Of a stretch of DNA of 38,649 nucleotides, positions 1 through 38,649 are shown in pieces. How positions within the stretch are numbered: position 1 is the first letter of the stretch; the number at the start of each line of letters is the position of its first letter. Source of the stretch: a bacterium (lineage in GTDB: Bacteria; Vulcanimicrobiota; Xenobia; Xenobiales; JADMJV01); NCBI GenBank assembly GCA_030149525.1, contig JASBRJ010000082.1, positions 1 to 38,649 of the forward strand. Direction: 5' to 3'. The translations under genes were made by a program, and so were the position numbers. Below the pieces are notes generated by a model. The model was not told the origin of the DNA and made no database searches. It saw nothing but the letters and a program-made list of their open reading frames with translations.

Positions 1-1
1 G

Positions 2-1666
2 CTCGACGACCTTTCCCTCCTCCAGGATGATCACCCGGTCCGAGACGGCCAGCAGCGGCGCGGAAGCAAGAGTCGACACTACCGTGCATCCTTTCACCTC
101 CGTCTGCAGATACGAGGCGAGACTGGCGTGTTGCAGCTCCGACAAATGTCCGAGCGCCTCGTCTAGAAGTAATAGGCGAGGGTGTCCTAGCAAAGCTCGG
201 GACAAGAGCAGTGTATCTTTCTCAGAGCCGCTGATATCGCGCCCGCTGCTGGTGAGGGTCGAGTTCACACCGTCCGGTAGGTCCTTGACCAGGTTGCGAC
301 CCCTACAGGCATCGAGCAGCTTTTTGAAGGTGTGAATGCTTATTTCGCGACCGGTGCTCACATTCTCCAGGAGCGTTCCGGCGAAGAGATCGGATTCTCG
401 TGAAACGATAGCGACATTCTGAGCTAAACTCTCCGGTTCAAACTCACGTAAATCGACGCTGTCGATCTCCACAGACCCTTTGACCGGCTTGAGAAATCCG
501 GCTATAAGCTTCACCAGAGTCGATTTACCGGAGCCCGGCTCTCCTAAAACTGTGACGATCTCGCCGGACTTGATCTCAAGACTCACCGTGTCGAGAGCCG
601 GAGGCAGACTTGGTCCGTAGGTAAAGAAGATGGAGTCGAAGCAAACGGCGGCACCTGTGCCGTTGGCACGGAGAGCTATGGCACCTTGCTTGTCCGTCTC
701 CATCGTGGTGATGAGTCCCACCTTTTCCAGTCCGGTCAAGAGATCGAAGTAGGCCTCCACCAAACCGATAAGCTTCTGAGAAGCCTTGAGGATTCCCCAA
801 ATCACCAGTTCGGCTGCAACCAACTGGCCCAAACTGAGGTCTCCCTCAATGACGAGATAGCCTCCTAGCCCCAACATTCCAGAGAGAGCTATAGCGGATA
901 TAAAATAGTAGACAGTCTTCTGGCGAATAATGATCCAGAAGTGTTGGCGCCTCTTCTTCAGGAAATTGACCACGCGCCGGTCAGCCTCTTCAGCCCAGTA
1001 GTCGGGACGACTGTTGAGCTTGAGAGCGTCCTGACACTTGACCATCTCCTCCAACCACTCGGCCACATGATACTTTTCAGACGACTCTTTGAGGGAAGTG
1101 TAGAGCCCTTTGTAGCCTGCGATACAGACCAGAAGAGTGCCGCCCAAACACAGAACGACGGACATTCCGAAGAGCTCTGTGCCGTAGAACGCCAGGAGAA
1201 AGATCCCGACCAATATCTCCAATACGGCGCCTGGCCCGTCATAGGCCAGCTTGAACCAACTTTTCTGAATGTTAACGACGTCGAAGAACCTATTCATCAG
1301 TTCCGGCCCGTTGCTTCGAAGAAGAGTGAGGTGACAAACCCGAGGAAGACGGTCGGCCACTCTGAGAGCCACCCGAGCAAAAATACGCTCCCTCATCACT
1401 TCCACCAGATAGAAACGGATGAGGGTAAGGAGGCCCGCGGCGAGCAGCCCAAAGAGCAGAGCCAACGTTAAAATGACGAGCGGCTGCAAATAGAGCCCGG
1501 AGACAACGACGTTCACGAGACTCTGCGCGGCTAAAGGCACAGCCAAGAGAAGCAAGGACTGAAACATACTGTAAATGACGACGGACAAGAACTCTCGCCG
1601 GTCCTCATTGATAAGAACTAGGAATTTTCTGAAGGGTGAAAGATTCTTGTAGCTGGACTTTTCCAT
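2..1666 (-). CDS. ABC exporter half-transporter with degenerate ATPase domain (C-terminus cut by window edge)
   Basis: The frame is open from an ATG at 1666 to the left edge (about 555 codons), so the C-terminus is missing. The first 300 or so residues form an exporter-type membrane domain: hydrophobic stretches near residues 25-45 and 55-75, and others near 150-175 and 245-290. A nucleotide-binding domain follows. Walker A is intact (GEPGSGKST, Lys about 381) and so is Walker B (LLLLDEA, Asp about 502). The other motifs are altered: the Q-loop glutamine position reads VSRES, the signature LSGGQ is ISGSE, the D-loop SALD is GHLS, and the switch-histidine region reads VVSTLAS with no His. Families with such half-sites usually work as heterodimers whose second subunit supplies the competent site. 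Any partner would lie left of the window. The gene diverges from the SulP gene at 1855. Substrate unknown. Confidence 0.85.
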   Translation of the reverse strand, partial: MEKSSYKNLSPFRKFLVLINEDRREFLSVVIYSMFQSLLLLAVPLAAQSLVNVVVSGLYLQPLVILTLALLFGLLAAGLLTLIRFYLVEVMRERIFARVALRVADRLPRVCHLTLLRSNGPELMNRFFDVVNIQKSWFKLAYDGPGAVLEILVGIFLLAFYGTELFGMSVVLCLGGTLLVCIAGYKGLYTSLKESSEKYHVAEWLEEMVKCQDALKLNSRPDYWAEEADRRVVNFLKKRRQHFWIIIRQKTVYYFISAIALSGMLGLGGYLVIEGDLSLGQLVAAELVIWGILKASQKLIGLVEAYFDLLTGLEKVGLITTMETDKQGAIALRANGTGAAVCFDSIFFTYGPSLPPALDTVSLEIKSGEIVTVLGEPGSGKSTLVKLIAGFLKPVKGSVEIDSVDLREFEPESLAQNVAIVSRESDLFAGTLLENVSTGREISIHTFKKLLDACRGRNLVKDLPDGVNSTLTSSGRDISGSEKDTLLLSRALLGHPRLLLLDEALGHLSELQHASLASYLQTEVKGCTVVSTLASAPLLAVSDRVIILEEGKVVE

Positions 1667-1737
1667 AGGCCACTCCTCAACGCTGGCGAGTCTAGAAAAT
1701 AAGAATGAGCCCTCCCTGAGTGAAAAATTAGGGAAAT

Positions 1738-1820
1738 ATGAAGATTTGACTTCTTCATCAAATCCTCATTTTGCCCTCAGAACCAGCTAATGCACTTGAC
1801 ATAAGGTTGTCATAATGAGG
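1738..1820 (+). promoter_or_regulatory. Putative response-regulator operator and promoter region upstream of first SulP gene
   Basis: Between the divergent ABC and SulP genes lies a direct repeat TCTTCAT-CAAA-TCCTCAT (1752-1769) with an 11-bp period, the layout bound by OmpR/PhoB-family regulators. It also forms an inverted repeat with ATGAAGA at 1738-1744. About 45 bp after the repeat start comes TTGACATA (1796-1803), which is part of TGACA-N6-TGTCA (1797-1812). The same block plus TTGACATA recurs upstream of the second SulP gene. Sites and spacing are seen; binding by a neighbouring regulator is inferred. Confidence 0.5.
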
Positions 1821-1854
1821 GCCGCAGTAGCCCTTTTTCCGGAGAAAAGGTTCA

Positions 1855-3360
1855 ATGAAAAACTATATAAACAAACAAGATATGCTCGCCTCGGTCGTGG
1901 TATTCCTTGTTGCACTGCCACTTTGCATGGGCCTAGCCCTGGCCTCTGGAGTTTCCCCTGCGCGGGGTCTTGTGACCGGCATTATCGGAGGGATCATTAC
2001 AGGCTTTTTAGCCGGGGCTCCTCTCCAAGTAAGCGGACCCGCCGCCGGACTCACGGTCCTCGTCTACGAATTGGTTCAAAATCATGGTGTCGAATGGCTT
2101 GGAGTGGCCGTTCTGGGAGCGGGTCTTCTGCAATATCTGGCAGGCAAAGCCGGCTTCGGGCGCCTTTTTCAGGCCGTTTCTCCGGCGGTTATCAAAGGAA
2201 TGCTGGCCGGCATCGGCGTTTTAATTTTCAGTAGCCAATTCCATGTGATGGTCGACGACAAGCCCAGAAGCGGGGGTCTCGCCAATCTCTTGAGCATTCC
2301 GGAAGCCATCCAAAAAGGTCTTATACCTGCCGACGACACGGCCCACCACCTGGCCGCCGTGGTGGGGCTCCTCACACTTGCCACCATCATCGTATGGGAG
2401 AAGTTCAAGCCGAAGAAACTGGCCCTTATCCCGGCCCCTCTCATCGCTATCATCCTGGCTACCGGGTTTGTGGCCTACACCGGTTGGCAAATCTCTTTCA
2501 TCTCGGTCCCCACGGAATTGAGCGAGTTCATCAGTCTTCCCAAACTCGAAGCGCTCCAAGGATTCGACGCTTCCATCATTTTCTCCATGATCGCCCTGGC
2601 CTTTATCGCCTCGGCAGAAACCCTTCTCTGCGCCACCGCCTGCGACGCCCTTCACGACGGAGAGCGAGCCGATTACAATCAAGAACTGAAAGCTCAGGGA
2701 ATCGGCAACATGTTTTGCGGGTTTCTGGGAGCGCTTCCTATGACCGGAGTCATTGTGCGCTCCTCAGCCAACATCAAGGCCGGTGGAAAAACTCGCGTTT
2801 CCGCTATTATGCACGGGGTGTGGCTAATCGCCTTCGTCCTGATCTTCCCAGCCATCTTATCCTACATCCCCACCGCGAGTCTTGCCGGGATCCTCGTTTA
2901 CATAGGCTACAAACTGGTGGACGTACAAGCTATCAAAAATCTCAACAAATACTCCCGCTGGGAAGTAGCCGTTTACGCCGTCACCGTCACCACCATCGTC
3001 ACCGTAGATCTTCTGACCGGCGTCCTCGCCGGCATCGGCCTGGCACTTTTTCGCACAATCTACTCTCTGGCTCATCTAAACGTGTCTGTGGACAAACAAA
3101 ATGGAGACACTGTCGACGTGCGCCTTGCCGGAGCGGCGACTTTCATATCCCTACCCAAGATAGCAGCCACTCTGGAGAGTTTGGAGCGACGCAAGAACGT
3201 CAAAATCCATCTGGAGAACCTCCTCTTTCTCGACCACGCCTGCCTCCAAGTGCTGGAGGACTTTCACAGGCTGTATGAGCGTCAGGGTGGAAGGGTGGAA
3301 ATAGAATGGAACCACCTCGATCAACTCTCCCGCGACGCGAAACTCAGAGTAGCCGGTTAG
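1855..3360 (+). CDS. SulP-family inorganic anion transporter with STAS domain
   Basis: A 501-residue inner-membrane transporter. The first 400 or so residues match the SulP fold: the conserved N-terminal segment FLVALPLCMGLALASG, the VSGPAAG motif, and about a dozen hydrophobic segments, followed by a STAS domain at about 410-500. SulP proteins move sulfate, bicarbonate or related anions, usually with Na+ or H+, and the substrate cannot be read from sequence. The STAS loop reads LLFLDHACL, lacking the usual phosphorylatable Ser/Thr seen in anti-sigma antagonists. The ATG at 1855 follows a GGAGAAAAGG ribosome-binding site. The protein is paralogous to residues 1-500 of the protein at 10319, with near-identical stretches such as GMLAGIGVLIF. 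A histidine kinase frame opens inside its last 55 bp, suggesting translational coupling. Upstream lies an operator block shared with the paralog. Confidence 0.93.
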   Translation: MKNYINKQDMLASVVVFLVALPLCMGLALASGVSPARGLVTGIIGGIITGFLAGAPLQVSGPAAGLTVLVYELVQNHGVEWLGVAVLGAGLLQYLAGKAGFGRLFQAVSPAVIKGMLAGIGVLIFSSQFHVMVDDKPRSGGLANLLSIPEAIQKGLIPADDTAHHLAAVVGLLTLATIIVWEKFKPKKLALIPAPLIAIILATGFVAYTGWQISFISVPTELSEFISLPKLEALQGFDASIIFSMIALAFIASAETLLCATACDALHDGERADYNQELKAQGIGNMFCGFLGALPMTGVIVRSSANIKAGGKTRVSAIMHGVWLIAFVLIFPAILSYIPTASLAGILVYIGYKLVDVQAIKNLNKYSRWEVAVYAVTVTTIVTVDLLTGVLAGIGLALFRTIYSLAHLNVSVDKQNGDTVDVRLAGAATFISLPKIAATLESLERRKNVKIHLENLLFLDHACLQVLEDFHRLYERQGGRVEIEWNHLDQLSRDAKLRVAG

Positions 3361-4781
3361 GCTATCTTCCCAGCAACCTGCGAGGACGCTTCCTCGCGGT
3401 GTTGTTCGGCGTCCTCCTTCCGAGCCTCACCCTTTTCGGCTTTCTCCATCACGACTCTGTCAAACGCTCTCTCCTGCGGGAAGTGGATCAGACGCTGGTC
3501 TATCGAGCTCGAGAAGTCGAGCATGTTCTCACAGACTCAGGAGTTCACCGTGCCTCGGACATTTCGACGACCGAGTCTTTTCGGAAAGCCTTGATCGTGA
3601 CGGCCGCGCCGGAGGTCTTCGTCACGATTCAAGATGTGAACGGTAAAATTCTATGGTCCTCGCAAAATTTTCTGGGCCAACCCACACCAGCCTCCCCCCC
3701 CGAACTCGGGGTCGGCCCTAGCTTTAGAACGGTCTCAAATTCCGGCGGCCCGAAGTTTCGCCAACTCACTGAACCGGTCAAACTGGAGGACGGAACCGTC
3801 GTCGTCTTGATCCTGGCGGAATCGTTGGAGCATACGGAATCCGCCCTGGCCGGCTCCATCGGCAGGACAGTGCTCCTTGGGCTGGTGATCCTGACCCTCA
3901 CCGAGCTTGCCGGAAACTACGCCTTTCGAGGAATCTTCACACCTCTCAAACAGCTCGTGGACACCACCGAAACTATCGTCTCCACCGACGACGTCACGCG
4001 TCGGGTCCCGGTATACCTGGATGCCGATCCCGAGATCAAACGAACGGCTCTCGCCTTCAATTCCCTCATGGACCGAGTGGAACAACTCCTGGAAATGGCC
4101 AAGAGGCTTTTGGCCGACACATCTCACGAGTTGAGAAATCCCCTCACCGTGATCATGACCGACCTGGACCTCTTGAGAGAAGACCTCACGCCGGAGCAAA
4201 GAGAAGAAGTTATCTCGGAAGCTCAGAGCACCGTTCGTCGGCTCACTCGTCTGGTGAGCGATCTTCTGCTCCTCTCCCGAACAGAAGCCCACTCCGAGGT
4301 TCTCGAAGCTGAGGAGGTCGACGTGATCGAGTTCGTGGAGAAACTGTCGGCCCGCATCTCTCGGTCACTCAACGAGATGGGCGAGATTTGCTTTCTGCGA
4401 CCTGCGGAGTTGAAGTCGGCTGTGGCACTCATCAACGAAGCCCGCACGGAACAGATCCTCTCCAATCTTTTTGAGAACGGTATACGCTACTCCGGCGATC
4501 ACAGGGTGGAGGTCAGGATCTCTCTGGAGGAATCGAACATTGTTATCTCGGTCAAGGACAACGGTTGCGGCATCCCCCCGGAAGAACAAGAGAAGATCTT
4601 CCATCGCTTCTATCGAGTAGACCGCTCTAGAGACCGCCACTCCGGAGGAACCGGCCTGGGGCTTGCGGTGGCCAGGGCCCTAGCTCGACTTCAGGGCGGA
4701 GATATTCGACTTGAGAGCCAACCGGGAGAAGGCTCCGACTTCCAACTCGTATTTCCCGCTGCTCCAACGGAAGCGGAATAG
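3306..4781 (+). CDS. Membrane sensor histidine kinase (HAMP-HisKA-HATPase)
   Basis: A classical transmembrane sensor kinase of up to 491 residues. It has TM1 at about 29-47, an extracytoplasmic sensor region at about 50-180, TM2 at about 186-205, a HAMP linker at about 208-262, a dimerisation/phosphoacceptor motif DTSHELRNPL (His274), an N-box NLFENGIRYS, a G1 box DNGCGIP and a G2 box GGTGLGLA. All catalytic boxes are intact. The ATG at 3306 overlaps the SulP gene by 55 bp. An in-frame GTG at 3399, right before TM1 and about 12 nt after GAGGA, is a reasonable alternative start. The likely partner is the OmpR-type regulator encoded tail-to-tail at 4797-5507, only 15 bp away on the other strand. 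Its coupling to the SulP gene suggests that it senses an anion or a related stress, but the ligand is unknown. Confidence 0.9.
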   Translation: MEPPRSTLPRRETQSSRLGYLPSNLRGRFLAVLFGVLLPSLTLFGFLHHDSVKRSLLREVDQTLVYRAREVEHVLTDSGVHRASDISTTESFRKALIVTAAPEVFVTIQDVNGKILWSSQNFLGQPTPASPPELGVGPSFRTVSNSGGPKFRQLTEPVKLEDGTVVVLILAESLEHTESALAGSIGRTVLLGLVILTLTELAGNYAFRGIFTPLKQLVDTTETIVSTDDVTRRVPVYLDADPEIKRTALAFNSLMDRVEQLLEMAKRLLADTSHELRNPLTVIMTDLDLLREDLTPEQREEVISEAQSTVRRLTRLVSDLLLLSRTEAHSEVLEAEEVDVIEFVEKLSARISRSLNEMGEICFLRPAELKSAVALINEARTEQILSNLFENGIRYSGDHRVEVRISLEESNIVISVKDNGCGIPPEEQEKIFHRFYRVDRSRDRHSGGTGLGLAVARALARLQGGDIRLESQPGEGSDFQLVFPAAPTEAE

Positions 4782-4796
4782 TGGTCTGTGAATAGG

Positions 4797-5507
4797 TTAC
4801 GGCTCTCGTAAGGAGTATCCCACCCCCCGAACCGTGTGCAGGCGGCGGTCGGAGACTCCTTGTGACTCGATCTTTTTCCTAAGCTGCAAGACATAAACGT
4901 CCACCAGATTGGAAGAGCCTTCAGAATCATATCCCCAAACAGCTTCAAGGATCTGGTCTCTGGTCAAAACCTGCTTGGGATGCTGCAGAAAATACTCCAG
5001 CAAACTGAACTCCCTAGGCGTCAACTCCAACGGCTCACCGTCCACCACCACGTCTCTGGTCTTTCGATTAAGAGTAAGCCCTGCATAGGATAGAACATCC
5101 GTCTCAGCCGGGTCGGGAGGAGTCTCACTGAGAATTCGAGAGCGACGGAGAAGCGCTCTGACACGGGCCATGAGTTCGGGCAGCTCGAAAGGCTTCACGA
5201 GATAATCGTCGGCCCCACGCTCCAGACCACTCACCCTGTCCTCCACCGAATCCTTGGCGGTCAGCATGAGGATGGGGACGTTGGAGACATTGCGAATTCG
5301 CTCGGCCACGGCAAAGCCGTCGAGGCCAGGAAGCATGACATCCAGCAAAACAAGATCGGGCTCCAGATCCGCCATAATGTCGAGAGCCTCCTCTCCTCGC
5401 TCAGCAGTGGTCACCTGAAACCCCTCGAAGCGGAAACGACGCTCCAGGGAATTCCTGACATCAGGATCATCTTCAACGATCAGTAGCTTTGCATTTCCAA
5501 TTGGCAT
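4797..5507 (-). CDS. OmpR/PhoB-family response regulator
   Basis: 236 residues with a receiver domain and a C-terminal winged-helix DNA-binding domain. Receiver landmarks are present: acidic pair VEDD (residues 11-14), phospho-acceptor Asp56 in LLDVMLPG, Thr83, and Lys105 in LVKPF. The effector half contains LTPREFSLLEY and ends in HTVRGVGYSL, both typical of OmpR/PhoB proteins, which bind tandem half-sites about 11 bp apart. It lies 36 bp downstream of, and in the same direction as, the TauE/SafE permease gene, so the two probably form an operon. It is convergent with its presumed kinase (3306-4781). The ATG at 5507 has only a weak ribosome-binding site. It is a good candidate to bind the direct repeat upstream of the SulP genes, but that is inference. 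Confidence 0.92.
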   Translation of the reverse strand: MPIGNAKLLIVEDDPDVRNSLERRFRFEGFQVTTAERGEEALDIMADLEPDLVLLDVMLPGLDGFAVAERIRNVSNVPILMLTAKDSVEDRVSGLERGADDYLVKPFELPELMARVRALLRRSRILSETPPDPAETDVLSYAGLTLNRKTRDVVVDGEPLELTPREFSLLEYFLQHPKQVLTRDQILEAVWGYDSEGSSNLVDVYVLQLRKKIESQGVSDRRLHTVRGVGYSLREP

Positions 5508-5543
5508 GGCTTATCGTTCTTGTTTAGCTCGACACCCTCCCGC

Positions 5544-6281
5544 TTAAAACAAAAACTCGGAGACTCCGGTGTAGATGCACACTGTGGCCAAAAGATAGGC
5601 AAATACCCTTTTCAGGCGCTCCTCCGGAACTCGTTTCGACCAGCGGAGCCCAAGGAACAAACCGGTCACCGCGGCCACTACGAACTTGCCGGTGAACAAC
5701 CGATCAAGCGGCACTGATTGAGAGTAAAAAACCGTTCCCACCATGCTGTTAATTGTGATCACAAGAAGAGATGTGCCGGTGGCTTTTTTCATGGATAACC
5801 CGAACAGCGCCACCAGAGCGGGAACGATGAGGAAGCCTCCTCCCACGCCGACAACCCCGGTGAGCACACCTACGGCCAGAGCCTTCGCGATAGCCGAGAC
5901 AAGCCCGCCTTCAGACTCGTCTTCTGATTGTGAATTCCCATCGGCGAACATCCGAACGACGGCGTATCCCATGACGAGAACAAAGGCTCCCATCTGGACT
6001 TTCTCGGAAACATGACGAGCCAATTCGACCCCGAAGAAAGTCCCTACCGTCGCCATGATCGCAAAGAGCAGGCCTTGCTTCCAGAGCACTCGCCTTTCTC
6101 TAGCTGCCAGAAACGTCCCCACCAGAGAAACTGCACCGACGGTTGCTAACGACGTTGCGACAGCTTCCTTGGCGGAGAGATGAGCCGTGTATTTCAGAAT
6201 CGGTACGGCCAGGATGGACCCCCCGGAGCCTAAAAGCCCCAGAGAAAGTCCAACCAAAGTGGCCAGAAGATAGGTGAGCAA
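5544..6281 (-). CDS. TauE/SafE-family sulfite/anion exporter-like permease
   Basis: A 245-residue, very hydrophobic protein with the internal duplication typical of TauE/SafE (DUF81) permeases. The paired glycine-rich motifs GLLGSGGSILAVP (about 16-28) and GVVGVGGGFLIVP (about 141-153) each open a bundle of about four membrane helices. Family members export sulfite, sulfoacetate or related organosulfur anions. The start is a TTG at 6281, chosen because GGAGA sits 5 nt upstream on this strand and no ATG fits. It diverges from the persulfide dioxygenase gene, and the two promoters share an overlapping -35 region. Gene neighbourhoods pairing a TauE permease, an MBL-fold sulfur dioxygenase and an ArsR-type repressor are known from sulfide-detoxification loci (the bigR type), so export of sulfite made by the dioxygenase is the favoured role. 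Confidence 0.88.
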   Translation of the reverse strand: MLTYLLATLVGLSLGLLGSGGSILAVPILKYTAHLSAKEAVATSLATVGAVSLVGTFLAARERRVLWKQGLLFAIMATVGTFFGVELARHVSEKVQMGAFVLVMGYAVVRMFADGNSQSEDESEGGLVSAIAKALAVGVLTGVVGVGGGFLIVPALVALFGLSMKKATGTSLLVITINSMVGTVFYSQSVPLDRLFTGKFVVAAVTGLFLGLRWSKRVPEERLKRVFAYLLATVCIYTGVSEFLF

Positions 6282-6323
6282 AGTCGTCTCCGTTCTGCGC
6301 AGAGCTATAAACTTCTTCGCATG

Positions 6324-6375
6324 TTTAGACTGTTCGTTCTACATATTGACAAATTGAAATATACCAATATACAAT
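6324..6375. promoter_or_regulatory. Back-to-back divergent promoters with candidate ArsR operator
   Basis: Plus strand: TTGACA (6346-6351), an 18-bp spacer, then TACAAT (6370-6375), reading into the dioxygenase gene. Minus strand: TTGTCA (6352-6347), a 17-bp spacer, then TCTAAA (6329-6324), reading into the permease gene. The two -35 boxes overlap on opposite strands. An AT-rich imperfect inverted repeat begins ATTG at 6353 and ends CAAT at 6375, covering the plus-strand spacer and -10. A repressor bound there could shut off the dioxygenase promoter and probably hinder the other. The ArsR-type product of 7771-8079 is the obvious candidate. Confidence 0.55.
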
Positions 6376-6397
6376 AAGGAGTGTAAAGGGGAAACGA

Positions 6398-7774
6398 ATG
6401 TACCTAAAGCGATTCTATGATGAAAAACTGGCTCAAGCGAGCTATCTTGTTGGATGCCAGGCCACCGGCGAAGCTATTGTTATCGACCCTTCCCGCGAGG
6501 TTGCACCGTTTATTGAAGAGGCAGCCGCTCAGGGTCTGAAGATCATCGCCGTCACGGAAACACACATCCATGCAGACTTTCTATCCGGCTCCCGTCAACT
6601 GGCCCACCAGACCGGGGCGTCTATGTATCTCTCCAAAGAAGGTGGTCCCGACTGGCAATATCAATTCGCCTCCGCAAACGACGTTATGGTGGGTGACGGA
6701 GATATCATCAAGATTGGAAACCTCACCCTCAAAGTTCTCCACACCCCCGGTCACACGCCCGAACATATTAGCTTTCTCCTCACCGACCACCCCGCATCGG
6801 ACAAACCCATCGGCGCCTTTACCGGAGACTTCATTTTCGTAGGAGACGTGGGAAGGCCCGATCTCCTGGAAAAGGCTGCCGGGCTCAAAGACACCATGAA
6901 GAAAGGGGCGATAGAACTCTACAAGTCTATTCAGCGCTTCAAGGAACTCCCCGATCATATCCAGATCTGGCCGGCTCATGGTGCCGGTTCCGCTTGCGGG
7001 AAGGCCCTGGGTGCCGTGCCGTCGTCTGTGCTGGGTTACGAAAAAATTACGAACTGGGCTCTCAAATGCGACACCGAAGAAGAGTTCGTCGAGATAATTC
7101 TTGACGGTCAACCGGAGCCGCCCAAGTATTTTGCCCAGATGAAGAAACTGAACAAAGTTGGACCCGCCATCTTAGATGAGAACAAACCCCCCCGACTGAA
7201 CTCTTCTAAGATGGCCGAGGTTCAATCTGAAAGTGTGCTCATCGACATTCGCGGAATGGATGCGTTCGTGGCCGGTCATCCCAAAGGAGCTCTTTTCCTT
7301 CCCACCGGAAACGCTTTTGTGACCTGGGCCGGGTGGCTACTCGACTACGAGGAGCCTCACTATCTCCTGTTGCGAGACGAAACTCAATTGGCCGAAGCGG
7401 TTCACGGGCTTCGTTCCATCGGTCTCGACAAGACCGCCGGCTACTTCCTGGCCCAAGACATTTCGTCCGAAATTGAGATTCAGTCTAGCGAGCGGGTGGA
7501 GGCCGACGAGGTCGATCCCGACAATCAGGACGTGTTCGATGTGCGCAGCTTGAAAGAGTGGAACGAGGGCCACCTGGAAAAGGCGACCCATATTCATCTC
7601 GGTTATCTACAAGACAAGATGGATGACGTACCCGACCGTCCCGTGGTACACTGTCGAAGCGGGCTGAGGTCGCTTATAGCCTCAAGCTTGCTCCAAAAGG
7701 CCGGTAAAAACCCGGTGGATGTCCTGGGCGGATACATGGCGCTCAGAAAAAAGAGAGAAGTTGTAAGAACATGA
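6398..7774 (+). CDS. Persulfide dioxygenase-rhodanese fusion (CstB-like)
   Basis: 458 residues with an N-terminal metallo-beta-lactamase domain (about 1-250) followed by two rhodanese domains (about 275-355 and 365-455). Iron ligands of the persulfide dioxygenase type are visible: THIHAD (His56, His58, Asp60), HTPGHT (His115, His119), TGDFIF (Asp144) and WPAHG (His194). The first rhodanese domain lacks a catalytic Cys (its loop reads LLLRDETQ). The second has the active loop HCRSGLRS (Cys419). This matches the Staphylococcus CstB architecture, where a non-haem iron dioxygenase oxidises glutathione- or other low-molecular-weight persulfides to sulfite and the rhodanese forms thiosulfate. Cytoplasmic. 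The ATG at 6398 follows AGGGG. It overlaps the ArsR gene by 4 bp (ATGA), so the two are co-translated. Confidence 0.92.
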   Translation: MYLKRFYDEKLAQASYLVGCQATGEAIVIDPSREVAPFIEEAAAQGLKIIAVTETHIHADFLSGSRQLAHQTGASMYLSKEGGPDWQYQFASANDVMVGDGDIIKIGNLTLKVLHTPGHTPEHISFLLTDHPASDKPIGAFTGDFIFVGDVGRPDLLEKAAGLKDTMKKGAIELYKSIQRFKELPDHIQIWPAHGAGSACGKALGAVPSSVLGYEKITNWALKCDTEEEFVEIILDGQPEPPKYFAQMKKLNKVGPAILDENKPPRLNSSKMAEVQSESVLIDIRGMDAFVAGHPKGALFLPTGNAFVTWAGWLLDYEEPHYLLLRDETQLAEAVHGLRSIGLDKTAGYFLAQDISSEIEIQSSERVEADEVDPDNQDVFDVRSLKEWNEGHLEKATHIHLGYLQDKMDDVPDRPVVHCRSGLRSLIASSLLQKAGKNPVDVLGGYMALRKKREVVRT

Positions 7775-8079
7775 ACGAAACCGTTGTCTCAACGATGACC
7801 GACGATAAGATTGAATTTGCTACCAGCATGTTCAAGCTCTTGGGCCATCCTCTGCGTCTAAGGATTGTAGAAATTCTCGACCTCAGAGGGGAGATGATGG
7901 TTAACGACATCGCCGAGTTAACCGAACAACCTCAGTCGACCGTCTCGTTGTATCTCAACAAGCTAAAGAACTGTGGCCTGCTGAAGAGTCGACGAGATGG
8001 GAACCAGACTTACTACTCCGTCAACGAGCCGAAACTCCATATTCTTCTTAACTGCCTGCGAGGATGTCCATTCGAATAG
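7771..8079 (+). CDS. ArsR-family winged-helix repressor
   Basis: 102 residues with the ArsR winged-helix fold: GHPLRLRIVEIL at the first helices, recognition-helix region QSTVSLYLNKLK, and beta-wing RRDGNQTYYSV. The ELCVC metal-binding motif of ArsR/CadC sensors is absent. Three Cys are present, one after the recognition helix (KNCGLL) and two at the end (LNCLRGCPFE). ArsR proteins such as BigR/SqrR sense persulfides by a Cys-Cys polysulfide bridge and repress sulfur dioxygenase operons. Genomic position supports a persulfide-sensing role here, although the Cys positions do not obviously match BigR. Start ATG at 7771 overlaps the stop of the dioxygenase gene. A hairpin terminator follows. Confidence 0.9.
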   Translation: MNETVVSTMTDDKIEFATSMFKLLGHPLRLRIVEILDLRGEMMVNDIAELTEQPQSTVSLYLNKLKNCGLLKSRRDGNQTYYSVNEPKLHILLNCLRGCPFE

Positions 8080-8105
8080 GCCTCTTTCTGTTCCATCATT
8101 CGAAG

Positions 8106-8137
8106 AGCGGACCGTAGACTCGCGGGACCGCTTTTTT
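8106..8137 (+). terminator. Rho-independent terminator after the dioxygenase-arsR operon
   Basis: AGCGG at 8106 pairs with CCGCT at 8128-8132, with further pairs inside (CCG...CGG). It is followed by a run of six T. It lies about 27 bp after the ArsR stop codon and separates this operon from the two-component operon beginning at 8174. Confidence 0.7.
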
Positions 8138-8173
8138 GTTCAAAGCCGTTGATTTGGCTGATAGGGTTGAGCT

Positions 8174-8842
8174 ATGGAAACAATATTGGTAGTTGAAGAC
8201 GAAGCGGAAATCCGCGAACTCATTTCGCGCTACCTCGAGAGAGACGGCTACCGAGTGTTGACCGCCAAGACGGGTGACGAAGCTCTCGAAAAAGCGAGGG
8301 GCAACGCCGTCGACCTTGTCGTTCTGGACATTATGATCCCCCGCCCCGACGGGCTTGATGTGACCAGAATCATCCGCTCTACCAGTGCCCTACCCATCTT
8401 GATCGTCAGCGCTCGTGGCGACGAAGCCGATCGCGTTGCGGGACTGGAACTAGGCGCCGACGACTATCTGACCAAACCGTTTCCTCCTCGCGAACTCCTG
8501 GCACGAGTGAAAGCGCTCTTGCGCCGCAGCAAAATGCCTTCCTACGAGAGCAAGCAAGCCGGGCCTCTGGTGATTGACCCTGAAGCTCGAACCGTCCAGT
8601 TCGAAGGCAAGTTGGTCGAAGTCACCCCACGAGAATACGATCTCCTTAAGACCCTGGCTTTTGCTCCAGGTAAGAACTTTACTCGAGAAGAGTTGCTCGA
8701 CCGAGCCTGGGGACCGGAGTTCGTCGGTGATTTCAGACGGGTGGACAACTACATTCATAGGCTGCGCACAAAACTGAAACGAGAAGGTAAACCGGACGTC
8801 ATTAGAAGTATCTGGGGAGTTGGCTACCGGTTGGAGATCTAA
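8174..8842 (+). CDS. OmpR/PhoB-family response regulator
   Basis: 222 residues. The receiver domain has acidic residues in VEDE (7-10), phospho-acceptor Asp52 in VLDIMIPRP and Lys101 in LTKPF. The C-terminal winged helix has VTPREYDLLKTL and ends SIWGVGYRLEI. The following kinase gene starts at the base after the stop codon, so the pair is co-translated. It is a paralog of the regulator at 4797-5507 but clearly diverged (shorter linker, different dimer-face residues). With its kinase it sits directly upstream of the second SulP gene, whose promoter region has the 11-bp-period direct repeat expected for this regulator class. Start ATG at 8174 has only a modest purine stretch (GGGTTGAGCT) upstream. 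Confidence 0.93.
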   Translation: METILVVEDEAEIRELISRYLERDGYRVLTAKTGDEALEKARGNAVDLVVLDIMIPRPDGLDVTRIIRSTSALPILIVSARGDEADRVAGLELGADDYLTKPFPPRELLARVKALLRRSKMPSYESKQAGPLVIDPEARTVQFEGKLVEVTPREYDLLKTLAFAPGKNFTREELLDRAWGPEFVGDFRRVDNYIHRLRTKLKREGKPDVIRSIWGVGYRLEI

Positions 8843-10237
8843 TTGAGAATCAGAACTCTTCTCTCCCTGTCTCACGCTTTGGTGATAGGCATCTTTATTG
8901 TCACCTTCTTAGCGATTTTTTTCACTCTCACAGAGCCCCCCGGCCCCCCTCCGGGTCGAGACTTCGCGAAACCCCTGGCCGATGCCATACGATCCAGCAC
9001 AAGCGACGAAGAACTCAGTCGACTGGTTCAGCAGCTTTGCCACGGCAAACTCCAACGACTCGATGTTTTCGACCTCCAAGGGAATGTCCGACACATCTTC
9101 GGACCCGAGCAGAAGATTAAGACCCCATCGGTCGTAGACGAAATTTTGGAAGAAGACTACTCCTTCCTCGAAGAGCCCGACAACCGAGGCATCCATGTGT
9201 ACTGGTTTCCCATGGATCTGACCGGTTCTCGTTCTCACGCTGCCCGACTCCAGTTCCAAAAGCCCTTGGACGCTTTTTTCCAAAAGGTTCGTAAGAATAT
9301 CCTGGCCAGCTGCTCCATCGCTTTCCTGGCCGTTCTTCTGGTAGCCCTGCTCCTTTCCAAGAATCTGTCCGACCCGATCAGGAGATTAGCTGCGCTGGTG
9401 GATCGATTCGGAAGAGAGGGCTTCGGTCTGCGCTCCCAAATCAAAGGTACGGCAGAGCTCGAAGAGCTCAGCCACAGCTTCAATCGCATGGCGGAGTACA
9501 TTGAGCAGAACACAAACGCGTTAAAAGCTCAAAAAGAAGAGGCTGAACGTATTGAAGCATCTCGACGACAACTTCTGTCCGACGTTTCTCACAATCTTCG
9601 AACTCCTCTGGCCGCTATCATGGGCTGGAATGACGCCATCCTCGAAGGGGTCGCCGACGATGAGGGCGTGTACCGGCAGAGAATCCGCCGTGAAGTGATC
9701 AACGTGACCAAGACCGTGCAGCGCCTCTTGGAGCTTTCGAGGTGGGAAAGAGCTGAGCCGGTTCTCCTGAAGGAAGACTTGCCTCTCAGTGATCTGCTCC
9801 TTGAAGTGGCGGAAACGCTGCAAGATCTCGCCGAGCAAGCGGAGATATCGCTCGCCTTCGAGGGTCTCTCTCCGATCCATACTATTCACGCCGATCGACA
9901 GAAAGCGCGCGACGTGTTTCAAATTCTTCTTGAAAATGTCGTGGAACATGCGGGTCGAGGCGTGGAGGCCGTCATCAGCGTGGAGGCACAAGAGGAATGG
10001 CTCAACTTCAAGATTGAGGACAACGGCAAAGGCTTCCCGCCTACATTCCAGGGATCGGCCGACGTAGAACGAGGGGCCTCCGAGGTTGGTAGAGCTTGCT
10101 TGGGATTGGCCATATGCTCGCGCCTGGTAAGTGTTCACGGAGGTCGGCTTGAGTTAGCTAACGGAGAGGAGAAAGGAGCGGTGGCCCGCTTCAGCTTTCC
10201 GCGAGGACAAGACCTGACTCGCACTCTGGAAAAATGA
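8843..10237 (+). CDS. Membrane sensor histidine kinase with atypical G2 box
   Basis: 464 residues. TM1 is at about 10-30, a short sensor region (about 31-150) begins with the proline-rich run EPPGPPPG, TM2 is at about 152-172, followed by a HAMP domain (about 174-226), a coiled linker, and a phosphoacceptor motif DVSHNLRTPL (His250). The ATPase domain has NVVEHAG as N-box and DNGKGFP as G1. The G2 box, normally GGTGLGL, is VGRACLGL, with two glycines lost, so ATP-lid behaviour may be altered. The start is TTG at 8843, immediately after the regulator's TAA and supported by GGAGA six bases upstream. The frame ends shortly before the second SulP promoter. The operon order regulator-kinase-SulP suggests that the SulP gene is the target. 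Confidence 0.9.
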   Translation: MRIRTLLSLSHALVIGIFIVTFLAIFFTLTEPPGPPPGRDFAKPLADAIRSSTSDEELSRLVQQLCHGKLQRLDVFDLQGNVRHIFGPEQKIKTPSVVDEILEEDYSFLEEPDNRGIHVYWFPMDLTGSRSHAARLQFQKPLDAFFQKVRKNILASCSIAFLAVLLVALLLSKNLSDPIRRLAALVDRFGREGFGLRSQIKGTAELEELSHSFNRMAEYIEQNTNALKAQKEEAERIEASRRQLLSDVSHNLRTPLAAIMGWNDAILEGVADDEGVYRQRIRREVINVTKTVQRLLELSRWERAEPVLLKEDLPLSDLLLEVAETLQDLAEQAEISLAFEGLSPIHTIHADRQKARDVFQILLENVVEHAGRGVEAVISVEAQEEWLNFKIEDNGKGFPPTFQGSADVERGASEVGRACLGLAICSRLVSVHGGRLELANGEEKGAVARFSFPRGQDLTRTLEK

Positions 10238-10314
10238 GGACTTGATGAAGATTCCTTCAGAACATCCTCATTCTGCGAAGTTATCTTCATCATGACAGTT
10301 TGACATAGTAAGAT
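10234..10314 (+). promoter_or_regulatory. Putative response-regulator operator and promoter upstream of second SulP gene
   Basis: CCTTCAG-AACA-TCCTCAT (10254-10271) is an 11-bp-period direct repeat within a 23-bp block that is 18/23 identical to 1752-1774. TTGACATA follows at 10300, 46 bp after the repeat start (44 bp in the other promoter). Two inverted repeats are nested here: ATGAGGA (10234) with TCCTCAT (10265), and TGATGAAGAT (10243) with ATCTTCATCA (10283). A TAAGAT at 10309-10314 could be a -10 box, which would make the SulP message nearly leaderless. Confidence 0.5.
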
Positions 10315-10318
10315 CGTG

Positions 10319-12553
10319 ATGAATCAAAATCTGGCCCGCAATTTCCTCGCTTCTATTGTCATCTTCCTGGTTGCCTTACCGCTCAACCTCGGGATCGCGC
10401 TGGCCAGTGGGGTCAGCCCTACCGTAGGTCTTTTGTCCGGGATTATCGCCGGAATCGTAGTGGGGGCGCTGGCAGGCTGCCCCCTGCAGGTCAGCGGACC
10501 GGCTGCAGGCCTGATCGCAGTCGTCTGGCAGATTGTGGATGCTCACGGTCTGAGCATGCTGGGACCGGTTGTTATGGCTGCAGGTATTCTACAGATCTGC
10601 CTCGGCGCGTCCCGACTCGCTCCCTGGTTCAGAGCCGTGGCACCGTCCGTCATTCAGGGGATGTTGGCCGGCATCGGGGTTCTCATCTTTGCCAGTCAGT
10701 TTCAGGTGATGCTTGACCAGAAACCGAAGGTCTCGGGCCTGGCTAACCTGGCAGCACTCCCCGGCGCCATCTGGGAGGTGGTCTCACAGGGTACCGGCCA
10801 TCCTTCGGCCATTATCGGGGCTTTGACGATCGGAGTGATTGTAGCCTGGAGTTGGCTTCCAAAGAAATACCAAGTGGTTCCAGGCTCCCTGATGGGTGTC
10901 GCAGCAGCGGTCGCAGCCGCCCTCGTTTTCAAGCCGGCGATCCAGTATGTCAATCTGCCAACCGACGGACTCCCCGAACTAACGCTGCTTTCCTGGACTC
11001 AAGTCAGTGGCCTGGCCTCCTTCTCGGTACTGGGCTCGGCGCTTGCCCTCGCTTTCATCGCCACCGCCCAAACTCTCCTCACTGCCACCGCCATCGACCG
11101 AATGCACGACGGCGAAAGAACAGATTACAATCGCGAGATTATAGCTCAAGGCGCCGGAAACAGTCTCTGTGGCCTGCTCGGCCTTCTTCCCGTATCAGGG
11201 GTTATCGTCAGGAGCGCCACCAACGTGGAAGCTGGAGCCACAGGTCGCGTCTCCGCTGTCATGCACGGCGTATGGGTCGCCCTCTTTTTACTCTTTTTTA
11301 GCCCCCTGCTGAGCTACGTGCCCCTACCTGCCCTGGCCGCCGTCCTGGTCTACACCGGCTATCGACTGGTGAACATCAAAGCTATCAAGGAGTTGCGCCA
11401 GTTCGGCACACCAGAACTTGCCATCTACGCCATCACCCTTGGAACGGTTGTGGCGGTGGATCTTCTCACAGGCATTGTGGTCGGGTTTCTCTTTTCGGCC
11501 GCTCGCCTCATCTACAGCGTCACCCACTGCGATATCTCCACCTGGGAGCACTCGGAGAGTGGGGTCACCGTGGTGGAACTTCGGGGAAGCGCGACCTTCT
11601 TTACTCTTCCTAATCTTGCCGACAAATTGGCTGCCGTACCTGCTCGCCGGGAGGTTCACCTCTTCCTCAGCGGACTGAACCACATCGACCACGCCTGTCT
11701 GGAACACATCATGGGATGGGAAGAGCTTTACATCCAACAGGGCGGGGAAGTCTACGTGGAATGGGATCACTTGATTCAGCGATTCCGCAAGCCTCTCACT
11801 ACCGAACTTGGACGAACGGCCGACACAGTGGAACTTCCCTCCACTCGACATCACGAGAGCTACGATGTTCTTGCCTCGAGGGCGGATGTCATCGAGGTAG
11901 ACGCCAGCAAGGACTGGTCTGAACTTGCTGATAATATTATCGCCGGACTGGATCAATCCATTCCTCCGGCTCAGTTAGCTCTCATCGAGACGGAACTTAA
12001 AGCGCAATTCAAGGAGCAAACTTTCCCCGTGGTGGATAAAGTTGCCCTCCCTCACCTTATGGTGCCGGGATTGCCGAGGCATGACATGCTGGCCGTCAAG
12101 CTGAAGAAACCCCTGACCACCCTGGATCCCACTTCGGACTTGGTAGAGGCCATGGTCTTGCTAGTCGGCCCTAAGGAATTTACCGAGCACCTGGACATTT
12201 TAACCCGGCTGAGCCATCGCGCGGAGGAGCGGTTGGCCGAGGACCTTCGCGACGCGGATTCGGAAATGGCCGTGCGAGAGGCCCTGTTGCGCCACGACCG
12301 GTACGTGACCGTCACAATTGAGAAAGGCAAGCCAACAGAAGAACTGGCTGGGAAAGCCCTCTGGCAGTTGGGCTCCGTACTACCGCCAGGGTGTCTGGTC
12401 TCACAAATCGACCGCGACGGCACCAATATGATCCCCTCTGGAAATACTCGTTTCCAAATGGGAGACCGGGTCCTGATCTTAGGCTCCTCGCAAGGTACCG
12501 CGATTCTTTTCGATCGCTACATCAAGGAAGCGCGTCTAACAGCCGTCTCTTAA
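10319..12553 (+). CDS. SulP anion transporter fused to STAS, EIIA-like and RCK_C domains
   Basis: 744 residues from ATG 10319 (GTG 10316 is equally possible; neither has a clear ribosome-binding site). Residues 1-400 are the SulP membrane domain and about 405-495 the STAS domain, both paralogous to the protein at 1855. The C-terminal 220 residues are extra. Residues about 525-655 resemble a PTS EIIA (fructose/Ntr) domain, with VALPHLMVPG placing His about 579 at the usual phosphorylation position and EAMVLLVGPKEFTEHLDIL matching its core. Residues about 663-735 (VTVTIEKGKPTEELAGKAL ... MGDRVLILG) look like an RCK_C/TrkA_C ligand-binding domain. This suggests allosteric and perhaps phosphotransfer control of anion transport. 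Preceded by a two-component operon and followed by a strong terminator. Confidence 0.88.
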   Translation: MNQNLARNFLASIVIFLVALPLNLGIALASGVSPTVGLLSGIIAGIVVGALAGCPLQVSGPAAGLIAVVWQIVDAHGLSMLGPVVMAAGILQICLGASRLAPWFRAVAPSVIQGMLAGIGVLIFASQFQVMLDQKPKVSGLANLAALPGAIWEVVSQGTGHPSAIIGALTIGVIVAWSWLPKKYQVVPGSLMGVAAAVAAALVFKPAIQYVNLPTDGLPELTLLSWTQVSGLASFSVLGSALALAFIATAQTLLTATAIDRMHDGERTDYNREIIAQGAGNSLCGLLGLLPVSGVIVRSATNVEAGATGRVSAVMHGVWVALFLLFFSPLLSYVPLPALAAVLVYTGYRLVNIKAIKELRQFGTPELAIYAITLGTVVAVDLLTGIVVGFLFSAARLIYSVTHCDISTWEHSESGVTVVELRGSATFFTLPNLADKLAAVPARREVHLFLSGLNHIDHACLEHIMGWEELYIQQGGEVYVEWDHLIQRFRKPLTTELGRTADTVELPSTRHHESYDVLASRADVIEVDASKDWSELADNIIAGLDQSIPPAQLALIETELKAQFKEQTFPVVDKVALPHLMVPGLPRHDMLAVKLKKPLTTLDPTSDLVEAMVLLVGPKEFTEHLDILTRLSHRAEERLAEDLRDADSEMAVREALLRHDRYVTVTIEKGKPTEELAGKALWQLGSVLPPGCLVSQIDRDGTNMIPSGNTRFQMGDRVLILGSSQGTAILFDRYIKEARLTAVS

Positions 12554-12558
12554 AAGCA

Positions 12559-12592
12559 GAAAGCCGAGCAGGTCATACTCGGCTTTCTTTTG
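12559..12592 (+). terminator. Rho-independent terminator after second SulP gene
   Basis: A perfect 10-bp stem, GAAAGCCGAG (12559-12568) with CTCGGCTTTC (12578-12587), and a 9-nt loop, followed by TTTTG. It begins 6 bp after the SulP stop codon. The minus-strand gene ending at 12623 may use it in the opposite direction, since the stem begins with an A-rich flank. Confidence 0.85.
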
Positions 12593-12622
12593 TGACAAAT
12601 TTTCTGGTTGCTCTGGGACGTT

Positions 12623-13021
12623 TTAGAGCTGTGTCTGGTAGCGGTGAATCTCTAACTGGTCGAAATAGGATATCGAGGAGACTCCTATCTCATAGAGTTG
12701 GCTGGCCAACTCCTTGGCAGAGTCGGTCTCCTGAACCATAACGACCAGCGTATAGCGACCTCTTTCCATTTCACTCTTGAGACGCCGGATAACCATTCCT
12801 TCGTTCAGTATCAGTTTAGAGAATTTGGTGAGGATGTCGGGTGAGACAACCTGGTCAAATTGCTCCGCACTTTCGAAAATGTGATAAGTCCGTTGATGCT
12901 GGGAAAGATAACCTTCGATGGCCAATCGGTCTTTCTTGTGGAGCGAGCCCATCAGGACGTTTCCGGGAAACCCAATTTGACCGAGGGCTTGTCTGAGATC
13001 TTTATCTATTGCAGTGTTCAT
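12623..13021 (-). CDS. Uncharacterised small cytoplasmic protein
   Basis: About 132 residues from the ATG at 13021. An in-frame GTG at 13054, 11 codons upstream with GGAAC nearby, is an alternative. I recognise no family. The predicted pattern is alternating helices and strands: a helical N-terminal half (DKDLRQALGQIG, KKDRLAIEGYLSQH), then a strand-helix-strand unit at the end (YTLVVMVQETDSAKELASQL, then VSSISYFDQLEIHRY). There is no signal peptide or membrane segment. It is convergent with the second SulP gene and divergent from the thioredoxin-like gene. The codon pattern resembles neighbouring genes, so I believe it is real, but no function is proposed. Confidence 0.6.
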   Translation of the reverse strand: MNTAIDKDLRQALGQIGFPGNVLMGSLHKKDRLAIEGYLSQHQRTYHIFESAEQFDQVVSPDILTKFSKLILNEGMVIRRLKSEMERGRYTLVVMVQETDSAKELASQLYEIGVSSISYFDQLEIHRYQTQL

Positions 13022-13125
13022 AAGACCATGATGCACAGCCGGGGCAAAACGCACATCGTTCCAAAGTACACCGGGAGGGTATACGGGCAGGTCAAAGCCT
13101 CCCTGAATCAGTAATTCAACAGCCT

Positions 13126-13560
13126 ATGAAAGTCATGTGTGCAGCTTGCAAAGTCACCAACAATGTTGCTGAAGAAAAGATGCGGAAGAACCTTGTACGA
13201 TGCGGAAAGTGCAAGGAGCCACTCACTCCCGATGCTCCAGGATATCCTGTTGAGGTAGCCCCTGGAAGCTTCAACTTCCAGGTGAAGGAATCGGAATGCC
13301 CGGTGCTTCTCGACCTATGGGGGCCGGGCTGCCCACCCTGCCGACAGCTAGCTCCTCTCCTCAAAGACCTGGCCAAGGAACTGGTCGGAAAAATCAAGGT
13401 AGCTAAAGTCAATGTTCAGGAGCAACCCGCAGCGGCAAACGCCTTTCAGGTTCGGGGCGTTCCTACACTGCTGCTTTTTAAGCAAGGACAAGAGGTGGCA
13501 AGAACTGCCGGCTTCATGCCCTATCCCGAACTCCGGAAGTTCGTCGCCCAAGTGCTCTAG
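13126..13560 (+). CDS. Thioredoxin 2-like protein with zinc ribbon and CPPC active site
   Basis: 144 residues. The N-terminal 40 residues carry two CxxC pairs (Cys5/Cys8 and Cys26/Cys29), the zinc-binding module of thioredoxin 2 (TrxC). The rest is a thioredoxin fold with the cis-proline motif RGVPTLLLF. The redox site is WGPGCPPCRQL (Cys69, Cys72), that is CPPC instead of the CGPC of normal thioredoxins, which is expected to shift the redox potential. TrxC proteins reduce cytoplasmic disulfides and respond to oxidative stress. Start ATG at 13126; a second in-frame ATG lies 9 bp later. The gene ends 1 bp before the convergent gene on the other strand. Proximity to the persulfide island may be coincidental, but thiol redox repair would fit sulfide stress. 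Confidence 0.9.
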   Translation: MKVMCAACKVTNNVAEEKMRKNLVRCGKCKEPLTPDAPGYPVEVAPGSFNFQVKESECPVLLDLWGPGCPPCRQLAPLLKDLAKELVGKIKVAKVNVQEQPAAANAFQVRGVPTLLLFKQGQEVARTAGFMPYPELRKFVAQVL

Positions 13561-13561
13561 G

Positions 13562-14353
13562 CTAGACTTGCTGAAGCCATTGCTGGAGAAGAACTCGACC
13601 AAAGGCTCGGGGATCTTCCTCTTTCACTTTGGTGAGAGCCACGGCCAGGCGCCCAAATTCCTCGGCCGCGTTGGGGCTGGGGCGTTTGTTCAGATCGATT
13701 CCGAGAAACTCTCGAAGCACTCTGAGTTTTGTTTTCAGTCTGAGTAGAGAAACTACCCCCATCTCCTTTTCGAGATGCTCCAGCATCTTCGCTGAAAATC
13801 CGCCGGTAGTCTGAGAACAGTGCAAACTGTTGGTCAGCCAGAGCAGAAGAGCAGCCTTGTGATAGGGGCTGAGGTCCGAATAGAAATGCTGTGCGTCGAA
13901 GTTCTCCACGGTGAGAGCCTCCCGATCATTGAGCAGCATTTCCTCTAGATCAAAGGCCACCATATCGATTTGACTTTCGACAAGCTGTTTCAAACATTGA
14001 CGGGTAGACGTCAAACAGGTTGGACCGCCTCCCGTGAGTTCGAGGCCCAGAAAGTCTTTCAGAATAGAGTCTTCAAGCTCCTCATTCAAACTTCGTCTGG
14101 CCATGTTTTCTCGCACCACCTGATGCATGGCCTTTGGCTGAATGGTTTGCAAGAGTTTCTTTCGTTGCAAACCATCGAGGGAAGCGAACACAACGGCGGC
14201 TTTCTGAGCCGGTGTAAATTCAAAGAAGTCAAAGAGTGAACACACCCTCACCGTTTCCAGCGGTTTCAGTCGGCCGAGCCAGAGACGCTGTTCTCCCCTT
14301 CTACGCTTTGTGAGGCCCCTGAGAAGTTCACCGACTTTTGATAAAAATCCCAC
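13562..14353 (-). CDS. Uncharacterised helical protein (weak resemblance to FliG N-terminal repeats)
   Basis: 263 residues, starting at GTG 14353 with AAGG 5 nt upstream on this strand. It is predicted mostly alpha-helical and lacks a signal peptide or membrane segment. The stretch FTPAQKAAVVFASLDGLQRK (about 46-65) and a later YHKAALLLWLTNSL (about 163-176) look like two copies of the KAAxLLxSL helix seen in FliG N-terminal/middle domains. The similarity is short and I do not assign a function. The end, DPRAFGRVLLQQWLQQV, is amphipathic. It is tail-to-tail with the thioredoxin gene and head-to-head with the zinc-ribbon protein at 14460. Confidence 0.65.
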   Translation of the reverse strand: MGFLSKVGELLRGLTKRRRGEQRLWLGRLKPLETVRVCSLFDFFEFTPAQKAAVVFASLDGLQRKKLLQTIQPKAMHQVVRENMARRSLNEELEDSILKDFLGLELTGGGPTCLTSTRQCLKQLVESQIDMVAFDLEEMLLNDREALTVENFDAQHFYSDLSPYHKAALLLWLTNSLHCSQTTGGFSAKMLEHLEKEMGVVSLLRLKTKLRVLREFLGIDLNKRPSPNAAEEFGRLAVALTKVKEEDPRAFGRVLLQQWLQQV

Positions 14354-14459
14354 AGCTACCTTATCTTGGCCTTCAGACCTGATGACCTAGCGGTACTCAT
14401 ATTCAGGAATCCAGCCCCCCGATCTCGAACCAAATCCTCGAGAGGATATCTTCGACAAC

Positions 14460-15770
14460 TTGTTCTGTCCATCTTGCAATAGAAACTTCGACTTTGGTCA
14501 AGATCGCTGCCCCGAGTGTCATTCGCCACTCAAAGCAGAAGCGACGGTCACCATGCCTATTGTAGACTTTTCCAAGCCGTCACCTCCTCCCGCTGAAGCC
14601 GCTGATCCGTCTTCGATTAAACCTCAAGAATGGGTCCACGCGACACCAGACCCTGAAGACGGCTGGAGCTACCCCCCTCGGAGCGTACCCGACTCAAGCC
14701 TCCACGACGATGTCTTCGCCGATGAGGAAGAGGATTTTGCCGAGGACGACTGGTTCGAGGACGACCCAGAATATGTCAACCCGGTTAAGACTGTTCGAGT
14801 GTCGGATGTGGTCAAAAAGAAGCAACAGGCCCAATTTCAATGGCTGGGTTTAGTGGCCGTCTCAGGCCTGGTACTTCTAGGGATAGCTCTTTTCCCCCGG
14901 GGCGCAGACAAGCCCAAAGCTGTTGCGGCGACCCCTCAAACGGCAGTCGTGTCCGACAAGCAAGAGGCCCTGGAATCCGCCGACATTTGGCTCAAGAGCG
15001 CCCTGGACAGTGTCGACACGGGCGACTACGACCTGGCCCAGAGTCAATTGGAGAAAACCCTCGACTACTTGAAAACCGGTGGAGCCGAAGACGAGCGGAT
15101 TGAAAGAGTGCAACGTGAGCTTGCCGGGGTTCTCACCATGAGAGGCGACTTGCTCGGCGCCTATAGACTCTGGGAACTGTTAGCCCAGAGAAACTCCAGT
15201 TACCGCAGCGAGTTCTTGGAAAGCGAAAAAAAGCTCTTGGAGCAAGCCGGTCAATTGCTCTCTTCCGCTCGAGCCTCCCTGGACACGGGAGACGCCGGCA
15301 CGGCTTTAAGAAAGGCTCGCGAAGCATCCAAGATTTACAACACTTTCGGGGGACGTCCGGAAAAAAAGGCTGAAGCCTACCATCTCATAGGACGCAGCCA
15401 AGCTTTCCAGGGGAACATTGCCGCCGCCTCAGACTCTTTTCGAAGAGCTCAGCAATTTGTCTTCTCTTCTGAGCGAAAAGAAATTCTTATGAAACTCAAG
15501 CCGGAAAGAGCAACCACACGTCCGGTGGCCAAAAAACGCCCTAAGCTGCGCCTCGGTAACGAGCATATCCCCCGCGCTCAGAAGCGAGAAGACCCTGAGG
15601 ACGATAAAAGAAGCCGCGTGAAGCTGGACCTCGATGATAAAGACCGGCCGGAGCTAGATTTGGATCCCGTCGACACTGAGCCGGACGGCCCTACTCGCCT
15701 GGGCGACCGGGACGTCTTGGACACCTACAACAACTCGTCGCGAAACGCGGGAAAGCCGAAAGGGCTGTAA
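14460..15770 (+). CDS. Zinc-ribbon, single-pass membrane protein with TPR-like region
   Basis: 436 residues. The N-terminus is a zinc ribbon (CPSC at 3-6, CPEC at about 18-21). A Pro- and acid-rich linker follows (about 35-110, with runs of D/E), then one membrane helix (about 125-145), then an outer region of helical repeats (about 165-345) with TPR-like spacing (GDYDLAQSQLEKTL, GDAGTALRKAREASK, GNIAAASDSFRRAQQF), and a highly charged tail rich in D/R/K. The start is TTG at 14460; the upstream in-frame stop at 14388 leaves no other standard start codon. It is probably an assembly or scaffold protein in the envelope. The zinc ribbon would be cytoplasmic. No named family recognised. Confidence 0.8.
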   Translation: MFCPSCNRNFDFGQDRCPECHSPLKAEATVTMPIVDFSKPSPPPAEAADPSSIKPQEWVHATPDPEDGWSYPPRSVPDSSLHDDVFADEEEDFAEDDWFEDDPEYVNPVKTVRVSDVVKKKQQAQFQWLGLVAVSGLVLLGIALFPRGADKPKAVAATPQTAVVSDKQEALESADIWLKSALDSVDTGDYDLAQSQLEKTLDYLKTGGAEDERIERVQRELAGVLTMRGDLLGAYRLWELLAQRNSSYRSEFLESEKKLLEQAGQLLSSARASLDTGDAGTALRKAREASKIYNTFGGRPEKKAEAYHLIGRSQAFQGNIAAASDSFRRAQQFVFSSERKEILMKLKPERATTRPVAKKRPKLRLGNEHIPRAQKREDPEDDKRSRVKLDLDDKDRPELDLDPVDTEPDGPTRLGDRDVLDTYNNSSRNAGKPKGL

Positions 15771-15778
15771 CATCAACA

Positions 15779-15792
15779 GGGCCCCGGGGCCC
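15779..15792. repeat. GC-only palindrome between convergent genes
   Basis: GGGCCCCGGGGCCC is a perfect 14-bp palindrome placed between two convergent stop codons (15770 and 15798). With no loop and no T-run, it is not a standard terminator, though it may form a cruciform or help stop transcription from either side. Confidence 0.5.
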
Positions 15793-15797
15793 CAGAC

Positions 15798-16742
15798 TCA
15801 GCTTAAAAGAGACTCGAGCTCACCCGAGTCAACCAGGCCGCACAAAGCGTCTACAACGTCAGGGTGATGATGCTTGGCGTTACCCGCAAAAAACTCTTTG
15901 ATCTTCCCCTGGTAAGATGACACAGAAGTCTCCCAGAATTCTACGAAATCTTCTGCCAGAGAGAGAACCCAGCACTCAAGAGGAAGTTCATCACCGGATT
16001 TGCGAGAAGGGAAGCCGCTTCCGTCGTAGCGCTCGTGATGGGTTAGAACCATTCGCGCCACCTCGAAAAACTCCGTATGGCTATTGAGAAGTGATGCCCC
16101 TACCTGGGGATGACCCTGCTGCGCCTCGGTGGAGTTAGGCTTTTCAAAAGTGAGTAAACCGATATCATGATACTGCGCCGCCTCCAGGAGATCCGACTTC
16201 ACCTGCGGCGAGAAATCTAACAGCCTGGCCAAACTTCCCACCAAACGACTCAGCCTTTGAATGTGGCCGGCCTTGCCTTGTGCCTCGACCCCCCGCACCA
16301 GGAGTTCTTTGCAGCGGGTCATAAACTGGGCCGACATCTCTTTGTCCAGAACCCTGGCCGTAAGGTGACCAAGCGTTCTCTCCAACTCCTCGAAATCAGC
16401 GAGCTCCCCTGGGTCCTGGGAAAACTCCAAACACAGAATGCCCACCAGGCCGCCCCACACGAAAATAGGAACGCTTCGGCGATAGCGCTGCTGGTGGGGC
16501 AGACAGGCCGGCCAACTGAGGCTCTGATCGTCGCAAACGGCCAAATTGAGAGCAGCGAGCCCCACCTGGTCGGTTGGCTCAGGGATGATCACCTCATTGC
16601 CGAACGACAGCACCTGACGCCTATCGTCGTAGGTGAGATAATAGCAGTTGGTGGCATTCCAACAGTGTCCGGCGACCGTGGCCAGATTTGTTTGCAATTC
16701 TCTAAGGTTTGTCGCCTCGATAACAGGCTCTAACATCAACAT
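15798..16742 (-). CDS. HD-GYP domain protein with N-terminal GAF-like region (putative c-di-GMP phosphodiesterase)
   Basis: 314 residues. Residues about 1-130 look like a GAF-type sensory domain (VPIFVWGGLVGILCLEFS). Residues 150-314 form an HD-GYP domain: helix with GHIQRLSRL (His160), YHDIG (His192, Asp193), HP at 211, HHERYDGSGFP (235-245, the GYP element as GFP). The usual HDIGK lysine is Leu. HD-GYP enzymes hydrolyse cyclic di-GMP to GMP using a di- or tri-metal site, and ligand residues are kept here, so activity is likely. The ATG begins immediately after the TAG stop of the PilC/GspF gene, so the two are co-translated. This ties the protein to pilus or secretion function, perhaps c-di-GMP turnover near the machine. 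Confidence 0.85.
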   Translation of the reverse strand: MLMLEPVIEATNLRELQTNLATVAGHCWNATNCYYLTYDDRRQVLSFGNEVIIPEPTDQVGLAALNLAVCDDQSLSWPACLPHQQRYRRSVPIFVWGGLVGILCLEFSQDPGELADFEELERTLGHLTARVLDKEMSAQFMTRCKELLVRGVEAQGKAGHIQRLSRLVGSLARLLDFSPQVKSDLLEAAQYHDIGLLTFEKPNSTEAQQGHPQVGASLLNSHTEFFEVARMVLTHHERYDGSGFPSRKSGDELPLECWVLSLAEDFVEFWETSVSSYQGKIKEFFAGNAKHHHPDVVDALCGLVDSGELESLLS

Positions 16743-18011
16743 CTACATTTGCTCCTGGACACTGGACGATACGCCGAGAATGGGAAGAAGTACTCCCATG
16801 ACAAAAACGCAAACCACGCCGCCTATGAGAATCATCATGCTGGGCTCCAGAAGAGCCGTGAGAGCATCCACCGAGGCGTCCACTTCTTCATCGTAATAAT
16901 CCGCCACCCGTTCCATCATATCGGGAAGCGAACCCGCCTCCTCTCCCATGGCCGACATCTGAATCAGCATGTCGGGGAAGATGTTGGTGCCCTTCAAGGT
17001 TTTCGTGATCCCCTCACCCTCACCGATATTTCTGGCCCCCTTGTTCAGCTTCTTGGCCACCGATTCATTGCCTGCGGCTCGCGCCACAAGACTCATGGCA
17101 TCAACCAGGGGCACACCCGACTTTAAGAGCAACGAAAAACTTCGTGAGAAGCGGGCCGCGATCACATTCCTAAAAAAGCTCTTGATGAAAGGGAAATTCA
17201 CTTTCAGAGCATCCCAGGCCAGCCGGCCGGCCGGTTGATCGATGACGAGCTTGAATCCGCCGAGCAACAAAACGACGAAAGTCAGCAACCCTCCCATATG
17301 GACACCAGAAGTGGCGAAATCACTCGCCTCCAGCAGAAAGTGCGTTAACGGATAATCTCGCTCGATATCCAGCCCGGAATCCCGAAAGACCGGGATAAAG
17401 AGAGGCATCATAAACGCCACTAGAGCGTAGGTCATAACGGTCGTGAAGAGGAGAATGAAGCTGGGATAGGCCATGGCCGATTTGACCTTTCGACGCAAGC
17501 TCATCTCTTTCTCGATCAACTCGGCCAACCGACCCACACAACTGGGGAGATCTCCGGAACGTTCACCGACTTTGACCATGTTGACATACATGGCGTCAAA
17601 AATTTTGGGGTGCTCCTCCAGGGCTTGAGAAAAGCTTTTCCCCTTCTGCAGACTGGTGCCCACCGCCCCCATGACCTTCTTTACCTTGGGATTGTTGGAC
17701 TCGGAACAGACCACATGAATGATTCGAATCAGCGGAAGTCCGGCGTTCAAGGTTGTGGCCAACTGTCGGGTAAAGACCATGAGATCCTTGCGACTGATCC
17801 CCATACTGAAGCTGATACCGGAGTCCCCGTCCACCTTCTTGGTCGTCTGCGAGGGCTCTGAAACGCTACCCTCCGGCTGCTCCTGTATGCTCACAGGGGT
17901 CAAACCGAGGTTACGAAGATGCTCCATCAAGCGCTCACGGTTGACTGCCTTAAACGTGCCGTTGCTTTGCTTGCCGTCGGAACTCACCGCCGTATAGGAA
18001 TAAATCGGCAT
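16743..18011 (-). CDS. PilC/GspF inner-membrane platform protein of type IV pilus or type II secretion
   Basis: 422 residues from the ATG at 18011, which gives the classic N-terminus MPIYSYTAVSSDGK; AAGGAA lies 9 nt upstream. A GTG at 18056 would add 15 atypical residues. The protein has a linker (about 50-80), then two GspF/PilC cytoplasmic helical domains: first, FTRQLATTLNAGLPL and GDLPSCVGRLAELIEKE; second, FSRSFSLLLKSGVPLVDAM and GSLPDMMERVADYYDEEVD. Membrane helices lie at about 190-215, 245-265 and 395-420. PilC/GspF transmits motion from the cytoplasmic ATPase to the pilin rod. It is followed without a gap by the HD-GYP gene. The matching ATPase is encoded at 20741 and minor pilins at 35436-38351, so the system is dispersed. 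Confidence 0.93.
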   Translation of the reverse strand: MPIYSYTAVSSDGKQSNGTFKAVNRERLMEHLRNLGLTPVSIQEQPEGSVSEPSQTTKKVDGDSGISFSMGISRKDLMVFTRQLATTLNAGLPLIRIIHVVCSESNNPKVKKVMGAVGTSLQKGKSFSQALEEHPKIFDAMYVNMVKVGERSGDLPSCVGRLAELIEKEMSLRRKVKSAMAYPSFILLFTTVMTYALVAFMMPLFIPVFRDSGLDIERDYPLTHFLLEASDFATSGVHMGGLLTFVVLLLGGFKLVIDQPAGRLAWDALKVNFPFIKSFFRNVIAARFSRSFSLLLKSGVPLVDAMSLVARAAGNESVAKKLNKGARNIGEGEGITKTLKGTNIFPDMLIQMSAMGEEAGSLPDMMERVADYYDEEVDASVDALTALLEPSMMILIGGVVCVFVMGVLLPILGVSSSVQEQM

Positions 18012-18134
18012 TGTCAAAGATTCCTTACCGAGGAAATTTACCCTGTGGAGCACCACGCCGATCCTTTAGTGGCAACGGGCAAAGACGCTTTATACGCAAA
18101 GGACAAGCTGCATTCAAGAGCAAATATTAAAAAA

Positions 18135-18821
18135 ATGACCGCCTTCAAAAAATGTCGACAATGTGGGTCCAGCAATCGAGCTCGCGACAAGGCCTGCTAC
18201 AACTGTCAGGCCGACCTCGATGCACCGGTTGAAGAGGCGAGTCCCGCCGACCAGGAGCTCGCCGAACTCGGCCATATGGAGAATAGATTTGCCTTTTACG
18301 GAAAAGTCTTCGTCTTCATCCTGGCCCTCGTTATCTGCCGCCCCTACTTTGTTCAGGCCCGTGTCTACGGCATCTTTGAGTGGGCTATTCTGCCGTTCCA
18401 TGAGGCGGGGCACTACTTCCTCATGCCGTTCGCTCCGCAAACTCTGATGGTGGCCGGAGGCACCATTGTTCAACTGGGCATGCCGCTGGGATTCGCCCTT
18501 TACTTTGCCCTAAAGAAAAGAGAGTTCTTCTCGGCTACGGTTCCCATGCTCTGGTTTTTCGGATCCATGCAACAGATGGCCGTCTACATGAAAGACGCCC
18601 GTTTTCTGCTCTTACCTATGTTCGGAGTGGACCCGAGCGAGGGCCACGACTGGAACTATCTTTTTGGAAAAATGCACCTTCTCCACAAGAGCGTGGAAAT
18701 AGGAAACTTTTTTCATGGACTGGCTAAAGTCGGAGTCGCGGTCACCCTGCTGGGAATGGCTGTTCTTCTCTACCTCGACCCAGGCCAACCACTCCGAAAG
18801 AAAGCCCAAAGCGCTGGGTAA
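18135..18821 (+). CDS. Zinc-ribbon membrane protein with HEAGH motif (putative intramembrane metalloprotease, M50-like)
   Basis: 228 residues from ATG 18135, chosen because it gives a zinc ribbon at the N-terminus (Cys7, Cys10, Cys21, Cys24); the upstream frame extends over the PilC gene start and is not protein-like. Hydrophobic segments lie at about 55-72, 80-97, 108-127, 133-150 and 198-215. The second contains FHEAGHYFLMPF (His89, Glu90, His93), an HExxH zinc motif inside a membrane helix as in site-2 proteases. The NxxPxxxxDG motif of the M50 family is not obvious; EGHDWNYLF (Asp172) might supply the third ligand. Substrate unknown. It diverges from the PilC/GspF gene, and a perfect 11-bp terminator hairpin follows. 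Confidence 0.75.
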   Translation: MTAFKKCRQCGSSNRARDKACYNCQADLDAPVEEASPADQELAELGHMENRFAFYGKVFVFILALVICRPYFVQARVYGIFEWAILPFHEAGHYFLMPFAPQTLMVAGGTIVQLGMPLGFALYFALKKREFFSATVPMLWFFGSMQQMAVYMKDARFLLLPMFGVDPSEGHDWNYLFGKMHLLHKSVEIGNFFHGLAKVGVAVTLLGMAVLLYLDPGQPLRKKAQSAG

Positions 18822-18826
18822 AAAAG

Positions 18827-18868
18827 AAAAGGACTCGGCAGAGGGGCATCTGGTTTACGAGTCCTTTT
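18827..18868 (+). terminator. Hairpin terminator after the HEAGH-protein gene
   Basis: AAAAGGACTCG (18827-18837) pairs perfectly with CGAGTCCTTTT (18858-18868), an 11-bp stem with a 20-nt loop. The stem's own T4 supplies the U-tract. It starts 5 bp after the stop codon. Confidence 0.75.
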
Positions 18869-18893
18869 CGGTGGCTTTTCAGCCGAAACTTGC

Positions 18894-18995
18894 GAGAGCC
18901 GTAGCTCTCTGAATTGATTTTTCATCCAAGGCGCCGGTGTTTGTCTCTCCGGTTCGCCTCGTTCTAAATGGATTATGACTCAGCAGTCGGAGAGA
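18894..18995 (+). other. Structured intergenic segment upstream of amidase gene
   Basis: The 200-bp gap before the amidase gene contains a tight hairpin GAGAGC-CGTA-GCTCTC (18894-18909) followed 10 nt later by T5, possibly a second terminator. It also has an 8-bp inverted repeat TCTCTCCG (18944-18951) / CGGAGAGA (18988-18995). It matches no riboswitch I know. No clear -35/-10 pair is visible. Confidence 0.35.
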
Positions 18996-19069
18996 AACAT
19001 ACCTCGGTCGTTGCGATTGCAGGTATCCCATAGGAAGGCATCCGGCGCATAAGGCCTCAATAGACAGTC

Positions 19070-20563
19070 ATGGATCGTAGGCGTTTTCTCAACGGGTGTG
19101 CTTTAACGGGACTGCTTCTGGCTAGTGGGCTTCCCAGCTGTTCGGAACCCAAGTCACGACTTGAATGGGATTTTCAGAAGGTGAGCAAGGCCCTTCAATC
19201 CGGTGTCGTCTCTCCTTTGGATCTGGTCCAAGAGTTCCAGCAGCGCAATTCCAAGCTCAATCCGCTCCTAAGTTGTACTGTGGAAACTCATCCGAACCTT
19301 GAAGGAGAGGCCAAGAGGATCGAGATCACCGGCCCGCTCTCCGGATGGCCCATCCTGATAAAAGACAATATCGCAACAGGAGACGGAATGGCTAATTCGG
19401 GAGGCTCTCTAGCCCTTGCCGATTGGCGACCCCGAGAAGCCTCAACGGTGGTGGAGCGGCTCCGCAAGGCCGGTCTCCTCATCGCCGGCAAAGCCAACAT
19501 GAGCGAGTGGGCCAACTTTCGTTCGACCAACTCCAGTAGCGGGTGGAGTGCCCGTGGCGGTCAATGTCGCAACCCTCACGCCCTAAATCGGAGCGCCTGC
19601 GGATCGAGTTCCGGATCTGCTGCAGCCGTGGCCGCCGGTATCGTTGGTTTGGCTCTCGGCACCGAGACCATGGGTTCGATCATCTGTCCAAGCTCCATCT
19701 GCGGGATCGTGGGTCTGAAACCGACCAAAGACCTCGTGCCCACCGATGGAGTCATTCCGGGGGCTCACTTCACCGACTGCGTGGGTCCCATGGCACGATC
19801 GGTGGAGGCCACAGCACACCTCCTCAACGCTCTCACGGAATCGAAAATCTATCACAAGGCGCTTAGCAAGGATGCTTTGAAGGGGAAGCGGATCGGCGTG
19901 GGTCGACAAAATTTCGGCTTTGACCGAAGAGTCGATGCCTTGATAGAAGAGCAGATTCTTCAGCTTTCCAAACTCGGCGCGAAGATTGTCGATCCGGTGG
20001 CGTACTCAGGCTGGGGGGTGCTGGGAGCTGACTTTCTGACCGTTTCTTCTCATGAGTTGAAAGCAGGCTTAGATGAATATCTCTCCTCCTTGCCCCCCGA
20101 GATTAAGGTTCGTAGCCTGCAAGATGTCATCACCTTCAATCTGGAGCACCCCGAACAGGAAGCCATGTCTTATCTGGGCCAACAAACATTCGAAGCGGCG
20201 GTCCGAACTCAAGGGCTACAGAGCGAGGCTTACCTTCAGGCTCTAAAAAGGTTGAAGGCTCATTGCAATCTGGAGCAGGTTTTGGCAGAGAAGAGCCTGG
20301 ACGCCATCCTCGCCCCCAGTAACGGTCCGGCTTGGACCATCGACTTCGTAAACGGGGATCATTTTGAGGGAGGGAGCGCCGCTTCTCCCGCTATTGCCGG
20401 GGTGCCCCACATCACTGTGCCCTGCGGAGCCGTTCATAAACTGCCCATCGGACTCTCCCTTTTTGGCCCAAAGCACAGTGAACCGGTGCTCCTGGCAATG
20501 GCCTACGCCTTCGAACAGGCCACTCAAGCTCGATTGGATCCCGGCTTTACCAAATTCATCTAG
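19070..20563 (+). CDS. Exported amidase-signature lipoprotein
   Basis: 497 residues. The N-terminus has a twin-arginine-like start (DRRRFLNG), a hydrophobic core and a lipobox LPSC with Cys24, so it is predicted to be exported, possibly by Tat, and lipid-anchored. The remainder is an amidase-signature enzyme: catalytic Lys98 (ILIKDN), cis-Ser in the GSSSGSAAAVAAG loop (about 179-181), nucleophile Ser203 in LGTETMGSI. Such enzymes hydrolyse amides and some peptide or aryl-amide substrates; specificity cannot be read here. One substitution is notable: the usual TGGSIR is TMGSII. The start ATG at 19070 has no strong ribosome-binding site. No obvious partner gene; a terminator lies about 146 bp downstream. 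Confidence 0.88.
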   Translation: MDRRRFLNGCALTGLLLASGLPSCSEPKSRLEWDFQKVSKALQSGVVSPLDLVQEFQQRNSKLNPLLSCTVETHPNLEGEAKRIEITGPLSGWPILIKDNIATGDGMANSGGSLALADWRPREASTVVERLRKAGLLIAGKANMSEWANFRSTNSSSGWSARGGQCRNPHALNRSACGSSSGSAAAVAAGIVGLALGTETMGSIICPSSICGIVGLKPTKDLVPTDGVIPGAHFTDCVGPMARSVEATAHLLNALTESKIYHKALSKDALKGKRIGVGRQNFGFDRRVDALIEEQILQLSKLGAKIVDPVAYSGWGVLGADFLTVSSHELKAGLDEYLSSLPPEIKVRSLQDVITFNLEHPEQEAMSYLGQQTFEAAVRTQGLQSEAYLQALKRLKAHCNLEQVLAEKSLDAILAPSNGPAWTIDFVNGDHFEGGSAASPAIAGVPHITVPCGAVHKLPIGLSLFGPKHSEPVLLAMAYAFEQATQARLDPGFTKFI

Positions 20564-20708
20564 AGAGTTCACAATCTATTTACATCCTTGAAAGTGTTTA
20601 AAAACTCTCTCTAACTCGTCCGGCGTAATATGAGGGCAAGTCAAACGGACAACATCCGAACGACAAAAAGTTTGAAAAGTTCTGAATAGAGCAAGTGAGC
20701 ATAGTGTG

Positions 20709-20736
20709 AAGCCAGGTAATCCCTGGCTTTTTTTTT
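20709..20736 (+). terminator. Strong Rho-independent terminator
   Basis: AAGCCAGG (20709-20716), loop TAATC, CCTGGCTT (20722-20729), then a T-run to 20736. It reads on the plus strand and lies 146 bp beyond the amidase stop. The intervening segment also holds an inverted repeat AGAGAGTT (20562) / AACTCTCT (20603) and could be a long 3' UTR or a small RNA. Confidence 0.85.
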
Positions 20737-20740
20737 ACCT

Positions 20741-23700
20741 TTAGAAGGTTTTGCAGACGCGGAGAACCTCTTCCAAAGTGACATACCCCTGGCACACCTT
20801 TTCCAGGCCGTCTAGAAGGAGTTCCTTGAACCCCTGGGAGACGGCGGTGGCACGGATCTCTTCTTCCAGATCACCTCGATTGATGTGGGCTCGAATCTCC
20901 GGTGTGATTTCCAGAAGCTCGTACAAACCGACCCGTCCGCGGTGGCCTGAAAGGTGACACTTGCGACACCCTCGCCCCTTGTACATCTTAGGATTGGGGA
21001 TTCCGTTGTCTTCAAAAAGATACATCATCTCTTCAGGAACCGGGATTTGGGCCCGACAGTTCTGACATATCCGCCTGGCCAACCGCTGGGCCAGACCCCC
21101 TAACAGAACGCTCCCGATCTGGAACGGTTCACAGTCCATGTCTCTCAGACGGGCGATGATTCCGATACTGTCGTTGGTGTGAAGAGTAGAGAGCAGCAAG
21201 TGGCCGGTGAGGGCGGCCTGAATGCCGATTTCAGCGGTTTCCTGGTCGCGAATCTCACCCACCAGAATCACATCCGGGTCTTGCCGCAAAAACTCCCGTA
21301 AGGTTTTTGAGAAAGTGACTTTCTTCTCTTCCTCCTTTGGGGCGGTGTTCATCTGAACCTGAATGATGCCCGGCATCTGATACTCGATAGGGTCTTCGGC
21401 GGTGAGCAACTTCCGGTCGGGACGTTGTATCTCTTTGAGACTGGCGTAGAGCGTCGTACTTTTGCCGGAACCGGTGGGTCCGCACACCAAAATCATTCCA
21501 TGCGGCTGGCTCAATATTCGACGGAATTTCGTCTCTTTTTCTTCCGAGAAACCGAGATCGCCAAGGGTCAGGGTGAAAGCGCCTTTCTTGAGAATCCTCA
21601 TCACGACGCTCTCTCCCACAGGAACCGGCACAATACTGACCCGCAGATCGAACTCTTGAGTCCCCACCTTGAGCGAAATCCGACCACCCTGGGTCACCCG
21701 TTCCTGGGCGATGTCCATATTGGCCATGACCTTGAGACGCTTGACGATGGCGCTGGCTTCCTGTCGTTCGTGATGAGCCACCTTCCGCAGCACACCGTCG
21801 ATGCGATAACGAATATCCATGCCGGTGTCGAACGGCTCCAGGTGAATATCACTGGCGTCGGCGGCGATAGCTTCCTTGATCAAACGGTCCACTGCTTCAA
21901 CGATAGGGCCCTCCAAAGCCTCGTCACCGAACGTGATAACGGCCTGTTCGTTGGTGGTTTCTATCTCCACATCATGCAGCCGTTTGAGGTCGAGGAATTT
22001 ACTCCAGCGAGTCTCCGGGCCAAAGTGTTCGCCGCGATAAATATACTCGATGGCGTGATCGATGAGACTCGGCTCCGCCCTCATCAAGGTGGCCGTATAA
22101 CGCCCCTTGGTACCGATATGGATCTGGTCGTAGATGTGCACGTCGGTAGGATCTTTGACAGCCACGGTTATCTGGCTCTCACTGAGAGAACCGATGCAGA
22201 TGCCGTTGATGGTGCGGCACAGCGCTTCGGGCAAGACTCGGCACATTTCCCGGGTGAGATCCATACTGGCCAGGTCGGCAAAGGGAGCGCTCTCCATCTG
22301 CTGCTGCTTGACCGCAACGTTCTCTTCGAAGGAATGGGCGGTGTCTTGTTGCTTTTTCTTGCGACCGAACAGAAGCTGCCACATGGAGCGCTTTCCAACG
22401 GCTGTCTCCTCATCAGGAGGCTTGTTGGCATCCTCCAGTTTCGCCGTGGCATCTGGATCGTCTATGACGCTTTCCCTCCCACCTTCAGGCGAGACGGGAG
22501 CGGCTGTGGGAGCGGGAGCAAGAGTGATAGTCGGGAGGCGTACTTCTCTGAGATCGATGGTTCGAAGCAATTCCGCGGCGCTGTCGGCCCGGTCCTCCGG
22601 TTTGGGTGCCAAGCATTTTACGATGACATCTCTGATCTTAGGGTCAAGCTCAGGCGGCAGGGGTTCCATGAGACTTGCTCCGGCAAACCGTTTGAGCGAC
22701 TCAGCGGGCGGCTTCCCGGTAGCGAGAAAATAGGCCAGGGCTCCTACCGAATAGAGATCGTTCTTAACGCTGCTGGTGTCTCCCATCAGTTGCTCAGGGG
22801 CTGCAAAGTGAGGATCGCCGGCGGAGCGGAAAGACGTCGTTGCTTTTACTGAGGAACTCTCTTCGATTTTGGCCAAACCGAACTCGGCGAGACAAAGACT
22901 TCCATGTTCTGAGGCCAAGATCGTCTCGGCCCGGAGATCCCGGTGAATGATAGGATGCTCCTGGCTATGAAGATAGTTGACCACCCGGAGCAGTTGGATT
23001 AGGTACCGGCGAACAAGCTCCGGTTCATAGGCTCCGTTCTCAGACACCTCAGCCTTCAAAGTGTGCTCCGGCAAGGCGTCACCCACTAGATAGACATCGT
23101 AGCCGTCCTGAACCAGTTGGCGCACTCGAGGGAGACTGGGGTGAACCAGCTTGGATAAGAGTCGACCCTCCCGTAAGGTCTGAGCACGAGCCTCGTCGGT
23201 CGGTTGACCGGCTGCTGCGTTGATGTGGGAATAGCTCTCCAGATGTCGGATAGAGACAGGCAGCCCTGTCTTCTCGTCCTTGCCTTTATAAAGCGTGGAG
23301 AATCGGCCGTCTAAAATTTTTCCGGCGCGTCGATAACGTCCACCGATGAGAAGTTCACTGGGGCGGAGTTGAGGAACCGCTACAGCCACGGTGGGTTCCC
23401 CCACCGGTTGAACAGGTTTCGCGGGTTCAAGCTCGGGAACTTCCGGTGGGGTAGGCGACTGAGACTTCCGGCCCACTCCCGAGGTTTGGCTCGGCGCTTC
23501 TTCGGCGGAGCCTGGTGCGGGCCTCTGGGCCAGTTTTGCCAGGTTGTCCGGGGCGTCCGCCTGACTTATGGCCACAGGGGTGGGAAGATTGATGGACGGG
23601 GGCTCGGGTCGAGAGAGTTGGTCGAAATGCTCTTTAAGGCTGATTCGGTCGATGACGACGTACTCTACGGGCTTTCCCAGGACCGATTCGAGCTCTGCAG

Positions 23701-24019
23701 TGGCCTGCTCCGTTGCAGGGGAGCAAGCAGCCAGAGATATCTTCTCGCCTTCCCCTACCGGGAAGAGTTGGAACTTACGCTGGAATTCCTCTGAGAGTAG
23801 GCCCGGGATATACCGAGCATCCTCGGTTACGGCCTCGGCTCCGAAACTTCGAGCTGCCACCAACGAAAGTTGACGCCTGGTGACCAAGCCTTTGCCGAGG
23901 AGATACTGTTCGGGAGTTGTGGGGTTGTTTTCGGTGGCCTCCGATGCTTGCTCGCTCGTTACCAAACCGGAGCTGGTCAGTAACAAAAGCAGCCTGGTAC
24001 CGAAAGCGTTATTGGTCAT
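20741..24019 (-). CDS. PilB/GspE-type secretion ATPase with inserted pseudokinase domain
   Basis: 1092 residues from ATG 24019 (GGGG 8 nt upstream), roughly twice the normal PilB/GspE length. Order: MshEN/T2SSE_N-like domain (about 8-135), Pro-rich linker, Hanks-type kinase-like domain (about 228-490), linker, a second T2SSE_N-like domain (about 585-690), then the AAA-type ATPase (about 695-1092). The ATPase has Walker A GPTGSGKST, Walker B VILVGEIRDQETA, the His box STLHTND, and a CxxC...CxxC zinc knuckle, so it should power pilus assembly or secretion. The kinase part is degenerate: the VAIK Lys is Arg (SIRHL), DFG is EFG, and the catalytic-loop Asn is Thr (HRDLRAET), while APEQ and the C-lobe remain. 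It is therefore a likely pseudokinase. It overlaps the preceding gene by 11 bp. Confidence 0.93.
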   Translation of the reverse strand: MTNNAFGTRLLLLLTSSGLVTSEQASEATENNPTTPEQYLLGKGLVTRRQLSLVAARSFGAEAVTEDARYIPGLLSEEFQRKFQLFPVGEGEKISLAACSPATEQATAELESVLGKPVEYVVIDRISLKEHFDQLSRPEPPSINLPTPVAISQADAPDNLAKLAQRPAPGSAEEAPSQTSGVGRKSQSPTPPEVPELEPAKPVQPVGEPTVAVAVPQLRPSELLIGGRYRRAGKILDGRFSTLYKGKDEKTGLPVSIRHLESYSHINAAAGQPTDEARAQTLREGRLLSKLVHPSLPRVRQLVQDGYDVYLVGDALPEHTLKAEVSENGAYEPELVRRYLIQLLRVVNYLHSQEHPIIHRDLRAETILASEHGSLCLAEFGLAKIEESSSVKATTSFRSAGDPHFAAPEQLMGDTSSVKNDLYSVGALAYFLATGKPPAESLKRFAGASLMEPLPPELDPKIRDVIVKCLAPKPEDRADSAAELLRTIDLREVRLPTITLAPAPTAAPVSPEGGRESVIDDPDATAKLEDANKPPDEETAVGKRSMWQLLFGRKKKQQDTAHSFEENVAVKQQQMESAPFADLASMDLTREMCRVLPEALCRTINGICIGSLSESQITVAVKDPTDVHIYDQIHIGTKGRYTATLMRAEPSLIDHAIEYIYRGEHFGPETRWSKFLDLKRLHDVEIETTNEQAVITFGDEALEGPIVEAVDRLIKEAIAADASDIHLEPFDTGMDIRYRIDGVLRKVAHHERQEASAIVKRLKVMANMDIAQERVTQGGRISLKVGTQEFDLRVSIVPVPVGESVVMRILKKGAFTLTLGDLGFSEEKETKFRRILSQPHGMILVCGPTGSGKSTTLYASLKEIQRPDRKLLTAEDPIEYQMPGIIQVQMNTAPKEEEKKVTFSKTLREFLRQDPDVILVGEIRDQETAEIGIQAALTGHLLLSTLHTNDSIGIIARLRDMDCEPFQIGSVLLGGLAQRLARRICQNCRAQIPVPEEMMYLFEDNGIPNPKMYKGRGCRKCHLSGHRGRVGLYELLEITPEIRAHINRGDLEEEIRATAVSQGFKELLLDGLEKVCQGYVTLEEVLRVCKTF

Positions 24020-24860
24020 TCTTGAGCCCCACAGGTCCTTCCGAGGGCACAAACTGTCCCTCCTCATAAATTACGTTACCACCGTTTTCTACCTCAATAC
24101 GGTAATAGCATTTCACAGCGTTATTGTTCTCATCGAGCAAGCCGAACGATTTCGTATCGCCGACGATGTCACGAGTCCCAAAATATCCTGATTGAAGCTT
24201 TTGCAAAGTCTTCTTCCCCATGAGCCGCCAGGGGTCTTGAGGATTGAGTTTGCTGTAAAAACGGACGGTGATGTTGCGGACGGTGTAGCTCTCAAGATTC
24301 TTGATTCGAACTCCCACGTTCGTCATGTAAAGAGGCTTACCGCTCGCCTCGAAACGAACGTTGACGATCTCCAGTTGACCGGGAACATCACCTACGGGTG
24401 GGCCGCCGGGAGTGGGCGAGACGTCTGGACCGGGGCCCTGAGGACCATCCACTCCATCTTTCACAATCTTGAGGTAGTTCTCCACGATGAACGAAACATG
24501 CTGGGGAGTCGCACTTCGGGCGATAGCGTAGTCTACCACCCGCTTGGGACCAAATCGAGCGGGATTGCCCCACTCCGCGACACACAGCACAGGAGAGTCG
24601 AACGCCTGGAAACCAAGGCGGTCAAAGTATTCCCGCTCGGTATCCGAGTCTTTGAACCCCATGAAGACGATGGGCATATCTTCGGTGTTATATCCCAATG
24701 TGTCTCGGGTTCTGAGGAGCTCTTTCTTGACCGATTCCATACGTGGATCACCGCTTCGATGCTCGCTGACCAAGAGAATAACGATACGGCCGTCGAGTTC
24801 AACGGCTCCAACTGTTGTACTGAAAAGCAGCAAGAGGAAAATGAGTATTTTTTTTGTCAT
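24009..24860 (-). CDS. Secreted two-domain protein between kinase and ATPase genes
   Basis: 283 residues with a clear signal peptide (MTKKILIFLLLLFSTTVGA, cleavage near residue 19). Domain 1 (about 20-135) looks like an alpha/beta, thioredoxin-like fold without a CxxC (DGRIVILLVSEHR ... MPIVFMGFKD ... SPVLCVAEWG). A Pro/Gly linker follows (about 138-160), then an Ig-like beta domain (about 163-265, LEIVNVRFEASG ... VGVRIKNLESYTVRN) of the kind that begins after kinases or peptidases in envelope proteins. ATG 24860 overlaps the kinase stop by 4 bp, and its own stop overlaps the ATPase start by 11 bp, so all three are translated together. It is probably a periplasmic partner of the PEGA kinase or the pilus machine. 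No named family recognised. Confidence 0.8.
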   Translation of the reverse strand: MTKKILIFLLLLFSTTVGAVELDGRIVILLVSEHRSGDPRMESVKKELLRTRDTLGYNTEDMPIVFMGFKDSDTEREYFDRLGFQAFDSPVLCVAEWGNPARFGPKRVVDYAIARSATPQHVSFIVENYLKIVKDGVDGPQGPGPDVSPTPGGPPVGDVPGQLEIVNVRFEASGKPLYMTNVGVRIKNLESYTVRNITVRFYSKLNPQDPWRLMGKKTLQKLQSGYFGTRDIVGDTKSFGLLDENNNAVKCYYRIEVENGGNVIYEEGQFVPSEGPVGLKNDQ

Positions 24861-27319
24861 TCAACTGTCCACGGATTCCCTGGATTACTGACCGGCGGTC
24901 GAGGTCTCGGACGCGGGCGAGGCTGCACCGGCGGCTGGGAGGGCGGGCGATAGATCGGAGGTGGTTGAATCGGTCGCGTCGGCGGCCGAGAGACCACGAT
25001 AGGCTCGAGATTCGCATCCACTTTTGTTTCTTCGCCTGCCTTGACCGTCTTCTTCATTTCCCAAACTCGATAGCCGTCCTTACTCAAGGTAAGAGTGTAA
25101 GTCCCAGCCTTCAGCCCCGAAAGGCTTTGCGGTGTATCTCCTTTGACCTCTCCATTGACTTTGAGTTTCGCACCCGCAGGAGAACTTGTAACAGCCAAAC
25201 CGCCCGGTAGTTCTTTCAACTCAGCTTTGACCTGAACGGGCTTCTTGGAGGTAATGTCAACCAATTCCGTCACCCGGTCGTAGCCCTGAAGTCGAACGGC
25301 CAGATCATGTTTTCCGAAAGAAACTTTGTCTAGAGTCAGGGGAGTCTTTCCTCTGTCTTCGCCATCCAGGCTCACCGACGCCCCCTCTGGAACACTCGTC
25401 ACTTCTATGGAGCCGACAATGGGGGAGAGAGCCACCTCCACATTCAAAGGTTCCCCTTCGGACACCACGACGGTCGATTCGTAGGTTTCGAAACCTTGCT
25501 TTTGAACCGCGAGCGAGTGACTTCCGTCGGCCAGGGTAAGATCCGACTTGATCACACCGTATTCCTGGCCGTCGATGGTGACGACTGCGTCTCTTGGTTT
25601 GAGAGTCAGGAGTAGCTTCCCAACTATGGGATCAAGAGAAAGATGAGTGTCCTGGCTCTGCATAAAACCCAGTTCCACCTTCTCAGTCGCTGCTCGATAG
25701 CCGTCGAGCTTCACGTCAATCACCTGGAGTCCCGGCGTGAGTTCAGACACGGTGAGGGGCGACTTTCCTCGCTCTAAACCGTTAACTTCCACCACCGCGC
25801 CGGCCGGGTTCGTGGTGATATGGACACTGGCAGAATGAGAGTAATACCACTGGCCGGCCACCGTAAGAACCACTCCAATAACCAACATAATGACTGAGAT
25901 CAGAGCCCATCGAGGCTTGGCCGAGGAACTTTCCTGCGACTTGGGCTTGGTGTCGGGCGATTGGGCGACCTTCACCGGCGCGGTGTTTGCTCGTTCCGGC
26001 TCTTGATGAGTCTCCTCTGGTGGCGGAACAACCTCCTCCGACGGGAAGGGGGTTCCGATTTGAGTGGGTTCATCCTCGGTAGTCCCACCTTCCGGCGACG
26101 GTGCCGAACTGTCTACTGGCGGAGCGGCGACCTCTGGAGTTTCGCTGCTGAGAGCAGGCTCTAAGACTTGAACGGAGCCGCTACCTGCGTTACTCAAGGA
26201 GGCTTCCATGGAAGAGAGTCTGGTGGCGAAAAGCTTGCGTAGACGGGGGGTGAGACGGGTTTGTACCGTATCTTCAGGAACCCGCAAGCTGAATCGATCC
26301 TCGGTGGGCGAATCGATCAGCTTTCTCTCCATGAGAGCTTCCAGACATCGGTCTGTTTTGTCTTCCGAGAAGGGCGCGGCCAGGCAAACTTTCTCGAAAG
26401 TCGCCTCCTTTCCCAGGAAGCTAATGGCGAGAAGCACCGAGCGCTCGTCGTCCGGGAGTTCTTCGATCGTCTCATCCCAGGCGGGTTGAAGGTCTTCGAC
26501 ATTCTGGGCCTCCAGATCGCGAACGCATTCTTGCAGCAGGTCGGCCACAGCGCGGGCAGAACGAGGGCGGTCATCCTCTTCTTTAGCCAGCATTTTTTGC
26601 ACAAGATGATCCAAGCTCGTGGGCGCTGTGGGGAGATACTCCAGAATCGAAGGAGGCGGCTCTTCCAGATGGGCTTTGAGCATCTTGAACTCGTTCTCGG
26701 CCTCAAACGGTTTGCGACCGGTGAGCGCTGAGAAGAGGCAGATGCCCAGGGAGTAGATATCGGCTCGGGGGCCCACGGTGGAAGAAAGAATCTGTTCTGG
26801 AGCGAGATAGGAGTAGGTTCCAAGGATGGTCCCGGCCTGAGTGAGGCGAGTGTTACGATCCACCTGACGCGCCACCCCTAAATCGGTGATCTTCGGGCGT
26901 CCCTCTTTTCCCACTAGAATATTAGCAGGCTTGATATCTCGGTGAACGATGCCTTTGTCGTGGAGATGGGCAAGACCGTCGCAGATTTGACTGAAAAGCT
27001 GGAGGATCTGGATAACGCTGAGACCCTGAACGTAGCTTGTGAGATCGCCCATCTCCAGGTATTCCATGACCAAAAAGTCACGGCCCTCGTGTTGGCCGAC
27101 CTCGAGAAAACCGACCACGTTTGGGTGATTGAGAGACGCCAAACGCTCCGCCTCGCGCTGGAAACGATGTTCTTCCGCTTCTCGGAGCAGGACTTTAACC
27201 GCGACCTCCTGATCGCGTTCCTTATCCCGGGCGTGAAAAACAACGCTCGTCCCTCCACGTCCCAGCTCTCCCAGGATCTCGAACCGATCCGGCAGCAGAT
27301 TCTCGATGAGGCTCACCAA
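24857..27319 (-). CDS. Transmembrane Ser/Thr protein kinase with four PEGA repeats
   Basis: 820 residues from TTG 27319 (GTG 27316 is an alternative). The cytoplasmic Hanks-type kinase domain (about 12-275) is complete: glycine loop GRGGTSVV, Lys42 in VAVKVLL, HRDIKPAN (Asp128, Asn133), DLG (Asp146) and APEQ. A helical, possibly winged-helix segment follows (about 285-370), then a Ser/Pro/Glu-rich linker, a membrane helix (about 471-491) and four tandem PEGA domains outside (about 497-772; motifs NPAGAVVEVNG, SVPEGASVSLDG, SSPAGAKLKVNG). A Pro/Arg-rich tail ends the protein. It is the active-kinase counterpart of the pseudokinase in the ATPase encoded two genes downstream. Co-transcription suggests that it phosphorylates or signals through the pilus/secretion machine, but the substrate is unproven. 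Confidence 0.92.
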   Translation of the reverse strand: MVSLIENLLPDRFEILGELGRGGTSVVFHARDKERDQEVAVKVLLREAEEHRFQREAERLASLNHPNVVGFLEVGQHEGRDFLVMEYLEMGDLTSYVQGLSVIQILQLFSQICDGLAHLHDKGIVHRDIKPANILVGKEGRPKITDLGVARQVDRNTRLTQAGTILGTYSYLAPEQILSSTVGPRADIYSLGICLFSALTGRKPFEAENEFKMLKAHLEEPPPSILEYLPTAPTSLDHLVQKMLAKEEDDRPRSARAVADLLQECVRDLEAQNVEDLQPAWDETIEELPDDERSVLLAISFLGKEATFEKVCLAAPFSEDKTDRCLEALMERKLIDSPTEDRFSLRVPEDTVQTRLTPRLRKLFATRLSSMEASLSNAGSGSVQVLEPALSSETPEVAAPPVDSSAPSPEGGTTEDEPTQIGTPFPSEEVVPPPEETHQEPERANTAPVKVAQSPDTKPKSQESSSAKPRWALISVIMLVIGVVLTVAGQWYYSHSASVHITTNPAGAVVEVNGLERGKSPLTVSELTPGLQVIDVKLDGYRAATEKVELGFMQSQDTHLSLDPIVGKLLLTLKPRDAVVTIDGQEYGVIKSDLTLADGSHSLAVQKQGFETYESTVVVSEGEPLNVEVALSPIVGSIEVTSVPEGASVSLDGEDRGKTPLTLDKVSFGKHDLAVRLQGYDRVTELVDITSKKPVQVKAELKELPGGLAVTSSPAGAKLKVNGEVKGDTPQSLSGLKAGTYTLTLSKDGYRVWEMKKTVKAGEETKVDANLEPIVVSRPPTRPIQPPPIYRPPSQPPVQPRPRPRPRPPVSNPGNPWTVE

Positions 27320-27370
27320 TACTGGTTTCGCAGCCTGACGGCTGCCCCCTCCGCAATTAGGGCGACATGC

Positions 27371-27396
27371 AAAAAGGCGAGCCAGGCCCGCCTTTT
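27371..27396 (-). terminator. Rho-independent terminator for the gene at 27440-27901
   Basis: On the minus strand AAAAGGCG (27396-27389) pairs with CGCCTTTT (27379-27372), giving an 8-bp stem and a U-tract. It lies about 45 bp beyond the stop codon at 27440 and about 50 bp before the kinase start, so the kinase operon has its own promoter in between. Confidence 0.75.
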
Positions 27397-27439
27397 CCGT
27401 TTCGCCACACCGTCGGTGATGACGGCGAGTCGGTCAATT

Positions 27440-27901
27440 CTATTGGACTCGGACGAAGACGGTTTGGAATCCGTGGCCGCCTTGCTCAGAGAAAGCCCAG
27501 CCGAGGTACTCACCGTTGGGCTGTTCAATCAACTCAAACTGTCCGGTGGAGTGACAGCTCCAGGCCTCTTTGAAAGTCCAACGACCGTTTTCGAAGTGGT
27601 GGTTGTATGAGAGGTAGGCATGCTTGGGGAAAGCGTCGGGCGCCAGCGACAGCGGCACAGCCACATAGTCGTTCTCTGACTTTTGAATACTGAGGCGAGC
27701 CATAAACTCGCGTTTATCGCCTTCCACGTAATACTGTTCCCAAACACCTTCGACAGCGAAGACTGAAGGAGCTTGCTGTTCAACGACGGCCGGCTTTTCT
27801 ACAGGCGTGGGCACCGGAACTGGTGAGACCAGATTCCACAGAGCAATGCTGCTGAGAAGGAAAGTGATGGAGTAAATCAGATGTAAACGTGCTTTTGACA
27901 T
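27440..27901 (-). CDS. Small membrane-anchored or secreted protein of unknown function
   Basis: 153 residues from ATG 27901 (an ATG at 27919 would add six residues). An N-terminal hydrophobic helix (LIYSITFLLSSIALWNLV) acts as a signal anchor or uncleaved signal peptide. A Pro/Val-rich stretch follows (VSPVPVPTPVEKPAVV), then a compact domain of about 105 residues with many aromatic residues and a beta-rich pattern (VWEQYYVEGDKREFMARLSI, WTFKEAWSCHSTGQFELIEQ). This resembles small lipocalin-like or beta-barrel extracytoplasmic domains, but I recognise no family. It is upstream of, and in the same direction as, the kinase operon, separated from it by a terminator. Confidence 0.65.
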   Translation of the reverse strand: MSKARLHLIYSITFLLSSIALWNLVSPVPVPTPVEKPAVVEQQAPSVFAVEGVWEQYYVEGDKREFMARLSIQKSENDYVAVPLSLAPDAFPKHAYLSYNHHFENGRWTFKEAWSCHSTGQFELIEQPNGEYLGWAFSEQGGHGFQTVFVRVQ

Positions 27902-27967
27902 ATCTCTATCATAAACCATCAGGAACGACTTTTGTAGTGCCCAAAGGGCTCAATATTGACAAAATCG

Positions 27968-28651
27968 CTACCGAATTGTCTCGGAGGCCCCGTTATCGAG
28001 ACGACTGAACTCCAAAATTTGACGACAGGCGCGGGTTGACCACTCATCGGGACCGTCGTAGCGGGAAGCTTGGGTCCCGAAACACCGTTGGAGCATCTCG
28101 GTGTTGATAATCCCAGGATTCAGGGCAATAGCACTCAGTTGCGGTGGCAACTCCTGGCTCAACGCCTTCATCATCCCCTCCACGGCCCATTTGGTCGTGC
28201 AATAAGGAGCCACATCGGGGGAGGTGCTTCTCCCCCAACCGGAAGAGAGAGCGATGAGAACCGCCGGCTTGCCCTCACCACGCTCCTCCCAGCGTTGAAT
28301 GAAGTTTTTCAGGGTCAGAAAGACCCCAACGATATTGGCGTCCACAATTTCGCGGAACTCCTCTTCAGGGACATTCCAAAGAGAGTTGTTCTCGTTGATG
28401 AGCGCCGCGTTGGCAAGAACCAGGTCAGGAAGACCTTGCAGTCTCTGTTCCGCCTTATCCCACCATCGTGTCTGGGACTTCGAATCGGTCACGTCGAGAG
28501 TTTCATAATCCCCCAGGGGAGGAGTCGACAGTTCTGTCAGCGGCGTCCGGGCACCGCTAAAAACCTGGTGGCCCATCTCGTGAAAGCGGTGGGTCAGGGC
28601 CAGGCCGAGGCCTTTGGAGGTGCCGGTAATGGCGATTTTTTTGGTGGTCAT
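27968..28651 (-). CDS. Short-chain dehydrogenase/reductase (SDR)
   Basis: 227 residues of the classical SDR fold. The nucleotide-binding motif TGTSKGLG (10-17) is at the start, LANAA (79-83) replaces NNAG, catalytic Ser136/137 sits in LIALSSGWG and the YxxxK motif is YCTTK (Tyr150, Lys154). NPGIINT follows, as in cofactor-clamping loops. It is an NAD(P)-dependent oxidoreductase, cytoplasmic, substrate unknown. It is slightly short compared with the 250-residue norm, with a brief C-terminus. It stands alone, divergent from the DUF2867-like gene across the repeat array. Confidence 0.9.
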   Translation of the reverse strand: MTTKKIAITGTSKGLGLALTHRFHEMGHQVFSGARTPLTELSTPPLGDYETLDVTDSKSQTRWWDKAEQRLQGLPDLVLANAALINENNSLWNVPEEEFREIVDANIVGVFLTLKNFIQRWEERGEGKPAVLIALSSGWGRSTSPDVAPYCTTKWAVEGMMKALSQELPPQLSAIALNPGIINTEMLQRCFGTQASRYDGPDEWSTRACRQILEFSRLDNGASETIR

Positions 28652-28736
28652 CTTGGGGGCTTAGGACGGCATCGGGGATTGCCCTGCATGGGGTTCTGTT
28701 GAGTTTTTGTATCGGTTGCTGGGGGGTGTTACGGCG

Positions 28737-29267
28737 GGGTGAAACTGGCGTAACGCGGGGCCGCGTAGCCGAGGCGGTTTGCGGTGCCACGCCGGGTTGA
28801 AACTGGCGTTTACGGCGGGTTGAAGTTGGCGTTTCGTGGGGCCGGGGCGGTTTGCGGCGCCACGCCAGGTTGAAACTGGCGTTTACGGCAGGTTCAAGTT
28901 GGCGTAACGGTGGGCCGGGGCGGTTTTAGGCGCCACGCCAGGTTGAAACTGGCGTTTACGGCGGGTTGAAGTGGACGTAACGCGGGGGCGGGGCGGTTTG
29001 CGGCGCCACGCCAGGTTGAAGTTGGCGTTTACGGCAGGTTGAAGTTGGCGTATCGTTGGGCCAGGGCGGTTTGCTGCGCCACGGCAGGTTGACGTTGGCG
29101 TAACGTGGGACCGGGGCGGTTTGCGGCGCCACGCCGGGTTGAAACTGGCGTTTACGGCAGGTTGAAGTTGGCGTTTCACGGGGCCGGGGCGGTTTGCGGC
29201 GCCACGCCGGGTTGAAGTTGGCGTTTCGCGGGGCCGCGTGGCCGAGGCTGTTCAGGGCGCCACGCCG
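28737..29267. repeat. 531-bp tandem array of alternating 23-bp and 50-bp units
   Basis: All units begin GGTTGAA or a close variant. Five short units (S, 23 bp: GGTTGAAACTGGCG TTTACGGC plus one base), six long units (L, 50 bp, containing GGGCCGGGGCGGTTTG and GGCGCCACGCC) and two terminal long variants (L', 58 bp, carrying CGCGTAGCCGAGG or its one-base variant) run in the order L' S L S L S L S L L S L L'. Each L-S junction reads ACGCCAG-GTTGAAA-CTGGCGT or a near copy, a 7-bp-stem hairpin. Unit lengths are not multiples of three and the reading frames rotate, so the array is not protein-coding. The rest of the gap, 28652-28736 and 29268-29413, holds no gene I can support. Confidence 0.9.
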
Positions 29268-29413
29268 GGAGACGTTGTCGACAAAAAGATCTCGGATGTG
29301 GAGATTGAGGCCGGTTACGACCTCAAAATGCTTCTCCATAGTTTCCCATGTTACAATCGGCCTCACCACCACACCTTCAAGATTTCCCACCAACCGACCT
29401 CGACTACAACCTG

Positions 29414-29977
29414 ATGGAAATCCAAAGAACCGACATCCCGTGGCAAGAGCGTCTCCCAGAAGCCCGCTACATGGATACCCATTCCGCTTATTTGCAGGGC
29501 GGTCCTGACACCATCGATCTGGCCTATATGGAGTCGCTCTTCGGACCCCATGCTCAAGCCGATCTGGCCTGGCCCGCACGAGCCTTGATCGCCTTGAGAG
29601 AATGGCTGGGGACCGCCGTTGGTTGGGACAAAGAAAAAGAGTCCGCTTCGCCGCCGCTCGATTCCTACTTCTGGTCCATGACCGAAGAGGAGATCGCCTC
29701 CTGCCTCAAGGCTCCGGGCCGCACCGAAGGCCCTGCGAGGATTCTTTGGAACGACGAAAAGTCGCTGGTGGCAGAGGTGTTAAACGCCACCTGCCAGGCC
29801 TTTGCGGTGGCCTGGTTGGAGAAGAGAGAGGCCAGGATATCGGTGTTTGTGATTGAGACGAAGTGGTGGTCGAAATACTATCTGGCCCTGATAGAGCCGT
29901 TTCGCAAGTGGATTGTCTACCCCGCCTTGGTCAAATGGATTGAAGACGGGTGGCGGAAGGCTCATCTTACCGGTTGA
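29414..29977 (+). CDS. DUF2867-like protein
   Basis: 187 residues from ATG 29414, preferred to an ATG at 29348 because residues before it (ASPPHLQDFPPTD) look non-coding and the family usually begins near an xIxRTxxP segment, here MEIQRTDIPWQ. The C-terminal half shows the family hallmark: a strand FVIETKWWSKYY followed by ALIEPFRKWIVYPALV. DUF2867 proteins are small, of unknown function, and often occur beside SDR or NAD-binding proteins; here an SDR lies across the array. It is soluble or peripherally associated. No clear ribosome-binding site is visible before either start. Confidence 0.7.
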   Translation: MEIQRTDIPWQERLPEARYMDTHSAYLQGGPDTIDLAYMESLFGPHAQADLAWPARALIALREWLGTAVGWDKEKESASPPLDSYFWSMTEEEIASCLKAPGRTEGPARILWNDEKSLVAEVLNATCQAFAVAWLEKREARISVFVIETKWWSKYYLALIEPFRKWIVYPALVKWIEDGWRKAHLTG

Positions 29978-30001
29978 CCCAAGGCCTGAACGGGTATTTC
30001 C

Positions 30002-30553
30002 ATGAAGATGCTGCCCGCCAAGAAATTCTACTTCATCAGACACGGAGAAACCGACTTCAATCGTCGGAACCAGTTTCAGGGTCACACCGACACTTTGATC
30101 AATGCCCGCGGTCGCGAACAGGCCATGAGACAGAGCCCCAAAGTGAAGGCCCTCAATATCAACAAAGTCTTCTCCAGCCCCCTGAGCCGGGCGCTTGAAA
30201 CCGCCCAAATTCTAACCGGACATTGCGAGATAGACATCCTCGACGACCTGAAGGAGTGTGGATGCCCCGAGACAGCCGCCGAGATCTTTGAGGACCTGGG
30301 CCTGCCAAGCCCGGATTTCAGCCAGGCAAGCATCACCTATAACGAAACCAAGCACGAATTTATGACCCGCTCGGTGAACGCCGTCTCCACCGCACTGACC
30401 ACAACCGAGGGAACTCCTCTCATCGTTGCTCACGGCGGAACTTACTGGGCTCTGTGCCGCTTTCTCGGTCATCCCCCTAACCGCATCCCCAACTGCACCC
30501 CAATCCTCTTTGAAGCAAACTCACAGGGCTGGCAGATCGGTCGATTATCCTGA
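30002..30553 (+). CDS. Histidine phosphatase (phosphoglycerate mutase-like)
   Basis: 183 residues of the histidine-phosphatase superfamily. The phospho-acceptor motif FIRHGETDFN (His14) is at the N-terminus, FSSPLSRALETAQ (about 57-69) supplies the second Arg, and VAHGG (His144) closes the site. The acid-base segment, usually LxExxxGxWEG, here reads LKECGCPE, so Glu85 may act alone. Such enzymes dephosphorylate small phosphoesters, sugars or proteins. Cytoplasmic. ATG 30002 is 24 bp after the preceding stop. The last codon overlaps the presumed CTG start of the glycosyltransferase (CTGA), so the two are probably coupled. Confidence 0.88.
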   Translation: MKMLPAKKFYFIRHGETDFNRRNQFQGHTDTLINARGREQAMRQSPKVKALNINKVFSSPLSRALETAQILTGHCEIDILDDLKECGCPETAAEIFEDLGLPSPDFSQASITYNETKHEFMTRSVNAVSTALTTTEGTPLIVAHGGTYWALCRFLGHPPNRIPNCTPILFEANSQGWQIGRLS

Positions 30554-31842
30554 AAGTCCTCATCCTGACATACGGGTCCCGAGGCGATGTCCAACCCTAC
30601 ATCGCCCTGGGCAAGGGGCTTGTCCAGGCTGGACATCAAGTCACCCTGGCCACAAGTGTTCGCTTTCAAAGCCTGGTGGAACAACACGGCCTTGAATACG
30701 GCTACATGAACGACGAGCTTCTGGGGATTCTCGACACCGACCAGGGCCGTGACCTTATGGAGAACACTACCGGCATCTTCCAGGTCATAAAACAGACCCT
30801 CACCATGCTCAAACGCCTGGGACCCATGCAGCGCTCTCTGTTCCAGGACGGCTGGGAAGCCACAAAACGTAGTCAGCCCCACCTCATCATCTTTCACCCT
30901 AAAGCCTACGGAGGCCCGGACTATGCAGAAAAAATCGGCGCCCGAGCCGTCCTCGGCCTGGTCATACCCATGCTGGTCCCCACTTCCGAGAGACCTCACA
31001 TGGGCTTCCCTCAACTCAAACTCGGCGGTTGGTATAACAGACTCACCTACAAAGTCGTGTCGGCCATTATGGCCTTCTCAGGCGCACGCTATTCTCGAGA
31101 GTGGCGCGCTCAACACGGCCTCCCCAAAGTCCAAAGCTTCGATCTTCTCCACCAACCTAACGGTTTCCCCAGGCCGGTCTTGTGCGGATTCAGCCGCCAT
31201 GTCGTCCCCCCACCCAGCGACTGGACAGATGACATCCAAACCACCGGCTACTGGTTTCTGAAGGAGGAGCCGGATTGGACTCCCAGCCGGGAGCTGCAAG
31301 AGTTTCTAGAGACGGGACCTCCCCCTATCTACGTCGGCTTCGGCTCCATGGCCGGACGAAAGCCGGAAAGGCTGGCCGGCATTGTGGTAGAAAGCCTGGA
31401 GGAGACCGGACAGCGCGGAATCATCGCCACCGGGTGGGGCGGGCTGAAAGCCCAAAATCTTCCCCCGACCATCCTTCAAATTACCCAGGCCCCGCACTCC
31501 TGGCTCTTTCCCCGAATGGCCGCCATCGTCCATCACGGAGGAGCGGGAACCACCGCCGCCGCTCTCCGCTCCGGCCGACCGAGCATCGTGATACCGTTCT
31601 TCGGCGACCAGCCTTACTGGGGAAGCCGACTCCACGAACTCGGTGTGGCACCGGCACCTATACCCCAGAAGAAGCTCCGCCCGCGCGACTTGACGCTCGC
31701 TCTCAGAAGCGTCCTCACAGATTCGCGGCTCCGAGCCAAGGCCGAACGGCTGGGCCAAAAAATCCGCGCCGAACAAGGGGTCGAATCAGCCGTAAATTTC
31801 GTAGAGAGGCTGCTATCACAAGGTCACTCTTGGCCCATCTAG
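30550..31842 (+). CDS. GT1-family glycosyltransferase (sterol/lipid glucosyltransferase-like), probable CTG start
   Basis: 430 residues if translation starts at CTG 30550, which overlaps the TGA of the phosphatase gene. The first standard start is GTG 30676, which would delete the conserved N-terminal KVLILTYGSRGDVQPYIAL segment (GSRGDV is the signature first loop of this family). No ATG, GTG or TTG lies between the in-frame stop at 30511 and GTG 30676, so a non-standard start is inferred. The C-terminal donor-binding motif HHGGAGTTAAALRSGRPSIV is intact. The family (UGT80-like, Gtf-like) transfers UDP- or dTDP-sugars to sterols, lipids or natural products. Peripheral inner-membrane or cytoplasmic. 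Neighbours: phosphatase and MBL-fold hydrolase. Confidence 0.85.
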   Translation: MKVLILTYGSRGDVQPYIALGKGLVQAGHQVTLATSVRFQSLVEQHGLEYGYMNDELLGILDTDQGRDLMENTTGIFQVIKQTLTMLKRLGPMQRSLFQDGWEATKRSQPHLIIFHPKAYGGPDYAEKIGARAVLGLVIPMLVPTSERPHMGFPQLKLGGWYNRLTYKVVSAIMAFSGARYSREWRAQHGLPKVQSFDLLHQPNGFPRPVLCGFSRHVVPPPSDWTDDIQTTGYWFLKEEPDWTPSRELQEFLETGPPPIYVGFGSMAGRKPERLAGIVVESLEETGQRGIIATGWGGLKAQNLPPTILQITQAPHSWLFPRMAAIVHHGGAGTTAAALRSGRPSIVIPFFGDQPYWGSRLHELGVAPAPIPQKKLRPRDLTLALRSVLTDSRLRAKAERLGQKIRAEQGVESAVNFVERLLSQGHSWPI

Positions 31843-31853
31843 AAAGCGCATTG

Positions 31854-32591
31854 ATGGGGTTCACGCAGATAAGGCCCGGGCTGTATCAACTGACTCACGA
31901 CAAGGTCAACATCTTTTTGATCGACTGCTTCGGCCTCACCCTCATCGACACCGGCCATCCCACTTCCGGACCCTACATTCTGAAAGCTCTTCGCGAACTG
32001 GGTCATGATCCCGCCGCCCTCGGTCGCATCATCCTCACCCATTCCCACCCCGACCATGCCGGGAGCGCCGCCTACCTCAAAGCCAAAACCGGAGCTCAAC
32101 TGATGTGTCATCCGGAAGAAGCCGAGCTTCTCCACCTCGGTCACACTATCAATCCAAGCTTTGGTCCCAGCCCAGGGCTGCTGAATAGATTGCTCTACCA
32201 AACCTTCATCGCCGGAAATTCCGACAAGGTGGAGAGCGCGGAAACCGACCGCTATCTCAACGACGGTGAGGAACTCGTGGGCGATATTCGAGTCATCTTC
32301 ACTCCCGGACACAGCGCCGGACATCTAGCCTTTCTGTGGCGAGACACCCTTATTGCAGGTGACGCCGCAGCCAATGTCGGCTGGCTCCGCCCCTCCATCG
32401 GTTGTGAGGATTTCAAAACCTCTCTCGAAAGCATTCAGCGACTTTCCCAAATGGAGTTTGACATCGCCTGCTTCGGCCACGGCCCCCCCTTGAAGGCCAG
32501 GGCTGCGGAAAGATTCCGAAACCGCCGCTGGACCTTACCGGAATCGGAAGGCAAACTGATGGCACCCGACCCCCTTAGCTGGTCCAACTGA
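31854..32591 (+). CDS. Metallo-beta-lactamase-fold hydrolase
   Basis: 245 residues. The zinc-site motif THSHPDHAGS (HxHxDH) is at about residues 60-69, GHSAGHLA supplies the next His, AGDAA the bridging Asp, and CFGHGPP the last His. This set fits glyoxalase-II-like or quinoprotein-relay-type MBL hydrolases. The compact length and absence of rhodanese or Fe-dioxygenase features distinguish it from the persulfide dioxygenase. The ATG at 31854, 11 bp after the glycosyltransferase stop, was chosen; TTG 31851 is immediately adjacent. The frame is also open far upstream within the glycosyltransferase gene, but that part is not protein-like. Substrate unknown. Confidence 0.88.
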   Translation: MGFTQIRPGLYQLTHDKVNIFLIDCFGLTLIDTGHPTSGPYILKALRELGHDPAALGRIILTHSHPDHAGSAAYLKAKTGAQLMCHPEEAELLHLGHTINPSFGPSPGLLNRLLYQTFIAGNSDKVESAETDRYLNDGEELVGDIRVIFTPGHSAGHLAFLWRDTLIAGDAAANVGWLRPSIGCEDFKTSLESIQRLSQMEFDIACFGHGPPLKARAAERFRNRRWTLPESEGKLMAPDPLSWSN

Positions 32592-32651
32592 TCCAGATCA
32601 TTTCTCCTTCACAAGCCTTAGGATAAGTTGGAGACTGAAAGGTGGGTCAGT

Positions 32652-32957
32652 ATGGACGATTCTAAACACTTGAAGGTAACCTGTCCCTGGGATGGAGTGG
32701 AGGCTGATGTCAGCAGCAAGGAGGATGACATGAGCTTTTCCTGTTCTCACATGACGGAATGCGGACACTGCCCCACCAAATGCGGCGCTCGGGCTGTTCT
32801 TGTTGATCCCACAAAAGCACGGCACCTGCAGATTGTCTGCCCAGGCGACGGAACCATGGCGCGAGTGGAAGTCAAAGGCGGGAACCTCACCTGGTGTTCC
32901 CACGCCTCCGACATGCCGGACTGTAAAATGGACTGCATCAAGTCCTGCGGCTGCTAA
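32652..32957 (+). CDS. Small Cys-rich protein with internal duplication
   Basis: 101 residues with 11 Cys, from ATG 32652 (AGGTGG about 8 nt upstream; a TTG at 32628 is less likely). Two copies of one module are visible. Copy 1 is HLKVTCPWDG ... SFSCSHMTECGHCPTKC; copy 2 is HLQIVCPGDG ... LTWCSHASDMPDCKMDC. Both share HLxVxCPxDG, then CSH, then CxxxC-type spacing, with an extra CGC at the end. The pattern suggests paired metal-binding knuckles. No signal peptide, so probably cytoplasmic. I recognise no named family. The downstream nuclease gene follows by 54 bp and might be cotranscribed. Confidence 0.8.
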   Translation: MDDSKHLKVTCPWDGVEADVSSKEDDMSFSCSHMTECGHCPTKCGARAVLVDPTKARHLQIVCPGDGTMARVEVKGGNLTWCSHASDMPDCKMDCIKSCGC

Positions 32958-33011
32958 AAGCCCAACCTCAAAAGAAAGGCCGAAGACAAAAGGAGCAAGA
33001 AACGCCTGCGG

Positions 33012-33848
33012 GTGAGATTCTTGGTCCTTTTCCTTTTCCTCAGTCAACCCGTATGGGCGTGGTGGGACACCGGTCATAAAGCCGTGGCCCAAATCGCTCT
33101 TCAGAGTATGAAAGCATCTACCCGCGAGAGGGTCCTGGAGTTGCTCAAGCATCATCCCGACCCGTCTGTGCGCACCCTGGAAGATGCAGCCGTTTGGCCT
33201 GATCTCATCCGGGATCGCGATCATTTTTTCCACTCAAAACATCACAGCTCGTGGCACTACCAGAACCGTCCCGTGGGAAGCAATCCCCTATCCAGACCAA
33301 CCCAAGGGTCGCTCCTCACCGAACTCCCTCGACAGAGCGAAAAGCTGAACGACCCCTCCCTTTCCATGAAACAGAGAGCGCTGGCCTTGAGTTGGGTGGT
33401 TCATCTGGTGGGCGATATTCATCAACCCCTCCATTGTGCCGCCCTCTACGATGAAAATTTCCCTGAGGGCGACAGTGGCGGGAATCGCTATTGCGTCTGG
33501 CTCGGCGACCAACATCTCAATCTCCACACTGTCTGGGATAGTGCCGGGTGCCGATTCCTTTCACCGGTCTCCACCAACAGACTGGCAGGTTTTGTCTCCC
33601 ACGCGATACAGCAAAACCCCGTTTCCAGCTTTCCTACCCAGGCTCGGTCCCTCGACCCTTACACCTGGTCTCAGGAAGGAGTAGAACTTTGCCGCTCATC
33701 CGTTTATACAGACGTTGAGCCGGACGGTGAGTTAACTAGCGATTATCTTAGAAAAGCCCTGACCACAACGGAAAAGCAGATCGTCCTCTCCGGATACCGC
33801 CTGGCCTGGCTACTCGACCGAAGCCTGGCAAGCCCTGCCCCCGAATAG
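33012..33848 (+). CDS. S1/P1-type zinc-dependent nuclease (secreted)
   Basis: 278 residues. A signal peptide (RFLVLFLFLSQPVWA) is followed by mature WWDTGHKAVAQIA, where the N-terminal Trp and His are zinc ligands in S1/P1 nucleases. Other landmarks: DAAVWPD, WHYQN, HLVGDIHQPLHC, GDSGGNRY and NLHTVWDS. The enzyme hydrolyses single-stranded nucleic acid using three zinc ions and would act in the periplasm or outside, perhaps for phosphate scavenging. It has one Cys pair candidate (Cys145, Cys160). The start is GTG 33012; AGGAG at 32991 is too far for an ideal ribosome-binding site and is closer to CTG 33006. The length matches the family. Confidence 0.9.
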   Translation: MRFLVLFLFLSQPVWAWWDTGHKAVAQIALQSMKASTRERVLELLKHHPDPSVRTLEDAAVWPDLIRDRDHFFHSKHHSSWHYQNRPVGSNPLSRPTQGSLLTELPRQSEKLNDPSLSMKQRALALSWVVHLVGDIHQPLHCAALYDENFPEGDSGGNRYCVWLGDQHLNLHTVWDSAGCRFLSPVSTNRLAGFVSHAIQQNPVSSFPTQARSLDPYTWSQEGVELCRSSVYTDVEPDGELTSDYLRKALTTTEKQIVLSGYRLAWLLDRSLASPAPE

Positions 33849-33882
33849 CAGCGTGACAGACCCGCCCGGCGAAGGCGACCCC

Positions 33883-34533
33883 ATGGGCAAGGAACAGGAT
33901 CTGATCAGTTTTGAAGAGGCCGCGAAGTGGTGCAACACCTCGGCTACGACTATCTGGGAGGCGGCTGAGAGCGGTCTGCTACTAGCCGAAAAGAATCCGG
34001 TCGATCAGAGTTGGCGAGTGCGGCTCGACGACCTGGAACGATGGGCCAAATGCGAAAACCACCCTTTCAACCGGCCTGAATTTAGTCCTCAACACGAGAA
34101 CGAGACAGAGCAAGAGCTACTAGAAGACGAAGCCACCTCGCTCAGCTTCCATATCCCTAATTCAGAAGCCCCTGATTGGGCGGACTTTCAAGAACGTCTT
34201 CTGGATCGCTTAGAACACGCCCAGCGCCGTTCCGTCGTTCTTGAACTGCAGCTTCGTCAGACCCAGAAGCTCCTCTGCGAAAGCAACGACAGCAAACTCC
34301 AGCATGAAGCGGAATTGAAGGCCGCTCAGGCTCAGACCGAAGCCGCCGAGAAGGCGGCCCGGGAAGCTCGGGATGAGATCGAGCAAGCCAACAGCCAGGC
34401 CGAGGTCGCTCGCCAAGAAGCCGCCCGTGCCAAAATTGAGCTGGAGAGCCTCAAAACCGAGATGTCGGCAAAGGAAGCCCAGTGGGCAGAGATGCGCAAG
34501 CCCTGGTACAAAAAACTGTTCCGCGCAGTGTGA
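33883..34533 (+). CDS. Helix-turn-helix (MerR/excisionase-like) protein with long coiled coil
   Basis: 216 residues from ATG 33883 (GAAGG about 8 nt upstream); GTG 33853 would add ten residues. Residues about 5-60 match the small winged HTH of excisionase/MerR type (ISFEEAAKWCNTSATTIWEAAESG, split here as a helix-turn-helix, then SWRVRLDDLERWAK). Residues about 110-205 form a strong coiled coil rich in Ala, Glu and Gln (AELKAAQAQTEAAEKAARE). The C-terminus is PWYKKLFRAV, possibly membrane-associating. It may be a DNA-tethering or chromosome-organising factor rather than a classical regulator. No partner is evident; it follows the nuclease gene closely. Confidence 0.75.
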   Translation: MGKEQDLISFEEAAKWCNTSATTIWEAAESGLLLAEKNPVDQSWRVRLDDLERWAKCENHPFNRPEFSPQHENETEQELLEDEATSLSFHIPNSEAPDWADFQERLLDRLEHAQRRSVVLELQLRQTQKLLCESNDSKLQHEAELKAAQAQTEAAEKAAREARDEIEQANSQAEVARQEAARAKIELESLKTEMSAKEAQWAEMRKPWYKKLFRAV

Positions 34534-34602
34534 TAGCCGTCACTGAAACAAGCTTAAACTTCGTTGTAGATTGAGGCCACAGTCATCAAACGGAGCAACC
34601 AT

Positions 34603-35313
34603 ATGAAACTCAAAAAAGCCCTCCTCAGCCTCATCCTCTTCCTCGCCACCACCACCTCCGGCTGGTGCGCCCTCCAACCGGCCGAAATCCGCTCCTGGAT
34701 TCAGATCGTTCAAACTTCTGCCCAAACCACTCAGTCTTACCTAGAAATCATGCAAATGTCAGGCTCGGCAGCCGGATATCAGCAAGCCCAGGTGGCCATG
34801 CAGGTTCACCAGAGCGTCTATAACGATCTCTGTTATCTTCTTCAGAACCCCCAACTTCTCAGCGACCCCGGCGTGGAAAACAGAGTCCGCAACAATATGG
34901 TGGAGTACGAATATCGGGTTCGCAAGAACGATTGGCGCCCCAGAGAACAGATCGCGGGTCTCCTTCAGCAGTATGCGCAATACCGCCGCTGGCAGGTCAG
35001 CACTGCCGCCGGTCAGGCCTCCTGGCAAGCCGAACAACAGCAAAATGCACAGGCCTTCTCCAACCATCAGGCTCGAATGCAGAGCAACCAACAAGCCTTC
35101 GATAGCTACATGAGTAACCTCAGACGCCAGGATCACAACTCCGACCTCTATCACACTCAGTACGTTAACGGCATCCATGACACTACCCAGTGGGTCGACC
35201 CCACCACCGGCACCAACTATATCGTGCCCAATTCCGTCAACCAACCCCAGGCCGTCCATAACGGGTGGGCCACCGACATGGTTCCCTATCAGCAATACTA
35301 CTACCGCCCTTAA
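34603..35313 (+). CDS. Secreted Gln-rich helical protein of unknown function
   Basis: 236 residues with a clear signal peptide (MKLKKALLSLILFLATTTS, cleaved near residue 22). The mature part is mostly alpha-helical and unusually rich in Gln (YQQAQVAMQVHQS, SWQAEQQQNAQAFSNHQARM). The end is a small beta/aromatic region (NGIHDTTQWVDPTTGTNY, PYQQYYYRP). ATG 34603 has GGAG about 8 nt upstream. I recognise no family. The protein precedes the prepilin operon in the same direction, separated by 122 bp with a TATACT (35411-35416) that may be a -10 for that operon, so it probably has separate expression. Confidence 0.75.
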   Translation: MKLKKALLSLILFLATTTSGWCALQPAEIRSWIQIVQTSAQTTQSYLEIMQMSGSAAGYQQAQVAMQVHQSVYNDLCYLLQNPQLLSDPGVENRVRNNMVEYEYRVRKNDWRPREQIAGLLQQYAQYRRWQVSTAAGQASWQAEQQQNAQAFSNHQARMQSNQQAFDSYMSNLRRQDHNSDLYHTQYVNGIHDTTQWVDPTTGTNYIVPNSVNQPQAVHNGWATDMVPYQQYYYRP

Positions 35314-35435
35314 CAGGGCAGCGGTGATGGGACGGCCCGCTCTCAACCAAAGATTTACACCTTTTTAACAATCAAGCATTCCGAACCACTGCACGACCAC
35401 TCATCATGGTTATACTCTATGAGTAGGTCGCTTTC

Positions 35436-37361
35436 ATGTTTAACTTTCAACACTCAAAAGGTCTCCTTCCCCGGAGGCAACGGGGCATCGCGCTTTTTCT
35501 CACTCTCCTTATGACCGGAGTCCTGGTGATTATTGTCACCGCACTGCTTGGAAACGCACGAGGAGGGAGCGTCTTCAGTCAGGACTTCCACGCCAAACGC
35601 GCCGCCTACCTTGCCGCCGAGTCCGGTGTTTCGGTGCTTCAACAGCGCCTTTCCGACAACCCTACCTACAACTCAACCGTAAACTCCGAGTCAACTCCCT
35701 TCGGAACAGGCTCCTACAGCTACCGCTTCAACCCCTCAAACTGCATCAACAACCTGCAAGGCTCCGTGCCGGTCGCCGGTCCCTACGGCGAAGTCCCGGC
35801 GGGCTCGGCGTATATTAAGGTCACCGGCGAAGCCTTGGGGCATCGAGAGACGATAGAATGCATGCTGGGCCGAAAAGACAGCGACTTTATTGCCGCGGCC
35901 GCGGTGGCTTCGGGCAAGGTGTTCTTGGACGGCAACATCGTGGTCAAAGGGCGGCATTCCAACGGATTGATGACCCAAACTTCGGCCGACATTATTTCCA
36001 ACTACAATAAGGATACCTGGAGCGGACATAGACCTCTTCACTACGTTCAAGAATCCGGCGAACAGGCGAGAATTGACGGAGTGGTTCGCTCAGCCAGTCC
36101 TAGTACGGCTGCCATTTCACCAGACCTGGCTGCGGCGGCGAACAGAGCCGTCACGAATCAGAATCCTATCCCCTTGCGCAACGTGGACATCCAAAGCCTG
36201 GTAGCTGCTAAGTCCTCCGTCAATCGGGTCCCCCCGGCCACCAGCACCACCCTCGACCAGGTGTACTACAAGAACGGCGACTACATCGTTCCGGGCGATC
36301 TCACTTTGGACGACGGTGAACTCTACCTGAAGGGAAATCTCACCGTGGTCGGCTCCATCAAAGGTCGAGGCTCCATCTATGTCGACGGCGACACAGTCTT
36401 CTCGGGCGACTCTTCCGTTTCCAGCAAAGAAGACGGAATCGCCCTCTACACCAGTGGCAACGTGAGCTTGACCGGCTTCAACGGCTCCGCCTACATGGAG
36501 GCCGTCACTCAAGCAGCGGGCGGCAATTACAACGCTAAGTGGCGCCAGACCAAAGACGATTTTTCCCTGCTGGCCTCCTACATCGGTTCCGGAGATCCAT
36601 CACGCTTTGCCGTTGGCAGCACCAATCCCAATGCGTTCTGGGGAAGCGACGTTGGGAAACTCATGCTCTACATGTCCAACACTGCAGCAAGTCATGTGAG
36701 CCATCCGACTCTCGGCTTTGGAGCCCAGGAGAATAGTCTCTTTGAGCTGGGCCGGCTGATCGATCAACAGCCCTCGTCGCCTAGTCAGCGCTTCATGCTA
36801 CAGAAGTTTCTCCTCTTACGGGGAAGTAGTTTTGCCGCCAGTTATAGCGGTTCCGGCAACAATCTGGAGGGCGTCCTGGGGATCACCTACAGCTCCGACC
36901 TGCAGACCGAAACGGCAAAGATCAAAAACTTCGTCAACAACGACCAGTTGAGCGACGGTTTGTTCAATAAGCTGGTCTGGATAAAAACGAGTCGTGTCGA
37001 GGGAAGTCATCAGTACCCAGGCGTGACCGACGCCGAGGTAGAGAAAGGTCTGGTTAAGGCCGCCAACTGGCTGCAAAACTTCGAATACGACAAACTAGGA
37101 AGCAGCTACTTCCAGGGCGCCATTTACTGCCGGGGTGCGTTCTATGCCGACAACGAGGTGACTCTCGTGGGCTCCGTAGCCGTGGTGGCCGACCCTAAGA
37201 CAGCCGATTCCCGACCGGATTTCCATCCCGTGAGCGGCATCACTCTTCGACCGGGCGATCTGTATCTCGGCAACGGAACCAACATCACCTTCGTGTCCGA
37301 CATCGCTCCGGGGGCTCAAGAAAGTGCACCCAGAGTCGGGGTCAGTTTTTGGCTAAAGTAA
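35436..37361 (+). CDS. PilX-like type IV pilus-associated protein with repeat-rich C-terminal body
   Basis: 641 residues. The N-terminus RRQRGIALFLTLLMTGVLVII (split: RRQRGIALFLTLL then MTGVLVII) is a charged leader followed by a hydrophobic helix, as in PilX/GspK-family prepilin-like proteins, although the Glu5 hallmark is absent. A long body follows with repetitive beta-rich segments (GDYIVPGDLTLDDGELYLKG, GSIYVDGDTVFSGDSS) that suggests a solenoid or polymer-forming (bactofilin-like) stretch, and then a region near 500-640. Its length is far above that of PilX (about 150-200). It overlaps the next pilin gene by 13 bp, so the three pilin genes are a coupled operon. ATG 35436; GTAGG lies about 10 nt upstream. 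Confidence 0.8.
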   Translation: MFNFQHSKGLLPRRQRGIALFLTLLMTGVLVIIVTALLGNARGGSVFSQDFHAKRAAYLAAESGVSVLQQRLSDNPTYNSTVNSESTPFGTGSYSYRFNPSNCINNLQGSVPVAGPYGEVPAGSAYIKVTGEALGHRETIECMLGRKDSDFIAAAAVASGKVFLDGNIVVKGRHSNGLMTQTSADIISNYNKDTWSGHRPLHYVQESGEQARIDGVVRSASPSTAAISPDLAAAANRAVTNQNPIPLRNVDIQSLVAAKSSVNRVPPATSTTLDQVYYKNGDYIVPGDLTLDDGELYLKGNLTVVGSIKGRGSIYVDGDTVFSGDSSVSSKEDGIALYTSGNVSLTGFNGSAYMEAVTQAAGGNYNAKWRQTKDDFSLLASYIGSGDPSRFAVGSTNPNAFWGSDVGKLMLYMSNTAASHVSHPTLGFGAQENSLFELGRLIDQQPSSPSQRFMLQKFLLLRGSSFAASYSGSGNNLEGVLGITYSSDLQTETAKIKNFVNNDQLSDGLFNKLVWIKTSRVEGSHQYPGVTDAEVEKGLVKAANWLQNFEYDKLGSSYFQGAIYCRGAFYADNEVTLVGSVAVVADPKTADSRPDFHPVSGITLRPGDLYLGNGTNITFVSDIAPGAQESAPRVGVSFWLK

Positions 37362-37756
37362 GATATTCCGGTCTGACTCTGGCGGAGGTGGTCCTTGCCG
37401 TGGGTCTTATCGGCTTTGTAACTCTCGGGCTCATGGGAACCATCGTGGGGGGCCTCAAGCTCATGTCCCGCTCAGAGACTCGAACGGCAGCATCGAACCT
37501 GGGAGCCGGCGTTCTAGAATCCATTGCCGACAACGGGGGATACCATTGCATCCCCGACTCCGATCTCACATTCGATGGGAAGAGACCCGATCCGCAGGTG
37601 AAAGACTTCCCGCCGCCTCCCTATCCGGGCGACGACCGATTCACGACCATCGTTCGTTGTCGTGTGGTCACTCCGAAAACTCGCGCCGTTCAGGTCGAGG
37701 TGAGCTGGGGACAGGGGCGCATCAGGCTTGAGAAGGTTTTCAATGAGGTGGAATAA
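37349..37756 (+). CDS. PilV-like minor prepilin
   Basis: 135 residues. The prepilin peptidase site RYSG|LTLAEVVLAVGLIG has Gly(-1) and Glu(+5), followed by a hydrophobic helix, so it should be cleaved and methylated by PilD/GspO. The short globular part (about 90 residues) has a Cys pair candidate (CIPDSDLT and VRCRVV). It resembles PilV/GspI minor pilins. Start is TTG 37349, the only start that keeps a short leader; it overlaps the PilX-like stop by 13 bp. The gene's end overlaps the PilW-like start, indicating tight co-translation. Minor pilins form the tip complex that primes pilus assembly. Confidence 0.88.
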   Translation: MAKVRYSGLTLAEVVLAVGLIGFVTLGLMGTIVGGLKLMSRSETRTAASNLGAGVLESIADNGGYHCIPDSDLTFDGKRPDPQVKDFPPPPYPGDDRFTTIVRCRVVTPKTRAVQVEVSWGQGRIRLEKVFNEVE

Positions 37757-38351
37757 GCGCGGACTCAGTCTCCTCGAAACCGTTGTGGTTGCTTCTATCC
37801 TTCTATTGCTCGTAGGCATCCTCACGGTATCCTTAGTCAGAGGAGCGAAGGTCTGGAAGAAAGTGGAGAATGAAACCACCCTGCTTCGGGAGTTGCAGAC
37901 CACCATCAGGGAAATGGAACGCTCCATCTCTACCGGACACCCTTACGGTCTTACCTCAGGCACCAATTCCATCGCTCTGCTGTCTTGCCAAGACAACCAA
38001 GAGAAACCTCTGGTCAACAACCGGGGAGAGCCCCATTGGAACAAGTTCGTCATCTACTACGTGGACAACGTGGGATTACTCCGAAAACAGACCTTGAACC
38101 TAAGCACTCCCAGCAGTGAAGCTCTCTCCTTCGAGGAAGAAACGGGACAGAGCCTGGACCAATACCTCAACCAATTTCCCCAGCAAGATGCTCGTCGTCT
38201 CACCCACTCTGGACGCATTACGCTCATGGAACTCAAAAGCAAGGGAGACTACGGCTCTCTCTATGAGCTTCGTCTAGAAGCCGAGGAAACCGTCAATTCC
38301 GACCGAGTGGACACTCTGAAGCTTGCCACCACGATCGGCGTGAGGAACTAA
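37743..38351 (+). CDS. PilW/GspJ-like minor prepilin
   Basis: 202 residues from ATG 37743 (GAAGG 6 nt upstream; TTG 37728 would lengthen the leader). Leader and cleavage site WNKRG|LSLLETVVVASILLLL show Gly(-1) and Glu(+5), followed by a hydrophobic helix. The soluble domain has the mixed alpha/beta pattern of PilW/GspJ proteins (RELQTTIREMERSIS, IYYVDNVGLLRKQTLNL). It overlaps the preceding gene by 14 bp. The three pilin-like genes together look like a PilX-V-W-type tip complex. After its stop, 23 bp separate it from the convergent gene at the right edge. Confidence 0.88.
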   Translation: MRWNKRGLSLLETVVVASILLLLVGILTVSLVRGAKVWKKVENETTLLRELQTTIREMERSISTGHPYGLTSGTNSIALLSCQDNQEKPLVNNRGEPHWNKFVIYYVDNVGLLRKQTLNLSTPSSEALSFEEETGQSLDQYLNQFPQQDARRLTHSGRITLMELKSKGDYGSLYELRLEAEETVNSDRVDTLKLATTIGVRN

Positions 38352-38374
38352 GGCCTGTCGACTGTCACCAGGTC

Positions 38375-38649
38375 CTAAACTCCGGACGGCCTTGGAACTC
38401 CGATGATTCGAACCTTATCGATCTTCATTCCGTCCCTTGTGTTCTGGTCATCAGAGCGGAGACGAAAACGAAAAGCCGCCTTCTTTCCGCCCGCATCGGA
38501 GAGATCGAATTTGGTGGCTCGAAACTCTCGGTCCTGAGCGAACACCTGGCTTATCACATGCCAGCGCTCTCCGTCTTCCGACCACTCAACGAAGCCATGA
38601 TCCCCTGCTGCCACATCCACCTTGTATTCCACCTGCATGGCGCAAGACT
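38375..38649 (-). CDS. C-terminal fragment of a secreted beta-sandwich-domain protein (5' end outside window)
   Basis: The minus-strand frame is open from the window edge to the stop at 38375. At least 87 residues are visible from an internal Met, and the frame continues past the edge with no stop, so this is probably a C-terminus. The segment is a beta-rich domain with the pattern VEWSEDGERWHVIS ... TKFDLSDAGGKKAAFRFRL ... GMKIDKVRIIG, recalling the C-terminal immunoglobulin- or MAM-like modules of secreted proteases and adhesins (for example immune inhibitor A-type proteins). The catalytic part, if any, is not in view. Convergent with the prepilin operon. Confidence 0.65.
   Translation of the reverse strand, partial: SCAMQVEYKVDVAAGDHGFVEWSEDGERWHVISQVFAQDREFRATKFDLSDAGGKKAAFRFRLRSDDQNTRDGMKIDKVRIIGVPRPSGV

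What the first reader, a model, noticed from the sequence alone, without database searches (positions are those of the whole stretch)
20741..27319. Kinase-pseudokinase operon built around a PilB/GspE-type ATPase
An active PEGA-domain Ser/Thr kinase, a secreted partner and an ATPase carrying its own Hanks-type domain are coupled by 4- and 11-bp overlaps. The inserted domain lacks the VAIK Lys, the DFG Asp and the catalytic-loop Asn (R, E and T instead), so it looks like a pseudokinase placed before the second N-terminal domain. It may be an allosteric receiver for the PEGA kinase or a docking module that lets envelope signals gate pilus extension or secretion. I am not aware of a described system of this architecture.
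Basis: partly seen in the sequence, partly recalled or inferred. Interest (0 to 1): 0.8.

Follow-up and report, generated by a model that had tools for sequence, protein, structure and literature searches.

The report
Pseudokinase fused to pilus motor ATPase
A group of uncultured bacteria (Candidatus Eremiobacterota) has attached a catalytically dead protein-kinase domain to one of its pilus/secretion motor ATPases, where it has been kept under strong selection and probably works as a switch that receives signals from true kinases in place of the usual c-di-GMP-binding part.

Summary
The 1092-aa ATPase (20741-24019, -) carries a Hanks-type kinase domain (aa 224-487) ahead of a MshEN_C - T2SSE core. 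The kinase domain is dead: the VAIK Lys is Arg in 10 of 10 fusions, the glycine loop is lost, DFG is EFG in 8 of 10 and the catalytic-loop Asn is Ser/Thr in 9 of 10. The fold and the alpha-C Glu are kept, and among close orthologues dN/dS is as low as in the motor domain. It is not local decay: the fusion forms one clade in 10 of 149 Eremiobacterota genomes, absent from the samples searched in other phyla. The c-di-GMP-binding half of MshEN is missing where the pseudokinase sits.

Two corrections. The three-gene operon is not conserved; the secreted partner is nearly private to this genome. What travels with the ATPase is PilC/GspF, plus an HD-GYP-like protein within the family. An active transmembrane kinase is nearby in 3 of 6 fusion lineages, and a solo pseudokinase paralogue sits beside an active kinase and an FHA gene. 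The kinase-to-pseudokinase link is plausible, not shown.

Best reading: a non-catalytic phospho-signal/docking input gating an accessory pilus or type-II-secretion-like motor, resembling MviN-PknB-FhaA and YukC/EssB.

The parts
20741..24019 (-). Fusion ATPase, 1092 aa (P0001): MshEN-like N-terminus, pseudokinase, linker, MshEN_C, N2D + T2SSE motor
23612..23995 (-). Species-specific N-terminal MshEN-like domain (aa 9-136, approximate); two degenerate c-di-GMP half-motifs
   Evidence: second MshEN stretch; 8 of 11 motif positions each, Gly of RLG and final Gln lost; low pLDDT
22559..23350 (-). Pseudokinase domain (aa 224-487); R258 for VAIK Lys, E284 alpha-C Glu kept, HRD 359-361, T366 for Asn, E379-F-G for DFG
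   Evidence: AlphaFold pLDDT mostly 84-98 with two low loops; Foldseek to PknB/PknA TMt 0.82
22025..22285 (-). MshEN_C half only (aa 579-665); c-di-GMP-binding MshEN_N half missing upstream (aa 512-575 mostly disordered in the model)
20759..21913 (-). T2SSE motor (aa 703-1087): Walker A GPTGSGKST 847, His box HTND 947, CxxC zinc motifs 985 and 1018
24009..24860 (-). Secreted 283-aa protein, apparent signal peptide; no Pfam or NCBIfam family; one paralogue in own genome, weak relatives in two others
24857..27319 (-). Active-type transmembrane PEGA Ser/Thr kinase (kinase 26546-27280; PEGA x4 25001-25828; proline-rich tail)
16743..18056 (-). PilC/GspF platform protein; adjacent to the fusion ATPase in most relatives, about 2.7 kb away here
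15798..16742 (-). HD-GYP-like protein next to PilC; HHExxDGSGFP kept here, degenerate in the sister genus

Best explanation
The kinase domain is a non-catalytic regulatory input on the motor of an accessory type IV pilus/type-II-secretion-like machine. It sits where motors of the MshE/PilB type carry their c-di-GMP-binding MshEN_N half. A transmembrane Hanks kinase (here the probably co-transcribed PEGA kinase) docks on it or phosphorylates it, alone or through a phospho-reader such as an FHA protein. The change is relayed through MshEN_C and N2D to control hexamer assembly or engagement with PilC, so an envelope signal gates extension or secretion. Shown: dead active site, kept fold, purifying selection, a single clade in one phylum, linkage to PilC, intact motor motifs. 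Inferred: regulation of the motor, replacement of c-di-GMP control, and the kinase as the upstream partner.
For: Fusion in 10 Eremiobacterota genomes across several families; fusion scores 553-696 bits against at most 434 for solo pseudokinases and about 208 for other kinases. Arg for VAIK Lys in 10/10 and alpha-C Glu kept in 10/10, while 64/76 comparison kinases keep Lys. dN of the pseudokinase 0.03-0.11 at dS above 1.3, matching the motor (0.03-0.09) and below the linker (0.08-0.26). One clade of ATPases (SH-aLRT 100) and one clade of pseudokinases (100). Relaxed c-di-GMP motif absent in every fusion, disordered stretch in its place. PilC is the direct neighbour in most lineages; pilin-like genes follow in G015 and G026. 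Active TM kinase within two genes in window, G006 and G026a, P about 0.001-0.008 under a rough binomial. Paralogous solo GAF-pseudokinases in G002/G003 lie head-to-head with an active kinase, in G002 also beside an FHA gene. Precedents: M. tuberculosis MviN pseudokinase, phosphorylated by PknB to recruit FhaA (PMC12599244); YukC/EssB pseudokinase binding the FHA region of the YukB ATPase (PMC9600267).
Against: No biochemistry. The kinase neighbour is absent in the sister genus (five genomes) and in G015/G016, and its identity differs in G026. The two-gene distance rule was chosen after seeing the data, and kinases are abundant (68 domains in this genome). No FHA gene was seen at the fusion loci examined. 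Two plain members of the clade (G017, G026c) show that the motor can do without the domain.
Confidence: 0.48

Rival explanations
1. The pseudokinase is a constitutive docking/scaffold domain, independent of phosphorylation: it tethers this motor to its own PilC/PilM-type partners and keeps it apart from the other pilus ATPases of the cell (YukC-like hub).
For: Own genome has several other PilB/GspE-type ATPases, so partner specificity matters; PilC linkage is the most conserved context; the YukC-YukB contact appears phosphorylation-independent (PMC9600267).
Against: Does not account for active kinases next to the module in unrelated contexts, nor for solo pseudokinases without a motor.
Confidence: 0.28
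2. The domain is a nucleotide or ligand sensor: it binds ATP or another ligand without metal through conserved arginines and gates the motor allosterically.
For: Arg invariant at the glycine-loop position (R239) and beta-3 (R258); DLHK, ActPs2 and ULK4-like pseudokinases are proposed or known to bind ATP despite such changes (PMC12599244).
Against: Glycine loop and, in G026, HRD are lost, so one shared pocket chemistry is unlikely; no binding data.
Confidence: 0.14
3. It is an active atypical kinase that phosphorylates the motor or a partner by unusual chemistry (WNK-like).
For: Asp of HRD present in 8 of 10; WNK3 is the top Foldseek hit, although all kinases score alike.
Against: No lysine conserved in the N-lobe; DFG Asp lost in 8/10 and catalytic-loop Asn in 9/10; HRD lost in both G026 copies.
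Confidence: 0.05
4. Decaying remnant, or a chimera produced by assembly.
For: Plain homologues exist (G017, G026c).
Against: Same fusion in ten separately assembled genomes; low dN/dS equal to the motor.
Confidence: 0.02

Closest known systems
MshE/PilB/GspE extension ATPases with MshEN domain
   Same: MshEN_C, N2D and T2SSE motor with Walker A, His box and zinc motifs; partner PilC/GspF
   Different: c-di-GMP-binding MshEN_N half absent before the core; pseudokinase in its place; NCBIfam equivalog cut-offs for PilB and GspE not reached
Mycobacterial MviN (MurJ) pseudokinase regulated by PknB and FhaA
   Same: Pseudokinase fused to an envelope machine, with a transmembrane Hanks kinase as candidate regulator; an FHA gene next to one solo paralogue
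   Different: Fused to a cytoplasmic traffic ATPase; different residue losses; phosphorylation untested
YukC/EssB pseudokinase of type VIIb secretion
   Same: Non-catalytic kinase fold serving a secretion machine and its ATPase
   Different: Separate membrane protein of another system; here in one chain with the motor
Ser/Thr kinases fused to MshEN (noted in PMC5013675)
   Same: Kinase and MshEN in one chain
   Different: That paper lists kinase as one of several partners of MshEN; a T2SSE motor together with a dead kinase was not found described in the papers searched
Eremiobacterota PilB-like ATPases with C-terminal zinc ribbon and receiver (REC) domain
   Same: Signal-input domain fused to a pilus motor in the same phylum
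   Different: Two-component receiver at the C-terminus instead of a pseudokinase at the N-terminus

Membership tests
Hanks-type kinase fold | Bilobal kinase fold recognised by profile and structure | tested here: met
   Pfam Pkinase E=2e-32; pLDDT mostly 84-98; Foldseek TMt 0.82 to PknB and PknA
Active Hanks-type Ser/Thr kinase | VAIK Lys, HRDxxxxN, DFG Asp | tested here: not met
   Lys replaced by Arg in 10/10, Asn lost in 9/10, DFG Asp lost in 8/10
Type IV pilus/T2SS traffic ATPase (T2SSE) | Walker A, His box, CxxC zinc motifs, N2D-CTD homology over the full motor | tested here: met
PilB or GspE equivalog | Score above TIGR02538 or TIGR02533 cut-off | tested here: not met
   500.9 of 675.65 and 495.1 of 630.25 bits
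MshEN c-di-GMP receptor | Two 24-residue RLGxx...LxxxLxxQ motifs | tested here: not met
   None before the core in any fusion; degenerate pair in the window's extra N-terminal copy. Binding itself not tested; imperfect motifs can still bind (PMC5013675)
MviN-type phosphorylated pseudokinase switch | Phosphorylation by a transmembrane kinase and binding to an FHA protein | not testable with these tools
   Only gene neighbourhood: active kinase near 3 of 6 fusion lineages; FHA next to the solo paralogue in G002
YukC/EssB | Transmembrane protein of a T7SSb locus | tested here: not met
   Motor fusion in a pilus-like context; no T7SS neighbours among the ORFs examined

The most novel reading that the evidence does not exclude
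A phylum-specific class of pilus/secretion motors in which c-di-GMP control was replaced by a Hanks-kinase pathway: a transmembrane kinase signals to a built-in pseudokinase on the motor, the first kinase-pseudokinase relay acting directly on a traffic ATPase.
Probability: 0.35. Interest if true: 0.85.

Novelty: new variant of a known kind. Interest (0 to 1): 0.6.

Why it matters
Pilus extension motors are known to be tuned by c-di-GMP, PilZ and FimX; direct control by the Ser/Thr kinase network has not, to my knowledge and in the papers searched, been described. A pseudokinase built into the motor gives a compact system to test how a non-catalytic kinase fold gates a hexameric ATPase, and adds a new architecture to the poorly studied bacterial pseudokinases (seven families in PMC12599244; the passages read describe none with a pilus or T2SS motor).

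Tried and rejected
(1) Local decay of a normal kinase: rejected by conservation of the same losses and low dN/dS. (2) Artefact of assembly: rejected, ten genomes. The apparent split in G005 is a run of N. (3) Conserved three-gene operon: rejected; the secreted protein is found only in this genome, with one paralogue, plus weak relatives, one of which follows another PEGA kinase in G006. (4) WNK-like migrated lysine: none conserved. Independent fusions with other kinases would be missed. (6) Two Myxococcota searches with the whole-length profile failed technically. (7) Paper searches for kinase-PilB/GspE fusions returned nothing relevant; the library holds open-access papers only. (9) Orthology of the window and G006 PEGA kinases is suggested by shared layout (several PEGA domains, proline-rich tail), but other G006 kinases match the kinase domain better: unresolved.

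Full report
What is there. The three minus-strand genes exist as described: a PEGA-domain Ser/Thr kinase (24857-27319), a secreted 283-aa protein (24009-24860, 4-bp overlap) and a 1092-aa ATPase (20741-24019, 11-bp overlap from ATG 24019). A terminator-like hairpin lies just past the ATPase at 20708-20730 (consensus match only). Pfam gives the ATPase a Pkinase, a MshEN and a T2SSE domain, plus a weaker MshEN elsewhere. Its motor has Walker A (GPTGSGKST, 847), the His box (947) and two CxxC zinc motifs (985, 1018), and aligns over its length to GspE and PilB structures. It lies below both the PilB and GspE equivalog cut-offs, so 'PilB/GspE-type' is as far as the name goes.

The kinase domain is dead and old. 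Nine further genomes carry the same architecture. The phylum is Candidatus Eremiobacterota, identified by named contigs of the same lengths as those of G001-G006. Over ten fusions the VAIK Lys is Arg in 10/10, the alpha-C Glu is kept in 10/10, the catalytic-loop Asn is Ser or Thr in 9/10, DFG is EFG in 8/10, and HRD is lost in both copies of G026. The glycine loop reads CRFSTLY or similar. No lysine is conserved anywhere in the N-lobe, which argues against a WNK-like rescue, while R239 and R258 are invariant. AlphaFold gives the domain pLDDT mostly of 84-98, with two low loops. All of the 50 Foldseek matches shown are kinases, PknB and PknA at TMt 0.82.

It is under selection. Among four orthologues of the sister genus, dN in the pseudokinase is 0.03-0.11, in the motor 0.03-0.09 and in the linker 0.08-0.26, all at high dS. 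A decaying domain would not match the motor.

Origin. In a tree of 46 Eremiobacterota ATPases the fusions form one clade (SH-aLRT 100) that also holds two plain members, G017 and G026c, and two sequences cut by a contig end or a gap. The tree needs three changes of state and cannot by itself tell gain from loss. G017 keeps a linker-like LPWFGKGK stretch, which favours loss. The pseudokinase domains form one clade too (SH-aLRT 100), so one origin with later losses is simplest. Solo pseudokinases nest inside this clade.

What the domain replaced. The MshEN match before the core is only the C-terminal half. The upstream stretch (512-575) is mostly disordered in the model apart from a short helix, and the relaxed c-di-GMP motif of PMC5013675 is found in no fusion. 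Good motif pairs are found elsewhere in the phylum (L052). The window protein has an extra N-terminal MshEN-like domain with degenerate half-motifs; the sister genus and G006 have a GAF-like domain there, others nothing. The N-terminus is therefore exchangeable, and the pseudokinase is the constant part.

Neighbourhood. PilC/GspF is next to the ATPase in the sister genus, G015, G016, G017 and the three G026 copies; here it is 2.7 kb away, and the G006 contig ends too early to tell (for G026c). In the window's family an HD-GYP-like protein follows PilC; its GYP motif is kept in the window and degraded in the sister genus. In G015 and G026 genes with pilin-type N-termini follow. The own genome has several other motor ATPases, including a PilB-PilT pair on contig C20. 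So this motor most likely drives an accessory pilus or type-II-secretion-like machine; that is inference.

The proposed kinase link. The secreted protein is confined to this genome apart from one paralogue and two weak hits, so the three-gene operon is local. One weak relative follows a PEGA kinase in G006, suggesting that kinase and secreted protein form a pair of their own. An active-type transmembrane kinase lies within two genes of the fusion in the window, in G006 (divergent PEGA kinase; its N-lobe is in another frame in this assembly) and in G026a (zinc-ribbon kinase). Solo GAF-pseudokinases of G002 and G003 stand head-to-head with an active kinase, in G002 also beside an FHA gene. With 68 kinase domains in the genome, 3 of 6 lineages or 4 of 9 contexts is unlikely by chance (P about 0.0003-0.008), but the rule was set after the fact.

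How it most likely works. The pseudokinase is a non-catalytic input that takes a signal from a Hanks kinase by docking or phosphorylation and passes it through MshEN_C and N2D to the motor. The steps shown are the anatomy, inactivity by residue loss, conservation and linkage; the signal flow is inferred. Precedents are MviN-PknB-FhaA (PMC12599244) and YukC/EssB (PMC9600267). Rivals are a constitutive scaffold and a ligand sensor.

Novelty. The parts are known; I found no description of a pseudokinase in one chain with a pilus/T2SS motor. The searches were limited: open-access papers only, and genome samples in two other phyla. I rate it a new variant of a known kind.

Noticed in passing
L183 3171-6820; L182 5220-8000: Solo GAF-pseudokinase genes of G002 and G003 lie head-to-head with an active kinase; in G002 an FHA-domain gene follows (FHA E=6.4e-10). 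A portable kinase-pseudokinase-FHA set.
   Followed up: partly
L052 4652-11682; L053 4103-7171; L054 4909-7230; L055 4289-6376: PilB-type ATPases with C-terminal zinc ribbons, most with a response-regulator receiver domain, in the same phylum: another signal-input fusion to a pilus motor.
   Followed up: no
window 15798-16742; L039 4141-5082: HD-GYP-like protein next to PilC keeps HHExxDGSGFP in the window but is degenerate in the sister genus: a second apparently decayed enzyme in the same gene group.
   Followed up: partly
L189 1791-4776 (G006 C770): PEGA kinase followed by a secreted protein weakly related to the window's secreted partner; no pilus ATPase was seen in the 5 kb read.
   Followed up: partly
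L051 3512-5467 and 6709-7773 (G006 C233): Pseudokinase-MshEN protein without a motor, near an HD-domain gene.
   Followed up: no
window 28768-29236: Imperfect tandem array with periods of 23, 50, 73 and 123 bp between two genes.
   Followed up: no
window 10316-12553: 745-aa sulfate permease with STAS, PTS EIIA-like and TrkA_C domains in one chain, next to a two-component pair at 8174-10237.
   Followed up: no
L172 1327-2292 (G000 C320): Paralogue of the secreted partner in the own genome, with no kinase gene found on its 12-kb contig.
   Followed up: no
window P0001 aa 379-411: Activation segment of the pseudokinase reads TxFRSxGxPxYAAPEQ in most fusions; a Thr and a Ser are kept in many and could be phospho-acceptors.
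   Followed up: no
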